A stretch of 64,000 nucleotides of DNA. Source: Xanthobacter flavus (GTDB taxonomy: Bacteria > Pseudomonadota > Alphaproteobacteria > Rhizobiales > Xanthobacteraceae). Below the pieces are notes generated by a model. It searched no databases. It was not told the DNA's origin and saw only the letters and a list, made by a program, of their open reading frames with translations. The DNA lies in assembly GCF_017875275.1 (NCBI RefSeq), contig NZ_JAGGML010000001.1:4733001-4797000 (forward strand). Direction: 5' to 3'. Below, one piece after another: positions 1 through 64,000 of the stretch (within the stretch, counting starts at the first letter, position 1; the number at the start of each line of letters is the position of its first letter). The translations under genes were made by a program, and so were the position numbers.

Positions 1-588
1 CGCGACCGCGGCTTCAAGTGCACCGTGCTGCTGCGCGATCCCTATGAGGAACTCGCCGAAGAGCTTCTGGTGCTGCGCTGGGCGGTGAAGACCCCGAACC
101 TCGCTGCGTCGGTGCTGAGCGATGTCTACAAGCCCCTGCTGGACAGCCTCGCCAAGGCGGACCTCGCCGAGATGGCAGATCTCGAGACCTGGCTCGGTAC
201 CCTCTCTCCGTTCGAGCGCAGCCTCGTCGCCAATCCCATGGCGCGACTGCTCACCTGTCGCGGCTCCGACGACGTGCTGGAGACCTCGGCGGTCGAGAAC
301 GCCCTCGACACGCTCTCCGAGATGGACGTGGTCGGCCTCTCCGGCGATGAGGACGTCTGGTGGGAGACCATGCGCGCGGTGATGGAGCTGAACCTGCCGC
401 CTCTGCCGGAACTCGCCTGGTCGCGGCAGGTCGGCGAACTGCGTGAGCAGGTGGCCGAGTGGCCCGCGGCGCAGGATCTCCTCGCCGTGGACGAACGCAT
501 CTTCTCCGACGTCACCGCTGCCGTCGGCCGGGTGGATGAAGCCACGGACGAGGCGGCGCAGGAAGGGGTCCAGGAAGGCGTCCCATAG
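1..588 (+). CDS. C-terminal part of an unassigned protein (5' end outside window)
   Basis: The frame is open from base 1 (first residues RDRGFKCTVLLRDPYEEL), so the gene begins to the left and about 195 residues are visible. The nearest in-window start is a GTG at 25, with no convincing ribosome binding site, and the coding frame continues above it. The protein is soluble and acidic, with many Glu and Asp residues and no membrane segment. The string LLRDPYEEL resembles the Arg-Asp-Pro strand of sulfotransferase-like folds, but this is only a hint. It converges on the capsule-export genes, so it may belong to a surface polysaccharide cluster. I do not assign a function. Confidence 0.6.
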   Translation, partial: RDRGFKCTVLLRDPYEELAEELLVLRWAVKTPNLAASVLSDVYKPLLDSLAKADLAEMADLETWLGTLSPFERSLVANPMARLLTCRGSDDVLETSAVENALDTLSEMDVVGLSGDEDVWWETMRAVMELNLPPLPELAWSRQVGELREQVAEWPAAQDLLAVDERIFSDVTAAVGRVDEATDEAAQEGVQEGVP

Positions 589-717
589 GGCGCACCGGCG
601 AGCGGTCAGTCGGTCAGAGCAGCCGTCAGGTCGCTTCCGGTCCGCCGGACCAGGCCCGGGGAGAGGCCGGCCCCGGATAGGCCGCGGGTCCCGGCCTCAT
701 GATCCGGAAAGCCCGTC

Positions 718-2076
718 CTACCGCGTCCGCGCGTAGACGCTCGCCACATAAAGTGCCACCACCGCCCAAGCGGCGAACAGGATGGCGAAGAGGGCGCCGG
801 CCTGAAGCGCGGGGATGGGGAAGGCCTTCTCGTGCGGCAGGGTGGGGGCCATGAAGGCGAGGATGTAGACCTGCTGCCGGCCCCGGTCCATGCGGGCTTC
901 GATGAGTTCGGCCTCGGCCTGCTTGAGCCGCTGCTCGGCGAGGCGGCGGCTCGCTTCCAGTTCGGCGCCGGCGACGAGGTTGACGCTGGAGCCCGAGGAG
1001 GCCGCATCGCCGAGGAGGGAGCCGTCGAGCGCGGCGATCTTCTCGTCCAGCGAGCGCAGCCGCTCCTTCAGCGCCCGTATCACGGGCGAATCCTCGTCGA
1101 GCCGGGCGCGGGCGGCGTTGAGGTCCGTGTTCAGGGCCGAGCGCTGGTCGCGCAGCTTGGAGATGACGGCGAAGGCGTCGCTGGCGCTCTTGGTCGGGTC
1201 CAGCGTGCCCTGACTGTTGCGGAAGGCTTCGAGCCCGGTGCGCACCACCGCCAGCTCCGTGAATGCCGCGCGCTCCTCCGCCTCGGCCTCCACCACGCGG
1301 TCGCTGCGGTTGCGGGCGGTGAGATCGTTGGTCACCTGCTCGGCCTGGCGCACCACGGCGGCAGCGAGCAGGGCCGAGCTCTGCGGGCTGAAGGCATAGA
1401 CCTGCACCTTGATGACGCCCGACATCTGCTCGAGGCTGACGCTCACCTGCCGGTTCCAGTAGGTGACGAGGTCTTCCGTGCTGGCCTCCGGCGACAGGGC
1501 GAACACCGGGTCGCGATCGGAGATGCCGAAGATGCGCTTCAGGTCGAGCTGCTCCTGGAGCGCGTCCACCATGGCGCGGCTGCGCAGGTAGTCCACGACG
1601 ACCCGCGCCTCCTGGGTGTTGGCCACCTGCGGTATGCCATTGGCCGCGGGGGTGGCCGAGGCATTGGAGACGGTTTCCAGATTGCCGCGCACCACGAGGC
1701 GCGCCTCGGAGCGGAACTGGGGGGCGGCGACGAAGGTGAGATAGAGCAGGCTCGCGACCGCCGGCAGCAGCACCAGCAGCCCGAAGCTGCCAAGGGCGAG
1801 TTCCGTGCGGGTGAGACGGGCGCGGCGTCCTTCGGCGAGGGTGGCCTGCGCCTCGTTCCGCAACGCGGCCCGGCGACGGGAGATGGCCGCGCCGACGCCG
1901 CGCAGCAGCGGAAGCGGCAGGAAGCGCTGGATCCGCGCGACGGCCGGGGATGCGGCGACGGCGGGTTCCTGGGCCACGGCTGGCTCCTGAGTGACCCTGT
2001 CGGGGGCGGCGGTGGTCCTGCCGCCCCGCGCGCGGGTCGATCCGTTGTCCCGGGTCGCCTGCGCCGGGGCGGTCAT
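718..2076 (-). CDS. kpsE: Capsule polysaccharide export inner-membrane protein, KpsE/CtrB/BexC family
   Basis: This 452-residue protein has the polysaccharide co-polymerase layout: a Pro/Ala-rich cytoplasmic tail, a first membrane segment (about residues 110-130, around LVLLPAVASLLYLTFVA), a long periplasmic region with coiled-coil stretches, and a second membrane segment at the extreme C terminus. The family's conserved C-terminal block is visible as YILAFMAPTLPHEKAFPIP. Such proteins bridge an ABC-type capsule exporter to the outer-membrane channel. The ATG at 2076 lies 7 bases after the stop of the export lipoprotein gene, so the two form an operon. No kpsM or kpsT follows; the next gene is convergent. 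Confidence 0.85.
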   Translation of the reverse strand: MTAPAQATRDNGSTRARGGRTTAAPDRVTQEPAVAQEPAVAASPAVARIQRFLPLPLLRGVGAAISRRRAALRNEAQATLAEGRRARLTRTELALGSFGLLVLLPAVASLLYLTFVAAPQFRSEARLVVRGNLETVSNASATPAANGIPQVANTQEARVVVDYLRSRAMVDALQEQLDLKRIFGISDRDPVFALSPEASTEDLVTYWNRQVSVSLEQMSGVIKVQVYAFSPQSSALLAAAVVRQAEQVTNDLTARNRSDRVVEAEAEERAAFTELAVVRTGLEAFRNSQGTLDPTKSASDAFAVISKLRDQRSALNTDLNAARARLDEDSPVIRALKERLRSLDEKIAALDGSLLGDAASSGSSVNLVAGAELEASRRLAEQRLKQAEAELIEARMDRGRQQVYILAFMAPTLPHEKAFPIPALQAGALFAILFAAWAVVALYVASVYARTR

Positions 2077-2083
2077 GCCGGCC

Positions 2084-3235
2084 CTATTGCGCGACCGCGG
2101 CCGTGCTGACCACGGGCTGCGCGACGGAGTTGAACAGCGAGGTGACCTTCTGCAGGTCGGCCAGCGGCGCATTGGCCACGTAGATCGCGTCCTTGTTGCG
2201 GATATTGAAGCCGCGGGCGAGGAAGACGAAATTCGGGTCGCGCATGTTCCAGCGGTAGATCACGCGCACGTAGCCGTTGCTCTCCAGCGGCTGGGCGTCC
2301 GGCCGCAGGCGGTTGGCGAAGCGCACGGGCTCGATGCGCATGAGATAGACGCCGGAGGGATCGGCGCGGGAATCGATGAGGCCGCCGACGCGCGCGACCC
2401 CTTCTTCCAGCGTGATGCCGACCGCGTCGAACGGCACGATGGTCGGGTTCCCGGCGGCGCCGAACACCGTGTAGGTCTGCGGGTCGCGGATCAGCACGAT
2501 CTTGTCCAGCGGGCGGACGTAGACGTCCTCCTTGGGATCGTTGAGCAGGGTCTGCATGGGCACGGTCACGGTGGTGCCGCTGCGGCTGAGGCGCACGAAC
2601 ACCTCATGGGCGGCAATCTTGATGCCGCCGGCTGCCGCAATCACGTCCAGCACGCGGTCGCCGCGCGGGGAGAGCGGGACGATCGCGCCGGAGGTCGCCT
2701 CGCCGAGCACGGTGGCGGCATTGCTGACGCTGCGCGTCACCACCACCACCACCTGCGGCTCGATGGCCTTGCCGCTCAGCTTCTCGACCACGGCCGACTC
2801 GATCTGCGCGGTGGTGCGCCCGGCCACCTGGATGCGCCCGGCATAGGGAACGGTGATGGAGCCGTCCTGCGACACCTGCTGCTCGGGGATGGCGGCGCTG
2901 CGCGAGCCGGTGCCCAGCCGGTCGATGACCGGACCGGAGAACAGGCCGCCGGCCGCCGCCTCCCAGATGGTGACGGAGATGACGTCGCCCACGCCCACCA
3001 CGTAGCGGGTGGGGGGGCGGTAGTCGCCGAAGCGGCCGCCAAAGGAGGCGGGGCGCTCCTGCGCCAGAAGGGAGAGGGTGCGATCGTCCACGTCGACCAG
3101 CAGGTAGCGCTGGTCGTCCGTGGGCTGCGTCATCTCGATCTCGACCCGCGACGGGCCAGAAGACGGAAGCGCCGTGCACCCGCTGGTTGCGGCTGCGAGC
3201 AGCAGGGACACGAGGATCTTCTTTGCAGACAACAT
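2084..3235 (-). CDS. Outer-membrane polysaccharide export lipoprotein, Wza/CtrA/BexD family
   Basis: The 383-residue product starts MLSAKKILVSLLLAAATSGC, a lipoprotein signal with the lipobox Cys at about residue 20. A polysaccharide-export domain follows (RYVVGVGDVISVTIWEA, then QDGSITVPYAGRIQVAGRT), then soluble-ligand-binding beta-grasp repeats (around VLDVIAAAGGI and YVRPLDKIVLI). It should form the outer-membrane channel for a capsule or exopolysaccharide together with the downstream KpsE-type protein. Its length fits CtrA/BexD (about 390) rather than KpsD (about 560). I chose the ATG at 3235 because it begins the signal peptide; an upstream in-frame ATG at 3289 would put 18 unrelated residues before it. 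Confidence 0.88.
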   Translation of the reverse strand: MLSAKKILVSLLLAAATSGCTALPSSGPSRVEIEMTQPTDDQRYLLVDVDDRTLSLLAQERPASFGGRFGDYRPPTRYVVGVGDVISVTIWEAAAGGLFSGPVIDRLGTGSRSAAIPEQQVSQDGSITVPYAGRIQVAGRTTAQIESAVVEKLSGKAIEPQVVVVVTRSVSNAATVLGEATSGAIVPLSPRGDRVLDVIAAAGGIKIAAHEVFVRLSRSGTTVTVPMQTLLNDPKEDVYVRPLDKIVLIRDPQTYTVFGAAGNPTIVPFDAVGITLEEGVARVGGLIDSRADPSGVYLMRIEPVRFANRLRPDAQPLESNGYVRVIYRWNMRDPNFVFLARGFNIRNKDAIYVANAPLADLQKVTSLFNSVAQPVVSTAAVAQ

Positions 3236-3332
3236 TGACGCGCTACGGTCCCGCCGCTGGAGGAGCAGGGCTGTTATACATCCTGGCACCGTTCACAGCG
3301 ACCTAGCCACACAACGTTTAAGGGAGCGTTGC

Positions 3333-3346
3333 CGTGTTGCAACACG
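3333..3346. promoter_or_regulatory. 14-bp perfect palindrome in the divergent export/SDR promoter region
   Basis: CGTGTTGCAACACG is a perfect inverted repeat between the export lipoprotein gene (minus) and the short-chain dehydrogenase gene (plus). The surrounding 234 bp are less GC-rich than the flanking genes and hold no other gene. It is a plausible operator, but no regulator can be named. Confidence 0.35.
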
Positions 3347-3469
3347 TCAGCGTTGTCCGCCAAAATACCGCAGTCGTCGCGCGCCTTTACGTGGTATCGC
3401 CGGCTCGATCATACCATCCGCGGAACGTGGGGACGGTATTTTAATAATCTCGAAAGGCAGGAGGAGGGG

Positions 3470-4297
3470 TTGAAACACGGTGTCGCAGCATCGATCGATC
3501 GCCCCGGCGCCCCCCTCGCCATCATCAGCGGCGGATCGAGCGGCATCGGTTTGTGCGCTGCAAGAATTCTCGGCGCAAAGGGATACCGCATTGCCCTCCT
3601 TGCCCGCGATCAGCAGCGCCTCGCGCAAGCCCGGGCGGCGCTGGAGGCTGACGGTATCGAAGTCGTCACCTGCATCCTCGACGTGCGTGACGCGGAGGCA
3701 TGCCGGGCCGTCGTCGAAACGCTGACTTTCAGGCATGGCCCGCCTCTCTGGGTTGTGGCGAGCGCCGGCATCGTGGAGCCCGGATTCTTCCTGGAGCAGG
3801 GCGAAACCGCCACCCGCGACCAGATGGAGACCAACTTCCTCGGCACGGCGAATCTCGTGCGCGCCGCCGTGCCGTCCATGCTGGCGGCGGGGCGGGGGCA
3901 TGTGGCGATGGTCGCTTCGGCCGCCGGCCTCTTCGGGGTGGCGGGCTACGCGGGCTATTGCGCGTCGAAGTTCGCGGTTCGGGGATTCGCCGAGGCGCTC
4001 CGCATCGAGCTTTCCGCCTCGGGTGTAAGCGTGACGGTGGCGGTGCCGCCGGATACAGACACGCCGCAGCTCGCCTATGAGCGCCCGCTGCGCCCGGCGG
4101 CCATCGCGCCTTTCGCCGGTTCCGGCCGGCCGCTGCCGCCCGAGGTGGTCGCCGCCCATCTCATCCGCACCGCCGAGCGCGGCGGGTTCCTGTCCGCGCC
4201 GACGGCGCAGCTCGCAGCCATCGCGCGGCTGCAGGGGGTCGCCTCCGGCCTCCTCGCGCGGATGCAGATGCGCCTGCTCAGCCGGCACAAAAGGTGA
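3470..4297 (+). CDS. Short-chain dehydrogenase resembling 3-ketodihydrosphingosine reductase
   Basis: This 275-residue Rossmann enzyme has the NADP(H) motif SGGSSGIG (residues 20-27), an ASAG variant of the NNAG motif (97-100), and the catalytic Ser150, Tyr163 and Lys167 (YCASK). The segment TVAVPPDTDTP (about 189-199) matches the signature of 3-ketodihydrosphingosine reductases, where the substrate loop reads PPDTDTP. The expected reaction is NADPH reduction of a 3-ketosphinganine-like or other 3-keto lipid. The start is taken as TTG at 3470 because a strong AGGAGG-type ribosome binding site precedes it and homology begins there; the ATG at 3329 would add 47 non-conserved residues. The gene ends 3 bp before the convergent sulfotransferase gene. 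Confidence 0.75.
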   Translation: MKHGVAASIDRPGAPLAIISGGSSGIGLCAARILGAKGYRIALLARDQQRLAQARAALEADGIEVVTCILDVRDAEACRAVVETLTFRHGPPLWVVASAGIVEPGFFLEQGETATRDQMETNFLGTANLVRAAVPSMLAAGRGHVAMVASAAGLFGVAGYAGYCASKFAVRGFAEALRIELSASGVSVTVAVPPDTDTPQLAYERPLRPAAIAPFAGSGRPLPPEVVAAHLIRTAERGGFLSAPTAQLAAIARLQGVASGLLARMQMRLLSRHKR

Positions 4298-4300
4298 GCA

Positions 4301-6391
4301 TCAGCGCCCCAGCGCCTCCAGCAGCGGCTGGATGGCGGGGCCGTAGCGGCGCCAGCGTCCGACCGAGGAGGCATAGAGCGGCTCGCGCACCTGGGTGATG
4401 CTGGCGGTGCGCACCGGCCGCTCGGTCTCGTGAAACTTCAGGCAGGCCGGGTCCCAGTCTTCCCCGCACGCGGAGATGAGACTGCGGGCGGCGGCCTCGA
4501 TGTCGGCCACCACCGCCTCGTAGTCCATGGGAAGGATCGTGCCTTCCGGCAGCACCGCGCCCCAGTGTGCCATCAGGCCGGCATAGGCGTGATGGTGACG
4601 GGCAAGCTCGGCGAAATCGTAGCTGTACGGCAGGTCGTCGCGGAACAGCTTGGAGAAGCAGGAGATGGCGGTGTCCACCGGATCGCGCCGGCAATGGATG
4701 ATGACCGCACGCGGAAACAGGATGTGGATGAGGCCGAGATAGAAGTAGTTGTTGAGCATCTTGTCCGCCACCAGCCGCTTGCCGGGGGCGCGGGCGGGCA
4801 AGGCATCGAGATAGGCGGAGGAGATCTCCCCCATCTCCGGCCGCTCCATGAGGTGCATCAGCTCGGGATAGTGGACCATGCCGCCGAAGGCCTGGTCGAT
4901 GCGATTCACAGCGCGGTGGAACAGGTCCATCTCGCCGCCGCCCTGGATGGCGGGATGGCTGGCGAGAATCTGCTCCACCAGCGTGCTGCCCGAGCGCGGC
5001 ATGCCGACGATGAAGATGGGCCGGGCCTCGGCAGTCCCCATCCCCGCCCGCTCGGCGATGAAGGAACGGGTGAAGATGGCGCGGATGCGCTCGAAGGTGG
5101 CGAGCGCGGCGGGCTCGTCATAGGTCACCTGCGCGCGCTTGAGCTTCGCGCCGGCGATGAACTGGTCCATGGCCTCGGCGTGGCGGCCGAGGTCGTCATA
5201 GGCCTTGCCGAGCGCGTAGTGGAGCGGGATGCGCTCCACTACGCCGGTCTCGCGCGACAGCGCCGTCTCCAGCGCCGCCACCATGTCTTCCTCCGGCCGC
5301 ACCTTGCGCGCGGCGACGAGGTTCACGCGGCTGTTGAGGGAGGCGGGATCCTTCGCCAGCGCCCGCTCGAACAGGGCGCAGGCGCCGCGCAGGTCGCCGG
5401 TCTCCATCAGCAGCAGGCCGAGCACGTTCAGGGCGTCGAGATCGTCCGGGGCAAGCGCAAGCGCGCGGCGGGCGGCGTCCATGGCCTCCGGCCCGCGTTC
5501 CAGATCGCGCAGGATGCGGGCGAGGAGGACGAGGGTCGGCACATGGTGCGGATTGGCCCGGAGCGCACGCTGGCACGCCGAGCGCGCGCCTTCCGCCTTG
5601 CGCTCGTTCAGCAGGCCCTGAGCCAGATAGAAGGCCGGTTCCGGCCGCTCCGGCGCCGCGGAAATGGCGAGGGCCAGCACCGCGAAGGCCTCCTCGCTCC
5701 GCTCCTGCGCGAACAGGGAGAGGGCGAGCGAATTGTAGGGCTCCACATAGTCCCGCCGCTGGGCGATGGCCGTATGGAGGGCTGCGTCGGCCTCGCGGAA
5801 GTCGCCCTGCTCGCGCAGCACGTTGCCGATGTTGTTCCAGGCCTCCGGATAATGCCCGCGGTGGGCGAGGGCGGCGCGGAAGGCGGCGATGGCCTCGCCC
5901 GGACGGCTTTGGGCGCGCAGGGCATTGCCGAGATTGTTGTGGGCCTCGGCAAAGGCGGGGCGCAGCGCGATGGCCCGCTCATAGCAGGCGATGGACTCCT
6001 CCAGCGCGCCGGTCTCGAACAGGGCGATGCCCAGGTTATTGTGACCGGCGGCATAGGCCGCATCCGCCGCCACCGCGGCGCGCCCGGCGGCAATGGCGCC
6101 CGCCCGGTCGCCGGTCTGGCGGCGCATCTCGCACAGATTGCTGTGGTAGGAGGCGCGTCCGGGATCGGTCTCGGCCGCAAGCGCCATGAAGCTCACGGCG
6201 TCTTGCGTGCGGCCTGTCTGCGCGAGGATGACCCCGACGAGGTGCGCCGCCTCGGCGGTCGCCGCCTGCTGGCCGAGCACCGCGCGCCGGACGATGGCCC
6301 GCGCCACCGCTTCGGCACCCGCCCTGTCGCCAGCGTGGTAGAGTTCCCAGGCCCGCTCCAGCGTGGGCGGCCCGCCGCGATCCGCGCCCAT
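4301..6391 (-). CDS. TPR-repeat protein fused to a PAPS-dependent sulfotransferase domain
   Basis: The 696-residue protein begins with about 380 residues of tetratricopeptide repeats (for example AGHNNLGIALFETGALEESI and AEAHNNLGNALRAQSRPGEAI). It ends with a sulfotransferase domain: the 5'-phosphosulfate loop is IFIVGMPRSGSTLVEQILASH (near residue 460) and the 3'-phosphate strand is VIIHCRRDPVDTAISCF (near 575). It should transfer sulfate from PAPS to a protein or glycan held by the TPR superhelix. There is no signal peptide, so it acts in the cytoplasm. Its start lies 11 bases after the stop of the large autotransporter gene on the same strand, suggesting co-transcription and that the autotransporter may be a substrate. 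Confidence 0.88.
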   Translation of the reverse strand: MGADRGGPPTLERAWELYHAGDRAGAEAVARAIVRRAVLGQQAATAEAAHLVGVILAQTGRTQDAVSFMALAAETDPGRASYHSNLCEMRRQTGDRAGAIAAGRAAVAADAAYAAGHNNLGIALFETGALEESIACYERAIALRPAFAEAHNNLGNALRAQSRPGEAIAAFRAALAHRGHYPEAWNNIGNVLREQGDFREADAALHTAIAQRRDYVEPYNSLALSLFAQERSEEAFAVLALAISAAPERPEPAFYLAQGLLNERKAEGARSACQRALRANPHHVPTLVLLARILRDLERGPEAMDAARRALALAPDDLDALNVLGLLLMETGDLRGACALFERALAKDPASLNSRVNLVAARKVRPEEDMVAALETALSRETGVVERIPLHYALGKAYDDLGRHAEAMDQFIAGAKLKRAQVTYDEPAALATFERIRAIFTRSFIAERAGMGTAEARPIFIVGMPRSGSTLVEQILASHPAIQGGGEMDLFHRAVNRIDQAFGGMVHYPELMHLMERPEMGEISSAYLDALPARAPGKRLVADKMLNNYFYLGLIHILFPRAVIIHCRRDPVDTAISCFSKLFRDDLPYSYDFAELARHHHAYAGLMAHWGAVLPEGTILPMDYEAVVADIEAAARSLISACGEDWDPACLKFHETERPVRTASITQVREPLYASSVGRWRRYGPAIQPLLEALGR

Positions 6392-6402
6392 CTCTCGCGC
6401 CT

Positions 6403-9400
6403 TCAGAACCGCAGCCTCAGCTGCGCGGAGGCGGTGCTGTTGGAATAACCGTCGCCGAAGCTGCCGCGATACTCGATGTAGCCGTCGAAATTGGCCGAGA
6501 AGGCGAAGGAGAGGCCCGCTGCCGCCAGCGCCAGATCGCTCGGTCCGCCGGAGAGGATGTTGAAACCGATGGTGCTGTCGGCGAGGAAGGTGGCGCCGAG
6601 GCTCGCGCCGGTGTCGAGATATTCGTGCTGCCAGCCGGCCTCCAGGCGCAGCGTCACCGGCAGGGTGGAGAGAGACAACGGCTGCACGACACGCAGGCCC
6701 AGGGTGGATTGCAGCGACTGGGTGGTATCGGCGGCGACGTTCAGGTTGAACACGCCGGCGCCGCGCTCGGCGAAGGTCTCGGTGCCCAGCGCCGCGTAGG
6801 CGAGGCGCAGATAGGGCTCCAGCTTCGCGCCGGGGGCGTAGGCATAGTCATAACCCGCCTCGCCCACCACCGCGCCGGCATTGCCCGCATAGGTCGAGCG
6901 CGCGGTGAAGAGCGTGCCGCCGAACGCGATGGAACGGCTCATGTCGTAGGTCTGGTAGCCGTAGGTGCCGAACAGGTTGGCGTAGAAGGCACCCCACTGC
7001 TTTTCCGCATAGAGCGATGCGGTCCATTGATCCACCGAGCCGGAGGCCGGGCCGGTGAAGCCCAGATCAGCCGTCTGATAGCTGAACACGGCGCCGCCCC
7101 GCGCATCCGCGCCGAACGCCCGCTCGATGCCGCCGAGCACGCCGCCGCCGGAGCTGGTGGTGGTGCCGTTGCCGGTGTCCGTGCTGCCCCAATTGCCGAA
7201 CGGGCGCAGCCACACGCTGTTCTCAGGCGCGGCCGGTGCCGGGGAGAGGACTGCCCACGGGCCGGAGGCGCCGGAGGAGGGGGCCGTCGCGGCATAGGCG
7301 TTGGCGGAGGGGCTCACCTCGCCCGCGCCATAGGAGAGAAGCGCGCTGCCGCCGCTGGGCAGGGCGCCCGTGCCGCGCGTGGCGGCGAGCTGCTGGCTGA
7401 TCTGCCCGTTGATGGTGCCGAAGGTCGCCATGCCGGCCGTCTTTGCATCGGCCAAAGGCGCGCCGGACATCTGGTTGAGGAGGTTCGCCACCTGCCCGTC
7501 GGTGCCGACATAAAAGCTGTCCAGCACCGGGCTCAGTGGCGACGACAGGGAGAGCCGCTGGTAATTGAGATCGATGCCCGCCGCGAGCGAACGCCCCGCC
7601 AGCGTGAGGCCGGCGAGGGAGGTGGTGGCGTTGCGGGTGAGCACAAGCGTCGCCCCGTCTGCATCATAGGTGACGGCGGCGGACAGCAGGCTGTTGGGCG
7701 TGGTCACGTCGGAGAAGGCGCCGGAGATGTCGGAAGAGGACAGGAGATCGTAGCGCGTGGTCTTCGACCGGATGCCGGTGGCGCCCAGCACGGCCACCGT
7801 GCCATCGAGATCGGCGCTCGTCGCGACGATGGGCGCGGCGGTCCATTGCGGGGAGAGGTAGAGGCCCAGCGTGCCGCCGGCGGCCTGGGTGTAGGCGTTC
7901 GTTTCGATGGCGCTGTCGGCGGTGAGGATCAGCGTGCCCTGATCCTTCACGGCGAAGGTGCCGATGCCCACCGCCGTGCCGGTGAAGGCGAGGCTCACCG
8001 GTGTGCCGTCGCCGCCGACGCTGACGTTCGCGAGGCTCTCCAGCGTGCCCGAATAGACAAAGCTCGTGCCCGCCCCGGCCAGAACGGTGAGGCTGCCGAG
8101 CCCCCCGCCGAGCACGTCGCCGTTGAGGAGGCCGCCGCTCCAGGTGATGGCGTCGGCATAGGTCGAGGAGAGCGCGAGGTCGCCGAAGACGGTGCCGTCC
8201 TCAAGCAGGATGCGGGTGGCCGAACCCTCACCGGTGAGGTCGACGGCGATGCCGGCCCCATCCCCCTCGAAGGCGAAGATGCCGCCGCGATTGGTGAGCG
8301 TGCCGATGCTGCTGCCGCCCGCCACCTTGATGGCGGTGGCGCTGCCCGTGGCGCCGGTGGTGGCGGTGATGCCGCCGGTATTCACGAGGCCGCCGCTGAT
8401 CGTCACCGCCCCGGCGGTCGCGAGCGCCGGGTCCACGCCCAGAGTGTCGAGGGTGGTCAGCTGCGCCGCGCCCAGCGCCTTGCCGTCGATGGGCGCGCCG
8501 ATGGCGATGCCGATGGCGGTGGCGTCCGTGCCGTTCGCCTGCGCGGCAATGACGCTCGTGTTGGAGAGAGCCCCGCCCACCGAGCCGGAGGCGATCTGCA
8601 GGCCAACGGCTTTCGCCTGCGCCGTGCCGCTCGCGCCCGCCACACCCGCCTCGGCGACCGCGATGACGATGCCTGAATTCACGATGCTGCCGCCGACGCC
8701 GCCCGTTGCATCAAGCGCGATGCCGTAGGCGAAAGCGGACGCATCCGCCGTGCCGCCGCTGGCGGACGCATTCGCGGTGGCGATGCCGCCGATGGTGCCG
8801 GTATTCACGAGATCGCCGCCGATGCCGGCGCCGCCCGCCGTGAGAAGCCCGAAAGCCGACGCGATGGCCTCTGCCTTGGTGGAGACCGTGCCGCCGCTGG
8901 CCGATGCGATCACGCTGGCCGATGCGGTCGCGCCGATGGTGGCGGTGTTGGTGAAATTGCCCGCAACTCCCGCCGTGCCGGTCAGCATCACGCCCATGGA
9001 GAGCGCCGACCCGAAGCCGGTCGCGGTCGCGGTCCCATTGCCGCTGCCGGTGGCCGAGACAAGCGTGGTGACGGTGGCGCCGGAGAGGATGTCCGCGCTG
9101 TTGGCAAAGCCGCCGATGCCGTCGGTGGAGGCGATGAGGCCGCTTGCAAGTGCGAGCCCGGTGGCTTCGGCTTCCGCCGTGCCGCTTCCGCCCGAGGCGT
9201 TGGCCGTGGCGTTGAAAAGACCGGAAGCGCGGGTCCAGATGGCGCCGGAATTGACGATGGAGCCCGTCACCTGGCCCGGCAGCGCGAGGACCCCCATGGC
9301 CAGCGACAGGCCGTCCGAGACGGTGGTCGCCTGCGCGCTCGTGCCGATGGCGGTGGCCGTTCCCGAAATGGCGAGCGCCTGCTCCACCGCGATGACGCCG

Positions 9401-11508
9401 GAATTGGTGAAGCTGCCGTCGAGCCCGTTGAGGCTCGCATAGATGCCGTAGCTCGCGGCGATGGCGCCGTCGAGGCCGGGCAGGGTGCTGAGCTGCGTGG
9501 ACTGGCTGAGCGCCGAGGCCACGGCCGAGCCCGTGGTTGCGTTCGCGGTGGCGCTGTTGGTCAGCGTCACCGTCGAGAACAGATCGATGATGCCGGAATT
9601 GGTGATCGCCGTGGTCGGCACCACGCCGCTCGCGGGTGCGGTCGTCACCGCCGTGATGTTGAGGCCGAAGCTGTTGAGGTTCGGCGAGGCGGAACTGGCC
9701 GCGGCGCTCGCACTCGTCCCGCCGCTGGCCGTCGCCGTCTGGGTGGAGGCGAAGGACGAGGTGAGGTCGATGATGCCGGAGTTCGTCACCTCGGCGATGT
9801 TCGGCGTGTCGACGAGGATGCCGATCGCCTGGTTGGTGGCGTAGAGCAGGCCAGCGACGAGGGCGCTCGATCCCGAGGAGTAGGTGACATCCGCCACCGC
9901 CCCGCCGTCCGACAGGGCCGAGCCGGCGAAGGAACCGACCGCGCCGGAAGAGATGAGGATGCGCCCGCTGTTGCGCACGGTGGCGCTGTAGGTGCCGGCC
10001 TGGAAGCTGCTGGCCTCCACATCGATGCCGATGAGCCGCGTCTGCAGATATCCTGAGGCATTCGCGGTCGCCTGCTTGGTCGTGGGACCACTCTCGGCGG
10101 AGGCGACGAGCGTGCCTTTCGCGGAGGCGGTGGCTGTCAGCGCCACGGTGCCGCTGTTGACGATGGGCCCGGTGAGGTTGTCCACGGACACGTTGATGCC
10201 GGTGAGCTGGACGGCGGCGAAGTCCTGCTGCGCCACCAGCGCCTCTTCCCTGGCCATGGCGCTGGCGGTGGCGACCGTCGTCGCGATGCCCGTGACCTCG
10301 ATGGTCCCGCTATTGGTCAATCCGCCGAGGCTGCCATTGGCGAGATCGACTCCGTAGGCGATCACCGCCGCACCCACCGAGCCCGACTCCAGGGAGGTCG
10401 TCGGACCGGCAGGGGAATTGTAGTTCACCAATCGGGCGATCTTGTCCGCCGTCGCCTTGCCGGAGGAGGTCGCCGTCGCCGAGGCGGCGACCGAGATGGT
10501 GCCCGTATTCTCAAATTTGCCGATGGTCAGCCCGTTCGACATGACGCCGGACGCCTCGGCATTGGCGGTGGACTGGAGCATCAGCCCGGTCGCCTTCGCA
10601 GCGGAGGTCGACACCGAGAACTGGGTGGCGGCGGTGATGGACGCGGCGACATCGATGATGCCGGAATTGGTGAGGGTGCCCGTCGCGCCGGCAGGCGTCG
10701 CCAGGCCCGACTGGCTCATCCTCACGCCGATCGCGGTGGCGGTGGCCGAGGCCTGGAGCGTGCCCGTCGAGGTCTGGGCGAAGCTCTCGCTGATGGCTGC
10801 GGCCGCGCGCACCTTGATGGTGCCGGCATTGTCGAAGCTGTTCGCGGCGCCTGTGCCATAAGTGGCATAGCCATGGGCGAAGATGCCGGTGACGATGTCG
10901 AGCCCGGTGATCTTGTCGGACGCGCTGATGGCGACGTTCGCGGTATTGGCGACGTCGATGACGCCGCTGCTGGCATTGGTGACGCCGCCGGCGAAATAGC
11001 TGTCCAGCTGCACGCCATAGGCATATTCGGAGATGCCCACGTTGCCGCTGGTCTTGATGACGGGCTGGTCGGTGACGATGCGGTGAGACAGCACGGTCCC
11101 GCTGTTCAGCACGCTCCCGGTGGAGGGGGCGGAGCCATAGAGCACGATGCCCTTGGTGGTGCCGGAGGCACCGACCGCTGTGCCACCGGAATGGATCTTC
11201 AGCTTCGTGATGGTTTGGGTGACGCTCACCGTACCGGTGTTCACGATGCCGGCGCCGTCGGTCAAAGCGGACCGGTAGATCTCCAGCGCCGCCGCGCTGT
11301 TCTTGGTGGTTTCGGTATAGACGATGCCGCCGAGCACGCTGACCCCGCTGAAGGGTGCCCCCGGCGAGGCGCTATCGAGTGACACCGGCGCCGTGAGCAC
11401 CGTGCCCGAGGGAACGAGATAATCTCCCGCCCGCGCCACCGGGCCGGCCAGCGCGAGCGCCAGCAGAGAGGTCGAGGCGAGCAGGCTGGTCGCAAGCAGG
11501 CGGGACAT
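6403..11508 (-). CDS. Large type Va autotransporter with repeated beta-helix passenger
   Basis: The 1,701-residue protein starts MSRLLATSLLASTSLLALAL and has a signal peptide ending near ARAG. The passenger (about residues 35-1380) is very rich in Ala, Gly, Ser and Thr and contains roughly twenty copies of a turn of the form [hydrophobic]-x-N-[ST]-G-x-[IV], such as LTNSGTIEV, VTNSGIIDL and FENTGTISV, each about 50-70 residues apart. This is expected of a right-handed beta-helix. The C-terminal 270-300 residues form an autotransporter beta-barrel (from about SVWLRPFGNWG) that ends in the canonical terminal Phe (QLRLRF). The ATG at 11508 follows GGAGAGGTGCGC. Very few Cys residues are present, as usual for this class. 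The likely role is adhesion or aggregation. Confidence 0.9.
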   Translation of the reverse strand: MSRLLATSLLASTSLLALALAGPVARAGDYLVPSGTVLTAPVSLDSASPGAPFSGVSVLGGIVYTETTKNSAAALEIYRSALTDGAGIVNTGTVSVTQTITKLKIHSGGTAVGASGTTKGIVLYGSAPSTGSVLNSGTVLSHRIVTDQPVIKTSGNVGISEYAYGVQLDSYFAGGVTNASSGVIDVANTANVAISASDKITGLDIVTGIFAHGYATYGTGAANSFDNAGTIKVRAAAAISESFAQTSTGTLQASATATAIGVRMSQSGLATPAGATGTLTNSGIIDVAASITAATQFSVSTSAAKATGLMLQSTANAEASGVMSNGLTIGKFENTGTISVAASATATSSGKATADKIARLVNYNSPAGPTTSLESGSVGAAVIAYGVDLANGSLGGLTNSGTIEVTGIATTVATASAMAREEALVAQQDFAAVQLTGINVSVDNLTGPIVNSGTVALTATASAKGTLVASAESGPTTKQATANASGYLQTRLIGIDVEASSFQAGTYSATVRNSGRILISSGAVGSFAGSALSDGGAVADVTYSSGSSALVAGLLYATNQAIGILVDTPNIAEVTNSGIIDLTSSFASTQTATASGGTSASAAASSASPNLNSFGLNITAVTTAPASGVVPTTAITNSGIIDLFSTVTLTNSATANATTGSAVASALSQSTQLSTLPGLDGAIAASYGIYASLNGLDGSFTNSGVIAVEQALAISGTATAIGTSAQATTVSDGLSLAMGVLALPGQVTGSIVNSGAIWTRASGLFNATANASGGSGTAEAEATGLALASGLIASTDGIGGFANSADILSGATVTTLVSATGSGNGTATATGFGSALSMGVMLTGTAGVAGNFTNTATIGATASASVIASASGGTVSTKAEAIASAFGLLTAGGAGIGGDLVNTGTIGGIATANASASGGTADASAFAYGIALDATGGVGGSIVNSGIVIAVAEAGVAGASGTAQAKAVGLQIASGSVGGALSNTSVIAAQANGTDATAIGIAIGAPIDGKALGAAQLTTLDTLGVDPALATAGAVTISGGLVNTGGITATTGATGSATAIKVAGGSSIGTLTNRGGIFAFEGDGAGIAVDLTGEGSATRILLEDGTVFGDLALSSTYADAITWSGGLLNGDVLGGGLGSLTVLAGAGTSFVYSGTLESLANVSVGGDGTPVSLAFTGTAVGIGTFAVKDQGTLILTADSAIETNAYTQAAGGTLGLYLSPQWTAAPIVATSADLDGTVAVLGATGIRSKTTRYDLLSSSDISGAFSDVTTPNSLLSAAVTYDADGATLVLTRNATTSLAGLTLAGRSLAAGIDLNYQRLSLSSPLSPVLDSFYVGTDGQVANLLNQMSGAPLADAKTAGMATFGTINGQISQQLAATRGTGALPSGGSALLSYGAGEVSPSANAYAATAPSSGASGPWAVLSPAPAAPENSVWLRPFGNWGSTDTGNGTTTSSGGGVLGGIERAFGADARGGAVFSYQTADLGFTGPASGSVDQWTASLYAEKQWGAFYANLFGTYGYQTYDMSRSIAFGGTLFTARSTYAGNAGAVVGEAGYDYAYAPGAKLEPYLRLAYAALGTETFAERGAGVFNLNVAADTTQSLQSTLGLRVVQPLSLSTLPVTLRLEAGWQHEYLDTGASLGATFLADSTIGFNILSGGPSDLALAAAGLSFAFSANFDGYIEYRGSFGDGYSNSTASAQLRLRF

Positions 11509-11813
11509 GCGCACCTCTCCCGGGGGGCGGGACAGCTTTGGATGCAAGGGACGAGTGGGAACCTCTGCGAAGTTACCTCTCGATTCGGCTCGCGCGCAAT
11601 CCGCCGGGAGCGCATCTCCCGCTTCATTTCCAACGGTTCTCGGGCGTGGTTAAGGCGTTGCACCTCACCGTCGCGGCCGAGCCCCCCCCTTGATCGCCCC
11701 CCGCCCTTGACCGCCCCCCGCCGCATGGCGAGACCGGAGCGCCGCCGCCGGGGCGGCCGGCACCCGTTCCATGTCCCCTACCGGTCGAGGACAACCATGG
11801 CGCAGGAAATGGA
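11509..11813. other. 305-bp intergenic region between autotransporter and VIT transporter genes
   Basis: This divergent region should carry the promoters for both neighbours, but I cannot pick convincing -35/-10 pairs. Its only visible structure is a C-rich tandem repeat at 11687-11720, described separately. No small gene with a ribosome binding site is apparent. Confidence 0.5.
11687..11720. repeat. Tandem repeat, 2 x 17 bp, C-rich
   Basis: Two adjacent units (11687-11703 and 11704-11720) read CCCTTGATCGCCCCCCG and CCCTTGACCGCCCCCCG, differing at one base. Each contains a TTGA(T/C)C string that could act as a -35 box towards the VIT gene, but no matching -10 is evident. Confidence 0.6.
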
Positions 11814-12554
11814 ATGCGCTTCCGTCGGTCCGCCGGCCGTGCCATGAGCGGTGGTGTCGGGATCGGGCTGGAGAGCCGTGTCATGTCGCTGCCGTCGCGT
11901 GTCGTCGCCTCGCTCAAGGCCTCCATCGGCGATGTGGTGTTCGGCATGGAGGACGGCACCGTCTCCATCTTCGGCCTCGTCTTCGGCGTCGCCATGAGCA
12001 CCAACGATCCCCGCGCGGTGCTGATCGCCGGCGCCACCGGCGCGGCCGCTGCGGCCGTGTCCATGATGGCGGGCAGCTATCTCGATGCGGAATCCGTTCG
12101 CGACGCCCGCCGCGCCCGGCGCAACGGGCCGGTGGATGCGGCGGAAGCCGCGGCGCAGGTCGAGACGGTCGCTGCGGCCCTCACGCGCGGCGGCATGGCG
12201 GCGGCGGACGTGACGCAAGTGGCGGAGGCGCTGAAGCGCGCGCCGCGTGCCACCCTCGGCCTGCGCTCCGAGCTGGACGAGGCGGACGACGGCGCCAGCC
12301 CCACCTCGCACGCCTTCTGGATGTTCGTCTCGGACCTGTTCGCCGGCTTCACCCCGGTGCTGCCCTTCGCCTTCCTGCCGATGGACGAGGCGCGGATCGT
12401 CTCGCTGGTGCTGACGACGGTGCTGCTGGTGGCGCTCGGAATCGGGCGCGGCATCGTGGCGAAACGCTCCATCCTGCGAGCCACGGCGGAAACGCTGGCC
12501 ATCGCCGCCTCCGCCGCCGCGGCCGGCGTGCTGGTGGGCCGGCTGTTGTCCTGA
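11814..12554 (+). CDS. VIT/CCC1-family membrane metal (Fe2+/Mn2+) transporter
   Basis: The 246-residue protein has the VIT1/CCC1 signature in its first membrane helix (GMEDGTVSIFGLVFGVA, about residues 44-60), then helix 2 with a metal-site-like segment (VSMMAGSYLDAESVRDA), a cytoplasmic helical domain (about 105-165), and three C-terminal helices (SDLFAGFTPVLPFAF and after). Family members move ferrous iron or manganese out of the cytosol. The ATG at 11814 follows CAGGAAATGGA. Internal ATGs at 11844 and 11883 are possible alternatives, the latter preceded by GGAG. The gene stands alone. Confidence 0.82.
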   Translation: MRFRRSAGRAMSGGVGIGLESRVMSLPSRVVASLKASIGDVVFGMEDGTVSIFGLVFGVAMSTNDPRAVLIAGATGAAAAAVSMMAGSYLDAESVRDARRARRNGPVDAAEAAAQVETVAAALTRGGMAAADVTQVAEALKRAPRATLGLRSELDEADDGASPTSHAFWMFVSDLFAGFTPVLPFAFLPMDEARIVSLVLTTVLLVALGIGRGIVAKRSILRATAETLAIAASAAAAGVLVGRLLS

Positions 12555-12660
12555 GGGTCGATCGCGAGGGGCGTTGCGGCCTAATGTCCCTCACGCTGTC
12601 GAGGAGTTCTTCTGGCACCGAACTTGTTTCGACCTCGGCAGAGGAACCAGGGACAGGCCC

Positions 12661-12987
12661 ATGCAGCCAAAGCCGGATGCCGACGACTATCTCGCGCTCT
12701 TCGGGCGCTACAAGGCGGATTTCGGGGACGTCTACATGGACCCGGAGGACGAGCGCTTCCGCCTGCTGTTCGACCAGATCTGCCGCATGCTGACCCAGCC
12801 TACGCCCTTCAATCTGGCCCTGCCGGAGCAGTTCCGCTCCACGGCCTTCCGCTATCTGGAGGGCGATCCCCACACGGTGGCGCACATGACCACCATCGAG
12901 AACCGGCACTTCATGCTGAGCGACCTGTTCGACTACGTCCACCTCGTGAACACCATGGGCGGACGCTGGGATCAGCGCGGGCGCTGA
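12661..12987 (+). CDS. Small conserved-looking protein of unknown function
   Basis: This 108-residue acidic, aromatic-rich soluble protein (MQPKPDADDYLALFGRYKAD...) has no signal peptide, Cys cluster or motif that I recognise. The start at 12661 is chosen over an upstream in-frame ATG at 12574 because the residues before it look non-coding and CAGGGACAGG lies just upstream. The stop codon is embedded in a 12-bp inverted repeat that may terminate transcription. Its neighbours are unrelated, so context gives no functional clue. Confidence 0.6.
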   Translation: MQPKPDADDYLALFGRYKADFGDVYMDPEDERFRLLFDQICRMLTQPTPFNLALPEQFRSTAFRYLEGDPHTVAHMTTIENRHFMLSDLFDYVHLVNTMGGRWDQRGR

Positions 12988-12992
12988 TCCCA
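12967..12992. terminator. Terminator-like hairpin overlapping a stop codon
   Basis: TGGGATCAGCGC and its exact reverse complement are separated by GG, giving a 10-12 bp stem between two convergent genes. It lacks a T-run, so it may act as a bidirectional, factor-assisted terminator. The stem includes the TGA stop at 12985. Confidence 0.5.
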
Positions 12993-13021
12993 CCACAGGC
13001 CCGCGGCTTCTGTCGGCCAAC

Positions 13022-13555
13022 TCAGGCGACGTCGGGCCGGCGCGTCGTGGCGCCGTCGATTCGCCCGATCTCCCGCAGCCGGGTGCCGAGGGCGAGCCGG
13101 TCCAGCTTGGCAATCGGAAGCGCGGTAAAGGCCGATATGCGGTTCTTGAGATAGCGGAAGGCGGCGCTGAAGGCGGCTTCCTTGGCAATGTCGCTGCCCT
13201 CGACAGCGGCGGGATCCTCGATGCCCCAGTGTGCGGTCATGGGTTGGCCGGGCCAGATGGGGCAGGCCTCGCCGGCCGCGTTGTCGCAGACGGTGAAGAC
13301 GAAATCCATCACTGGCGCGCCGGGCTCGGCAAACTCCAGCCAGCTCTTGGAGCGCAGGCCGTAGGTGGGATAACCGAAAGCGGTCAGGGTCCGGACCGCG
13401 AACGGGTTCACCTCTCCCTTGGGCGCGCTTCCAGCGGAGAAGGCGCGGAAGTGACCGCCCCCATCCTTCGCCAGAATGCTCTCTGCGAGAATGGAGCGCG
13501 CCGAATTGCCGGTGCACAGGAACAACACGTTGAAGGTGTCTCTTGTCTCAGACAT
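13022..13555 (-). CDS. arsC: Arsenate reductase, low-molecular-weight phosphatase type
   Basis: The 177-residue enzyme opens with the phosphatase loop CTGNSARS (Cys14-X5-Arg20), and the stretch FTVCDNAAGEACPIWPG is typical of ArsC proteins of this fold, including the downstream Cys residues used for the disulfide relay. It reduces arsenate to arsenite in the cytoplasm. It starts 8 bases inside the end of arsR (the shared sequence ATGTCTGA), so the two are translationally coupled. No arsenite exporter gene (arsB or acr3) follows; the next gene is convergent. Confidence 0.9.
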   Translation of the reverse strand: MSETRDTFNVLFLCTGNSARSILAESILAKDGGGHFRAFSAGSAPKGEVNPFAVRTLTAFGYPTYGLRSKSWLEFAEPGAPVMDFVFTVCDNAAGEACPIWPGQPMTAHWGIEDPAAVEGSDIAKEAAFSAAFRYLKNRISAFTALPIAKLDRLALGTRLREIGRIDGATTRRPDVA

Positions 13556-13925
13556 GGCTCTTCTCGCGTCTTTTGGTTTCCGCGTTGGGTGGACAGGTAC
13601 AGGAAAGAGCAGCCACGGCCGGTGCGCAGACTTCGGGATGGCCGTTGCAGCAGTCCTTCATCAGGAAGGCGATGAGCCCGGACAGGGCGGCATGGACAGG
13701 GCTGTAGATGATGGACCTGCCCTCCCGGCGCGAACGGACCAGACCAGCCTGTTCCAGATGGCCGAGGTGGAAGGACATCCGCGAGGACGAGGCGCCGCCC
13801 ATCGCCTCTCCGATGGCGCCGGCCGCCAGCCCTTCCGGCCCCGCCTGCACCAGAATCCGGACGATGCGCAGCCGCGTCTCCTGCGAGAGGGCGGCGAATG
13901 CAGACAGGGCCGAGGCTTCGTTCAT
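13548..13925 (-). CDS. arsR: ArsR-family arsenite-responsive repressor
   Basis: This 125-residue winged-helix protein (MNEASALSAFAALSQETRLR...) has the recognition helix around SSRMSFHLGHLEQAG. It lacks the classical CxC pair in the DNA-binding helix. Instead it has Cys92, Cys93 and Cys100 (DCCNGHPEVC), the alternative C-terminal arsenite site seen in many alphaproteobacterial ArsR proteins. The ATG at 13925 is preceded within 6 bases by a perfect dyad, leaving little room for a ribosome binding site. It probably represses its own operon with arsC. Confidence 0.88.
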   Translation of the reverse strand: MNEASALSAFAALSQETRLRIVRILVQAGPEGLAAGAIGEAMGGASSSRMSFHLGHLEQAGLVRSRREGRSIIYSPVHAALSGLIAFLMKDCCNGHPEVCAPAVAALSCTCPPNAETKRREKSHV

Positions 13926-13930
13926 ACTTC

Positions 13931-13956
13931 CATATCTCAAGATATGTTGAGATATG
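13931..13956. promoter_or_regulatory. ArsR operator: 10-bp perfect inverted repeat
   Basis: The arms are CATATCTCAA (13931-13940) and TTGAGATATG (13947-13956) around a 6-bp spacer. The site sits 6 bp upstream of the arsR start codon. It is AT-rich in a GC-rich context and has the size and symmetry of ArsR/SmtB operators. Confidence 0.8.
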
Positions 13957-14113
13957 AGCGATCCTAATGCTTCCCATGGCAGGGCGCAAGGCTTGAGCGG
14001 TGGCGGGCGATGAAAGGTCAGGAGCGGCGGTTCGCCGAGTTCCTGTCGGCGTGGCCATGGCAAGCGGAAGCCAGGGAGATGGAGCGTGCGGCCTGTGCCG
14101 TGGCCCTTCTGGC

Positions 14114-14506
14114 TCAGCCTGCGGCGACCGCCACGGCCTCGATCTCGAACCGCCATTCCGGGCGGGCGAGGGCGGCGGCGATCACCAGCGTCGAGGCGGG
14201 CTTTTGGCCCTTGAGCAGCTCCGTGCGCAGCGATCCGTAGCCGGCATAGTCGGCCGGATCGGTAAGAAAGGCCGTGACCTTGGCGAGGTCGCCGAGCCCC
14301 ATGCCGGCAGCCGCGAGGACCTGTTCCAGATTGGCGAAGGCGGCGCGCACCTGCCCTTCGAAATCAGCCGGCACCTGCCCCGTGGCGTCGATGCCCACCT
14401 GTCCCGAGATGTAGAGCGTTCGCACCGGGCCAGTCGCGAGCACGGCGGGGCTGTAGGGCAGGGCAGCATCAGCCGGGTTGGCGAGCACGGGCGAGAGAAC
14501 GGACAT
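14114..14506 (-). CDS. RidA/YjgF-family protein lacking the usual substrate arginine
   Basis: The 130-residue protein has the RidA core (LYISGQVGIDATGQVPADFEGQ, VTAFLTD and the C-terminal FEIEAVAV). In canonical RidA, PARS supplies the Arg that holds the imine carboxylate; here the aligned segment reads PAST, so the Arg is replaced by Ser. That places it among the Rid groups not expected to have standard enamine/imine deaminase activity. It starts immediately after the stop of the arylformamidase-like gene, as the last gene of the Liv/di-iron operon, and is probably specific to that pathway. Confidence 0.85.
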   Translation of the reverse strand: MSVLSPVLANPADAALPYSPAVLATGPVRTLYISGQVGIDATGQVPADFEGQVRAAFANLEQVLAAAGMGLGDLAKVTAFLTDPADYAGYGSLRTELLKGQKPASTLVIAAALARPEWRFEIEAVAVAAG

Positions 14507-15352
14507 TCAGGCCTCCGAAGGGCTGGCGAGGGCGAGGATCGCGCGGGTGAGCGGGTCGGTGCCGTCGGCCAGGGGATCGAGCAAAGTGAAATGGTTGCGC
14601 CGGGCCGGCTCCATGGACTGCACCGCGCCGCCGCGCGCCGCCCACAGCGCGGCGAAATCGCGGCTCCAGCGTTTGAAACCGTCCGTCTCCTCCGCGCCCA
14701 CGGCGCACAGGAGCGGCATGAGCCGGGCGCTTGGCGGCAGGTCGCCGAGGCGCAGCAGCGGGCTCGCCGCCGCTGCCTCCGGCCCTGAGAGGCGGAGGTC
14801 GGCGTTGATGGAGGTGTGCCGCAGCGGCCGCAGGTCGTAGACGCCGGAGAGGCCGGCGAGGGCGCAGATGGGGCCGTCGCCCCGCTCCGCCTGATCGAGC
14901 GCCAGCATGGCCGCGAGCTGCCCGCCCGCCGAATGGCCGGCCACCACGATGCGGGACGGAGCCAGATGGTCCACCACCCAGCGCAACGCGAGACGCATCT
15001 CGTCCAGGATGTCGGCAACGCGCACACCGGACACCAGATCATAGGTCGGTGCCACCAGCGTCACCCCGGCGGCGATCGAGGGGCCGGCGATGAAGGAGAC
15101 ATCGGACTTGTCCAGCGCGCGCCAGTAGCCGCCATGGATGAAGAACAGCACCGGCGCGCCGTCGCCGGCCGGAAACACGTCCAGCAGGCAGCGCGGGCCG
15201 GGTCCATAGCGCTGGTCCAGCCGCCAGCCACCGCTGGCGCGCAGCGCTGCCCCGAGGCGACGGTGGCCGTCATAGACGCTCTCGCGCTCGGGATGCCGTC
15301 GGCGCAGGGCGTATTCGGCTTCGAGCGCGGGATCGATGAGGGTATGCGGCAT
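14507..15352 (-). CDS. Arylformamidase-like alpha/beta hydrolase
   Basis: This 281-residue hydrolase has the kynurenine-formamidase oxyanion motif HGGYW (residues 73-77), the nucleophile elbow GHSAGG (Ser141) and a likely catalytic His254 (RNHF). Family members hydrolyse N-formyl aromatic amines or related amides and esters. It follows livF by 15 bases and abuts the RidA-family gene, so it is part of the transport/oxidation operon. No other kynurenine-pathway gene is present, so a formamide, carbamate or ester in an unknown pathway is more likely than N-formylkynurenine. Confidence 0.82.
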   Translation of the reverse strand: MPHTLIDPALEAEYALRRRHPERESVYDGHRRLGAALRASGGWRLDQRYGPGPRCLLDVFPAGDGAPVLFFIHGGYWRALDKSDVSFIAGPSIAAGVTLVAPTYDLVSGVRVADILDEMRLALRWVVDHLAPSRIVVAGHSAGGQLAAMLALDQAERGDGPICALAGLSGVYDLRPLRHTSINADLRLSGPEAAAASPLLRLGDLPPSARLMPLLCAVGAEETDGFKRWSRDFAALWAARGGAVQSMEPARRNHFTLLDPLADGTDPLTRAILALASPSEA

Positions 15353-15367
15353 GGGATTTCCGAAAAC

Positions 15368-16081
15368 TCACAGGCCGAGATAGGCGGCGCGCACGCCGTC
15401 GTCATGGAGGAGGTCGGCGCCCGCACCGTCGCGCACGACGGCGCCCTCGGCGAGGACATAGCCGTGGGCGGCGCTGCGCAGGGCCATGCTTGCATTCTGC
15501 TCGGCGATGAGGAGGGACATGCCCTCGGCATTGAGGCGGCGGATGGTGGCGAAGATCTCCTGCACCACCTTGGGCGCGAGGCCCATGGAGGGCTCGTCGA
15601 GCAGCAGAAGGCGGGGCCTGCCCATGAGGGCGCGGCCGATGGCGAGCATCTGCTGCTCGCCGCCGGAGAGCAGCCCGGCCGCCTGCCGCCGCCGCTCGGC
15701 GAGGCGGGGAAAGAGCGCGAACACCATGTCGAGGTCGGCAGCGACACCCTGCGCCCGGCGCGGCCACAGCCGGCGGAAGGCGCCCATCTCCAGATTTTCC
15801 TCCACCGTCATGGGCGCGAACACGCGGCGCCCTTCCGGCACCAGCGCCAGCCCGCGCGACAGGCGGGAGGAGGTCGAGAGGTTGGTGATGTCCGCCCCAT
15901 CGAACACGATGCGCCCCCCCGTGGGACGGATGAGGCCGGCGAGGGTGCGCAGCAGGGTCGTCTTGCCCGCGCCATTGGCGCCGATGAGGCAGACGGATTG
16001 CCCGCGCGCCACCTTCAGGGAAACCGCGTGCAGCACATCGGTGCCGCCATAGCCGGCGACGAGGCCTTGCACCTCAAGCAT
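15368..16081 (-). CDS. livF: ABC transporter ATP-binding protein, LivF type
   Basis: The 237-residue ATPase has Walker A GANGAGKTT (near residue 35), the signature LSGGEQQ, Walker B LLLLDEPSMGL and the H-loop region. Length and sequence fit LivF, the shorter ATPase of branched-chain amino-acid/amide (HAAT) importers. It overlaps livG by 8 bases. In this operon the real substrate is probably the compound oxidised by the adjacent di-iron proteins rather than leucine. Confidence 0.9.
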   Translation of the reverse strand: MLEVQGLVAGYGGTDVLHAVSLKVARGQSVCLIGANGAGKTTLLRTLAGLIRPTGGRIVFDGADITNLSTSSRLSRGLALVPEGRRVFAPMTVEENLEMGAFRRLWPRRAQGVAADLDMVFALFPRLAERRRQAAGLLSGGEQQMLAIGRALMGRPRLLLLDEPSMGLAPKVVQEIFATIRRLNAEGMSLLIAEQNASMALRSAAHGYVLAEGAVVRDGAGADLLHDDGVRAAYLGL

Positions 16082-16859
16082 CGACCGCCTCCTCGCCGAG
16101 ATAGGCGGAGAGCACCTCCGGATGGCGGCGAACCTTCTCCGCCGTGCCCTCGGCGATGCGCCGGCCGTTGTTGAGCACCAGAATGTCGTGGGAGAGCGAC
16201 ATGACCATGCGCATGTTGTGCTCCACCAGCAGCACGGTCATGCCGTCGCGGTTCAGGTCGCGAATGGTCTCGGCCATCCTGTCCGCTTCGGCGTGGGGCA
16301 GGCCGGCGGCGGGCTCGTCCAGCAGCAGGAGGCGCGGCTCGGAGGCGAGGGCGCGGGCAAGTTCGAGCACCTTCATCTGCCCGAAGGCCAGCGACCCTGC
16401 CGGCGCATGGGCCTTGGCGGCAAGGCCGAAGCGCTCCAGCAGCCCCATGGCGGTGGCCTCCATCGCCCGTTCCTCGGCGCCCACGGCCGGGATGTGGAGA
16501 AGGGCGGACAGCGTGGTGGCGCGGCCGCGCAGGTGGCGGCCCACCATGACGTTCTCCAGCACGGTCAGCTCGCGGAAGATCTGCAAATTCTGGAAGGTGC
16601 GGGCGATGCCGCGGCGTGCGCGTTCGTGGGTCGGCAGGCGATCGATGCGGGCGCCATCGAACTTCATGGCGCCGTCGGTCGGTCGGGTGACGCCGGCGAT
16701 CATGTTGAACAGCGTGGACTTGCCGGCGCCGTTGGGGCCAATCACCGCCTTGATCTCCCCGGTCTTCACCCGGAAGGAGAGATCGTCCACGGCGGTGACG
16801 CCGGCGAAGCGGCAGGTGAGGTTTTCGACCTGCAGAAGATCGCTCACGCGCGCCGTCAT
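16074..16859 (-). CDS. livG: ABC transporter ATP-binding protein, LivG type
   Basis: The 261-residue ATPase has Walker A GPNGAGKST, the LivG-type long insertion between Walker A and the signature, Walker B LLLLDEPAAGL and a C-terminal AYLGEEAVDA tail. The ATG at 16859 overlaps the livM stop by 4 bases (ATGA), showing translational coupling. It should pair with LivF to power the LivHM permease. Confidence 0.9.
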   Translation of the reverse strand: MTARVSDLLQVENLTCRFAGVTAVDDLSFRVKTGEIKAVIGPNGAGKSTLFNMIAGVTRPTDGAMKFDGARIDRLPTHERARRGIARTFQNLQIFRELTVLENVMVGRHLRGRATTLSALLHIPAVGAEERAMEATAMGLLERFGLAAKAHAPAGSLAFGQMKVLELARALASEPRLLLLDEPAAGLPHAEADRMAETIRDLNRDGMTVLLVEHNMRMVMSLSHDILVLNNGRRIAEGTAEKVRRHPEVLSAYLGEEAVDA

Positions 16860-17857
16860 GCCCGCCTCCTTCGCACGAGGCCGGCCAGCGCGGCCGGAAC
16901 GCCCGCAAGCCCGCGCGGGAACAGGATCAGCACCACCAGCAGGCCGAGGCCGAATAGCATGAGTTCGGCATCCTCGTAATCGAGCAGGATCTGCGGCACA
17001 GCCGTGTAGATCAGCGCGCCCAGCATCGGCCCGTAGAAGGTGCCCGCGCCGCCGATGGCGACCATCACAAGGAGCATGATGGAGGGGGCGATGCCGAAGG
17101 TCTCCGGCGAGGCATACTGGTTGATGTGGACATAGAGGCTGCCGGCGATGCCCGCCATGCAGGCGCTGAGCACGAACACCGCGAGCTTGGTGCGGAAGCT
17201 GTCGATGCCCAGCGACTGCGCGCCCAGTTCGTTGGTCGCCACCGCCCGGATGCTGCGGCCGATGCGCGAGGCGAGAAGGTTGGAGATGGCGAGCATCACC
17301 AGGAAGGCCACGCCCCACGCCAGCGGGAAGGCCTTGGCCTCGGTGTCCAGCGCATGGCCGAAGAAGGAGAAGGGCTCGACGCCGAGGAGGCCGTTGGGGC
17401 CGCCGGTGAGCCCCACCAATTGGGTGAAGAAGACGACGAGAATGGCATTCCACCCCAGCGTCGCCATGGCGAGGTAATGTCCGCGCAGCCGCAGCGCCGG
17501 AATGCCGATGAGGAGCGCTCCGAGGCCGGCGACGGTCGCGGCCGCCGGCAGCCCGGCCCAGGGCGGCACGCCATAGCGCACGTTGAGGATGCCGCTCGCA
17601 TAGGCGCCAAGGCCGAAGAAGCCGGCATGGGCCAGCGAGATCTGACCGCCATAGCCCATCAGCAGATTGAGCGAGGCGATCAGCACCAGATTGATGAGGG
17701 CGAGATTGGCGAGGGAGATCCAATAGGCGTTGGGCACCAGAAAGGGCACCGCCGCCAGTGCGAGCCACACCAGCGCCAGACGGGCATGGCGGGAGAGGCC
17801 GCGCCGGGGCAGGCCGCTGTGGGTCATCGGTCCGGTCTCCGCCTCGATGCTGGCCAT
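16856..17857 (-). CDS. livM: ABC transporter permease, LivM type
   Basis: The 333-residue integral membrane protein has about nine hydrophobic segments. The LivM signature LMGYGGQISLAHAGFFGLGAY is visible near residue 70, and the conserved cytoplasmic loop is present around SIRAVATNELGAQSLGID. It forms the HAAT permease with LivH. It starts 4 bases after the livH stop, with GTGAGG just upstream. Confidence 0.9.
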   Translation of the reverse strand: MASIEAETGPMTHSGLPRRGLSRHARLALVWLALAAVPFLVPNAYWISLANLALINLVLIASLNLLMGYGGQISLAHAGFFGLGAYASGILNVRYGVPPWAGLPAAATVAGLGALLIGIPALRLRGHYLAMATLGWNAILVVFFTQLVGLTGGPNGLLGVEPFSFFGHALDTEAKAFPLAWGVAFLVMLAISNLLASRIGRSIRAVATNELGAQSLGIDSFRTKLAVFVLSACMAGIAGSLYVHINQYASPETFGIAPSIMLLVMVAIGGAGTFYGPMLGALIYTAVPQILLDYEDAELMLFGLGLLVVLILFPRGLAGVPAALAGLVRRRRA

Positions 17858-17861
17858 GGCC

Positions 17862-18743
17862 TCACACCTTCACGATGTCGGCGCGGCCGAGCAGGCCGGA
17901 GGGGCGGACGAACAGGATGAGCAGCAGCACGGCGAAGGCGATGGCATCCTTGAAGGCGGAGGAGATGTAGAAGCTGCCGAACGCCTCCAGCAGCCCCAGC
18001 GCCAGCCCGCCCACCACGGCGCCCGGCAGGCTGCCAAGCCCGCCCAGCATGGCGGCGCTGAACCCCTTGAAGCCGAACATGGCGCCCTGGTCGTAGGAGG
18101 CGAGGGTGAGCGGCGTGACGATGGCGCCGGCGAGCGCCCCAGCGAGCGCCGCGATGCCGAAGGAGAGCAGCACGGTGCTGCCCACATTCACCCCGACGAT
18201 CGCCGCCGCCTCCCGGTCCGCCGCCGCCGCGCGCAGCGCCTTGCCAAGGATGGTGCGCTCGAAGAAGGCGTGCATCACCACCAGGAAGGCGAGGGTGATG
18301 GCGATGATCCAGAGCGTCTGGCTCTGGATGCTCACCCCGCCGACCGAGAGCGCGGTGTTGCCGGAGAAGCCGGCATAGCCCACCGGCTTCTTGCCCAGCA
18401 CCAGCATCACGAGGCTGCGGCTGACGATGGAGAGGCCGATGGTGACGAGGGTGATGACGAGGGCATCCGGCTTCTTCAGCGGTTGCACCGTCAGCCGCTC
18501 GGAAAGAAGGCCGACGACGCCCACCAGCACCACCGCCGTCACCACCGCGAGGCCGATGCTGGAGAAGGCGCCGATGAGGAGAGCGGTGACCATGCCGCCC
18601 ATCACCACCCATTCCCCCTGCGCGAAATTCATCGCGCCGGTGCTCTTGAAGACCACATTGAAGCCAAGCGCCACCAGCGCATAAACGGCGCCCGTGCCGA
18701 TGCCGGCGGACAGGACCTGGAGGAGGGCGGTTGCGGTCTGCAT
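17862..18743 (-). CDS. livH: ABC transporter permease, LivH type
   Basis: The 293-residue permease begins MQTATALLQVLSAGIGTGAVYAL and carries the LivH-type segment FKSTGAMNFAQGEWVVMGG. About eight membrane segments can be read. The ATG at 18743 is preferred over an upstream in-frame start at 18827 because family homology begins there. A 177-bp gap with two hairpins separates it from the di-iron genes upstream. Confidence 0.9.
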   Translation of the reverse strand: MQTATALLQVLSAGIGTGAVYALVALGFNVVFKSTGAMNFAQGEWVVMGGMVTALLIGAFSSIGLAVVTAVVLVGVVGLLSERLTVQPLKKPDALVITLVTIGLSIVSRSLVMLVLGKKPVGYAGFSGNTALSVGGVSIQSQTLWIIAITLAFLVVMHAFFERTILGKALRAAAADREAAAIVGVNVGSTVLLSFGIAALAGALAGAIVTPLTLASYDQGAMFGFKGFSAAMLGGLGSLPGAVVGGLALGLLEAFGSFYISSAFKDAIAFAVLLLILFVRPSGLLGRADIVKV

Positions 18744-18828
18744 GGGGTGACGGCCAGCCTTCGGCGCGTTGGAAATGACGTGCCCCATCAGGGGGATGAA
18801 GGTCCCGGCCGCCGCGCTCCGGAGCAAT

Positions 18829-18843
18829 CGGGGCTTTGCCCCG
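18829..18843. terminator. Small hairpin between di-iron genes and livH
   Basis: CGGGGC-TTT-GCCCCG forms a 6-bp GC stem with a 3-base loop in the 177-bp gap. No T-run follows, so it is more likely a partial terminator or RNA-processing/stability structure than a full stop. Confidence 0.35.
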
Positions 18844-18896
18844 GGGGACGCGGACGGCCGGGACAGGTTCGGGTTGGGCGCGAGGCCCGCCCGTTT

Positions 18897-18918
18897 CCTC
18901 GGAACGAGACGTCCGAGG
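18897..18918. terminator. Hairpin just after the stop of the second di-iron gene
   Basis: CCTCGGA (18897-18903) and TCCGAGG (18912-18918) form a 7-bp stem with an 8-base loop, immediately 3' of the 18921 stop on the minus strand. It could attenuate read-through into livHMGF or protect the upstream mRNA segment. Confidence 0.35.
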
Positions 18919-18920
18919 GG

Positions 18921-19856
18921 TCAGAAACTGCGCATGCGGTTGGTCTCGAACAAGGGCACCATCACCCCCAGTTCCGCGAGGCGGGCGCGGGCGTTGCCGG
19001 CGAAGGTCGCGAGCGCATCCTCCTCCGCCGCGCGCGCCGCGCCGCCGAGACCGGCCTCCGCCGTGATCGCATCGGCTTCCGCTTCGGCCGCGGCGTGCTC
19101 GGGCGCGAGCCAGGGGCAGTGATAGCCCTTCAGCACCACGTCCCGCACATAGTCGGACAGCTCGGCCGCGATGGTCTCGCGCTCCGCCTTCGTCCAGCCC
19201 TCCGCCTTGGCGGCGAGATAGAGCCAGCCAAAGGCGGCGTGGCGCTCCTTGTCGGCAATCACGAAGTCGAGCATGGACTGCACGGCCGGGTTGGTGGCGG
19301 CGGCGCGCCAGGCCTTGGCCAGTTCCAGCTCCAGCCCGTCCTCGAAGGCGGCGTGGGCGGCCACGTAGGCGTCGAGCAATTGGCCGGCATCCATCACCCG
19401 GCGGTGCAGGTGGCGGTTGAAGACGGCCTCATAGGCCTTGGCCGCCGGCCGGGCGAGGCGACCGCCGAAGGTCTCGGCGATCTTGTCGTAGCACTCGACG
19501 TGCCACGCCTCTTCGGTGTTGCGGGTGGTGAGGTAGAATTTCGGGTCGATCTCCCGGCCCACCTCCATGCAGAAGCGCACGATGAGGGCCGGGGTCTCGG
19601 TGAGGCCCGTGGCCTCGGTCCACACCCGCCGGCTCCAGGTGCGGCGGGCGGCGGCGCGCACTTCCTCCGGATAGGTCTCCGGCTTGAGCGCGCTCCAGTC
19701 CACGTCCCGATGCGGGTTCCAGCGGCCGGCCTTGCCCGTGTCGTAGAGCGCGCGGATCTCCGGCAGCGTGACGTTCATCTCGAGCGGAAACCGCCGCTCG
19801 ACGAGAAGCCGCACCGGCGGCAGCGAGGGCTCGGCCCGCGTGGCGTGGAGCGGCAT
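18921..19856 (-). CDS. Ferritin-like di-iron-family protein, degenerate metal site (paralogue A)
   Basis: This 311-residue helical protein is clearly paralogous to the upstream gene product: shared blocks are RFPLE, WNPHRDVDWSAL, GYHCPWLAPE and EADAITAEAGLG. The first metal motif is intact (Glu116-X2-His119 in NTEEAWHVE). The second, which aligns with DESRH in the partner, reads DKERH, so a Lys (203) stands where the metal-binding Glu should be three residues before the His. It is therefore probably a non-catalytic or altered subunit partnering the intact paralogue. The start at 19856, one base after the partner's stop, is supported because homology to the partner extends up to RFPLE. Confidence 0.85.
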   Translation of the reverse strand: MPLHATRAEPSLPPVRLLVERRFPLEMNVTLPEIRALYDTGKAGRWNPHRDVDWSALKPETYPEEVRAAARRTWSRRVWTEATGLTETPALIVRFCMEVGREIDPKFYLTTRNTEEAWHVECYDKIAETFGGRLARPAAKAYEAVFNRHLHRRVMDAGQLLDAYVAAHAAFEDGLELELAKAWRAAATNPAVQSMLDFVIADKERHAAFGWLYLAAKAEGWTKAERETIAAELSDYVRDVVLKGYHCPWLAPEHAAAEAEADAITAEAGLGGAARAAEEDALATFAGNARARLAELGVMVPLFETNRMRSF

Positions 19857-19857
19857 G

Positions 19858-20811
19858 TCAGATGGTCCCGAGCTTGGGATGCGTGAAGGGGGGCAGTTCG
19901 ATGCCGAGCGCGCGCATCTGCTCGCGGATACGCTGCACGGTCGCGATGAAGACCGGCTTTTCCTCGTCCTCCACGGTGGCGCCGAGGCCCGCCTCGTAGG
20001 TGATGCGGTCGGCCTCCACCTCGGCGTTGGAGGCCGGGTTCTCCGGCGCCAGCCATGCGCTGTGGTAGCCGTTCAGCTCCACCTTCTCCATCATGGTGAT
20101 GACGGCATCCTCGATCATCTTCTTCTGATCGGGGGTGAGCTGCTCGCAGATGGCTTCGAGGAAGTACCAGCCGAAGGCGCAGTGCCGGCTTTCATCGCGC
20201 ATGATGTAGCGCACGATCTGCTTGGCGACGGGATCGTGCGTGACGTCGTTCAGGTGCTTGAACACGTCGAAGGCGATCTCCTCCGCCGTGCAGACGAGGG
20301 CGGCGATGATGCCCTCCAGCGGCACGTCCGCATTGAGGGCGGCGCGGCGCACGCCGTGGGTGGAGACGGAGCCCTCGAAGAGCTGCTGCACCGGCTTCTC
20401 GATATAGCCGCCGAGCTTCTCCGCCATGGCGTGGCAGACCTCGGCGTGGCGCGCCTCCTCCTGCGAACGGATGGTGAAGAAGAGCTGCATGTCGGAGGGG
20501 CGGTTCTCCACGCCGAAGCGCACCTGCAGCGCCGGGCTCTCGGAGATGGCGCCATATTCGCTCCACGCCCGGCGGCTCCAGTAGAGCCGGGCGGCGTAGC
20601 GCTGCTCGTCGGTGTATTTGGAGGGGTCGAGCTGGTCCCAGTCCACGTCGGTTTTGGGGTCCCACTGGTTCCGCGTCGCCGCGTGGAACAGCTCGCGGAT
20701 GCGCGGCAGATCGGAATTGAAGGTCAGCGGAAAGCGGTCCTCGGGCGCATCCAGCAGCGTCTGGACCACCTCGAACGCCTGCTCGGCGGACATGTCACGC
20801 GAAAGGGCCAT
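19858..20811 (-). CDS. Ferritin-like di-iron oxygenase-type protein (paralogue B)
   Basis: The 317-residue helical protein has two ExxH motifs, EARH (Glu119, His122) and ESRH (Glu207, His210), an additional Glu pair at 177-178 (CTAEEIAFD) and Glu85 or Glu91 as a possible first ligand. Together these suggest a carboxylate-bridged di-iron centre like those of N-oxygenases and ribonucleotide-reductase R2-like enzymes. It likely oxidises the compound imported by the Liv transporter, with paralogue A as partner; the electron donor could be the reductase encoded at 23694-24653. It lies 27 bases downstream of the binding-protein gene. The exact family and substrate are unknown. Confidence 0.85.
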   Translation of the reverse strand: MALSRDMSAEQAFEVVQTLLDAPEDRFPLTFNSDLPRIRELFHAATRNQWDPKTDVDWDQLDPSKYTDEQRYAARLYWSRRAWSEYGAISESPALQVRFGVENRPSDMQLFFTIRSQEEARHAEVCHAMAEKLGGYIEKPVQQLFEGSVSTHGVRRAALNADVPLEGIIAALVCTAEEIAFDVFKHLNDVTHDPVAKQIVRYIMRDESRHCAFGWYFLEAICEQLTPDQKKMIEDAVITMMEKVELNGYHSAWLAPENPASNAEVEADRITYEAGLGATVEDEEKPVFIATVQRIREQMRALGIELPPFTHPKLGTI

Positions 20812-20838
20812 GGTGTTTCCTCCCGTTGGTGTTTCCCG

Positions 20839-22071
20839 TCAGGCGTAGTCGGCAAGGTTGAAGCGGCCATCGCGCCAGTTCACCAGCACGATGTCCTGTT
20901 TCGAGAGGCCGGAATGGCGCTCGGGCGAGAAGGTGAAGACGCCGGAGATGCCGGGGAAATCCTTGATCTGCTCCATGCCCTGGCTGAGCTTGGAGATGTC
21001 GCCCCCCACCTTCTTCAGCGCCTCGCGGGCGAGCAGCGCGCCGTCGTAGGATTCCGCCGCATAGATGCTGGCGGGGCGTTTGAAGCGCGCCTCGTAGGCC
21101 TTCATCATCTTGAGAATGCCGGCCTTGAGCGGGTCGCTGTCCGGCAACTGGTCGCCCACGGGCAGCTTCAGGCTGGCGAGGAGCAGGGTGTTGGCGGCGT
21201 CGCCGGCGAGCTTCATGTAGTCCGCCGAGACGAACCCGTAGCTGTGGATCAGCGTTTTCTTGTCGAGGCCCAGCTGCTGCGCCTGCTTGAGGAAGACGAC
21301 GCCGGCCGGCGTCACCGTCCAGCAGATGATAGCCTCGGCGCCGGCATCGCGGATGCGGGTCAGCTGGGGCATCATGTCGGTGTCGGAGGGGGCGAAGGAT
21401 TCATACATCACGTCGAGGCCGCGCTTCGGCCCGACGATCTTCATCTGCCCCACCGCGCCCTGGCCGAAGCCGGACGTGTCGGCGATGAGCGCCACCTTCT
21501 TGATCTTCTTCTTGTCGAGATAATCGGCGATGCGCTCCAGCACGTCGCCGTCGTCCACCGTGCTCTTGAACACATACTGGCGTTCGGCCACCGGCGTCAC
21601 GATGGCGAGCGCGCCCTCGGACGAGATGAAGGGCACCTTGGCGGCGTTGGTGATGGGCGCCATGGCCAGCGCAATGCCGCTCATGTTGCCGCCGCTGAGG
21701 ATCAGCTCCACCTTGTCCTGGCTGATGAGCCGGCGGGTGGCGGTGATGCCCTTCTGGGTCTGGCTCTCGGCGTCGTAATAGGTCCACTCGATCTTGCGGC
21801 CGCCGAGGCCGCCCGCGGCGTTGAACTCCTCCACCGCGAGTTCGAGGCCGGCCTTCATGTCCTCGCCGAGGAAGGCCGCGGGGCCGGTCACGGAAAGGAT
21901 GGAGCCGACGCGCAGCGGCTCGGCGGCGCGGGCGGCGCTGCTCCACAGGCCGGCCACGGTCCCGGTGCCGGTGGCCGCGAGGGCGGCGGCGGGCACCATC
22001 TTCAGGAAGCTGCGTCGTCCGAACTGCACTTCTGGCCTCCTCTGGAAGGGCGCTTCGTGCGCCTCGTTCAT
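20839..22071 (-). CDS. livJ: Tat-exported Liv-type periplasmic binding protein
   Basis: This 410-residue type-I periplasmic binding protein starts with a twin-arginine signal (RRSFLKM at 19-25, hydrophobic stretch, cleavage near AARAAEPLRVG). The mature part shows the HAAT pattern VGSILSVTGPAAFLGEDMKAGLELAVEEFNAAGG (a long conserved block) and the second lobe around SYDGALLAREALKKV. It delivers substrate to LivHMGF. Export by Tat instead of Sec is less common for this family. The gene begins 49 bases after the gntR stop, with no other gene between. Confidence 0.88.
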   Translation of the reverse strand: MNEAHEAPFQRRPEVQFGRRSFLKMVPAAALAATGTGTVAGLWSSAARAAEPLRVGSILSVTGPAAFLGEDMKAGLELAVEEFNAAGGLGGRKIEWTYYDAESQTQKGITATRRLISQDKVELILSGGNMSGIALAMAPITNAAKVPFISSEGALAIVTPVAERQYVFKSTVDDGDVLERIADYLDKKKIKKVALIADTSGFGQGAVGQMKIVGPKRGLDVMYESFAPSDTDMMPQLTRIRDAGAEAIICWTVTPAGVVFLKQAQQLGLDKKTLIHSYGFVSADYMKLAGDAANTLLLASLKLPVGDQLPDSDPLKAGILKMMKAYEARFKRPASIYAAESYDGALLAREALKKVGGDISKLSQGMEQIKDFPGISGVFTFSPERHSGLSKQDIVLVNWRDGRFNLADYA

Positions 22072-22120
22072 CGTGCGCCGGACGGAATGCCCGGAGCGGA
22101 AACGGCTGCGGGCATGGCGG

Positions 22121-22951
22121 TCAGTCGTCGTGGACGCCGCTGCGGTCGATCTCGGCGGCGGGGCCGCCGTCGCGGGAAAGGGGAACGCTGAGCGAATAGC
22201 GCACGAGATCGGCGCGATGCACGGTGTGGCCGGAGAGCGCGAGGCGGCCGGCGGCGTCGCGATAGCTCAGGGTGCGGATCAGCACCGGGGCGCCCTTGGT
22301 GAGGTGGAGATACTCCACCTCCTCCGGCCCGGCGACGCCGGCCTCGATGGTGAAGTCGCCGGTCTTCAGGTCCACCGCCTGCCACAGGCGATGGAGGGGC
22401 GAGCCGTGGACCGCCTCTTCCGTCCAGCCGATGGTGAGATCGGCCGGCAGATAGCGATAGTCGATGGCGAGCGGCACGCGGGCCGCGGCGCGCAGGCGCT
22501 TGATGAACAGCACCGGCGCGCCGGCTTCGGTCTCAAGGCTGGCGGCGATGGTCTCGTCGGCGACGATGCGCTCGAAGGCCAGCACGGTCGCCTGCATGGG
22601 CATGCCGGTGGCGGCCCACTGGTTCAGGAAATCCATGCCCGGGTTGAAGCGCTCTTCCAGCTTGCGCACGGCGACGAACGTGCCGAGGCCGCGGCTGCGG
22701 GTGAGCAGGCCCTCCTGCACCAGCTCCGCCACCGCCTGCCGCGCCGTGTCCCGGCTCACCGAGAACATGGCGCAGAGCTGCTCGTCCGAATAGAAGCGCC
22801 GGTCGCCCTGTTCCCACTTGAGGATGAGGCCGATCAGCCGCTGCTTGATCTGGGCATAGAGGGGCAGCGGCGAGGCGCGGTCGAGGGGCGGGAAAGGCCC
22901 CTCGGCGTCGAGCGGTGCAACGTTGGTCAGCGTCTCGGACATGCACGTCAC
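22121..22951 (-). CDS. GntR-family regulator, HutC/UTRA subfamily
   Basis: The protein is 276 residues long, or 273 if the ATG at 22942 is used. The N-terminal winged helix is visible around LYAQIKQRLIGLILKWEQGD and the recognition region FSVSRDTARQAVAELVQEGLLTRSRGLGTFV. A C-terminal UTRA ligand domain follows (about 100-260). It is the first gene of the same-strand run leading into livJ, the di-iron pair and livHMGF, so it probably controls that operon in response to the substrate. Three 14-bp direct repeats and a dyad lie upstream. Confidence 0.88.
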   Translation of the reverse strand: MTCMSETLTNVAPLDAEGPFPPLDRASPLPLYAQIKQRLIGLILKWEQGDRRFYSDEQLCAMFSVSRDTARQAVAELVQEGLLTRSRGLGTFVAVRKLEERFNPGMDFLNQWAATGMPMQATVLAFERIVADETIAASLETEAGAPVLFIKRLRAAARVPLAIDYRYLPADLTIGWTEEAVHGSPLHRLWQAVDLKTGDFTIEAGVAGPEEVEYLHLTKGAPVLIRTLSYRDAAGRLALSGHTVHRADLVRYSLSVPLSRDGGPAAEIDRSGVHDD

Positions 22952-22954
22952 CCC

Positions 22955-22996
22955 GGCGCGTCACCTTTGGCGCGTCACCTTTGGCGCGTCACCTTT
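22955..22996. repeat. Three perfect 14-bp tandem repeats upstream of the GntR gene
   Basis: GGCGCGTCACCTTT occurs at 22955-22968, 22969-22982 and 22983-22996, directly adjacent to the gntR start. The copies are identical and head-to-tail. They may be a repeated operator or a slippage product in the leader. Confidence 0.85.
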
Positions 22997-23063
22997 GGCG
23001 CAGAACCCTCTGGTCCGCTGGCGCTGGACCACCGCGAAGGCCGTCTGCACCGGCTTTATATGA

Positions 23064-23083
23064 ATGTAGGGTCAAGCATACAT
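23064..23083. promoter_or_regulatory. Dyad ATGTA-N10-TACAT in the gntR upstream region
   Basis: ATGTA (23064-23068) and TACAT (23079-23083) form a dyad in an AT-rich patch of the 240-bp region between tRNA-His and gntR. Size and symmetry suit a GntR or other dimeric regulator site. A TTGACC string overlaps it on the minus strand, but no well-spaced -10 is apparent. Confidence 0.4.
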
Positions 23084-23191
23084 TTCACGCAACAGCTTTC
23101 TTGCGACGCGTGACGAAGACGGCAGCGACGGCGCAAACACGCAACCGGCGCGGCAGCGAACTAGGGAATATGAGAAAGGGCAGTGCCTGTA

Positions 23192-23268
23192 TGGTACAGG
23201 TGGGTGGGCTCGAACCACCGACCTCCGGTTCCACAGACCGGCGCTCTAACCAACTGAGCTACACCTGC
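23192..23268 (-). tRNA. tRNA-His (anticodon GTG)
   Basis: The 77-nt gene reads GCAGGTGTAGCTCAGTTGG from its 5' end and folds into a complete cloverleaf. The anticodon stem-loop is CCGGT-CTGTGGA-ACCGG, giving anticodon GTG. The T arm is GGTGG-TTCGAGC-CCACC, and CCA is encoded. The acceptor starts with G1 opposite U72, position 73 is A, and the base before G1 is T, so the universal extra G-1 is not encoded. This is the known alphaproteobacterial form. Confidence 0.95.
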
Positions 23269-23274
23269 ACGGCT

Positions 23275-23334
23275 CCGGCGCGTCGGGCGCCGGAAGAGAG
23301 CGCGGAACCTACGCGGGGCGCTCTGCAATTTCAA
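23275..23334 (-). promoter_or_regulatory. Promoter and leader of tRNA-His
   Basis: On the minus strand, TTGAAA (23329-23334) and TAGGTT (23306-23311) are separated by exactly 17 bp, followed by a GC-rich discriminator as in stringently controlled stable-RNA promoters. A 7-bp hairpin (CCGGCGC/GCGCCGG, 23275-23293) lies in the short leader just before the mature 5' end. Confidence 0.7.
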
Positions 23335-23399
23335 GGGGGCGAAAGCCGCTGATCACAGCGGTGTTGCGCGCCGGGTAAAATCCAGCGCTGGCGCGGGCG

Positions 23400-23421
23400 C
23401 GCGCCCGGTGGGCCGGGCGCG
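23400..23421. terminator. GC-rich hairpin downstream of the small conserved gene
   Basis: GCGCCCGG-TGGG-CCGGGCGC (plus one flanking pair) makes a 9-bp stem 18 bp beyond the 23439 stop on the minus strand. No T-run follows. It probably ends or slows transcription before the tRNA promoter. Confidence 0.4.
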
Positions 23422-23438
23422 GCGCGTGTCGCCGGGCT

Positions 23439-23645
23439 TCAGTTTGCGCGCGCGGGGGCGTCGTCGTCCTCGTCTTGGACCAGCTCTTCCACCTTGCTCA
23501 TGATGGAGACCCAGGTGCGGTGCGCCTCGACCTTGCCACCCAGCTCGAAGCTCTCCGCCATGCGATGGGCGAAGGCGACGCCCTCGGGGCCGTATTGCTC
23601 GGCGATGATGAAGGCGGTGCGCCAGACATCTTCCTCAGTGACCAT
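23439..23645 (-). CDS. Small conserved alphaproteobacterial protein
   Basis: This 68-residue acidic protein (MVTEEDVWRTAFIIAEQYGP...) resembles a family of short proteins common in Alphaproteobacteria, with the pattern W-x-x-A-x-x-I-A-E-x-Y-G followed by a conserved helix ending MSKVEELVQ. It has no signal peptide or membrane segment and its function is unknown. It lies 48 bases downstream of the reductase gene on the same strand, so the two may share a transcript. Confidence 0.7.
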   Translation of the reverse strand: MVTEEDVWRTAFIIAEQYGPEGVAFAHRMAESFELGGKVEAHRTWVSIMSKVEELVQDEDDDAPARAN

Positions 23646-23693
23646 GCTCTCATCCTTCCGTCGCGAGGGGGCAGCAAGCGCCAGGCGGAATTG

Positions 23694-24653
23694 TCACAAA
23701 TCCAACACCAGCAGGTCGCCTTTGGCACGCGAGACGCAGGCCAGGAACCAGCCCTGCGCCTTGTCCTCGGGCTTGAGGCGCTTGTCGCGGTGATCGACCT
23801 CGCCCTCCAGCACCTTCACCTTGCAGGTGCCGCAGGCGCCCTGCTCGCAGGAGGTGGGAATCTTCACGCCTGCTTCTTCCATGGCGGTCGAAACGGAGCG
23901 GTCGCCGGGGATCTTGATGACCTTGCCGGTGGAGGCGATCTTCACGTCGAACACCTTGTCCAGCAGCGGCGGCGGCGCCTTGCCGGTGAAGCGCTCCACA
24001 TGGATGCGGTTGACGCCGAAGCCCTTCTGCTGGGCGCTGGCGATGATGGGGTCGAGCCACCAGTCCACCCCGCAGAGGAAGACGTGCGTGTCGTCCGGCC
24101 GGTCCGCGAGAAGGTTCGCGGCGTTGAGGCGGGGCTCGGCGGCCTCGAAATAGAAGGTGGTGTTGGCCGCGAAGGCGGATCCCTCGATGGTGGACTTGAA
24201 CGCGCCCGGCGAGCCGCCCGCGAAGAGATAGTGGAACTCGAACGGGATGTTCTTCGCCTTGAGATGATCGGCGATGGAGAGAATGGGCGTCGCGCCGATG
24301 CCGCGGGCGAACAGCAGCGCGCGCTTGGTGTCGCGCGGCACGGCGAAGCGATTGCGCGGCGTGCCCACCGCGAGGCGGTCGCCCTCGTTCACCTGCTGGA
24401 ACAGGGCCTTGGAGCCGCCGCGGCTGTTGGCATCCTTCCAAACGCCGATCACGTAGCGATGGCGCTCGCTCTCGCTGTTGATGAGGGAATACTGCCGCAC
24501 GAGGCCGCCGGGGATGGTCACATCCACATGCGAGCCGGCGGTGAAGGCGGGCAGTTCGCCGCCCTCGGCGGGGATCAGCTCGAAGGAGGCCATGTTTTCG
24601 GCCTCGATCGTCTTCTTGGCCACGATCACCGGGCTCAGGGCATCGTCCGACAT
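23694..24653 (-). CDS. Phthalate-dioxygenase-type flavin/2Fe-2S reductase
   Basis: The 319-residue protein has the three-domain order of the PDR/VanB family: an FMN-binding barrel (RQYSLIN), an NAD(P)H domain (LLFARGIGATPILSIADHL) and a C-terminal plant-type 2Fe-2S ferredoxin (CEQGACGTCKV plus a later Cys in FLACVSR). It passes electrons from NAD(P)H to an oxygenase. No Rieske oxygenase is nearby; the best in-window candidate acceptor is the di-iron pair 3-5 kb downstream on the same strand. The ATG at 24653 is chosen because GGAGG lies just upstream; the ATG at 24665 has no such site. Confidence 0.88.
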   Translation of the reverse strand: MSDDALSPVIVAKKTIEAENMASFELIPAEGGELPAFTAGSHVDVTIPGGLVRQYSLINSESERHRYVIGVWKDANSRGGSKALFQQVNEGDRLAVGTPRNRFAVPRDTKRALLFARGIGATPILSIADHLKAKNIPFEFHYLFAGGSPGAFKSTIEGSAFAANTTFYFEAAEPRLNAANLLADRPDDTHVFLCGVDWWLDPIIASAQQKGFGVNRIHVERFTGKAPPPLLDKVFDVKIASTGKVIKIPGDRSVSTAMEEAGVKIPTSCEQGACGTCKVKVLEGEVDHRDKRLKPEDKAQGWFLACVSRAKGDLLVLDL

Positions 24654-24728
24654 CGCATCCTCCAAACCATCCGCACAGGAACGCTGATTGGAGCAGGTGC
24701 AAACGTGGGGCCAGTTGCGTCCGCGGGC

Positions 24729-25862
24729 TCAGGCGAGCCTTGCGAGCGCCTCCGTGGCGAGCTTGTGCGTGAGGTCGGCGGCCGGAAGACGCGGGCTCAG
24801 GGCGGCGGACTGGCCGCACCAGAGGTTGGTGAAATCGTCCCGGCCTTCCGCTTCAGCCTTGGCGCGCAGCGGGGCAAGAGCACCGCCGGAGGTGGGGAAG
24901 GCTGAGGCCTCCGGCGCGATGGGGCCGATCTCGCGCATCACGCGGTTCATGATGCCGCGCGCGGGGCGGCCGGTGAAGATGTTCGTGAGCGCGGTGCTCT
25001 CGTCCGTCGCGGCCTCCAGGGCGGCGCGGTGGACGGCTGGCACCTTCGCTTCCGGCGAGAACAGGTAGGCGGTGCCGATCTGCACCGCCGAAGCCCCCAG
25101 CGCCAGCGCCGCCACGATACCGCGCGCATCGGCGATGCCGCCGGCGGCGATCACCGGCACCCTCACCGCATCCGCCACCTGCGGCACGAGGGAGAAGGTG
25201 CCCACCTGCCGGGCCACGTCCTGCCAGCCGATGGGGGTCTGCGAATAATCGCCGCCGAGGAAGAGGGCGCGATGGCCGCCGGCCTCGAAGCCCATGGCGA
25301 TGATGGCGTCGCAGCCGTGATCCTCCAGCCAGCGCGCCTCGGCCACCGTGGTCGCGGACGAGATGATCTTTGCGCCCGTCGCCTTCACCCGCGCCACGAG
25401 GGCCGGCGCCGGGAGGCCGAAATGGAAGCTCACCACTTCGGGGCGCACCCCCTCCACGACGGCGCAGAACGTGTCGTCGAACGGCGCGCGGGAGGGGGAG
25501 GGGGTGCTCGCGGCCGGGTCGAGCCCGGCCTCGACGTAGTAATCGGCGAGCCGCGCCCGCCAGCGCAGCGCCCGCGCCGGATCGTCCTGCGGGGGCGTGT
25601 GGCAGAAGAAGTTGAGGTTGAGCGGCTTGCCCGGCAGGCCCGCGCGGATCTTCGCCACCGCCGCCTTAAGATCGTCCGCCCCATACATGGCGCAGGGTAA
25701 AGACGCGAGGCCGCCGGCCGTGCCCACCGCAATGGCCAGCTCCGGCGAGCCGGGGCCGGCCATGGGGCCGAGCAGGATGGGGTGCTCGATGCCGAACAGG
25801 TCGAGGATGCGCCGGTCGGGCCAGCGGGCGGCGGCGGGAGCATCGGGCGTGGCGGCGGTCAT
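24729..25862 (-). CDS. Nitronate monooxygenase-like FMN protein
   Basis: The 377-residue TIM barrel resembles 2-nitropropane dioxygenase/nitronate monooxygenase: an N-terminal PILLGPMAG block, MGFEAGGHR with the candidate catalytic His, and the FMN-phosphate segment VIAAGGIADARG followed by LALGASAVQIGTAYL. Family members use FMN to oxidise alkyl nitronates; some relatives are enoyl-ACP reductases, but the GGHR motif favours the nitronate class. It is divergent from the LysR gene, its likely regulator, and is the first gene of the minus-strand run that leads to the di-iron operon. Confidence 0.82.
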   Translation of the reverse strand: MTAATPDAPAAARWPDRRILDLFGIEHPILLGPMAGPGSPELAIAVGTAGGLASLPCAMYGADDLKAAVAKIRAGLPGKPLNLNFFCHTPPQDDPARALRWRARLADYYVEAGLDPAASTPSPSRAPFDDTFCAVVEGVRPEVVSFHFGLPAPALVARVKATGAKIISSATTVAEARWLEDHGCDAIIAMGFEAGGHRALFLGGDYSQTPIGWQDVARQVGTFSLVPQVADAVRVPVIAAGGIADARGIVAALALGASAVQIGTAYLFSPEAKVPAVHRAALEAATDESTALTNIFTGRPARGIMNRVMREIGPIAPEASAFPTSGGALAPLRAKAEAEGRDDFTNLWCGQSAALSPRLPAADLTHKLATEALARLA

Positions 25863-25949
25863 GGCGTTGTCTCCCGAGGGGTGGCCGCCATTATCGCGCT
25901 TCCATCAATCATTGAAATTGAAACATTCTGATATTATCGTTCACTTCTG

Positions 25950-26774
25950 ATGATGGACCTGCGCGATTTCCGCTTCCTGGAAGCGGTGGCCGAGACCGGC
26001 AGCGTCACCCGCGCCGCCGGGCGCCTCGGCTGCGTGCAGTCCAATGTCACCACCCGCCTGCGCAAGCTGGAGGACCGGCTCGGCCAGAAGCTCGTGGAGC
26101 GCATCGACGGCCGCATGGTGCCCACCGCCGCCGGTGCGATGGCTCTCGACTATGGCGCGCGGATCGTGCGTCTGTCGGAAGAGGCGGAGAAGCGGCTGCG
26201 TTCGGCGGCCGAGGCCTTCCCGCCGCTGCGCCTCGGCACCATGGAGACCACCGCCGCCGTGCGCCTGCCGCCGCTATTGAAAGCGGCGCGGGCGCAGCTG
26301 CCGGACCTGCGCCTCTCCATCACCACCGGCACCAGCGGCGAACTGGTCGCGGCGCTCGGGCGGGGCGACATCGACCTCGCCTTCGTGGCCGAGGAGGCGG
26401 CAGAGGCGCGTTTTGAAAGCGTGCCGCTGTTCGAGGAAGACCTGGTGGAGGTGCTGCCCATCGGCGGCGCGGCGGAGGCGGCCGCCGTCGTCTTCCGGGC
26501 GGGCTGCTGCTACCGCGCGCGCTTCGCCGAGGCGTTTGGCGACCTGCCATTGCTGGAACTGGGCACGCTGGACGGCATCATGGGCTGCGTCGCCGCCGGG
26601 CTCGGACGCACGCTTTTGCCCGAAGCGGCGGTGGAGCGCTGGCGCAGGGCAGGGGAGGTGGAAACGCGCCCTCTTCCCCCCGGTCGTGGGCGGGTGGGCA
26701 CGCTGGCGCTGTTCCGCGCCGCGAGCCCTTCCCGCCGCTCCATCGATGCCCTCGTGGCTCTGGCTCGCGGCTGA
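25950..26774 (+). CDS. LysR-family transcriptional regulator
   Basis: The 274-residue protein has the LysR N-terminal helix-turn-helix (FRFLEAVAETGSVTRAAGRL...VQSNVTTRLRKLEDRLG) and a periplasmic-binding-like effector domain (from about residue 90, LRLGTMETTAAVRLPPLL). The start is ATG 25950, or the adjacent ATG at 25953. It is transcribed away from the nitronate monooxygenase gene with an 87-bp AT-rich gap between, the classic arrangement for a LysR activator and its target. Confidence 0.87.
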   Translation: MMDLRDFRFLEAVAETGSVTRAAGRLGCVQSNVTTRLRKLEDRLGQKLVERIDGRMVPTAAGAMALDYGARIVRLSEEAEKRLRSAAEAFPPLRLGTMETTAAVRLPPLLKAARAQLPDLRLSITTGTSGELVAALGRGDIDLAFVAEEAAEARFESVPLFEEDLVEVLPIGGAAEAAAVVFRAGCCYRARFAEAFGDLPLLELGTLDGIMGCVAAGLGRTLLPEAAVERWRRAGEVETRPLPPGRGRVGTLALFRAASPSRRSIDALVALARG

Positions 26775-26918
26775 GCAGGTCCCACAGCCTCGCGACATCG
26801 TGCGTGGCTTCAATGTAACGCCGGAGGTCCATGGCCCGAACTCGGCCGTAGAAACCACACGGCGTCTGTGGCGTTGATGTCGGAGGCGGTCCGAGGCCGC
26901 ATCGGTGAGCGAGGACGA

Positions 26919-28229
26919 ATGAACAAGCCCTGGAAACCCCTCGCGACGCCGCAGCCTATTCGGCCCGAGGCCTCGGATGAGACCGGGCGCGGCCCCGCCA
27001 TCGCCCGCTTTCTCAAGGTGCGCAGACAGACCGAAGACCTGGCGGAGCGCCTCCATCCCGAGGACCAGACGGTGCAATCCATGCCGGATTGCAGCCCCAC
27101 CAAATGGCACCTCGCGCACGTTTCGTGGTTCTTCGAGACGTTCCTGCTGGTGCCGCACCTGACGGGCTACCAAGTCGCCAACGCGGATTTCGCCTTCCTC
27201 TTCAATTCCTATTATGAGGCCGCCGGTCCCCGCCATGCCCGCTTCGCGCGCGGCCTCATCACCCGCCCCACGGTGACGGAGGTGGCGGACTATCGCCGGC
27301 ATGTCACCCACGCCATGACAGACCTCCTCACCGGGGCCGACGAGGAGACCGTCGCCCGTCTCGCGCCGCTGGTGAAGATCGGCATCAACCACGAGCAGCA
27401 GCATCAGGAACTGATCCTGATGGACATCCTGAACCTGTTCGCCGCCAATCCCCTGCGTCCCGCCTACCGGCCCGCGGTGCCCGCGCCGACGGCGGAGGCG
27501 CGGCCGCTGGCGTTCGTCGATTATCCCGGTGGCATCTTCGAGATGGGCCACGCGGGGGAGGGCTTCTGCTATGACAATGAGGGGCCGCGCCATGAGGTGC
27601 TGCTGCGCCCCTTCCGCCTCGCCTCCCGCGCCGTGACCAATGGTGAGTGGCGCGCCTTCATCGCGGATGGCGGCTATCGCCGGCCGGACCTGTGGCTCGC
27701 GGACGGCTGGGCGCGGGTGAAGGCGGGGGAATATGAGGCGCCGCTCTATTGGGAGCTTCATGACGGTGACTGGCAGGCGTTCAACCTCAATGGCCTCGCC
27801 CCGCTCGATCCGGCCGCGCCGGTGGTGCATGTGAGCTATTACGAGGCCGACGCCTTCGCCCGCTGGGCCGGCAAGCGCCTGCCCACCGAAGCGGAGTGGG
27901 AGGTGGCGGCACGCGGCCTGCCCGTCGCCGGCAATTTCCTCGACAGCGACGCGCTGCGCCCGCTTCCCGCCGCCACGGATGATCTGCCTGCGCAGATGTT
28001 CGGCGATGTCTGGGAATGGACCCAGAGCCCCTATGTGGCCTACCCCGGCTATCGCCCCGCGCCGGGCGCGCTCGGCGAATACAACGGCAAGTTCATGTCG
28101 TCGCAGATGGTGCTGCGCGGCGGCTGCTGCGCGACGCCTGAAGGCCATGTGCGGGCCACCTACCGCAATTTCTTCTATCCCCACCAGCGCTGGGCCTTCG
28201 CCGGCCTGCGCCTTGCCGAGGATGCCTGA
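26919..28229 (+). CDS. egtB: Ergothioneine biosynthesis sulfoxide synthase EgtB
   Basis: The 436-residue protein has an N-terminal DinB-like domain with the iron ligands His67 (KWHLAHVSWF) and His158/His162 (NHEQQHQEL). A C-terminal formylglycine-generating-enzyme-like (C-type lectin) fold follows (PTEAEWEVAARG, DVWEWTQSPY, VLRGGCCATP). It joins sulfur from cysteine or gamma-glutamylcysteine to hercynine using oxygen. The ATG at 26919 follows GAGGACGA; an ATG at 26868 would add 17 unlikely residues. It overlaps egtD by one base (TGATG). Confidence 0.93.
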   Translation: MNKPWKPLATPQPIRPEASDETGRGPAIARFLKVRRQTEDLAERLHPEDQTVQSMPDCSPTKWHLAHVSWFFETFLLVPHLTGYQVANADFAFLFNSYYEAAGPRHARFARGLITRPTVTEVADYRRHVTHAMTDLLTGADEETVARLAPLVKIGINHEQQHQELILMDILNLFAANPLRPAYRPAVPAPTAEARPLAFVDYPGGIFEMGHAGEGFCYDNEGPRHEVLLRPFRLASRAVTNGEWRAFIADGGYRRPDLWLADGWARVKAGEYEAPLYWELHDGDWQAFNLNGLAPLDPAAPVVHVSYYEADAFARWAGKRLPTEAEWEVAARGLPVAGNFLDSDALRPLPAATDDLPAQMFGDVWEWTQSPYVAYPGYRPAPGALGEYNGKFMSSQMVLRGGCCATPEGHVRATYRNFFYPHQRWAFAGLRLAEDA

Positions 28230-29200
28230 TGCGCGCTTCGTCCCTTCTGTGCGCCCCTGAGAGCCGAGAGTCCCCCGAGCGCGCCGCCTTCCGCGCCGAC
28301 GTGATCGAGGGGCTGTCTGCCAGCCCAAAGCAGCTTTCGCCCAAGTATTTCTATGACGAGGCCGGCTCGCGCCTGTTCGACCTCATCTGCCGCCTGCCCG
28401 AATACTATCCCACCCGCACCGAGCTGGGCGTGCTGAAGGCCCATGCCGGCGACATCGCCGCCCTCGCCGGGCCGGGCGCGAGCCTCGTGGAGTTCGGCTC
28501 CGGATCGAGCGTGAAGGTGCGCCTGCTGCTCGATGCGCTGGAGCGCCCCGTCGCCTACGTGCCCATCGACATCTCCGGCCCGCACATGCGGGCTGCCGTG
28601 ACCGCGCTGGCACGGGATTATCCGTCGGTTGCCATGACGCCGGTGGAGGGCGATTTCACACGGCCGCTGGAATTGCCGGATCTTGGCGAAGGAGGGCGGC
28701 GCATTGGCTTCTTCCCCGGCTCGACAATCGGCAATTTCACGCCGGCCGAGGCCGAGGCGTTCCTGACCCATGCGCGGCAGTCGCTGGGCGCTGGCGCGGC
28801 GCTGGTGCTGGGGTTTGACCTGCCGAAGGACCGCGCGGTGCTGGAAGCCGCCTATGACGACCATCAGGGCGTGACCGCCGCCTTCAACCTCAACCTTCTG
28901 ACGCGCATGAACCGGGAACTGGGGACGGATTTCGACCTCTCCGCCTTCCACCATCGCGCCGTATTTAATGAAGCCGAGAGCCGCATAGAGATGCATCTGG
29001 AGAGCCGGGCGGCGCAGACCGTGCGGCTCGACGGCGTGCGCTTCACCTTCGCGCCTGGCGAGACCATCCACACGGAGAATTCCTACAAGTATGCGGCTCC
29101 GCGGCTGATGGGCATGGCGCAGGCCGCCGGCTGGCGGCAGGCGGCACTGTGGACCGACCCGCGCCGCTGGTTCGCGGTGGCGGTGCTGGAAGCTGTCTGA
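28229..29200 (+). CDS. egtD: L-histidine N-alpha-methyltransferase EgtD
   Basis: The 323-residue SAM-dependent enzyme trimethylates histidine to hercynine, the first step of ergothioneine synthesis. Family features include SPKYFYDEAGSRLFDLIC near the N terminus, the SAM loop VEFGSGSSVKVRLLLDAL, YVPIDIS, and the histidine-binding region FFPGSTIGNF. Its start overlaps the egtB stop, so the two are translationally coupled. No egtA, egtC or egtE is present nearby, as is common outside Actinobacteria. Confidence 0.93.
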   Translation: MRASSLLCAPESRESPERAAFRADVIEGLSASPKQLSPKYFYDEAGSRLFDLICRLPEYYPTRTELGVLKAHAGDIAALAGPGASLVEFGSGSSVKVRLLLDALERPVAYVPIDISGPHMRAAVTALARDYPSVAMTPVEGDFTRPLELPDLGEGGRRIGFFPGSTIGNFTPAEAEAFLTHARQSLGAGAALVLGFDLPKDRAVLEAAYDDHQGVTAAFNLNLLTRMNRELGTDFDLSAFHHRAVFNEAESRIEMHLESRAAQTVRLDGVRFTFAPGETIHTENSYKYAAPRLMGMAQAAGWRQAALWTDPRRWFAVAVLEAV

Positions 29201-29241
29201 GCCGGGAAACAAACCGGCCCTGGCCCCGTTAGTCCTCCACC

Positions 29242-29484
29242 ATGGCACGCTTCTGGGAAACCCAACTCATCCGCCCCATCTGGCTCCACGACGGATCGTG
29301 GTTGGCCACGCTCGGCGATTGCGGTCGCGTGCTGCTGCACCGCTTCGCGGAAGGTGAGAAGGGGCCGGAGCTGGACAATGCCCTGAAGGCACTCATCGGC
29401 GCCGCCGAGGCCGGGCGGCCGGAGGACATCGCCTTCGCCGAGCGGCAGGTCCGGCTTTTCTTCGAGGTGCGCGCGCTGCTGTGA
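29242..29484 (+). CDS. Small protein of unknown function
   Basis: This 80-residue soluble protein (MARFWETQLIRPIWLHDGSW...) begins 41 bases after egtD on the same strand and ends in a helix-forming stretch (IAFAERQVRLFFEVRALL). I recognise no family. It may be co-transcribed with egtBD, but nothing in it suggests a role in thiol metabolism: it has one Cys only. Confidence 0.5.
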   Translation: MARFWETQLIRPIWLHDGSWLATLGDCGRVLLHRFAEGEKGPELDNALKALIGAAEAGRPEDIAFAERQVRLFFEVRALL

Positions 29485-29554
29485 CGCGACCTTCCGAGCG
29501 CGCGGGCGCAAATGCGGCCATCATGTGACCGCGATCGCGTGGTAGTGGAGGGGG

Positions 29555-29773
29555 ATGATCTGCGCCGAATGCGACCGCTGCCACCGCCGCTCCATCCTCT
29601 CCCCTCGGGGCGACGAGGACGGCCGGCTGGAGGACACATCTGAAATGCGGGCCAACAGCCTGCGCTGCGACTTGTGCGGCAGCCGTCGCGTGCGCCTCGT
29701 GCGGGTGGCTTCGCCGTTCGAGGCCGTCGCCTTCATCAACGGGCGGCTCGCGCCGGATCGCTCCGGCGGCTGA
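29555..29773 (+). CDS. Small zinc-ribbon-like protein
   Basis: The 72-residue protein (MICAECDRCHRRSILSP...) carries Cys3, Cys6 and Cys9, then Cys38-X2-Cys41 (CDLCG). The pairs Cys6/Cys9 and Cys38/Cys41 are spaced as in a zinc ribbon. The function is unknown. It follows the 80-residue gene by 70 bases on the same strand. Confidence 0.5.
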   Translation: MICAECDRCHRRSILSPRGDEDGRLEDTSEMRANSLRCDLCGSRRVRLVRVASPFEAVAFINGRLAPDRSGG

Positions 29774-29783
29774 GCGTCGCGCG

Positions 29784-30071
29784 TCAGGAGAAGATCACGC
29801 CAGCCTGCGCGCTGCCCGTGAGGTGGCGGGGGGTGCCGGTGCCGGGAGCGTGGAGGCAGCCGCTGCAATAGACGGCGCTGTTCTGGAGGCTGCGGCCATC
29901 GGCATCAAGGGCATAGACCCCGACCCAGGTGCGATGGTCTCCCTCGTCGTCCGCGATGGAAAAAGCCAGTTCGCGGTCGAAGCAAATCGTTTCGCTCTGG
30001 AGGAGAAGTTTCCCCTCTTCGCTGACCATCGCCATGACGAGATAGGCGTTGGGGGTGGCGCTTGATGTCAT
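29784..30071 (-). CDS. Small protein of unknown function with CxxC
   Basis: This 95-residue protein (MTSSATPNAYLVMAMVSEEG...) is probably a small beta-rich domain: alternating hydrophobic residues around RTWVGVYALDADGRSL, then YCSGC near the C terminus. The start at 30071 is chosen because upstream codons (up to 30134) look non-coding. It is convergent with the zinc-ribbon gene and divergent from the antiporter gene. No family is recognised. Confidence 0.5.
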   Translation of the reverse strand: MTSSATPNAYLVMAMVSEEGKLLLQSETICFDRELAFSIADDEGDHRTWVGVYALDADGRSLQNSAVYCSGCLHAPGTGTPRHLTGSAQAGVIFS

Positions 30072-30215
30072 TCGCGTCCCTTTCCGCCCCCGGATCGGTC
30101 CGTTCGTAATACAGAATTGGTAATTCCGCACCACGATGCGAGAACCTTACGCCTTAGACGGTCGCCGCGCTACTGTGACGTTCAGGATTCGGCGGGGCCA
30201 GGGCTTTTTGGACAC

Positions 30216-32006
30216 ATGGGATCGGTTGTTGTATCAAACATAGTCCTCCTCGTGGTTGCGGCGCTGGTCGTGGTTGGAACGCTCTCCAGCCTGCTCGCCG
30301 CCCGGTTCGGCGCGCCCATCCTGCTGGTGTTCCTCGTGGTCGGCGTGGCGGCCGGCGAGGGGGGGCCGGGAGGCATCCATTTCGATGACTACTGGGCCAC
30401 CTACATGGTGGGATCCGCCGCGCTGGCGGTAATCCTGTTCGACGGCGGCCTGAGGATGCGGGTCGCCTCCATGCGCGGCGCCATCCTGCCCGCTGTGGGA
30501 CTTTCCACGGTCGGCGTCGCTTTCACCGCCGCGCTGGTGGCGCTGGTGGCCGTGCCACTCCTCGGCCTTGGCTGGATGGAGGGCCTGCTGGTCGGCGCCA
30601 TCGTCGCCTCCACCGATGCGGCGGCCGTGCTGTTCCTGGTCCGCGCGCAGGGGCTGCGCCTCGGCCGCCGGGTCGGCTCGGTGATCGAGATCGAATCCGC
30701 CACCAACGATCCCGCCGCCGTATTCCTCACCGTGTTGCTGGTGGAAATGCTCACGAGCAGCGCCGGCGGCCATGTGGGCGATCCCGGTCTCGTGGTGGTG
30801 TTCGGCGCGCTCCGCGAGATGGTTCTGGGCGCGGTGCTCGGCGTCGCGGGCGGATATGCGCTGGTGGCGCTGCTCAATCGCGTGGACCTGCCGGGCGGTC
30901 TTCATCCGGTGATGGTGGTGGGCGTGGCGGTGCTGCTGTTCGCGCTTACCTCGCTGCTGCACGGCTCGGGATTCCTCGCCGTTTATCTGGCGGGACTGGT
31001 GGTGGGAAACCGGCCGGTGCGGGCCATCGCCTCCATCACCTCGTTTCTCGATACAATCACCTGGCTCTGCCAGATCGTCATGTTCGTGATGCTGGGCATG
31101 CTGGTCTCGCCCGAGAAGCTCCTGCAATACGCCCTGCCGGCGCTCGGCGTCGCGGCCTTCCTGATTCTTGTGGGTCGGCCGGCGGCGGTGTTCGCCTGCC
31201 TCGCGCCGTTCCATTTCTCGCTGAAGGAGAAGCTGTTCGTCTCCTGGGCCGGGTTGCGCGGGGCGGTATCCATCTTCCTCGCCACCATCCCCATGCTGGC
31301 GCACCTGCCCATGGCGGAGGTGTATTTCAACGTCGCCTTCGCGGTGGTGGTCGTCTCGCTGATCTTGCACGGCTGGACCATGGGCTACGCGGCGCGGCGG
31401 CTCGACGTGGCCCTGTCCGATCCCGATCCCGGCGTCCGGCGCTTCGAGATCGACCTGCCGGGACAGACGGAAATGGAGCTGGTCGCCTATCCCGTCATGG
31501 CGGCGACGCCCGTGGTGGGGCAGGCGCAACTGCCCGAGTGGGCGCGCCTGATGATGGTGGTGCGCGCCAACGAGACGCTCACGCCCGAGGCGGCCGGCCC
31601 CCTCAAGGCCGGCGACTACGGCTATGTGCTGGCACCGCCCAAGCGTGTGCACCAACTGGACCGCCTGTTCCGGCCCGAGGAAGCGACGCCGCTCGACGAC
31701 AGCGCGGCCTTCCCCTTCGTCGGCGAGGTGCGGCTGGGCGATCTCGCCAGCTTCTACGGCCTTGCCGTTCCGGACGCCGAACTCGGCCTCACCATCGCCG
31801 ACGCCTTCGCCGACCGCTCCGACGACAAGCCCGCGCCGGGCATGCGCATCGCCTACGGACAAGCGGTGATAGAGGTGCGGGCGGTGACCGACGGGCGGGT
31901 GAGCTATGTGGTGCTGCGGCTGCAGGCCGGCAAACTCAAGCGCTCCATCGCCCGCGCCCGTCGCCTGCTCGGCTTTCCGCCGGAGCAGGACGAGGACGAC
32001 GAATAG
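30216..32006 (+). CDS. CPA1-type K+/H+ antiporter, NhaP2/CvrA family
   Basis: The 596-residue protein has about 12 membrane helices (residues 1-400) including the ion-binding motif ESATNDPAAVFL and WAGLRGAVSIFLATIP. A cytoplasmic C-terminal half follows with a TrkA-C-like regulatory domain (around LMMVVRANETLTPEAAGPLKAGDYGYVL), as in NhaP2/CvrA. It exports potassium in exchange for protons and helps cells survive osmotic change. The ATG at 30216 is picked because the first membrane helix begins there; upstream codons up to 30117 are not hydrophobic. It appears to be monocistronic. Confidence 0.88.
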   Translation: MGSVVVSNIVLLVVAALVVVGTLSSLLAARFGAPILLVFLVVGVAAGEGGPGGIHFDDYWATYMVGSAALAVILFDGGLRMRVASMRGAILPAVGLSTVGVAFTAALVALVAVPLLGLGWMEGLLVGAIVASTDAAAVLFLVRAQGLRLGRRVGSVIEIESATNDPAAVFLTVLLVEMLTSSAGGHVGDPGLVVVFGALREMVLGAVLGVAGGYALVALLNRVDLPGGLHPVMVVGVAVLLFALTSLLHGSGFLAVYLAGLVVGNRPVRAIASITSFLDTITWLCQIVMFVMLGMLVSPEKLLQYALPALGVAAFLILVGRPAAVFACLAPFHFSLKEKLFVSWAGLRGAVSIFLATIPMLAHLPMAEVYFNVAFAVVVVSLILHGWTMGYAARRLDVALSDPDPGVRRFEIDLPGQTEMELVAYPVMAATPVVGQAQLPEWARLMMVVRANETLTPEAAGPLKAGDYGYVLAPPKRVHQLDRLFRPEEATPLDDSAAFPFVGEVRLGDLASFYGLAVPDAELGLTIADAFADRSDDKPAPGMRIAYGQAVIEVRAVTDGRVSYVVLRLQAGKLKRSIARARRLLGFPPEQDEDDE

Positions 32007-32096
32007 AGGCCGACAACCGCCGCCGTCATGTTCATGCCGCGAGCGTGGATGAAACAGGGGCGTTCTTGAAGTCGTGCGTATGCGGAGACCCAACGG

Positions 32097-32411
32097 ATGC
32101 GACTGTTCATGCGCCGCCGCGGCGAGGCCGGACCCGGCCTCGATGCCTCGCGCACCCTGGCCGACCTGGTGCGCACCACCCTGGCGCTGGAGGAGGCGGC
32201 CACCGTTTCCGTCTCCGAGATCTCCTGCGGTGATCCGGCCTGCGGCGGCGCGGAAACGGTGGTGCTGGTGATGCGCCCCGGCCGCCGCACCGAGGCGGCC
32301 AAGGTTCTGATGCCCATGGCGCAGGTGACGCCCGAGGCGCTGCTGGCGGCCCTGCGGCCGCTGATGCCGGGGGAGGCGGGGGTGTCCACCGGGCTTTCGC
32401 AGGAGGGCTGA
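32097..32411 (+). CDS. Small conserved protein with a CGDPAC motif
   Basis: The 104-residue protein (MRLFMRRRGEAGPGLDASRT...) has a central SEISCGDPACGGAETVVLV segment with Cys44 and Cys49, then a helical C terminus. The CGDPxC pattern looks conserved, and the fold is plausibly alpha/beta like thioredoxin-type or nitrate-reductase-associated small proteins, but I cannot name the family. It begins 90 bases after the antiporter gene. Confidence 0.55.
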   Translation: MRLFMRRRGEAGPGLDASRTLADLVRTTLALEEAATVSVSEISCGDPACGGAETVVLVMRPGRRTEAAKVLMPMAQVTPEALLAALRPLMPGEAGVSTGLSQEG

Positions 32412-32466
32412 AGGGGCTAAACGGCGCAGGCCAGTCGCCCCACCTTCCTTGCCTTGCGAATTTCCC

Positions 32467-33651
32467 ATGTCCCAGCCGCACTTTACGCCGCGTCCGCTCA
32501 ATCCCCTCTATGCCGGCCTGCCCACCACCATCTTCGAGGTGATGTCCGGCCTTGCCCGCACCCATGCGGCGGTCAACCTCGGCCAGGGCTTCCCGGACGA
32601 TCCCGGGCCGCTCGACGTGCGCGAGGCCGCTGCGCGGGCGGTGGTAGATGGCTGGAACCAGTATCCGCCCATGATGGGCCTGCCGGAGCTGCGTCAGGCG
32701 GCGGCGGCGCATTATCGCCACTGGCAGGGGCTGGAGCTCGATCCAGACGCCGAGATCATGGTGACCTCCGGCGCGACCGAAGCGCTGGCCGGCGCGCTGC
32801 TGGCGCTGATCGAGCCGGGCGACGAGGTGGTGCTGTTCCAGCCGCTCTATGATGCCTATCTGCCGCTGGTGCAGCGGGCAGGGGGCATTCCCCGCCTCGT
32901 GCGTCTGGAGCCGCCCTCCTGGGCCATGACGTCGGAGAAGCTGGACCAGGTATTCTCCGAGCGCACCAAGCTCGTGCTCTTCAACAATCCCCAGAACCCC
33001 ACCGGCGTCGTCTACGACCGCGCGCAGATGCAACTGCTTGCCGACTATTGCGTGCGCTTCAACGCCTATGCGGTGTGCGACGAGGTGTGGGAGCACGTGG
33101 TGTTCGACGGCCTCACCTTCGAGCCGCTGATGGCGCTGCCGGGGATGCGCGAGCGCACGGTCAAGATTTCTTCCGCCGGCAAGATCTTCGGCATGACCGG
33201 CTGGAAGGTGGGCCTCGTGTTCGCCGCGCCCCACCTCATGAAGGTGCTGTCCAAGGCGCACCAGTTCCTCACCTTCACCACGCCGCCGAACCTCCAGGCG
33301 GCGGTGGCCTACGGGCTCGGCAAGCCGGACGATTATTTCACCACCATGCGCGCCGGCCTCCAGCGCTCCCGCGACCGCCTCGCAACGGGGCTCAAGGAAC
33401 TGGGCTTCGACGTGCTGTCCTCGCGCGGCACCTATTTCCTCTCCATCGACCTCTCCCCCCAAAGTGTCTCCATCGATGACGAGGCCTTCTGTCTCGATCT
33501 CGTGAAGACGCGGAAGGTGGCGGCCATCCCGGTGTCGGCTTTCTATGCGCAGGATGCAGTGAAGAGCGTGGTGCGCTTCTGCTTCGCCAAGCACGACGCC
33601 ACCATCGACCGCGCGCTGGAGCAACTGGCCGGTCTTGCTGGCCGACTCTGA
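32467..33651 (+). CDS. PLP-dependent class I aminotransferase
   Basis: The 394-residue fold-type I enzyme has the N-terminal NPLYAGLPTTIFEVMSGLA / NLGQGFPD pattern of the kynurenine-oxoglutarate/methionine aminotransferase group, the substrate-stack motif NNPQNPTG, and the PLP Lys239 in SSAGKIFGMTGWKVG. It transfers an amino group between an amino acid (aromatic, Met or Gln-like) and a 2-oxo acid. The start at 32467 is used because homology begins there; an in-frame ATG at 32449 would add six residues. The precise substrate is uncertain. Confidence 0.85.
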   Translation: MSQPHFTPRPLNPLYAGLPTTIFEVMSGLARTHAAVNLGQGFPDDPGPLDVREAAARAVVDGWNQYPPMMGLPELRQAAAAHYRHWQGLELDPDAEIMVTSGATEALAGALLALIEPGDEVVLFQPLYDAYLPLVQRAGGIPRLVRLEPPSWAMTSEKLDQVFSERTKLVLFNNPQNPTGVVYDRAQMQLLADYCVRFNAYAVCDEVWEHVVFDGLTFEPLMALPGMRERTVKISSAGKIFGMTGWKVGLVFAAPHLMKVLSKAHQFLTFTTPPNLQAAVAYGLGKPDDYFTTMRAGLQRSRDRLATGLKELGFDVLSSRGTYFLSIDLSPQSVSIDDEAFCLDLVKTRKVAAIPVSAFYAQDAVKSVVRFCFAKHDATIDRALEQLAGLAGRL

Positions 33652-33827
33652 CCAAAGGTCACGTAAAGGCGGGGGCTTTAAGCGTGGCCCTCACCCTTCA
33701 CGAATGCGTCATTGCGCGCGCTTCCATGGCGAGATGCCGTGACAAAAGCTTAATTGGACCAGCGCGCTGAATTGTTGTTGCATTGCGGCGCGAAACGTTT
33801 CGACGCCGTGGGAGTATCGAGGACTTC

Positions 33828-35006
33828 ATGCCAGCCGAGCACGCACCGGATAGCGCAAAGAGCGGCGGATCGGCCGGTCGCAAGATTGTCCTCGCGGTCC
33901 TGTTCCTGGCCCTCCTCGGCGGCGGGGCATGGGTGTGGGACAAGAAGCCGTGGCTCGCCGCGGGCGGCCAGAAGGCGCAGGCACCGCAGCAGCGGGTCAT
34001 CGCCGTGCTCGCCGGAACGGCGGAGCGGACCTCCCTGCCGGTGCGGGTCGAGGCGCTGGGCACGGTGGAATCCATGGTCACGGTCCCGGTGCGCTCCCGC
34101 GTCGCCGCCGCCGTGGAGACGGTGGGTTTTGCCGACGGCGCGAGCGTGAAGGAGGGCGACCTGCTCTACCGGCTCGACGCCCGCGTCATCGACGCGCAGA
34201 TTCTTCAGGCCGAGGCGACGCTCAACCGGGACAAGGTGCAACTGGACAAGAGCCTGCGCGATGTGGAGCGCTATGCCGGCCTCGCCACCCGCAACGCCGT
34301 TTCCCAGGTGCAGGTGGACGATGCCCGCACCACCGCCGACGTGCAGAAGGCGACCGTCGCGCAGGACGAGGCCAACCTCACCGCGCTCAAGGTGCAGCGC
34401 GGCTATTACGAGATCCGCTCGCCCGTCACCGGCCGCATCGGCGTCTCCGCCGTGCGCCCCGGCGCGGTGATCCGGGTGGACGATACCCTCGCCACCGTGC
34501 GCCAGCTCGCTCCCATCTATGTCGCCTTCGGCTTGCCGGAGCGTTACATCGCCGGCCTCAGGGAGGCGAAGGACGCCAAGGTGTCCTTCGCCTTCCAGGG
34601 CACCGGCGAGACCATCTCCGGCGGCATTGTCGCGGTCATCGACAACACCATCGAGCCGCAGACCGGCACCCTCACCGCCCGCGCCATCTTCCCCAATGCC
34701 GACGAGCGCCTGTGGCCCGGCGCCCTCGGCGCGGTGACGGTGACGCTGCGCATCGAGGACAATGTGGTCGCGGTGCCGAGCGAGGCGGTCCAGAACGGGC
34801 AGGACGGGCCGTTCGTCTTCGTCGTGGACGATGGCATCGCCCACGTGCGGCCGGTCACCGTCGCCCGCACGGTGGATGGGCGAAGTGTGATCTCCAAGGG
34901 CCTCAGCGGCGGCGAGACGGTGGTGACCGACGGACAGCTCTCCCTGCGCGAGGGCAGCCGCGTGAACGTGCGCACCCGCACCGCCGCACCCGCCACCGGG
35001 AGCTGA
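33828..35006 (+). CDS. RND efflux periplasmic adaptor (membrane fusion protein)
   Basis: The 392-residue protein has an N-terminal membrane anchor (RKIVLAVLFLALLGGGAWVW), a lipoyl half-motif (VPVRSRVAAAVETVGFADGASVKEGDLLYRLD), a coiled-coil hairpin (about 120-190) and beta-barrel domains after YEIRSPVTGRIG. It links the RND pump to an outer-membrane factor. The ATG at 33828 follows GAGGACTTC. It precedes the pump gene by 4 bases. Confidence 0.9.
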   Translation: MPAEHAPDSAKSGGSAGRKIVLAVLFLALLGGGAWVWDKKPWLAAGGQKAQAPQQRVIAVLAGTAERTSLPVRVEALGTVESMVTVPVRSRVAAAVETVGFADGASVKEGDLLYRLDARVIDAQILQAEATLNRDKVQLDKSLRDVERYAGLATRNAVSQVQVDDARTTADVQKATVAQDEANLTALKVQRGYYEIRSPVTGRIGVSAVRPGAVIRVDDTLATVRQLAPIYVAFGLPERYIAGLREAKDAKVSFAFQGTGETISGGIVAVIDNTIEPQTGTLTARAIFPNADERLWPGALGAVTVTLRIEDNVVAVPSEAVQNGQDGPFVFVVDDGIAHVRPVTVARTVDGRSVISKGLSGGETVVTDGQLSLREGSRVNVRTRTAAPATGS

Positions 35007-35010
35007 GCCC

Positions 35011-38000
35011 ATGTTCTCCGAACTGTGCATCCGCCGCCCCGTGATGACGACGCTGATCATGCTGTCGCTCGTGGTGGCGGGCCTGTTCGCCTATCGCCAG
35101 CTGCCCGTGGCGGCGCTGCCGCGGGTGGATTTCCCCACCATCAACATCACCGCGACGCTGCCGGGCGCGAGCCCCGAGACCATGGCGACCTCGGTGGCGA
35201 CGCCCATCGAACGCCAGCTGGCCACCATCGCGGGCATCTCCTCGCTCACCTCCTCGTCCACGCAGGGCTCCACCTCGATCACGGTGCAGTTCGACCTGAA
35301 CCGCAGCATCGACGCGGCCGCCCTCGACGTCCAGTCGGCCCTCTCCGTGGCCCAGCGCCAGCTGCCGGACGAGATGACGACCCCGCCGAGCTTCCGGAAG
35401 GTGAACCCCGCCGACGCGCCGGTGATCCTGCTCGCCATCTCCTCCGACACCCTGCCGCTGTCGGCGGTGAACGAATATGCCGACACGCTGGTCGGACAGC
35501 AGATCTCCCAGCTGCCCGGCGTGGCGCAGGTGCAGATCTACGGCTCACAGAAATATGCCGTGCGCATCCGCGTCGATCCCGCCGCCGCCGGCGCCCGCAA
35601 TATCTCGCCCGACGACATCCAGCGCGCGGTGGAGGCGGCGGCCTCCAACACGCCGCTCGGCATCGTCTCCGGTCCGAAGCAGGCGCAGACCATCGACATG
35701 GGCACGCCCAAGGCCGACGCCTCCCAGTTCCGCAGGGTGGTGGTGAAGGCGCGCGACGGCTCGGTGGTGCGCCTCGAGGAGATCGCCGTCGTCTCCGACG
35801 GCGTGGAGAACGAGCGCGTCGCCAGCTGGTTCAACGACCGCCGCTCCGTGGTGCTGGCCGTGGTCCGCCAGCCCGACGCCAACACCGTGCAGGTGGTGGA
35901 CGAGGTGCGCCGGCGCCTGCCCCAGTTCCGCGCTCAGCTTCCCGGCTCGGTGGGCATCGAGGTGCTGAACGACCGCTCCGTCTCCGTCCGCGACGCGGTG
36001 GCGGACGTGCAGAAGACCCTGTTCGAAGCCATCGTCCTCGTGGTGCTGGTGATCTTCCTGTTCCTGCGCAACGTGCGCGCGACCCTCATCCCCTCGCTGG
36101 CGCTGCCTTTGTCCATCATCGCCACCTTCGCGGCCATGTGGGGCTTCGGCTATTCCATCAACAACATGACGCTGCTGGCGCTGACGCTGTGCGTCGGCTT
36201 CGTGGTGGACGACGCCATCGTCGTGCTGGAGAACATCTATCGCCATGTGGAGGCGGGGGAGAGCCCGTTCCGCGCCGCGCTGCGGGGTTCGCGGGAGATC
36301 AGCTTCACCATCATCTCCATGACGCTCTCGCTGGTGGCAGTGTTCATCCCCGTGCTGTTCATGGGCGGGGTGGTGGGCCGGGTGTTCCGCGAGTTCGCGG
36401 TCACCATCTCGATCGCGATCCTGGTTTCCGGCTTCGTCTCCCTCACGCTCACGCCCATGCTGTGCGCCCGCGTGATGAAGCCGGTGGACCACACGAAGAA
36501 GCCCGGCTGGTTCTTCCGCGTCACCGAGCGGATGTTCGACGCCTGGCTCGCGGCCTACCGGGTGAGCCTCGACTTCGTGCTGCGCCACCGCCCCTTCATG
36601 CTGGTGGTGACCTTCGCCACCATCGGCCTGTCGGTCTATCTCTACATCGTCATCCCCAAGGGCTTCTTCCCGCAGGAGGACAACGGCTTCATCACCGGCA
36701 CGGTGGAGGCGGCGACCGACAGCTCTTTCGCGGCCATGGTGGAGCGCCAGAAACAGGTTGCGGCCGTGGTGCGCGCCGATCCGGACGTGGACTATCTCGT
36801 CTCCACCGCCGGTGCCACGGGCATCAGCCGCACCACCAACACCGGCCGCATGTTCATCGCCCTGAAGCCCAAGGGCTCCGGGCCGGGCGAGCGCAAGCTC
36901 TCCGCCAACGAGGTCATCCAGAATTTGAGGAAGCGCGTCGGGCAGGTGCCGGGCGTGAACGTGTTCTTCCAGGCGGTGCAGAACATCAGCGTCGGCGGCG
37001 TCGCCTCCAAGAGCCAGTACCAGTACACGCTGCAGAGCCCCGACACCGCGACCCTCTACACCTTCGCCCAGCAGATGGAGCAGAAGCTCGCGACGCTGCC
37101 CGGCCTCAGGGACGTGACCTCCGACCTCCAGATCACCAATCCCCAGCTCACCATCGAGCTGGACAAGGACAAGGCGGCGGCCCTCGGCATCACCGAGCAG
37201 CAGCTGCGGGACGCGCTCTACACCCAGTTCGGCACGAGGCAGATCGCGACGCTGTACACGCCCACCAACCAGTTCGCGATCATCGCCGAGGTGCAGCCCA
37301 TCTTCCAGCGCGACCCGAGCGACCTCGGCCGGGTCTATCTGCGCACCTCTTCCGGCAACGTGGTGCCGCTGGAGGCGGTGGCGAACATCAAGCGCACGGT
37401 CGGCCCCCTCTCGGTGCAGCACCAGCAGCAGCAGCCCTCCGTCACCATCTCCTTCAACCTCGCGCCGGGCACCTCGCTCGGCCAGGCGGTGGAGGAGATC
37501 AACGCCGCGGCCGCCGAGGCGCGGGTGCCGGACAGCGTCGTCACCGGCTTCCAGGGCACGGCGCAGGTGTTCCAGGATTCGCTGTCCAACCAGCCTCTGC
37601 TGATCCTCGCGGCGGTGGTCGTCATCTACATCGTGCTGGGCGTGCTCTACGAGAGCTTCATCCACCCCATCACCATCCTCTCGGGCCTGCCCTCCGCCGG
37701 CATCGGCGCGCTTTTGACGCTCATGGCGGCGGGCATGGAGCTTTCGGTGATCGCGATCATCGGCATCATCATGCTGGTGGGCATCGTGAAGAAGAACGCG
37801 ATCATGATGATCGACGTGGCGCTGGAACGCCGGCGCGCCGGCGCGGCGGCGCAGGATGCCATCCGCGAGGCGGCGCTGCTGCGTTTCAGGCCCATCATGA
37901 TGACGACGCTCGCCGCCATCTTCGGCGTGCTGCCCATCGCGCTCGGCGCGGGCGCGGGCTCCGAGCTGCGCCAGCCGCTGGGCGTCGCGGTCGTCGGCGG

Positions 38001-38160
38001 GCTCCTGGTGTCACAGCTGCTCACGCTGTTCATCACGCCGGTGATCTATCTCTATCTCGACCGGCTGGACGCTATCGTGCACCACGCGGTCTCCGGCCGG
38101 CATGATGATCGTGCCCACCCGCCCCGTCCCGCGCCCGCGGAACGAATTGCGGCGGAGTAG
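35011..38160 (+). CDS. RND multidrug efflux pump, HAE1/MdtB-like
   Basis: The 1,049-residue inner-membrane pump has 12 predicted helices and two large periplasmic loops. The proton-relay acidic pair lies in helix 4 (GFVVDDAIVVLENIYRH), and the helix-10 Lys in GIVKKNAIMMIDVALERRR. Sequence favours the MdtB/C-like HAE1 group rather than heavy-metal pumps. It exports hydrophobic compounds using the proton gradient together with the upstream adaptor. No outer-membrane factor or TetR/LysR regulator adjoins the pair, so TolC-type function must come from elsewhere. Confidence 0.92.
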   Translation: MFSELCIRRPVMTTLIMLSLVVAGLFAYRQLPVAALPRVDFPTINITATLPGASPETMATSVATPIERQLATIAGISSLTSSSTQGSTSITVQFDLNRSIDAAALDVQSALSVAQRQLPDEMTTPPSFRKVNPADAPVILLAISSDTLPLSAVNEYADTLVGQQISQLPGVAQVQIYGSQKYAVRIRVDPAAAGARNISPDDIQRAVEAAASNTPLGIVSGPKQAQTIDMGTPKADASQFRRVVVKARDGSVVRLEEIAVVSDGVENERVASWFNDRRSVVLAVVRQPDANTVQVVDEVRRRLPQFRAQLPGSVGIEVLNDRSVSVRDAVADVQKTLFEAIVLVVLVIFLFLRNVRATLIPSLALPLSIIATFAAMWGFGYSINNMTLLALTLCVGFVVDDAIVVLENIYRHVEAGESPFRAALRGSREISFTIISMTLSLVAVFIPVLFMGGVVGRVFREFAVTISIAILVSGFVSLTLTPMLCARVMKPVDHTKKPGWFFRVTERMFDAWLAAYRVSLDFVLRHRPFMLVVTFATIGLSVYLYIVIPKGFFPQEDNGFITGTVEAATDSSFAAMVERQKQVAAVVRADPDVDYLVSTAGATGISRTTNTGRMFIALKPKGSGPGERKLSANEVIQNLRKRVGQVPGVNVFFQAVQNISVGGVASKSQYQYTLQSPDTATLYTFAQQMEQKLATLPGLRDVTSDLQITNPQLTIELDKDKAAALGITEQQLRDALYTQFGTRQIATLYTPTNQFAIIAEVQPIFQRDPSDLGRVYLRTSSGNVVPLEAVANIKRTVGPLSVQHQQQQPSVTISFNLAPGTSLGQAVEEINAAAAEARVPDSVVTGFQGTAQVFQDSLSNQPLLILAAVVVIYIVLGVLYESFIHPITILSGLPSAGIGALLTLMAAGMELSVIAIIGIIMLVGIVKKNAIMMIDVALERRRAGAAAQDAIREAALLRFRPIMMTTLAAIFGVLPIALGAGAGSELRQPLGVAVVGGLLVSQLLTLFITPVIYLYLDRLDAIVHHAVSGRHDDRAHPPRPAPAERIAAE

Positions 38161-38356
38161 GGGGCATGCTACCGGGCCGCGCATGCGGGTCGGTGGTACC
38201 TCCGGGTGTTGCACCCGCGCCCCATGACGGGATGATTAACGGGTGTGACCAAATCTTGGCCATGCCCGGCAATTGCCCCAAGGTCGCCTGTTTGTTATCC
38301 GGAAAAAGACGAGGTTTGCGCGCGGGCGGCTGCGCGCCTTGATCCGGGGGCGGGGC

Positions 38357-40453
38357 ATGAATCTGAAGTATCGGCCGGATATCGATGGCTTGCGGGCCGT
38401 TGCAGTCGTGGTCGCCCTGCTGTTTCACGCCCACATCCCGCCGTTCCGGGGCGGCTTCATCGGCGTGGACATCTTCTTCGTCCTGTCCGGCTACCTCATC
38501 ACCTCGATCCTCTACAACGACATGATGAAGGGCGAGTTCTCGCTCGTCGACTTCTACGACCGCCGCATCCGCCGCATTTTCCCGGCGCTGTTCGTGGTGC
38601 TGCCGGTGAGCACCTTCGTCGCCGCCTTCCTGCTGATGCCGCGGCAGATGGTGCAGTTCGCGGAATCCATCATTCCCTCCGCGCTGTTCTACGCCAACAT
38701 CCACTTCCAGGGACTGATGAGCTATTTCGGCCCCAAGGCCGACGAGACGCCGCTGCTGCACCTGTGGTCGCTGGCGGTGGAGGAGCAGTATTACATCTTC
38801 TTCCCGCTGCTCATGTTCGCCTTCCTGAAGGTCGGCGGGCGCGTCACCCTCGGCCCGCGCCGGATGGCGATCCTCGGCTTCCTCATCATCACGGTCGTGT
38901 CCGGCGTCTACGCGGAGCTGAGCGCGCGCACCCAGCCCACCGCGTCCTTCTTCCTGCTGCAGAGCCGCGCCTGGGAGCTTCTGGTCGGCGCGCTGCTGGC
39001 GCTGGTGCACATGCCGAAGGTGTCGGAAAAGGCCGCGAACTGGATCGGCGTCGCGGGACTGACGGCCATCGTGGTGCCGGTCTTCGCCTACGGCCACGAC
39101 ATGACCTTCCCCGGCCTGTCCGCCGCGCCCATCGTGTTCGGAACGGCGGCGGTGATCTATGCCGGCACCATCAACATGGGCGGCTACGCCAACTGGTTCC
39201 TCAGCCGCCCGCCGGTGGTCTATGTCGGCCGCATCTCCTATGCGCTTTATCTGTGGCATTGGCCGCTGCTGGTGTTCGGCACCATCTGGAAGGGCCGCGC
39301 GCTGACCTATTTCGAGGGCGGTGGTCTGCTCATCGTCGCCTTCATCTTCGCCGCGCTGTCTCTGAAATATGTCGAGACGCCGCTGCGCCACGCCGGCTCG
39401 CTGGGCGGCAAGCGCCGGGCGCGCTTCGCGGTGGGCATCATGGCCATGGCCATGACGCTGGCGGTGGGCGTGCTGTTCGAGCGCCTGGGCGGCGGCTTCT
39501 ATCCCATCTCACCGCTGGGCGCGCGCGCCGAGGCGGCGATGGAGGACAAGAGCCCCTTCAGCCGTACCTGCAACAATTCGCCGAAGGGCTGGAGCGCCGC
39601 CGCGCTCAATCCGGCCTCGGCCTGCTCGGTGGGACCCGACGCGGCCAAGGGCGAGTATGACGTGGTAGTGTGGGGGGATTCCCACGCTGGCGCCTCCTTC
39701 ATCGGCATCGCCGAGCAAGTGGCCGCCCTCGGCCACACCGCACGCCTCCAGACCATGGCCGGCTGCCCGCCCCTGATCGGCGGCCAGGCGCACCGCGACG
39801 ACATGCCGAGTTGGACCTGCACCGCCTTCAATTCCGAGGTGCTGGATGAAATCCGCCGCGTGAAGCCCCAGGTCGCCGTGCTGGTCGGCCGCTGGGCCAT
39901 GTGGACCAGCAAGGCCGGCCCCGCCTTCACCCTCACCTCCGACGAGGTGCCCGGCGGCGACGTGCGCTCCAAGGCGGTGAGCCAGAAGGTCTTCGCCCAC
40001 ATGCTGGACCGCACCCTGAAGGAACTCTCCGGCCTCGGCATCCATGTGGTGCTGGTGGGACAGACGCCGGAGTTCGGCCGCTCCCCGGGCCGATGCGTCG
40101 CCGAGAGCGAATTCTACAAGCGCAATCTCGGCAACTGCCTGGAACTGCCGAGCGCATCGGTGGACAAGGTGGTGGGCATCGGCAACGAGATGATCACCAA
40201 GGCGGCGGCGACTTATCCCGGCACCACCACTTTCCTGCTCTCCGATGTCTTCTGCCGCAACGGCACCTGCCGCGCCGGGGAGGGGGAGCAGTTCTATTAT
40301 GTGGACGCCGACCACCTCTCCGCCACCGGCGCCCACCACATGAGCCGTGACCCGGCCCTGCGCACGGCCCTGCTCAAGGCGCTGGGCGAAGGCGGCAACA
40401 CCAGCGCCTCCCTCGCGCCGGCGACCGGCGAAGGACGCACGGCCAAGGACTGA
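38357..40453 (+). CDS. OafA-type acyltransferase with fused SGNH domain (copy 1)
   Basis: The 698-residue protein has an N-terminal acyltransferase-3 membrane domain of about 10 helices (DIDGLRAVAVVVALLFHAH with the catalytic His, GVDIFFVLSGYLITSI, LWSLAVEEQYYIFFP). A C-terminal extracytoplasmic SGNH hydrolase-like domain follows (WGDSHAGASF; catalytic Asp/His block DADHLSATGAHH). Such fusions O-acetylate surface glycans. The ATG at 38357 starts the conserved domain. The gene's 3' end lies in a 14-bp tandem repeat. The adjacent gene encodes a close paralogue. Confidence 0.88.
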   Translation: MNLKYRPDIDGLRAVAVVVALLFHAHIPPFRGGFIGVDIFFVLSGYLITSILYNDMMKGEFSLVDFYDRRIRRIFPALFVVLPVSTFVAAFLLMPRQMVQFAESIIPSALFYANIHFQGLMSYFGPKADETPLLHLWSLAVEEQYYIFFPLLMFAFLKVGGRVTLGPRRMAILGFLIITVVSGVYAELSARTQPTASFFLLQSRAWELLVGALLALVHMPKVSEKAANWIGVAGLTAIVVPVFAYGHDMTFPGLSAAPIVFGTAAVIYAGTINMGGYANWFLSRPPVVYVGRISYALYLWHWPLLVFGTIWKGRALTYFEGGGLLIVAFIFAALSLKYVETPLRHAGSLGGKRRARFAVGIMAMAMTLAVGVLFERLGGGFYPISPLGARAEAAMEDKSPFSRTCNNSPKGWSAAALNPASACSVGPDAAKGEYDVVVWGDSHAGASFIGIAEQVAALGHTARLQTMAGCPPLIGGQAHRDDMPSWTCTAFNSEVLDEIRRVKPQVAVLVGRWAMWTSKAGPAFTLTSDEVPGGDVRSKAVSQKVFAHMLDRTLKELSGLGIHVVLVGQTPEFGRSPGRCVAESEFYKRNLGNCLELPSASVDKVVGIGNEMITKAAATYPGTTTFLLSDVFCRNGTCRAGEGEQFYYVDADHLSATGAHHMSRDPALRTALLKALGEGGNTSASLAPATGEGRTAKD

Positions 40454-40495
40454 CCGCCAAGGAATCACCGCCAAGGACTGACCGGCAAGGATCGG
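40441..40495. repeat. Degenerate 14-bp tandem repeat spanning a stop codon
   Basis: About four units of the form CGCCAAGGACTGAC occur head to tail at 40441-40454, 40455-40468, 40469-40482 and 40483-40495 (last partial). The stop codon TGA of the first acyltransferase gene (40451-40453) lies in unit one. The repeat seems to have grown by local duplication of the gene end. Confidence 0.75.
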
Positions 40496-40698
40496 CACGC
40501 GGCGGACGTTGCCGCGGCCCCTGCCGCCACCGGACTCGCTCTGCTGAAGCGCGGCCGTGGACCTGACCGCACGACGCTGCGTCAGGCCGGACGCCGCGCC
40601 GCGCGCTCCCGGCGCGCGATTTGCCCCGGCCGAATTTTGCCGGTAAGGCGGTCGCCGCGGGGGCGTGCGCGTATGGCGCGCCGATCAAGGACACCAGG

Positions 40699-42750
40699 AT
40701 GAGTCTGGCCTACCGGTCCGACATCGACGGCCTTCGGGCCATCGCCGTCGGCAGCGTGGTTCTGTTCCATGCACGCATACCGCCCTTCACCGGGGGCTAT
40801 ATCGGCGTCGACGTCTTCTTCGTCATCTCCGGCTTTCTCATCACGTCCATCCTCCATCAGGAGATGACGGCGGGCACCTATTCGCTGGCGGATTTCTACG
40901 ACCGCCGCATCCGCCGCATCTTCCCCGCGCTCTTCCTCATGATGGCGGCGACCACCCTGTTCGCGGCGCTCATCCTGATGCCGCGGCAGATGCAGGGCTA
41001 TGTGGGCACGCTGGTGCCCTCGGCCCTGTTCTTCGCCAACATCCATTTCGAGAACCTGCTCAACTATTTCGGTCCCGCCGCAGACGAGGTGCCGCTGCTG
41101 CATCTGTGGTCGCTGGCGGTGGAGGAGCAGTTCTACATTTTCTTCCCCCTCGTCCTGTTCGTGCTGATGAAGCTGGGCGGCCGCCGGCTGGCGGTCGGCG
41201 GGCTCACGCTCATCGCGCTCGCCTCGCTCGCCTATGCCGAGAGCATCGTGGAGAGCGAGCAGTCGGCCGCCTTCTTCCTGCTCCAGAGCCGGGCGTGGGA
41301 ATTGCTCGCGGGCTCGCTGCTCGCCATGGTCACGCTGCCACGCCTGCCGGAGAAAGCCGCCTCCTGGCTCGGCATCGCCGGGGCGGCGGCCATCGTCATC
41401 CCCGTGTTCGCCTACGACAAGCAGACGGTCTTCCCCGGCCTGTGGGCGCTCCCGCCGGTGCTGGGCGCGGTGGCGATCATCCATTCCGGCGCCTTCGCGC
41501 CGCGCGGCATCGTCGCCCGCGCGCTGAGCCTGAAGGGCATGGTCTATGTGGGCCGCATCTCCTACGCGCTCTATCTGTGGCACTGGCCCATGCTGGTGCT
41601 CATTGCGATCTGGAAGGGGCGGCACACCACCTATATCGAATCGGGCATCGTCATCCTCGCGGCGGGCGTCATCTCCGGCCTGTCGCTGAAATATGTGGAG
41701 ACGCCGCTGCGGCGCGGCAGCGCGCTGGGTGGGCGGCGGCTTCTGCGCATCGGCGCGGGGGCCTGCGCCATTCTCCTCACCGTGGGCGTCGCGCTGGCCC
41801 TGCAGAAGGTCGGCCGGGGCGTCTTCCCCATCTCCCCTCTCGGCGCGGCGGCCGAGGCGGCGGCCGACGACCGCAGCGTGTTCCAGCGCAGCTGCAACAA
41901 CAACGCCCGCTTCTGGACCCCCGACCAGATGCAGCCCATCGCCCTCTGCGCGCGCGGCCCGGGGGCTGCGACGGGCAGCTATGACGTGCTGGTGTGGGGC
42001 GATTCCCACGCCGGCGCGACCTTCCTCGGCCTCGCGGAGGCGGTGGAGAAGCTCGGGCTCACGGCGCGGCTCCAGACCATGGCCGGCTGCCCGCCGCTGG
42101 TGGGCGGCATCGCCCGGCAGGAGCACAACAACGGCGCCGTCTGCGCCAGCTACGTCAACGCCGTGATGGACGAGATTCGCCGCGTCAAGCCCAAGGTGGT
42201 GGTTCTGGTGAGCCGCTGGTCCCTGTGGACCACCCTGTCCGGCAAGGGCTTCGCGCTGGTCAGCCCCGAGGTGCCGGGCGGCACCGCCCGCGACCGGGCC
42301 TCAAGTGAGCGGGTGTTCGCCCACATGATGGAGCGCACGGTCGCCGAACTGCGCAAGATTGGGCCGCAGGTGATCGTGCTGGGCCAGTCGCCGGAATACA
42401 AGCCGGCCCCTGCCGGCTGCGTTGCGACCCGTGAGTTCAACCAGACGGGCGGCTCCGACGCCTGCATGAGCCAGCCGCTGGCCAAGGCGATGAAGATCGT
42501 CGGCCCGGCGAACGAGGTCATCCTTGCCACCGCCGGCCGGCATGACGGCGCGGCGGCCTTCCGCATGGCCGACATCTTCTGCCGGGACGACCGCTGCACG
42601 GCGGGAGAGGGCGCGCGCTTCTACTACGTGGACGGCGATCACCTCTCCGTCACCGGCACACGCCACGCCTTCGAAAACAAGGCGCTGCGCCAGACGCTGC
42701 TGGCGGCGCTCGCCGCCGGTGGCGCGAAACTCCCGGCGCCGAACGACTGA
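40699..42750 (+). CDS. OafA-type acyltransferase with fused SGNH domain (copy 2)
   Basis: The 683-residue protein matches copy 1 over its whole length: DIDGLRAIAVGSVVLFHAR, GVDVFFVISGFLITSIL, LWSLAVEEQFYIFFP, then WGDSHAGATF and DGDHLSVTGTRH in the SGNH domain. It should transfer acetyl or another acyl group to a periplasmic or surface glycan. The ATG at 40699 follows AAGGACACCAGG. The 245-bp gap after copy 1 could hold a separate promoter, but none is clear. Confidence 0.88.
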   Translation: MSLAYRSDIDGLRAIAVGSVVLFHARIPPFTGGYIGVDVFFVISGFLITSILHQEMTAGTYSLADFYDRRIRRIFPALFLMMAATTLFAALILMPRQMQGYVGTLVPSALFFANIHFENLLNYFGPAADEVPLLHLWSLAVEEQFYIFFPLVLFVLMKLGGRRLAVGGLTLIALASLAYAESIVESEQSAAFFLLQSRAWELLAGSLLAMVTLPRLPEKAASWLGIAGAAAIVIPVFAYDKQTVFPGLWALPPVLGAVAIIHSGAFAPRGIVARALSLKGMVYVGRISYALYLWHWPMLVLIAIWKGRHTTYIESGIVILAAGVISGLSLKYVETPLRRGSALGGRRLLRIGAGACAILLTVGVALALQKVGRGVFPISPLGAAAEAAADDRSVFQRSCNNNARFWTPDQMQPIALCARGPGAATGSYDVLVWGDSHAGATFLGLAEAVEKLGLTARLQTMAGCPPLVGGIARQEHNNGAVCASYVNAVMDEIRRVKPKVVVLVSRWSLWTTLSGKGFALVSPEVPGGTARDRASSERVFAHMMERTVAELRKIGPQVIVLGQSPEYKPAPAGCVATREFNQTGGSDACMSQPLAKAMKIVGPANEVILATAGRHDGAAAFRMADIFCRDDRCTAGEGARFYYVDGDHLSVTGTRHAFENKALRQTLLAALAAGGAKLPAPND

Positions 42751-42769
42751 GAGGGGCGCCCGTCCGGCC

Positions 42770-43081
42770 TCAGTCCTTGTCGAGCAGGCCGGCGAGCTTC
42801 AAGGCGACGCCCTGCGAGCCCTCCACCTTCAGCCGGCCGGTGGAGAAGGCCATCATCGGCCCGATTCGCCCGGTGATGAGCTTGTCCAGCGTATCGGTGG
42901 AGAGCTTCAGCACCGCATCCGCCTCGCCCGAGCCCTCGCCCACCTCAACACCGCCGCCGGTGGCATCGAGCAGGATGGCCTCGCCGGTATCGGAAAGATC
43001 GAAGCGCACCTTGTAGCCCAGCTCCGAGAGGGCATCGGCGCGCTCGCGGATGGCTTCGACGAGGGAGGAGAGATCGGCCAT
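42770..43081 (-). CDS. SCP2 sterol-carrier-domain protein
   Basis: This 103-residue protein is a stand-alone SCP2-like fold. It contains KVRFDLSDTGEAILLDATGG, the DAVLKLSTDTLDKLITGR core and the MMAFSTGRLKVEG tail typical of the family. SCP2 domains bind lipids or acyl-CoA. It sits next to the fatty-acid oxidation genes on the same strand and may carry or bind acyl-CoAs; a repeat-bearing gap of 249 bp separates it from the acyl-CoA dehydrogenase. Confidence 0.8.
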   Translation of the reverse strand: MADLSSLVEAIRERADALSELGYKVRFDLSDTGEAILLDATGGGVEVGEGSGEADAVLKLSTDTLDKLITGRIGPMMAFSTGRLKVEGSQGVALKLAGLLDKD

Positions 43082-43166
43082 GGAGTGTCCTTGTGAGAGG
43101 CCCTTTAGAGCGGTTTCCGTGAGCCAAGGCGGGCGGAAAATGCTGTAGGCCCCGGAATTGTTTGAA

Positions 43167-43283
43167 CCCTCTCCCGCGTGCGGGGGAGGGCAGGGAGGGG
43201 GAAGCGGTGTCCGCGCTCACCCGGCCGCATCAGGTGGAGAGGGATGGCCCCCTCCCCAACCCTCCCCCGCACGCGGGAGAGGG
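43167..43283. repeat. Palindromic intergenic element (24-bp perfect inverted arms)
   Basis: A 24-bp arm at 43167-43190 (CCCTCTCCCGCG...) is repeated exactly in inverse orientation at 43260-43283, 69 bp apart. Each arm is itself nearly palindromic, so the element can form several hairpins. A related element lies at 45147-45266. Such GC-rich CTCTCCC/GGGAGAG elements are widespread in Hyphomicrobiales intergenic DNA. Confidence 0.85.
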
Positions 43284-43330
43284 GGGTGCAAAAGGCGAGG
43301 GCGGTGCCGTCCTAAGTCAGAAACACGCCC

Positions 43331-45121
43331 TCAGAACATCGCCTCGTCCAGCGCCATCATGGCGCCCTTGCCGGCCTTGATGGAACCCCACAGGGCCGCC
43401 ACGTCCGGCAGGATACGCTCCATGAAGAAGCGCGCGGTGACGATCTTGGCATCGTAGAAGGCGGCGTCGTCCGGGTTGGAGACGCGCTTCTCGTAGGCCA
43501 CTTCCGCCATGCGCACCCACATGTAGCCCAGCGCCACGAGCCCGAACAGCCGAAGGTACTGCGTCGCGGCGGCGCCGGCCTCCTCCGGGTCCTTCAGGCC
43601 CTTTTCGGCGATATGGGCGGTGGCGAGCTGGAGCGCGCCGAAGGCCTTGGAGAGGGGGGTGATGAGGGGGCCGAGATTCTCGTCGTCCAGCTTCGCATCC
43701 ATGTAGTTGAGCACGGGATGGAAGAAGGAGCGCAGGTAGCGGCCCATGTGCGCCGGCAGCTTGCGGCCCACGAGGTCCAGCGCCTGCACGCCGTTGGTGC
43801 CCTCGTAGATCATGGCGATGCGGGCATCGCGCACATATTGCTCCATGCCGTGGTCGCGGATGTAGCCGTGGCCGCCATAGACCTGCATGCCCATGGAGGT
43901 CGCCTCGAAGCCGAGGTCGGTGAACAGCGCCTTCACGATGGGCGTCATCAGCGCCGTGAAGTCCTCGGCGCGCTTGCGCTCCTCCGGGTCCTCCGCCCGC
44001 TCCATGAGATCGAGCGCGCGGGCGACCCAACCGGCGAGGGCCCGGCAGCCCTCGTTGTAGGCGCGCATGGTCATCAGCGTGCGCCGCACGTCCGGGTGCA
44101 CGATGATGGGGTCGGCCGGCTTGTCCGGATGCTTGGCGCCGGTCAGCGAACGGCCCTGCAGGCGCTCCTTGGCGTAGACGACGGCGGCCTGATAGGCGGC
44201 TTCGCCAAGGCCGAGGCCCTGCGTGCCCACGGAGAGGCGCTCCGAATTCATCATGGCGAACATGGCGCGCATGCCCTTGTGGGGCTCGCCGACCAGCCAT
44301 CCGGTGGCCTCGTCGAACGACATCTGGCAGGTGGACGAGCCGTGGATGCCCATCTTGTGCTCGATGCCGGTGCACAGCACGCCGTTGCGCGGGCCGACGG
44401 AGCCATCCTCCTTCGGCAGGAATTTGGGCACCAGGAACAGGGAGATGCCCTTGATTCCCTTGGGCGCGTCCGGCAGGCGGGCGAGCACCAGATGGACGAT
44501 GTTCTCCGTCATGTCCTGCTCGCCGGCGGAGATGAAGATCTTGTTGCCGGTGACCTTGTAGGACCCATCCGGCTGCGGCTCCGCCTTGGTGCGCACGAGG
44601 CCGAGATCGGTGCCGCATTGTGGCTCGGTGAGGCACATGGAGCCGGACCACACGCCATCCACCATCTTCGGCAGGAAGCGCTCCTTCAGCTCCTCGGAGG
44701 CATAGGCCTTGAGCGCCTGATAAGCGCCGTGGGTGAGGCCGGGGCAGATGCCGAAGGCGAGGTTGCCCGAGCAGAGCATCTCCTCAACCAGCTTGTTCAC
44801 GCTCGCCGGCAGGCCTTGGCCGCCATATTGCGGATCGCAGGCAATGCCGTTCCAGCCGCCCTCGCGGAAGGCGGTGTAGGCTTCCTTGAAGCCCTTGGGC
44901 GTGCGCACCACGCCGTTCTCATAGGTGCAGCCCTCGAGGTCGCCGGACTGGTTGAGCGGCGCGAGCACTTCGGTGACGAACTTGCCCGCCTCCTCCAGCA
45001 CCGCATCGATGAGATCGGGCGAAAGCTCCTCCAGCCCCTTGAGCGTGCTCAGCTCTTCGCTGCCGTGCAGCTCGTGGAGGACGAAGCGCATGTCGCGCAG
45101 CGGGGGGGTATAGACCTGCAT
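43331..45121 (-). CDS. Acyl-CoA dehydrogenase, long (DmdC/FadE-like) type
   Basis: The 596-residue FAD enzyme has the long acyl-CoA dehydrogenase layout. It includes MCLTEPQCGTDLGLVRTKA, the middle-domain block GNKIFISAGEQDMTENIVHLVLARL, MYGGHGY-like YGGHGYIRDHGMEQYVRDARI and the catalytic Glu in MIYEGTNGVQALDLVGRK. A C-terminal extra domain of about 120 residues is present, as in 3-methylmercaptopropionyl-CoA dehydrogenase relatives. It catalyses the first oxidation of acyl-CoA chains. It follows the hydratase/dehydrogenase gene across a 154-bp palindromic-element gap, with that gene and thiolase on the same strand. Confidence 0.88.
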   Translation of the reverse strand: MQVYTPPLRDMRFVLHELHGSEELSTLKGLEELSPDLIDAVLEEAGKFVTEVLAPLNQSGDLEGCTYENGVVRTPKGFKEAYTAFREGGWNGIACDPQYGGQGLPASVNKLVEEMLCSGNLAFGICPGLTHGAYQALKAYASEELKERFLPKMVDGVWSGSMCLTEPQCGTDLGLVRTKAEPQPDGSYKVTGNKIFISAGEQDMTENIVHLVLARLPDAPKGIKGISLFLVPKFLPKEDGSVGPRNGVLCTGIEHKMGIHGSSTCQMSFDEATGWLVGEPHKGMRAMFAMMNSERLSVGTQGLGLGEAAYQAAVVYAKERLQGRSLTGAKHPDKPADPIIVHPDVRRTLMTMRAYNEGCRALAGWVARALDLMERAEDPEERKRAEDFTALMTPIVKALFTDLGFEATSMGMQVYGGHGYIRDHGMEQYVRDARIAMIYEGTNGVQALDLVGRKLPAHMGRYLRSFFHPVLNYMDAKLDDENLGPLITPLSKAFGALQLATAHIAEKGLKDPEEAGAAATQYLRLFGLVALGYMWVRMAEVAYEKRVSNPDDAAFYDAKIVTARFFMERILPDVAALWGSIKAGKGAMMALDEAMF

Positions 45122-45146
45122 GGCGTTGGCTCCCTTGTTGTGTTGC

Positions 45147-45266
45147 TCCCCTCTCCCCTTGCGGGAGAGGGGGCGGGGGTGAGGGGGCGGCCGCCGTCTC
45201 CGGAGCGGTTGTGCCCGGCGGAGCCATACCCCTCACCCTGACCCTCTCCCGCAAGGGGAGAGGGGA
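45147..45266. repeat. Palindromic intergenic element (25-bp perfect inverted arms)
   Basis: A 25-bp arm at 45147-45171 (TCCCCTCTCCCC...) is repeated exactly in inverse orientation at 45242-45266, 70 bp apart. It has the same architecture and core as the element at 43167-43283. It lies between the acyl-CoA dehydrogenase and the FadN-type gene and may act as an mRNA processing or termination structure. Confidence 0.85.
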
Positions 45267-45275
45267 TTTGCTCCC

Positions 45276-47606
45276 TCAATTCCGCAGCGGCCGGCCCGTC
45301 TCAAGAATGTGCTCGATGCGGTCCAGCGTGGCGGTGGTGCGGATGAGCTTCATGAAGCCTTCCCGCTCCAGCTCCAGCACCCGCGCCGCCGGGACCGGGG
45401 CGATGTGGTCGGCGTCGCCGCCGGTGAGCACCTCGGCGAGGGCCGCGGAGACCACCTTGTCGTGCCGGGTCGCCAGGCCCTTCTTGGCAAAGCCTTCCAC
45501 CGCCATGTCCATGGCCGCCTTGCCGGAGGGACCGGGCAGGAAGAACTCAACGGGCTTGGGCGGCTGGTAGCCATCCACCATGGACAGGGCCTTGGCCTTG
45601 GCGTCGGCCAGCAAGCGGTCGCGGTTCATGGTGATGCCGTCGCCCTCGCGCAGGAACTTCAGCTCCTTCGCCTCGGCGGCGGACTTGGCGACGGTGGCGG
45701 TGGAGACGGTCTCGAAGACCTTCGAGGGGGCCGGCATGGGTCCCTTCGGGAATTTCGGGTCGGCCGCCCAGCGCTCCAGCATGGCGGTGCACCCGCCCCA
45801 GGCCGGCAGAACGCCGACTCCGCATTCGACGAGCCCGATATAGCTCTCGGCATGGGCCTGAACCGCGCTGACATGCAGGAGAATCTCGCATCCGCCGCCA
45901 AGGGCCAGGCCGGACGGCGCCGCCACCACCGGGAATGGCGCGTATTTCACATCCTGATAGGTCTTCTGCCCGGCTGCGACCAGTTTCTCGACTTCGCCGA
46001 AGGCGCCGATGTTGCAGGCAAACAGGGCGAGGCCGAGATTGGCACCCACCGAGAAGTTGGAGCCTTCATTATAGATGACGAGCGCCTTGTACTTGTCCTT
46101 TACGAGCTTCAGCGCCTTGGCGAGCATCGTGATGATGCCCTCGTCCAGCGAATTGCTCTTGGAAGTGAATTCCAGGCACACGACACCATCGCCGATGTCC
46201 CACAGCGCCGCCGATCCGTTCTTCGCGAGCGGCTGCGACTTCAGCTTGATGTCGGCGAGCAGCAGCACCCCTTCCGGGCGAACGATGTCGCGGTAGGTGC
46301 CATCAAGGTCAAGGTATTGGCGCTGGCCGTTTTCCACCCGGTAGAAGGGCTTGTCCGCGGCAAGCGCCAGGAGCGGCGGTACCTCTTCCCCGTCGGCCTT
46401 CAGGAGGTCGATGAGGCGGGCGGCCCCGATCTTGTCGATCAGCTCGAAGGGGCCGGATTTCCAATTATATCCCAGGCGCATGGCATCATCGATGGCGACG
46501 ATGTCGTCGGCCGCCTCGGGCACCAGCCGCGCGGCATAGGCCAGCGTGCGCACCATCACCGCGCGGGCATAGCGCCCGCCTTCGCCGGGGGCGGAGAGGA
46601 GGGCGAAGAGGTCCCGGCCGCCGCCGTCCTCCAGCTCCGCCACCTGCGCCTTGGCCTGCGGGCGGTAGGCGCCGGTTGAAAGGTCGATGGCCTCCTTCAG
46701 CTTCTGCCCGCCGTCGCGGTTGAGGCGGTAGAAGCCGCCCTTGCCCTTGCGGCCGGTGTAGCCGGTCGAGATCATCTTCTCGATCAGCGGCTCGTCGCGA
46801 AGCGTCGCGTGGAAAGGGTCCGTGGCCGGAAGCGCCCGCTTCAGCGAGCCCTGCACATGGGGCATCAGGTCGAGGCCCACGAGGTCGATGAGGCCGAACA
46901 CGCCGGTCTTGGGAAAGCCGAAGGGGCGGCCCATCACCGCGTCCGCATCCTCCACCTTCATGCCCAGCGCGAAGGCCTCGCCCACCGCCAGCTGCAGCCA
47001 GTAGGTGCCGAGCCGGTTGGCGATGAAGCCGGGGGTGTCCTTGCACATCACCACCGTCTTGCCGAGCTTCACGTCGGCGAAGCGGGCGACGGCCGCCACC
47101 GTGTCCGGATTCGTCTCCGGTCCGGCGACGATCTCCAGCAGGCGCATGTAGCGGGGTGGATTGAAGAAATGGGTGATGAGGAAATCGCGGCGGAAGCTCT
47201 CCGGCAGTCCGGCCGTGAGGTCGGCGAGCGGAATCGTCGAGGTGTTGGACGACACCGCCGAGCCCGGCCGGCGGACGGCCTCGATCTTCGCGTAAAGCGC
47301 CTGCTTGAGGTCGAGCCGCTCGATGATGGCCTCGATGATGAGGTCGCAATCGGCGATGTCGGCGAGGTTGTCCTCGATGTTGCCGGGCTTCACCAGCTTC
47401 GCCGCCGCCTTAGACATGAAGGGCGCGGGATCGGCCTTCAGCAGCTTCTCAACGGCCTTCTCTGCGATGACGTTGCGGTTGGCCGCGCCCTCGGGAACGA
47501 TGTCGAGGAGCAGCACCTCAATGCCCGCATTGGCGACGTGGGCGGCGATGCCGGCGCCCATGACACCGGCGCCGATGACGGCGACTTTCCTGATTTCAAA
47601 AGACAT
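45276..47606 (-). CDS. 3-hydroxyacyl-CoA dehydrogenase/enoyl-CoA hydratase fusion (FadN-type order)
   Basis: The 776-residue protein starts with the NAD-binding dehydrogenase ([21 protein letters not shown]) and its C-terminal domain ([17 protein letters not shown]). The crotonase-type hydratase follows in the second half ([27 protein letters not shown]). This order is that of Bacillus FadN rather than E. coli FadB, where the hydratase comes first. It performs steps two and three of beta-oxidation. The ATG at 47606 begins the Rossmann fold and lies 10 bases after the thiolase stop. Confidence 0.92.
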
Positions 47607-47616
47607 CCGGCCCTCC

Positions 47617-48774
47617 TCAGACGCGCTCGAGGATGGTGGCGATGCCCTGCCCGCCGCCGATGCACTGGGTGGCGAGGGCATACTTGCCGCCTTCGCGCTT
47701 CAGGAGCGCCGCCGCCTTGCCGACGATGCGGGCGCCGGTGGCGCCGAGGGGATGGCCGAGGGCTATGGCCCCGCCATCGAGGTTCAGCACCTCGTCCTTG
47801 ATGCCCAATTCCCGCTGACAGGCGAGGGCCTGGGAGGCGAACGCCTCGTTCAGCTCCACCACGTCGATCTCGCCCATGTCGATGCCGGCGCGGGCGAGCG
47901 CCTTTCTGGTCGCGGCGACAGGGCCGATGCCCATGATCTCCGGCGCGCAGCCGGCCACCGCCACGCTGCGGATGCGGGCGAGGGGGGTAAGACCGTTCTT
48001 CAGCGCATAGTCCTCGGAGCACACCAGCACGGCGGAAGCGCCATCGGTGAGGGGGGAGGCCGTCCCGGCCGTCACCGTGCCATGCTCGTCGAAGGAGGGC
48101 TTGAGGGCGGCGAGGGCCTCGGCCGTCGCGTCGCGGCGGATACAGCCGTCCTGATCGACCGTCTTGTTGACCTTGCCGTTGGCCTTGATGGCGACGATCT
48201 CGTCCTTGAAGCGGCCTTCCGCCTCGGCTTTCGTCGCCTTCTGGTGGCTCTTGAGGGCGAAGGCGTCCTGGTCGGCGCGGGTGATCTGCCACTTGGCCGC
48301 GACGTTCTCGGCGGTCTCGCCCATGCCCATGTAGGCCTGCGGCATCGCCTTGTAGAGGGCGGGGTTGGGCATGGGATTGAAGCCGGTCATGGGCACGCGG
48401 CTCATGCTCTCGATGCCGGCGCAGATGAACACCTCGCCTGCACCCAGCTGGATCTGCCCGGCGGCGTTGTGCACCGACTGCATGGAGGAGCCGCAGAAGC
48501 GGTTCAGCGTCACGCCCGCCACGCTCTCCGGCAGGCCGGCGATCATCCCGATGAGGCGGGCGACGTTGAAGCCCTGCTCGGCCTCGGGAAACGCGCAGCC
48601 GACGATCAGGTCCTCGATGTCTTCCACCTTCACGCCGGTGCGGGCCACGAGATCGGCCACCACCTGGGCGGCGAGATCATCGGGGCGCACGCGCGCCAGA
48701 TCACCCTTCTTGGCGAGGGTGAAAGGCGAGCGGGCATAGCCTGCAATCACGACGTTTCGCATCGGCGCGTTCAT
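47617..48774 (-). CDS. fadA: Acetyl-CoA acyltransferase (thiolase)
   Basis: The 385-residue thiolase has the nucleophilic Cys94 in [10 protein letters not shown], the [11 protein letters not shown] His block, and the final active-site Cys in QCIGGGQG. It cleaves 3-ketoacyl-CoA to acetyl-CoA, completing the beta-oxidation cycle with the two downstream enzymes. The ATG at 48774 has AGGAGAGCCCA just upstream; earlier in-frame codons up to 48918 encode no thiolase sequence. It is the first gene of the fad operon. Confidence 0.92.
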
Positions 48775-48979
48775 TGGGCTCTCCTGCCTGTCCATTCTTG
48801 TCGTCCGCCGCTTGGTGCAGCGGGTTTTGCGTATGTCCTCCGCCGGCCAGAATGCTCCGTTGGCCTGGGCGTAGGACGTAAGGAGGCGATCCGCGCGAAA
48901 GACATTTCGCCCGGGCAACGCTCCTCATGAAACTCAGGATGGCCTATGCCCGGCCCGGCGCGACCCGGGCGGCACCGGC

Positions 48980-49417
48980 CTAGCCGGCGGCCTTCTGGTC
49001 GCCGGTCTCGATGGCGAGGGCAGCGAGCGCCTGCTCCTCTATGTCTTTCAGCTCGATAATGCTTTCCTCAAGCGCAAGACGCTGATCTTCCAGCATTTCG
49101 AGGCGATCCTGCACCTTCTTCAGCAGCAGGCGGATCTGCTCGGCCTGGCTCGGGTCGAGGTCGTAAAGGTCCAGATAGTCCTTGATCTCGCGCAGCGAAA
49201 AGCCCAGGCGCTTGCCGCGCAGGATCAGCGCCATCCGGGCGCGGTCACGCTTGGTGTAAACGCGCATGGTGCCGGCGCGGCGGGGGGTGATGAGCCCCTT
49301 GTCCTCATAGAAGCGGATGGTCCGCGGCGTGACGGAGAGATCCCGCGCCAGCTGCGTCACGGTGTAGAACGTGTCGGTCAATGCGGACGCGCCACCACGT
49401 TTGCCAGAGGATGCCAC
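48980..49417 (-). CDS. MerR-family regulator of fatty-acid degradation genes (proposed)
   Basis: This 145-residue protein has an N-terminal MerR winged helix (FYTVTQLARDLSVTPRTIRFYEDKGL) and a C-terminal dimerising coiled coil (about 75-135) without metal-binding Cys residues, like the LiuR/PsrA-type metabolite-responsive group. The start is taken as GTG at 49417, preceded by AGGTGA; a TTG at about 49381 is an alternative. It sits between the thiolase operon and fadL. A short element shared by its own and the fadL promoter suggests it controls both. Confidence 0.82.
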   Translation of the reverse strand: MASSGKRGGASALTDTFYTVTQLARDLSVTPRTIRFYEDKGLITPRRAGTMRVYTKRDRARMALILRGKRLGFSLREIKDYLDLYDLDPSQAEQIRLLLKKVQDRLEMLEDQRLALEESIIELKDIEEQALAALAIETGDQKAAG

Positions 49418-49420
49418 CGG

Positions 49421-49476
49421 TTCACCTATACGTCACCCAGTCGCCCTGAAGATACATGCTTTGACCTCCGCCGCAA
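49421..49476 (-). promoter_or_regulatory. merR promoter with candidate operator
   Basis: On the minus strand, TTGCGG (49471-49476) and TATCTT (49449-49454) are spaced by 16 bp. About 10 bp further down lies ACGTATAGGTGAA (complement of 49421-49433), matching the element in the fadL promoter. Position after the -10 suggests repression. Confidence 0.5.
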
Positions 49477-49670
49477 GACCCGTTTGGCAGATGACCTTCC
49501 GGTCGCGACTTCACAAGGAACGGAGCAGGAAGCGGCTATAAGCCGGTCGCTAGAAGCCCTGCGACCCTCGACACTTCTGGACAGTATCGCTGTCTTTTCT
49601 GCACTGTTGCATCGGAGCCACGCCCACCGGATTCCCCAGCGTCGAGCCCCGCGACGCCGTAGGAAGCAGG

Positions 49671-49737
49671 TTGACGGATCATCGGCGAACGGCATGCTAG
49701 GTGACGTATAGGGCACCGATAAAACGTATAGTGCACC
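49671..49737 (+). promoter_or_regulatory. fadL promoter with two tandem operator-like elements
   Basis: TTGACG (49671-49676) and ATGCTA (49694-49699) are separated by 17 bp. Right after the -10, ACGTATAGGGCACC (49704-49717) is repeated as ACGTATAGTGCACC (49724-49737), 13 of 14 bases identical and exactly 20 bp apart, that is about two helical turns. GGTGACGTATAGG (49700-49712) matches the site near merR. Confidence 0.65.
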
Positions 49738-49781
49738 GCAGCGTGCCGGGCCCGGAGGAATACAGCCTAGGAGGGGGTCTC

Positions 49782-51134
49782 ATGACGACGCACAATCGGG
49801 CCAGTGCGATTCACATTTGGTCGCGGCGCGTGGCTCCGGTGCTTGCCATTCCTGCCGTCGCGATTCCCGCCGTGCTGGCGGGCGGTTCGGCCGAGGCCGG
49901 TGGGTTCGGGCTGCGCGAGCAGAGTTCCTATTACCAGGGCACGTCATTTGCCGGTACGGCGGCGGGCGGCGACGGCCTCGCCGCCATGACCTGGAACCCC
50001 GCGGCCATCAGCTTCAATCCGGGGCTGAATGTCGAAGGCAACGTCACCTACATCGCGCCGCATGCGTCCATCGACGTGTTCGCGGCGGGCGCGCCCATCA
50101 CCGGTACGAGCCTCGGCACCGTCGGTGTCAGCGACATGATCGACAACGGCACCCTGCCGACCTTCTTCGCCACCTACGCCTGGGACAAGTGGGCGATCGG
50201 ATTCGGCATGACCTCGCCCTACGGCCTCGTCACCGATGCGCCGTGCAACTGGTCCGGCCGCTATTACGGCTGCTACAGCCGCATCTTCGACATGAACGCC
50301 CAGGTCTCGGTGGCCTACAAGGTGACCGACTGGATGACGATCGGCGGCGGCCTCAACGTCAATTACATCGACGCCAAGCTCACCAACGCCCAGTTCGCCG
50401 GCTTCGTGCCGCCCGCCAACAATCTCTATGCCCAGGTGGACGGCGACGACATCGGCTTCGGCATCAATCTCGGCGTCCTGTTCACCCTAGCGCCCGGCAC
50501 CACCCTCGGCATCGGGTACAAGTCCCAGGTCACGCACACGCTCAACGGCGAGCTGGACCTTTCGGTCGCGAAGCTCATCCCGTTGCAGAACCGCTATGTC
50601 ACTGCCGGTCTCACCCTTCCGGATCAGGTCACGGCCTCCTTCCGCTCGCAGCTCGATCCCAAATGGACCGTGCTCGGCACCGTCGAGTGGACCAACTGGT
50701 CCACGGTGCAGGAACTGGTGGTGAAGGCCAACAACATCCCGGTCAGCACCCTCGACCTCCAGTGGAATGACGGATGGTTCTTCTCCGGCGGTGTCGAATA
50801 TCAGTGGGATCCGAAGCTCGCCCTGCGCACCGGCATCGGCTACGAGCTGACCCCGGTGCCTGATTCCACGCGCTCCCCGCGCCTGCCGGACACCAACCGT
50901 CTGTGGGTCTCGGCCGGCTTCACCTACAATTTCACGCAGCAGTTCTCGTTCGATTTCGCCTACACGCACCTGTTCGGCGAGACGAGCCCCATCTTCCTCA
51001 CGCCGGCGGACCCCGCCAACGCGCTGCGCGGCACGCTGGTCGGCCAGGTGAGCGATGGCTATGCCGACATGATTTCGGTCGGCCTGCGCTACAAGTTCGA
51101 CGCGCCGCAGGCGGCGGCTCTCATCACCAAGTAG
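49782..51134 (+). CDS. fadL: FadL/OmpP1-type outer-membrane fatty-acid transporter
   Basis: The 450-residue protein has a Sec signal (VAPVLAIPAVAIPAVLAGGSAEA) followed by the FadL N terminus GGFGLREQSSYYQGTSFAGTAAGG and WNPAAISFNPGLNVEGNVTY. Alternating beta strands run to the C terminus, which ends ...FDAPQAAALITK. It moves long-chain fatty acids across the outer membrane. The ATG at 49782 follows AGGAGGGGGTCTC; an in-frame ATG at 49701 lies inside the promoter element and is unlikely. Confidence 0.9.
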   Translation: MTTHNRASAIHIWSRRVAPVLAIPAVAIPAVLAGGSAEAGGFGLREQSSYYQGTSFAGTAAGGDGLAAMTWNPAAISFNPGLNVEGNVTYIAPHASIDVFAAGAPITGTSLGTVGVSDMIDNGTLPTFFATYAWDKWAIGFGMTSPYGLVTDAPCNWSGRYYGCYSRIFDMNAQVSVAYKVTDWMTIGGGLNVNYIDAKLTNAQFAGFVPPANNLYAQVDGDDIGFGINLGVLFTLAPGTTLGIGYKSQVTHTLNGELDLSVAKLIPLQNRYVTAGLTLPDQVTASFRSQLDPKWTVLGTVEWTNWSTVQELVVKANNIPVSTLDLQWNDGWFFSGGVEYQWDPKLALRTGIGYELTPVPDSTRSPRLPDTNRLWVSAGFTYNFTQQFSFDFAYTHLFGETSPIFLTPADPANALRGTLVGQVSDGYADMISVGLRYKFDAPQAAALITK

Positions 51135-51145
51135 GGTTTGCACCA

Positions 51146-51169
51146 GCCGGCGGCGTCCGCGTCGCCGGC
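51146..51169 (+). terminator. Terminator-like hairpin after fadL
   Basis: GCCGGCG (51146-51152) and CGCCGGC (51163-51169) form a 7-bp stem 12 bp past the stop. There is no T-run. The rest of the 180-bp gap to fadD shows no gene. Confidence 0.4.
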
Positions 51170-51314
51170 GTCCATGCGGGACACCCGCTCCATACGTCTT
51201 TCCGGCGCAATCAAGCGCCAGGATCATTGAATCACGGCGCTGCTGAACGCATCGTCGGGGATCACGCTGCCGGCTTGCCAAAGAATAGAAAAGCGCCGGC
51301 GCAGGAGGGACATC

Positions 51315-52964
51315 ATGCTCCATCGCACCGATGCGGCGCGCCTCGCCATCTCGCCCGTGCCCGAGCTTCTGGAGGCCAGCGTCGCCGCGCACGCCGCCAA
51401 GCCGGCGTTGAGCTTCCTCGGCCGCAAATGGACCTATGCCGAGGTGGGAACGGCCGTGAACAAAGTGGCGGCCGGGCTTCAGGCCATGGGCGTGCGCAAA
51501 GGCAGCCACGTGGGCCTCTGCCTGCCCAACACGCCCTATTCCGTCATCTTCTTCTTCGCGGTGATGAAGGCCGGCGGCACGGTGGTGAACTTCAGCCCGC
51601 TCTATGTGGAGCGCGAGCTCAGGCACCAGATCCGCGATTCCGGCACCACAATCATGGTGGTTCCGGACCTGAAACTCATCCACGACCGCGTGGCCGCCGT
51701 GGCGCACGAGACGGGACTGAAATCCATCATCGTCTGCCCCATGGCCGGCATCCTGCCGTTTCCCAAGGGCCTTCTCTTCAACCTGTTCAAGCGCAAGGAG
51801 AAGGCGGTCTACAGCACCGGCGACGGGATGCATGTGGACTACGCCTCCCTGCTGAAGCACGGCGACAGGCCTCAGCCGGTGCAGGTGGACCCGGCCAAGG
51901 ACCTGGCCGTCCTGCAATATACCGGCGGCACCACGGGCGTGCCCAAGGGCGCCATGCTCACCCACGCCAACGTCTCGGCCAATGCCCGGCAACTGGTCCG
52001 GCATGCCGAGTGCGAGCGCATCGGGGTGAAGCGGGTGCTGGGGGTGCTGCCCCTGTTCCACGTCTTCGCCATGCAGACGGTGATGCTCATCCCCATCTGC
52101 CTCGGTGCCGAGATCATCCTGGTGCCGCGCTTCAACCTCATGTCGCTGCTCGACGACATCGAGCGCGAGAAGCCGACCATGTTCCCCGGCGTGCCGACCA
52201 TCTATGCCGCCATCAACGCGGTGCCGGACATCGAGAAGCGCGATCTGTCGTCCCTCACGCTCGCCATCTCCGGCGGTGCGCCGCTGCCGCTCGACGTGCG
52301 CATGCGCTTCCAGGAGCTGACCGGCTGCCCGCTGGTGGAAGGCTATGGCCTGTCCGAAAGCTCGCCGGTGGTCAGCGCCAATCCGCCGCTTGGCCTCATC
52401 AAGGATGGGTCGGTGGGCACTGCTTTGCCCGAGACCGTGATCGAGATCCGCGATCTGGCCGATTCCACCCGCCTGATGCCGGTGGGCGAAAAAGGCGAGG
52501 TCTGCCTGCGCGGCCCGCAGGTGATGGCCGGCTACTGGAACCGTCCGGACGAGACCGCCGCCGTCTTCGTCGAGGGGGCGCTCAGGACCGGCGACGTGGG
52601 CTATCTGGACGAGGACGGCTACCTTTTCCTCGTGGACCGCATCAAGGATGTGATTCTCTGCGGCGGCTACAACGTCTACCCACGCATGATCGAGGAGGCG
52701 CTCTACCTCCATCCGGCGGTAGCCGAGGCTGTGGCCATCGGCATCCCCGACACTTATCGCGGGCAGGCGCCCAAGGCCTTTGTCACCCTGCGCCAGAATG
52801 CCGAGGCGACGCCGGCCGAGCTGATGGAATTCCTCTCCGCCCAGATCTCCAAGATCGAGATGCCCAAGGCCATCGAGATCCGCGAGAGCCTGCCCAAGAC
52901 CGTGGTGGGCAAGCTCTCCAAGAAGGAACTGGTGGAGGAAGAGCGCCAGCGGGCACAGGGCTGA
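51315..52964 (+). CDS. fadD: Long-chain fatty acid-CoA ligase
   Basis: The 549-residue adenylate-forming enzyme shows the AMP-binding motif YTGGTTGVPKGAMLTH, the GYGLSES motif, the hinge region TGDVGYLDEDGYLFLVDRIKD, and the catalytic Lys near the C terminus (TVVGKLSKKEL). It activates imported fatty acids to acyl-CoA for the fad enzymes. The ATG at 51315 has AGGAGGGACATC upstream. It lies downstream of fadL on the same strand. Confidence 0.9.
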   Translation: MLHRTDAARLAISPVPELLEASVAAHAAKPALSFLGRKWTYAEVGTAVNKVAAGLQAMGVRKGSHVGLCLPNTPYSVIFFFAVMKAGGTVVNFSPLYVERELRHQIRDSGTTIMVVPDLKLIHDRVAAVAHETGLKSIIVCPMAGILPFPKGLLFNLFKRKEKAVYSTGDGMHVDYASLLKHGDRPQPVQVDPAKDLAVLQYTGGTTGVPKGAMLTHANVSANARQLVRHAECERIGVKRVLGVLPLFHVFAMQTVMLIPICLGAEIILVPRFNLMSLLDDIEREKPTMFPGVPTIYAAINAVPDIEKRDLSSLTLAISGGAPLPLDVRMRFQELTGCPLVEGYGLSESSPVVSANPPLGLIKDGSVGTALPETVIEIRDLADSTRLMPVGEKGEVCLRGPQVMAGYWNRPDETAAVFVEGALRTGDVGYLDEDGYLFLVDRIKDVILCGGYNVYPRMIEEALYLHPAVAEAVAIGIPDTYRGQAPKAFVTLRQNAEATPAELMEFLSAQISKIEMPKAIEIRESLPKTVVGKLSKKELVEEERQRAQG

Positions 52965-52994
52965 CCCCAGCGGGCAGAGGTCAGCCTCGCTCCG

Positions 52995-54794
52995 TCACCC
53001 GAAGATCTTCTCGCCGCCGACCCAGGTCTGCGAGACCTTGATCTTCATGATGGCGTCGGGCGCGACCTTGAACGGATCCTGCTCCAGCACGACCAGATCG
53101 GCCTGCTTGCCCACCTCCAGCGTGCCGAGGCGATCGGCCTGGCCGATCTGTGCCGCCGCCGCCGAGGTCACCGCCCGCAGCGCATCCTCCACGGCGATCG
53201 CCTGGTCGGGGCCGATGATGGAATTGTCGATGGCGCAGCGCCGCGTCACCGCGGTCTGAACGAGACGCAGGGACCCGAGGGGAGAGCAGGGCGCGTCCGT
53301 GTGCAGGGTGAAGGGCAGGCTCTCCTTCACGCAGGCGCCGGCCGGATCCATGAAGGCGGTGCGCTGCGGACCGAACAGCTGGTCGCGATAGGCGGCGCCG
53401 TAGAGATAGACGTGGTTCATCAGGAAGCTCGGCTGGACGCCCAGTTTCTTCATGCGCACCAGCTGGTCGGGCCGCGCCAGGGTGGCATGCTCGATGCGGT
53501 TGATTCCCGTCGACGGATTGGCGCCATAGGCGGCCTCGATGGCATCGAGCGCATTGTCGATGGCGGCATCGCCGTTGCAGTGGATCTGCACCGGCCAGCC
53601 GGCCGCCTTGATCGCCGCCACCATGGTCTTCAGCTCGGCCGGCGCATAATTGGGTTGGCCCTTCTCGTCGCCGCCGAGATAGGGGATCGTCTGCGCGCCG
53701 GTCTTGGTCTGGTTGGAGCCGTCGTCCACGATCTTGATGCCGTAGAGCGAGAATCGGGACTCGGGAAATAGTGCCGCCTTGGCGCCGCGGCCGAGGGCCT
53801 TGTAGGCATCGGCGGCGGCCATGTTGTCATACATCAGGCTGGCGCTCAGGCGGCCCGTTCCCGTGGCGGTGAGCTTGGTCAGCCCCTCGATCCAGTCGGG
53901 CTGGACGGTGCCCGGCTCATGGGTCGCGGTATTGCCGAGCGAGGCGCTCATCTTGAAGAAGTCGGTCATCGCCTTGGCGAAGATCGCCGGCGTGATCTTC
54001 GGCAGCGCATGCGTGACGAATTTCAGCAGGGCGCTTTCTTCGTAGATGAGCCCGTTCAGCTTGCCATCCGCGCCGCGGCCGAAATGCCCCCCGCCCGGGA
54101 GCATACCCACATCCGCCGGAATGTCGGCGATGCGAAAGGCGGGGGAATTGGCCGCCCCGTCATGCATGTTGATGTACCAGACCAGGATCGGACGATCCTT
54201 CGACACGCCGTCCAGCTCGGCCATGGACAGGTCGCCGCCCTGCAGCAGATTGTCGAAATTGTAGGCGAGCAGCCATTGGCCCGCCGGCAGCTTCGCGTCG
54301 AGGGCCTTGAGGCCGGCGATCAGGTCGGCGCGGGTGGGGTAATTGGAATAGCCCACATCGGCGAGCAGTTCGGAGAACAGGGCGACGAAGCAGCTGTGCT
54401 GGTGCGGATCGATGAAGCCGGGCAGGAGCGTGCGTCCGTCCAGATCGACGATCTTCGTGGCGGCGCCCTTCAGCCCGGCGATATCCGCGACGGAGCCTGC
54501 CGCGATGATCGCGCCACCCCTGACGGCCACGGCCTCGACCGACTTGGGGCCGGCGGCGGCCAGAGGCAGGATGGTGCCGCCCTGGAAGATCATGTCGGCG
54601 CCCCCCGCCACTTGCGCTCGAGCGCCGTCAGACGGCAGGGCGAGCCCGGCCATGCCGGTCACGGCGCCGGCAAGGGTCATGAAGCTGCGTCGCGAGGGAC
54701 CCGCGCGCCAGGACGCCGGACCGGTGGAACCGATGGACCAGTCGCTGAAGAGACTCTTGTTCGTGAACAGGGTTCCCACGCAGAAGCGGCACAT
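52995..54794 (-). CDS. Tat-exported YtcJ-like metal-dependent amidohydrolase
   Basis: The 599-residue protein belongs to the amidohydrolase-3/YtcJ group: metal-binding [10 protein letters not shown], later His in [12 protein letters not shown] and EHATL, and Asp in [11 protein letters not shown]. An unusual N terminus [10 protein letters not shown] precedes a twin-arginine signal ([20 protein letters not shown], cleavage near ARAQ). The substrate is not predictable; relatives hydrolyse amides, formamides or N-acyl compounds. It is convergent with fadD and lies upstream of rpsB in the opposite direction. Confidence 0.85.
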
Positions 54795-55072
54795 GTTCTT
54801 ATCCTTGTCATTGCCAGTTGGCGGGCCACGCCGGGCGCGGCCCGCGCGATCGGCTTCCCCCGTGCTCCCATCGGGCCGTTCACATCATGGCACGATTCTG
54901 GCTCCTCAAGCGCGGTAGCGAGGGCTGCCGGGAGCCGCCACGCTTGCCTGCGGGGCATCCTTCGTGTATGTGCCCGACCCATTCCGCACGCGGACACAGG
55001 CCAGATCGGCCATCCGGTGCCTATCGTCATTGGCGAAGGTACGTCCGCGGAGGCTCAACCGGAGAATACCAA

Positions 55073-56077
55073 GTGGCTCTTCCCGACTATTCGATGCGTC
55101 AGCTCCTCGAAGCTGGCGTGCACTTCGGACATCAGTCCCACCGCTGGAACCCCAAGATGGCTCCGTACATCTTCGGCGTTCGCAACAACATCCACATTCT
55201 CGACCTGTCGCAGACCGTGCCGGCGCTCCACCGCGCCCTGCAGGCCGTGTCCGACACCGTGGCCCAAGGCGGCCGCGTGCTGTTCGTCGGCACCAAGCGC
55301 CAGGCGCAGGAGCAGGTGGCGGACGCCGCCCGCCGCTCCGCCCAGTATTATGTGAATTCCCGCTGGCTCGGCGGCATGCTCACCAACTGGAAGACCATCT
55401 CCAACTCCATCGCCCGGCTGAAGAAGCTGGAGGAGATGCTGGCCGCTCCCGAGGCGTCTTCCGGCTACACCAAGAAGGAGCGCCTGACGCTCTCCCGTGA
55501 AAAGGAGAAGCTGGACAAGGCGCTCGGCGGCATCCGCGACATGGGCGGCCTGCCGGACCTGCTGTTCGTGATCGACACGAACAAGGAAGACATTGCGGTC
55601 AAGGAAGCCCAGCGCCTCGGCATCCCGGTGGCGGCCATCCTCGACACCAATTGCGATCCCGACGGCATCGCTTTCCCGGTCCCGGGCAACGATGACGCCG
55701 GCCGCGCCATCCAGCTCTATTGCGACCTCATCGCCCGCGCCGCCATCGACGGCATCGGCCGTGGCCACAGCGACCTCGGTTACGACACGGGCGCCGAAGA
55801 GGCCCCCCTCGTCGAGGACCTGCCGGTCGAGACCAGCGTGTGGTCGTCCTTCGAGCCGCTCTCCGGTCCGCGCGGCGTCGCCGACGACCTGAAGAAGCTC
55901 ACCGGCGTCAGCCCCGAGATCGAGCAGAAGCTCAACGATCTTGGCGTGTTCCACTTCGGCCAGATCGCCGGTCTCGATGCCACCGATGCGCACCGCATCG
56001 GCGAGGAAGTGGGTCTGCCGGGCCGTGTCGACGGCTGGATCGCCCAGGCCAAGGAGCTGTCTGCCGAGGTCGAGTGA
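55073..56077 (+). CDS. rpsB: 30S ribosomal protein S2 with C-terminal extension
   Basis: The S2 core is residues 1 to about 245 ([20 protein letters not shown] at the start). An added tail of about 70 residues (around [20 protein letters not shown]) resembles the helix-hairpin-helix module found on several alphaproteobacterial proteins such as NuoE. The total is 334 residues against about 240 in E. coli. Translation starts at GTG 55073, preceded by GGAGA. S2 assembles on the small subunit. It leads the conserved rpsB-tsf-pyrH-frr block; the 278-bp upstream region should hold its promoter, but I could not pin one down. Confidence 0.95.
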
Positions 56078-56125
56078 CACCTGTCACCAACCTTGTCGCA
56101 GATCTGAAAACGAATCGAGAGTAAT

Positions 56126-56142
56126 GGGGCGCACCGCGCCCC
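56126..56142 (+). terminator. First hairpin between rpsB and tsf
   Basis: GGGGCGC-ACC-GCGCCCC forms a 7-bp stem in the 121-bp rpsB-tsf gap. No T-run is present; probably an attenuator or processing signal. Confidence 0.45.
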
Positions 56143-56176
56143 CACGGCCGGCTCGGGCGCACCGTGGCCGGCCGTG
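56143..56176 (+). terminator. Second hairpin between rpsB and tsf
   Basis: CACGGCCGG (56143-56151) and CCGGCCGTG (56168-56176) form a 9-bp stem directly abutting the first hairpin, 22 bp before the tsf start. Together they may set the S2/EF-Ts ratio. Confidence 0.45.
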
Positions 56177-56198
56177 GCGCGAGAAGAAGGGATTGAAC

Positions 56199-57122
56199 AT
56201 GGCTGCGATCACCGCCGGGCTCGTGAAGGAACTGCGCGACAAGACCGGCGCAGGCATGATGGACTGCAAGTCCGCGCTCACCGAGACGAACGGCGACGTC
56301 GAGGCTGCCATCGACTGGCTGCGCAAGAAGGGCCTCGCCAAGGCCGCCAAGAAGGCCGGCCGCGTGGCCGCCGAGGGCCTGGTCGCGGTCGAGTCCTCCG
56401 GCCACTACGCCGCCGCCGTCGAGGTGAATGCCGAGACCGACTTCGTGGCGCGCAACCCCGACTTCCAGGCGTTCGTGCGTGAGGTGGCCAAGGTCGCCCT
56501 CAACACGGACGGCTCCCTGGAGGCCGTCGCCGCCGCCAAGTTTCCGGGCGAGGACGTCACCGTCGCCGACCGCCTCACGGCGCTCATCGCCACCATCGGC
56601 GAGAACATGACGCTCCGCCGTTCGGTGAAGCTCACGGTCTCCAAGGGCGTGATCGCCTCCTACGTGCACGGTGCCGTGGTCGAGGGCCAGGGCCGCATCG
56701 GCGTGCTCGTGGCGCTCGAGTCCGAGGGCGACGTGGAGAAGCTCTCCACCCTCGGCCGGCAGATCGCCATGCATGTGGCGGCCCTCAACCCGCTGGCGCT
56801 CGACGCCTCCGGCATCGACGAGGCCACCATCGCCCGCGAGAAGGCCATCCTGCTCGAGAAGCACCAGGGCAAGCCCGCCAACGTGCAGGACAAGATCGCC
56901 GAAAGCGGCATGAAGAGCTTCTTCAAGGAGAACACCCTCCTCGACCAGCCCTTCGTGCATGACGGCTCCAAGTCCGTCGCGCAGGTGCTGAAGGAGGCCG
57001 AGGGCCAGGTCGGCGCTCCGGTCAAGCTCACCGCCTTCGTGCGCTACGCGCTCGGCGAGGGCATCGAGAAGGAAGAGACCGACTTCGCGGCCGAGGTGGC
57101 CGCCGCCGCCGGCCAGTCCTGA
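56199..57122 (+). CDS. tsf: Elongation factor Ts
   Basis: The 307-residue protein begins [20 protein letters not shown] with the EF-Ts signature [12 protein letters not shown] and [18 protein letters not shown], and the core domains follow ([10 protein letters not shown]). It recycles EF-Tu by exchanging GDP for GTP in the cytoplasm. GAAGAAGGGATTGAAC precedes the ATG. It lies 121 bases after rpsB, the canonical partner. Confidence 0.96.
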
Positions 57123-57145
57123 TCGCAGGCGGGGAGGGGGCTCCC

Positions 57146-57916
57146 ATGACCGCGATTTCCGACGATTCGGACTATCCCGAACCCCCGGCGCCCTTCGCGG
57201 CGCCGGGACTGCCTTATCCCCGCATCCTGGTGAAGGTCTCCGGCGAGGCGCTCATGGGCGCCGAGCCCTTCGGCCTGCATCCGCCCACCGTCGCCCGCAT
57301 CGCCCGTGACCTCGTCGCCGCCCGTGCGGCGGGGTGCGAGGTGGCGGTCGTCGTCGGCGGCGGCAACATCCTGCGCGGCGCGCGCGTCGCGGACGAGAAC
57401 CTCGACCGCGCCACCGCCGACCACATGGGCATGCTCGCCACCGTCATGAACGGCCTGGCGCTGGAACGGGCCATCGAGGCTGCCGGCGCCCCGGCGCGCA
57501 CGCTCTCCGCCATTCCCATGCCGACGGTGTGCGAGCCCTACGCCCGCCAGCCGGCCATGCGGCACCTGCGGCGCGGCCGCATCGTGGTGCTCACCGGCGG
57601 AACGGGAAATCCCTACTTCACCACCGACACCGGAGCCGTGCTCCGCGCGGCCGAGCTGGACTGCGACGCTGTGCTGAAGGCGACCAATGTGGATGGCGTC
57701 TATTCCGCCGATCCCAAGCTCGATCCCTCGGCCACGCGCTACGACCGCATCACCCATGACGAGGCGCTCTCCCGCGATCTGAAGGTGATGGATGCGGCTG
57801 CGTTCGCGCTTGCCCGCGAAGCGGCGTTGCCGATAATCGTGTTTTCCATCCGTGAGCCCGGCGCCATCGCCACGGCGGCGATGGGCGAGGGGCGCGTCAC
57901 CGTCGTCGCGCCCTGA
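57146..57916 (+). CDS. pyrH: UMP kinase
   Basis: This 256-residue amino-acid-kinase-fold enzyme shows [43 protein letters not shown] and [14 protein letters not shown]. It phosphorylates UMP to UDP in the cytoplasm. Compared with E. coli PyrH it has a roughly 15-residue acidic/Pro-rich N-terminal extension ([14 protein letters not shown]). It starts 23 bases after tsf, following GGGGAGGGGGCTCCC. Confidence 0.95.
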
Positions 57917-58120
57917 TCCGGCTCGGCGAGGGCGGGCGCTGCGCGGCCACCGAATTGCCGTGTCGCGCTGCCATGCCGATTGTCGCGGCGACAGTCTCCG
58001 GGCACCCGGATCCGTCACCGCCCGCCGGGCCTTTCCTGTCGGGGCCGCACCGACGCATGGAATCTGAAACGTTTCCGTGCGATTGAAGCCTGCCCGCGAT
58101 CTTGAACACAGAGGATAGTC

Positions 58121-58684
58121 ATGACCACCGGGACCTTCGACATGGCCGATCTCAAGCGCCGCATGCATGGCGCGGTCGGCGTGCTCAGGGAAGAACTGGG
58201 AGGCCTGCGCACCGGCCGCGCCTCGGCCAGCCTTCTCGAACCGATCACGATCGAGGCCTATGGCGCGCGGATGCCGCTGAACCAGGTGGCCACCGTCTCC
58301 GTCCCCGAGGCCCGCATGCTCTCCGTGCAGGTGTGGGACCGCGGCATGGTGAATGCCGTGGAAAAGGCGATCCGCGATTCGAATCTCGGCCTCAACCCGG
58401 CGACCGAGGGCCAGGTGCTGCGCCTGCGCATCCCGGAACTCAACCAGGAGCGCCGCCAGGAGCTCGTCAAGGTTGCGCACAAGTACGCCGAGGCCGCCCG
58501 GGTCGCGGTACGTCATGTGCGTCGCGACGGGATGGACCTGCTGAAGAAGCTGGAAAAGGACAGCGAGATGGGGTCCGATGAGCTGGAGCGCCTCTCGAAG
58601 GATGTCCAGAAGGCGACCGACGAGACCATCTCCGAGATCGACCAGACCCTCGCCCAGAAGGAAAAGGAAATCCTTTCCGTCTGA
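58121..58684 (+). CDS. frr: Ribosome recycling factor
   Basis: The 187-residue protein carries the RRF domain: [30 protein letters not shown] at the N-terminal helix, then [21 protein letters not shown], and the C-terminal helix ending [13 protein letters not shown]. It splits post-termination ribosomes with EF-G. It follows pyrH after 204 bp that contain no gene, possibly a second promoter. CAGAGGATAGTC precedes the ATG. Confidence 0.96.
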
Positions 58685-58712
58685 GTGCAGGCAACGCGGC
58701 GGGGCAGGGGCT

Positions 58713-58736
58713 GCCGGCCAGTTTCTGTCGGCCGGC
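58713..58736 (+). terminator. Hairpin between frr and uppS
   Basis: GCCGGCC (58713-58719) and GGCCGGC (58730-58736) form a 7-bp stem 29 bp past the frr stop. It has no T-run and may allow partial read-through into uppS. Confidence 0.4.
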
Positions 58737-58772
58737 GCGGTTTGAGAGCCAACGCGGTTTGAGGACGAAGGT

Positions 58773-59603
58773 GTGAGCCCTGAGCAAGCCATGACCGCGC
58801 GTGCCGCGAGCGAGACCGCCGTACCCGGCCGGACGCCGCCCGCCGTTCCCGTGGCGGGTGGCCAGCCGACGCCCGCACCGGCGCCGCGATGCGTTCCCGT
58901 GCATGTCGGCGTCATCATGGACGGCAACGGCCGCTGGGCCACGTCCCGCAAGCTGCCGCGCGTGGAGGGACATCGCCGCGGCGTCGAGGCGCTGCGCCGC
59001 TGCGTGCGGGCCGCGCGCGAGATCGGCATCCGCTTCCTCACCATCTACAGCTTCTCCGCGGAGAATTGGTCGCGCCCCGTCAGCGAGGTGACGGAGCTGA
59101 TGCGGCTGCTGAAGTTCTTCCTGCGTCACGATCTCGCCGAGCTGCATTCCGGCAACGTGCGGGTGAAGGTGATCGGGGAGCGGGCCGGCCTTGCCCCCGA
59201 CATCCGCCAGCTGCTCGACGATGCCGAAGCGCTGACCTGCGACAATACCGGCCTCACGCTGGTGGTTGCCTTCAACTATGGCGCGCGCCAGGAGATCGCC
59301 TCGGCCGTCGCGCGCATCGCGGCGGATGTGGCGGCCGGGCGGGTGAAGCCCGAGGACGTGGACGTGGAGATGATCTCCCAGCGGCTCGAAACCGCCGGCA
59401 TCCCCGATCCTGACCTCATCGTGCGCACCTCCGGTGAGCAGCGGCTGTCGAATTTCCTGCTGTGGCAGGCCGCCTATTCCGAGTTCGTGTTCCTGCCCAT
59501 CTACTGGCCTGACTTCGACAAGGCCGCCCTCCTCGCGGCCATCGACGAATTTGCCCGGCGCGACCGGCGGTTCGGCGGCGTGACGCCCCGCACCGGACCC
59601 TGA
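58773..59603 (+). CDS. uppS: Isoprenyl (undecaprenyl) diphosphate synthase
   Basis: The 276-residue cis-prenyltransferase shows [12 protein letters not shown] with the catalytic Asp, [27 protein letters not shown] and the C-terminal signature [26 protein letters not shown]. It makes the lipid carrier for peptidoglycan and surface glycans. The start is GTG at 58773 with GAGGACGAAGGT upstream; the first 35-40 residues are a low-complexity Ala/Pro extension, so an internal start at ATG 58791 is possible. Confidence 0.93.
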
Positions 59604-59608
59604 CCCTC

Positions 59609-60421
59609 GTGCATTTCGGCTCAGACCTCGGCAATCGCACCCTGTCCGCCCTCGTCCTCGTGCCGGTGGTGCTCGCCACGGCGTGGTTCGGCGGTATCCC
59701 CTTCGCCATTCTCTGGGTGGTTGCCGGGCTGCTTGTCCTGAACGAATGGGCTGTCATCGCGCGGCTCGATCATCGCCCGGTCTATCTTGGCCTCGGCGGC
59801 CTCGGCCTTGTGGCCGGCGGCGTGCTGGCGGTGACCTCCGATCCCACTTGGGCCTTCAGCGCGGCCGTGCTCAGCGCCGCCGCCTGCACCCTTGCCGTGC
59901 CGCGGCAAAGCGCCTGGGCGCTGGCCGGCGTGTTGGCGGCGGCCAGCGCGGCGCTCCCCGTGGTGGTCCTGCGCGGCACCTCGCCGCTGGGCCTTTCGGC
60001 CGTGCTCTATCTGTGCGCCATCGTCTGGGCTACCGACATCTTCGCCTATTTCACCGGCCGCGCCCTTGGCGGGCCGAAGCTGTGGCCACGGGTGTCGCCG
60101 AACAAGACGTGGTCAGGCGCCATCGGCGGAACGCTTCTTGGAACCCTCTGCGGCCTCGCGGTCGCCTACGCGTCCGGCGCGCCGGCCCTGCTGCCGCTCG
60201 CCGGCCTCTCCCTCCTGCTCAGCATCGTCAGCCAGGCCGGCGACCTCGCGGAATCGGCGGTCAAGCGCCTGTTCGGCGTGAAGGATGCGAGCCGGCTCAT
60301 TCCCGGCCATGGCGGCCTGCTCGACCGGCTCGACGGCTTCGCCGCGGCCGCGCTGGTGGCGGTCGTCGCCGCGGTGCTGCGCAATGCGGGCGACCCGGCG
60401 GCCGGTCTGCTTTTGTGGTAG
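59609..60421 (+). CDS. cdsA: Phosphatidate cytidylyltransferase
   Basis: The 270-residue membrane enzyme has about seven helices and the CdsA signature near its C terminus (SAVKRLFGVKDASRLIPGHGGLLDRLDGF). It makes CDP-diacylglycerol from phosphatidate and CTP, the precursor of phospholipids. Translation starts at GTG 59609, 5 bases after uppS, so coupling is likely. It is shorter than E. coli CdsA (285). Confidence 0.92.
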   Translation: MHFGSDLGNRTLSALVLVPVVLATAWFGGIPFAILWVVAGLLVLNEWAVIARLDHRPVYLGLGGLGLVAGGVLAVTSDPTWAFSAAVLSAAACTLAVPRQSAWALAGVLAAASAALPVVVLRGTSPLGLSAVLYLCAIVWATDIFAYFTGRALGGPKLWPRVSPNKTWSGAIGGTLLGTLCGLAVAYASGAPALLPLAGLSLLLSIVSQAGDLAESAVKRLFGVKDASRLIPGHGGLLDRLDGFAAAALVAVVAAVLRNAGDPAAGLLLW

Positions 60422-60430
60422 GACGCTCCC

Positions 60431-61600
60431 ATGAAACGTCTCTCCGTGCTCGGGGCCACGGGCTCCATCGGTCACAGCGTCCGCAAGGTTCTGGCGGATG
60501 CGCCCGGCCTTTATGAGGTCGAGGCCGTGGCCGGCGGGCGCGATGCCGCTGCCCTTGCCGAGACCGCGCGCGCCCTCGGCGCCCGCTTCGCGGCGCTGGC
60601 CGACCCCGCCGGGGGCGCCGCGTTGAAGGACGCCCTCGCCGGCAGCGGCATCGAGAGCGGCGCCGGACCCGAGGCGGTGCTGGACGCCGCGCGCCGCGAC
60701 ACGGACGTGGTGGTGAGCGCCATCGTCGGCTGCGCCGGGCTCGCCCCTACGGTCGCCGCCTTCGCGCCCGGCCGTCGCGTCGCGCTCGCCAACAAGGAGT
60801 GCCTCGTCGCCGCTGGCGCCTTCTTCATGGCCGAGGCGGCCCGGCTCGACACCGAGATCCTGCCCGTGGATTCCGAGCACAACGCCATCTTCCAGGCGCT
60901 CTCGGCCGGTCCCCACAAGGCGGTGGAGAAGATCACGCTCACGGCCTCCGGCGGCCCGTTCCGGCTCAAGAGCCGGGAGGAGATCGCCCGCGCTTTGCCG
61001 CAGGATGCGCTGAAGCATCCCAACTGGAACATGGGCGCCAAGGTCACCATCGATTCCGCGACGCTCATGAACAAGGGGCTGGAGCTGATCGAGGCCCAGC
61101 ACCTGTTCGCGGTATCCGCCGACCAGCTGGACGCCGTGGTCCATGCCGAGTCGGTGGTGCATGGCCTCGTCTCCTTCATCGACGGCTCGGTGACTGCCGG
61201 ACTGGCGCTTCCGGACATGTGCGTGCCCATCGCCCATTGCCTCGCCTACCCCGAACGGGTGGCCACCTCCTGCCGCAAGCTCGATCTCGTGGCGCTCGGG
61301 CGCCTCAGCTTCGAAGCGCCGGACCTCGCGCGCTTCCCCGCCCTCGGCCTCGCCCATGAGGTGCTGAAGCAGGGCGGCGTCGCCGCCACCATCCTCAATG
61401 CGGCGAATGAGATCGCCGTCGCGGCCTTCCTGGAGGGGCGGATCGGCTTCTACGGCATCACCGATATCGTGGCCGCGACCCTCGACCGCATCAACGGTGG
61501 TCCCGCACCGGCGAGCATCGCCGAGGCGTTGGACGCCGACCAGCTTGCGCGCAGAACGGCAACCGGACTTCTGCCCAAGTTTGCCGCAAAGGCATCCTAA
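60431..61600 (+). CDS. dxr: 1-deoxy-D-xylulose 5-phosphate reductoisomerase
   Basis: The 389-residue enzyme begins with the NADPH motif LGATGSIG and has the metal/substrate region PVDSEHNAIFQAL, KITLTASGGPF, and NMGAKVTIDSATLMNKGLELIEA. It commits the MEP isoprenoid pathway, which supplies the upstream uppS product. It follows cdsA by 9 bases in the conserved cdsA-dxr-rseP-bamA order. Confidence 0.96.
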   Translation: MKRLSVLGATGSIGHSVRKVLADAPGLYEVEAVAGGRDAAALAETARALGARFAALADPAGGAALKDALAGSGIESGAGPEAVLDAARRDTDVVVSAIVGCAGLAPTVAAFAPGRRVALANKECLVAAGAFFMAEAARLDTEILPVDSEHNAIFQALSAGPHKAVEKITLTASGGPFRLKSREEIARALPQDALKHPNWNMGAKVTIDSATLMNKGLELIEAQHLFAVSADQLDAVVHAESVVHGLVSFIDGSVTAGLALPDMCVPIAHCLAYPERVATSCRKLDLVALGRLSFEAPDLARFPALGLAHEVLKQGGVAATILNAANEIAVAAFLEGRIGFYGITDIVAATLDRINGGPAPASIAEALDADQLARRTATGLLPKFAAKAS

Positions 61601-61702
61601 GAGCAGTTTCCGTCGCGCGGCTCCGGTGCACCGAGGCTGGCGAGCGCGCGATAAGTGTGTAGGTTTGGCCACCCCCGCGGTTGGCCGCGAGAAGAGGAAC
61701 GG

Positions 61703-62863
61703 ATGATGGATGTGATTTCCGGTCTCGGTGCGAACCTTGGCACGCTGTCCTCCACTCTCCTCGGTTATGTCATCCCCTTCCTGTTCGTCCTGACGATCGT
61801 GGTGTTCTTCCACGAGCTGGGGCACTTCTGGGTCGCGCGCCGGGCCGGCGTGCGGGTGATGACCTTCTCCCTGGGCTTCGGGCCCGAGATCGCCGGCTTC
61901 AACGACCGGCACGGCACCCGCTGGCGCATCGCCGCGGTGCCGCTCGGCGGATATGTGCGATTCTTCGGCGACGAGGACGCTGCCTCCACCCCGGATGCCG
62001 CCCGCCTGTCGCAGATGTCGGCCGCCGAGCGCAGCGAGAGCTTCTTCTACAAGCCGGTGGCGTGGCGCGCGGCCATCGTCGCGGCGGGCCCCATCGCCAA
62101 TTTTCTGCTGGCCATCGCCATCTTCGCCATCGTCTTCATGGTGTTCGGCAAGCAGGTGACGGCGCCGCGCGTGGATCAGATCAATCCCGGCAGCGCCGCG
62201 GACGTGGCCGGCTTCAAGCCCGGCGACCTTGTGGTGGAGATCGACGGCGCCAAGGTGACGAGCTTCTCCGACATGCAGCGCATCGTCGGCTCCCACGCCG
62301 GCCAGCCGCTGGCGTTCACCGTCGAGCGCGGCGACCGGCAGGTCACTCTCACGGCCACGCCTGAGCTGAAGGAAGTCAAGGACCCGTTCGGCAACACGCA
62401 CCGCACCGGGCTTCTCGGAATCTCCCGCTCGCTCGCGGCAGGCGATGTGACGACCCAGCGCTTCGGCCCCGTCGAGGCCATCGGCATGGGTGTGCAGGAG
62501 ACCTGGTTCGTGGTGGCCCGCACCTTCGATTACCTCGGAGGCCTCGTGGCCGGGCGCGAGTCGGCCGACCAGCTCGGCGGACCCATCCGCATCGCCCAGG
62601 TGTCCGGGCAGGTCGCGACGTTTGGTATCGGAGCACTTCTATCCCTGGCGGCGGTGCTGTCCGTCTCTATCGGATTGCTTAACCTCTTTCCCATCCCGCT
62701 GTTGGATGGCGGCCACCTTCTGTTCTACGCTTTCGAGGCGATCCGTGGCCGCCCGCTGAGTGCCCGGACGCAGGACATCGGCTTCCGCATCGGCCTCGCG
62801 CTGGTGCTGATGCTGATGATCTTCGCCACCTGGAACGACGTGCTGCATATTGCTGCGATGTAA
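61703..62863 (+). CDS. rseP: Site-2 protease RseP (RIP metalloprotease)
   Basis: The 386-residue integral membrane zinc protease has HELGH at residues 37-41 in helix 1, the GFGPEI and PLGGYVRFFGDED segments, one PDZ domain (QINPGSAADVAGFKPGDLVVEI), and the third-ligand motif LLDGGHLL near the C terminus. It cleaves anti-sigma factors and remnant signal peptides in the inner membrane. It has one PDZ domain, whereas E. coli RseP has two. The start is ATG 61703 (or 61706) after GAAGAGGAAC. Confidence 0.94.
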   Translation: MMDVISGLGANLGTLSSTLLGYVIPFLFVLTIVVFFHELGHFWVARRAGVRVMTFSLGFGPEIAGFNDRHGTRWRIAAVPLGGYVRFFGDEDAASTPDAARLSQMSAAERSESFFYKPVAWRAAIVAAGPIANFLLAIAIFAIVFMVFGKQVTAPRVDQINPGSAADVAGFKPGDLVVEIDGAKVTSFSDMQRIVGSHAGQPLAFTVERGDRQVTLTATPELKEVKDPFGNTHRTGLLGISRSLAAGDVTTQRFGPVEAIGMGVQETWFVVARTFDYLGGLVAGRESADQLGGPIRIAQVSGQVATFGIGALLSLAAVLSVSIGLLNLFPIPLLDGGHLLFYAFEAIRGRPLSARTQDIGFRIGLALVLMLMIFATWNDVLHIAAM

Positions 62864-63068
62864 GGGATTTTGATTTGCCGCACCGGGGTCGTGGCGAGCG
62901 GGCAACGGTCTCCGGAAAAGGGCAGTCTTCGGCCGCCGCTCGGTTTGCACCTGCGGTAAAAGACTGTACAAGCGGCAGCGCAGGGTGAGAATCCGTCCCT
63001 GTGTCCGGGCGCTTGTCCGGTAAGGGCGGCGGGTTCGAGAACAACGATATTTCAAGGTTGCGCACCAT

Positions 63069-64000
63069 ATGACTGCTCCGCTCCGGGTTCTGAGAAATCT
63101 GGCCGCCGCCTTTGGTCTCTCCGCGATGATTGCGGCGGGGTCGGTTGCCGGTTCTCTCGTTGTGGCGTCCCCCGCCGCAGCCCAGTCCAGCTCCATCGTG
63201 GTTGAGGGCAACCGCCGTGTGGATGCGGATACCATCCGCTCCTATTTCGGCTCCGGTCCCTATACGGCTGCAAAGATCGACGAGGCCTGGAAGGCGCTTT
63301 ATGCGACCGGCCTGTTCTCCGACGTGCAGGTCAACCAGTCCGGCGGGCGCATCATCGTGCGCGTGTCCGAGAACGAGGTGATCAACCGCGTCGTCTTCGA
63401 GGGCAACAAGAAGATCAAGGACGAGGTGCTGGAGGGCGAGGTTCAGTCCAAGCCCCGCGCGCCGTTCAACAAGTCCACCGTGCAGGCGGACACCCAGCGC
63501 ATCATCGAGATCTATCGCCGCTCCGGCCGCAGCGACGTGCGCGTCAACCCGGTCACCATCGACCGCGGCAACGGTCGCGTGGACCTCGTCTTCGAGATCA
63601 AGGAAGGCGACAAGACCGGCATCAAGGACATCAAGTTCGTCGGCAACAAGGCCTTCTCGGACTGGAAGCTGAAGGACGTCATCTCCACGACCCAGACCAA
63701 CTGGCTGTCGTTCCTGAAGTCCACCGACGCCTATGATCCGGACCGCGTGAACTCGGACCAGGAACTGCTGCGCCGCTTCTACCTGAAGAACGGCTATGCC
63801 GACTTCCGCATCATCGGCGCGACCGCCGAGCTCGATCCGGCCGGCGGCGGCTACATCCTCACCTTCACCCTGGATGAAGGCGACCAGTATCGCTTCGGCA
63901 AGGTGGATGTGGTCTCGAACATCCGCGATCTGCCGGGCGACTCCCTGAAGCGCGTCGTGCGGGCCCAGGATGGCCAGATCTACAACGCCGAGCTCGTCGA
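63069..64000 (+). CDS. bamA: Outer-membrane assembly factor BamA (3' end outside window)
   Basis: The frame is open from ATG 63069 to the window edge, so 310 residues are visible. It starts MTAPLRVLRNLAAAFGL with a signal peptide ending near AAAQ, then POTRA domains: SIVVEGNRRVDADTIRSYF, INRVVFEGNKKIKDEVL, IKDIKFVGNKAFSDWKLKDV, and the beginning of a fourth. BamA inserts beta-barrel proteins such as FadL and the autotransporter of this window into the outer membrane. It follows rseP after 205 bp with no other gene. Confidence 0.95.
   Translation, partial: MTAPLRVLRNLAAAFGLSAMIAAGSVAGSLVVASPAAAQSSSIVVEGNRRVDADTIRSYFGSGPYTAAKIDEAWKALYATGLFSDVQVNQSGGRIIVRVSENEVINRVVFEGNKKIKDEVLEGEVQSKPRAPFNKSTVQADTQRIIEIYRRSGRSDVRVNPVTIDRGNGRVDLVFEIKEGDKTGIKDIKFVGNKAFSDWKLKDVISTTQTNWLSFLKSTDAYDPDRVNSDQELLRRFYLKNGYADFRIIGATAELDPAGGGYILTFTLDEGDQYRFGKVDVVSNIRDLPGDSLKRVVRAQDGQIYNAELV

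Follow-up and report, generated by a model that had tools for sequence, protein, structure and literature searches.

The 64,000-nucleotide stretch of Xanthobacter flavus DNA analyzed here (the window) carries a run of genes for an importer, two ferritin-like proteins, a hydrolase and a Rid-family protein, and raises the question of what such a combination is for. An earlier note described ten same-strand genes with short gaps or overlaps and one 177-bp gap, and the positions of the open reading frames bear out this layout and its coordinates: ten ORFs occupy 14114..22951, all on the minus strand and in the order given in that note. The features are as follows.

23694..24665, minus strand: candidate electron donor, a [2Fe-2S] reductase (Pfam Fer2 only), outside the operon and beyond tRNA-His
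23063..23084, minus strand: candidate operator/promoter dyad of putative function, 5' of the regulator, AATGTATGCTTGACCCTACATT
22121..22942, minus strand: GntR/UTRA (HutC-type) regulator, start placed by start-codon comparison
20839..22071, minus strand: Liv-type periplasmic binding protein (SBP)
19858..20811, minus strand: diA, ferritin-like oxygenase subunit, catalytic by sequence (metal ligands E85, E119xxH122, E177 and E207xxH210)
18921..19856, minus strand: diB, by sequence a pseudo-di-iron partner of diA (Lys aligned with E207)
17862..18743, minus strand: LivH-type permease (Pfam BPD_transp_2)
16856..17857, minus strand: LivM-type permease (Pfam BPD_transp_2)
16074..16859, minus strand: LivG-type ATPase (Pfam ABC_tran)
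15368..16081, minus strand: LivF-type ATPase (Pfam ABC_tran)
14507..15352, minus strand: HGGYW alpha/beta hydrolase, kynurenine-formamidase-like (Pfam Abhydrolase_3, motifs and alignment)
14114..14506, minus strand: Rid-family protein, Ser replacing the canonical catalytic Arg (Pfam Ribonuc_L-PSP and alignment)

The genes are separated by 49 bp (GntR-SBP), 27 bp (SBP-diA), 1 bp (diA-diB), 177 bp (diB-livH), 4 bp (livH-livM), 15 bp (livF-hydrolase) and 0 bp (hydrolase-rid); livM and livG overlap by 4 bp, and livG and livF by 8 bp. The regulator matches Pfam UTRA (84.3 bits) and GntR, and it scores below the cut-off of the HutC histidine-utilization repressor (TIGR02018; 92.9 of 220 bits). The start assigned earlier, GTG 22951, is possible; ATG 22942 is probably the true one, since two related loci (L028 and L029) keep this ATG but not the surroundings of the GTG. 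The dyad has a counterpart with perfect 8-bp arms in L028 (AATGTATG-N6-CATACATT), and similar, less symmetrical sequences were read by eye in L029-L033. A promoter and terminator scan gave results near chance (1 found versus 0.5 expected; 5 found versus 3.6 expected).

The ten-gene operon is a conserved cassette in scattered Alpha- and Betaproteobacteria. A genome scan built on two short peptide patterns, which misses divergent A/B loci and may leave out records close to the window, gave 24 related loci; genes in their flanks were called by codon bias. The two di-iron-type genes are adjacent in all 24; a Liv importer and an HGGYW hydrolase each accompany them in 21 loci, a Rid gene does so in 15, and the set and order of regulator, importer and A/B are retained in 21/24. 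This order recurs in other genera with proteins 36 to 100% identical to those of the window, so the arrangement exceeds chance. The di-iron genes are thus co-conserved with transporter and hydrolase, the point on which the earlier note had staked its reading, and the recurrence of the locus supports a single co-inherited import-and-oxidize unit. Rid is absent in place in L030, L033, L034, L039, L042 and L044; in the remaining three of the nine loci where it was not found, the contig runs no further than about 0.5 kb past the hydrolase.

The importer has the Liv family architecture in Pfam (BPD_transp_2 twice, ABC_tran twice, Peripla_BP_6). Liv-type genes are common, and their commonness would suit an ordinary amino-acid importer lying beside unrelated genes; we regard this as highly improbable, however, given the order of regulator, importer and A/B described above and transporter scores that fall below the NCBIfam cut-offs for true LivHMGF (H, 139.4 of 379 bits; M, 163.4 of 366; G, 261.9 of 362; F, 276.3 of 441). 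The binding protein (Peripla_BP_6, 203.9 bits) has near-invariant motifs in 22 sequences and matches PDB entries 3sg0 and 4dqd, the nearest solved binding proteins, whose ligands we take to be aromatic keto acids; a literature search on this point returned nothing relevant. The Tat export proposed for it is consistent with an RRSFLK motif in the window's protein and does not carry over to the L024 homologue, which begins without the motif (both read by eye).

The products of diA and diB (A and B) are 35% identical, and predicted models of both have the R2/ferritin-like fold. The window's A reaches the Pfam gathering score of AurF (32.4 bits; cut-off 29.6), and B has no Pfam match. All six metal ligands are complete in 27/27 A sequences, in the E, ExxH, E, ExxH pattern that a passage of PMC13061610 gives for ferritin-like di-iron oxygenases; judged by these residues, A is a protein with a complete six-ligand carboxylate-bridged dimetal site. 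A seventh His, four positions ahead of the Glu in the final ExxH, is reported in the same passage to be characteristic of ferritin-like N-oxygenases (PMC13061610). At this position, fixed by motif offset and not from structure, A has Ile (22 of 27) or Val (5 of 27), which weakens the hint of N-oxygenation given by the AurF similarity. In B, Lys replaces the fourth-helix Glu (Glu207) in 25/25 sequences, position 177 is Asp in 23 and Ala in 2, and His122 is retained in 15. The earlier description of two ferritin-like di-iron paralogues is therefore correct as to fold and ancestry and incorrect as to the site, which is incomplete in B.

The tree gives a single origin for the A clade (monophyly support 91/95, below the tool's star mark) and for the B clade, with L049 B and L053 flagged as meeting long branches. 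B evolves faster than A (mean p-distance 0.48 versus 0.31; larger for B in 252 of 253 pairs, with L042 and L044, which have a doubled A, excluded). It is nevertheless under purifying selection (the comparisons involving Bradyrhizobium and Pseudolabrys have high dS values of about 0.7 to 1.1) and co-inherited with A, and its AlphaFold model is confident (pLDDT 90.3). On these comparisons B is A's sister by an old duplication, its metal site lost and the protein still selected; it looks like a conserved pseudo-enzyme partner, comparable to PaaC beside PaaA. Rather than a subunit, B could be an R2-fold protein with a ligand-binding or regulatory role of its own, or else a copy in decay. Its faster evolution fits such a role; the purifying selection, the invariant Lys, the adjacency in every locus, the one origin per clade and the confident model speak against it, and we consider it quite improbable. 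The putative hetero-oligomeric A/B enzyme put forward previously is likely.

The candidate electron donor was assigned by eye to the phthalate-dioxygenase-reductase/VanB subtype. A homologue of this gene (pdr) lies within the fetched stretch of L029 only, the other 23 of 24 loci being without one, and pdr was rejected as an operon member; so was nmo, whose homologue is likewise in L029 only.

Relatives of A also occur singly, in 13 loci (L027, L083-L086, L106-L113). These clusters resemble the A/B operon in having a related di-iron protein (20-24% identical to A), a HutC-type regulator (7/13), an importer (11/13) and Rid (2/13). They differ in having no B subunit, in an importer that is mainly of the TRAP type (TRAP 10, Liv 1) and in a GGT-like hydrolase and an Fe-ADH in 10/13, while GGT genes were found in 0/24 A/B loci. 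With identities this low and 8/13 loci from one bacterial family, what lies next to the single-gene relatives supports claims on A/B only weakly, and not as a set of independent cases.

The HGGYW oxyanion motif and the GHSAG Ser are present in 22/22 hydrolases, together with the His that is catalytic in kynurenine formamidase (alignment to 4e11). These features uphold the earlier arylformamidase-like label only in part: the best PDB match is named a lipase and the protein misses the cut-off in each of the four NCBIfam families that it matches, so that an enzyme kynurenine-formamidase-like by its motifs may cut an amide or an ester. In three A/B loci the HGGYW type is replaced by a hydrolase from a different family; together with the GGT-like enzyme near 10/13 single-gene loci, this makes acyl-bond hydrolysis a likely obligatory step, with an N-acyl (amide) bond as the most economical guess.

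The position of the Rid catalytic Arg (Arg105), located by alignment to 1qah, is Ser or Ala in 16/16 Rids of A/B loci and Ser in 2/2 of the single-gene clade (18/18 Ser/Ala overall). Tested Rid proteins are described, in passages of PMC4433059 and PMC8113886, as needing this Arg for imine or enamine hydrolysis, and RutC R104A as inactive (PMC8113886). The imine handling earlier attributed to Rid is therefore doubtful and, with the protein not found in 9/24 loci, Rid is not essential to the core.

The Rid residue also bears on a Rut-like route, in which A/B would open the ring of an N-heterocycle or imide to an N-acyl enamine, the hydrolase would remove the acyl group and Rid would convert the enamine to a carbonyl. 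The set of oxygenase, amidohydrolase and Rid recalls RutA, RutB and RutC; genes of the creatininase family, some members of which are amidohydrolases acting on small N-compounds, occupy the diB-livH interval of L039 and L050 and occur close to the single-gene loci L086 and L111; and the Acuticoccus cluster is followed by a third urocanase gene. RutC, however, needs the Arg that is Ser or Ala here, Rid is not found throughout, creatininase genes occur in only 2/24 A/B loci and the window genome has no urocanase match, and we hold this route to be unlikely. A urocanase/imidazole link, followed in Acuticoccus and the window genome, was rejected, the third urocanase being from one Acuticoccus genome.

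An aromatic-amine or anilide route is, in our estimate, likewise of low probability. Here the hydrolase would free an arylamine, A/B would hydroxylate it, Rid would assist quinone-imine/aminophenol deamination and the ring would be degraded via hydroxyquinol. The AurF similarity of A, just above the Pfam cut-off, and the arylformamidase-like hydrolase fit this, as do an intradiol dioxygenase and an Fe-ADH directly upstream of the cluster in L032, an intradiol dioxygenase adjoining the single-gene relative in L085 (a protein taken as the C-terminal 320 residues of a longer open frame) and two Variovorax plasmids in which distant relatives have Liv genes, a 2Fe-2S protein and CoA-type aromatic genes as neighbors. 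A part in aminophenol deamination has been proposed for Rid-type proteins, without proof (in passages of PMC9420511 and PMC11446756). Against it, A lacks the seventh N-oxygenase His, and an intradiol gene lies in the fetched stretch of only 1/24 A/B and 1/13 single-gene loci; the hydroxyquinol link was accordingly rejected as the main reading and retained within this alternative. Intradiol homologues at E <= 1e-20 in 19 of 24 genomes (G000 and L028-L050, with L024 outside the search) say little without a control set. The Fe-ADHs of single-gene loci are only 25-30% like that of L032, itself without an NCBIfam match at the threshold used, so the name maleylacetate reductase was rejected for them; the L027 Fe-ADH matches mostly aliphatic alcohol dehydrogenase models, all below cut-off.

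We slightly favor a reading in which the locus is an inducible catabolic operon for one compound, combining Liv import, oxidation by A/B and acyl-bond hydrolysis. The HutC-type regulator would keep the operon repressed through the AATGTA/TACATT dyad as long as neither the imported compound nor a derivative is bound, and the dedicated Liv importer would take up the substrate. In the heterodimer proposed for A and B, A would activate O2 and oxidize the substrate, and B would contribute the dimer face and, perhaps, a surface on which a reductase docks; the electron source would be a [2Fe-2S] reductase encoded elsewhere, for which the one at 23694-24665 is a possible candidate in Xanthobacter. The hydrolase would split an acyl bond (C-N or C-O) of the oxidized product, or free the substrate before oxidation, and Rid might speed a later non-imine or atypical step. 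A bolder version is possible and somewhat short of even: a new class of heteromeric ferritin-like oxygenase, made of a catalytic subunit and a pseudo-subunit with an invariant Lys in place of a ligand (possibly a stand-in for metal charge), would begin an undescribed bacterial route that degrades a natural substance of N-acyl or N-heterocyclic type, aided by an Arg-less but working Rid.

As the earlier note had supposed, no description of this gene set was found in the open-access PMC literature, among the matches listed. Ferritin-like di-iron oxygenases are known mostly from natural-product pathways; if correct, our reading would add a heteromeric, pseudo-subunit form to them and mark a degradation route common to scattered Alpha- and Betaproteobacteria. 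The strong conservation of the binding protein means that ligand screening could name the substrate directly, and the Arg-less Rid offers a clean case for the function of such proteins.

Among known systems, the phenylacetyl-CoA epoxidase PaaABCE, described in a passage of PMC4498308 as having a catalytic and a structural sister subunit, resembles A/B in this pairing. It differs in that no PaaB, PaaD or PaaE gene is among the ten, and A scores 20.9 of 280 bits as PaaA; PaaA and PaaC are not among the 50 matches listed in the structural re-alignment. AurF, CmlI, Dob3 and VlmB share the E, ExxH, E, ExxH ligand pattern with A (VlmB also by fold match), whereas A has a site-less sister, no seventh His and a catabolic-looking context in place of natural-product biosynthesis. 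R2lox proteins, described as homodimers, are the best Foldseek matches of A and the best natural profile matches over most of the fold (a designed helix bundle outscored them, over 21 positions only), yet they are only 13-17% identical in structural alignment and A misses the cut-off of NF006200 (27.2 of 194 bits). The rut operon likewise unites an oxygenase, an amide hydrolase and a Rid protein; its oxygenase belongs to another class, whereas the operon described here pairs an Arg-less Rid with a dedicated ABC importer.

The ten genes that the earlier note treated as one unit form a genuine, conserved operon of catabolic type, undescribed as far as literature searches show. All ten reading frames are present on the minus strand as that note described, with intergenic gaps of −8 to 49 bp plus one of 177 bp. 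Domain searches matched GntR/UTRA, Peripla_BP_6, two Liv permeases, two Liv ATPases, an alpha/beta hydrolase and Rid, together with an AurF-like match for A (the diA product); the search with B (the diB product) gave no match. A and B are 35% identical; judged by its residues, the dimetal site is intact in A and lost in B, so that the second di-iron site once assigned to B is withdrawn. The host genome is a single contig of 5.35 Mb, and the species-genome collection scan places the nearest relatives of the locus in Xanthobacter. Directly downstream on the same strand (window 13022-14058) lie, by eye, an ArsR-like regulator and an arsenate-reductase-like gene. The operon and its upstream side are laid out as follows.

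Window 14114-22951, minus strand: ten-gene operon
Window 23063-23084: dyad upstream of GntR, candidate operator; a perfect palindrome in Xanthobacter sp. YC-JY1 (L028)
Window 23192-23268: tRNA-His, adjoining the operon
Window 23694-24665, minus strand: [2Fe-2S]-type reductase
Window 24729-25862: nitronate-monooxygenase-family gene, beyond the reductase

The loci compared, each with A and B, number 24: 23 from the species-genome collection scan with the A alignment and one on a Paraburkholderia plasmid. The hosts are alphaproteobacterial (Xanthobacter, Bradyrhizobium, Rhodopseudomonas, Pseudolabrys, Acuticoccus, Azospirillum, Asaia and other such records) or belong to Candidimonas, Achromobacter, Paraburkholderia and one Burkholderiaceae bin. 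A lies next to B in 24/24, with the HGGYW hydrolase in 21/24, the binding protein and LivHMGF in 21/24, GntR in 22/24 and Rid in 15/24; the proposed co-conservation of the pair with importer and hydrolase thus holds. The importer was not found in L042, L044 and L049, all of which keep A, B and the hydrolase. In two of these, both MAG loci (L042 3409-5310; L044 2725-4673), two tandem A genes precede one B, flanked by mutS-like and EamA-like genes (by eye). Distribution is patchy: counting the host genome itself, the pair occurs in 4/14 genomes of the genus and in 2/297, 2/385 and 1/398 of the order, class and phylum samples, and every sampled genome with a close A has B as well. A gene for a protein of ~390-450 residues (L043 6419-7708, minus strand; no Pfam match for this copy) lies upstream of GntR in 10/24 loci, its homologs, identified by tblastn, being in L024, L039, L040, L041, L045, L046, L047, L048 and L050; the Xanthobacter, Bradyrhizobium and Azospirillum loci yielded no such homolog.

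Across 22 binding-protein sequences FLGEDM, GGxMSG, TEG or SEG, KSTVDD, SGFGQ, WTVTP and HSYGF are near-invariant, with few exceptions (L034, L038, L039, L050), which suggests that all of these proteins share one ligand or bind closely similar ones. Sites of the CTAGACAA type stand upstream of GntR in several other loci. A 14-bp unit (minus-strand sequence AAAGGTGACGCGCC) occurs in three tandem copies at window 22955-22996, in the interval from the candidate operator to the start of GntR; the copies were not seen in the upstream sequence examined from L028 or L029 (X. aminoxidans).

In 22/22 sequences the hydrolase retains the HGGYW and GHSAG motifs together with the catalytic His. It can be aligned with insect kynurenine formamidase; its best solved-structure match bears the name Lipase 1. 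Of the three loci without it, L024 and L048 have an amidase-signature enzyme and L034 has a different alpha/beta hydrolase. A creatininase-family gene sits between diB and livH in L050 (6760-7587) and L039 (near 11928), and a similar one near L086 and L111, two loci with a single di-iron gene. In one Acuticoccus genome (L025/L026; G226 contig 24, 18852-20450) a third urocanase gene follows the cluster, accompanied by oxoprolinase/hydantoinase-like genes (named by eye).

Thirteen single di-iron proteins, eight from one bacterial family, form one clade with 20-24% identity to A. Their loci include a window-like GntR (7/13), a GGT-like hydrolase (10/13), Fe-ADH (10/13), a TRAP (10/13) or Liv (1/13) importer and Rid (2/13); L027, L085, L086 and L107-L113 combine one di-iron gene, importer, GGT-like hydrolase and Fe-ADH. 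Neither GGT nor TRAP was found in L083 and L084, the L106 stretch stops soon after the di-iron gene, and GGT was found in 0/24 paired loci. Regulator, importer, di-iron enzyme and acyl-bond hydrolase thus recur, one slot being filled by unrelated hydrolase families.

A [2Fe-2S] reductase-type protein is the likely electron donor of the oxygenase. A [2Fe-2S] protein adjoins more distant relatives on two Variovorax plasmids and in Vitreoscilla, and the L083 reductase is 36% identical to that of the window. Among the paired loci, a reductase of this kind lies near the operon only in the window and L029, where the nitronate-monooxygenase-family gene is also upstream; neither gene is in the stretch examined from L028.

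Rid carries Ser or Ala at the RidA Arg position in 16/16 sequences from paired loci, the window included, and Ser in 2/2 from single-gene loci (L112 and L113; 42% identical to the window Rid, with an aldehyde dehydrogenase). Passages of PMC4433059 and PMC8113886 report that the Rid proteins tested depend on this Arg to hydrolyze imines or enamines, that Rid4-7 are without it and that Ser occupies the position in about 10% of RidA proteins. Imine handling by Rid in this operon is therefore doubtful, and the earlier note was too confident about this step.

We infer a scheme in which a compound selected by the importer would be taken up, oxidized by a putative A/B heterodimer, cleaved at an acyl bond, presumably in that order, and passed through a Rid-aided step, with the donor and the regulator's behavior equally provisional. 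An aromatic amine and an N-heterocycle are both live as the substrate route. The A/B pair appears to be a novel, heteromeric version of an oxygenase fold that is already known.
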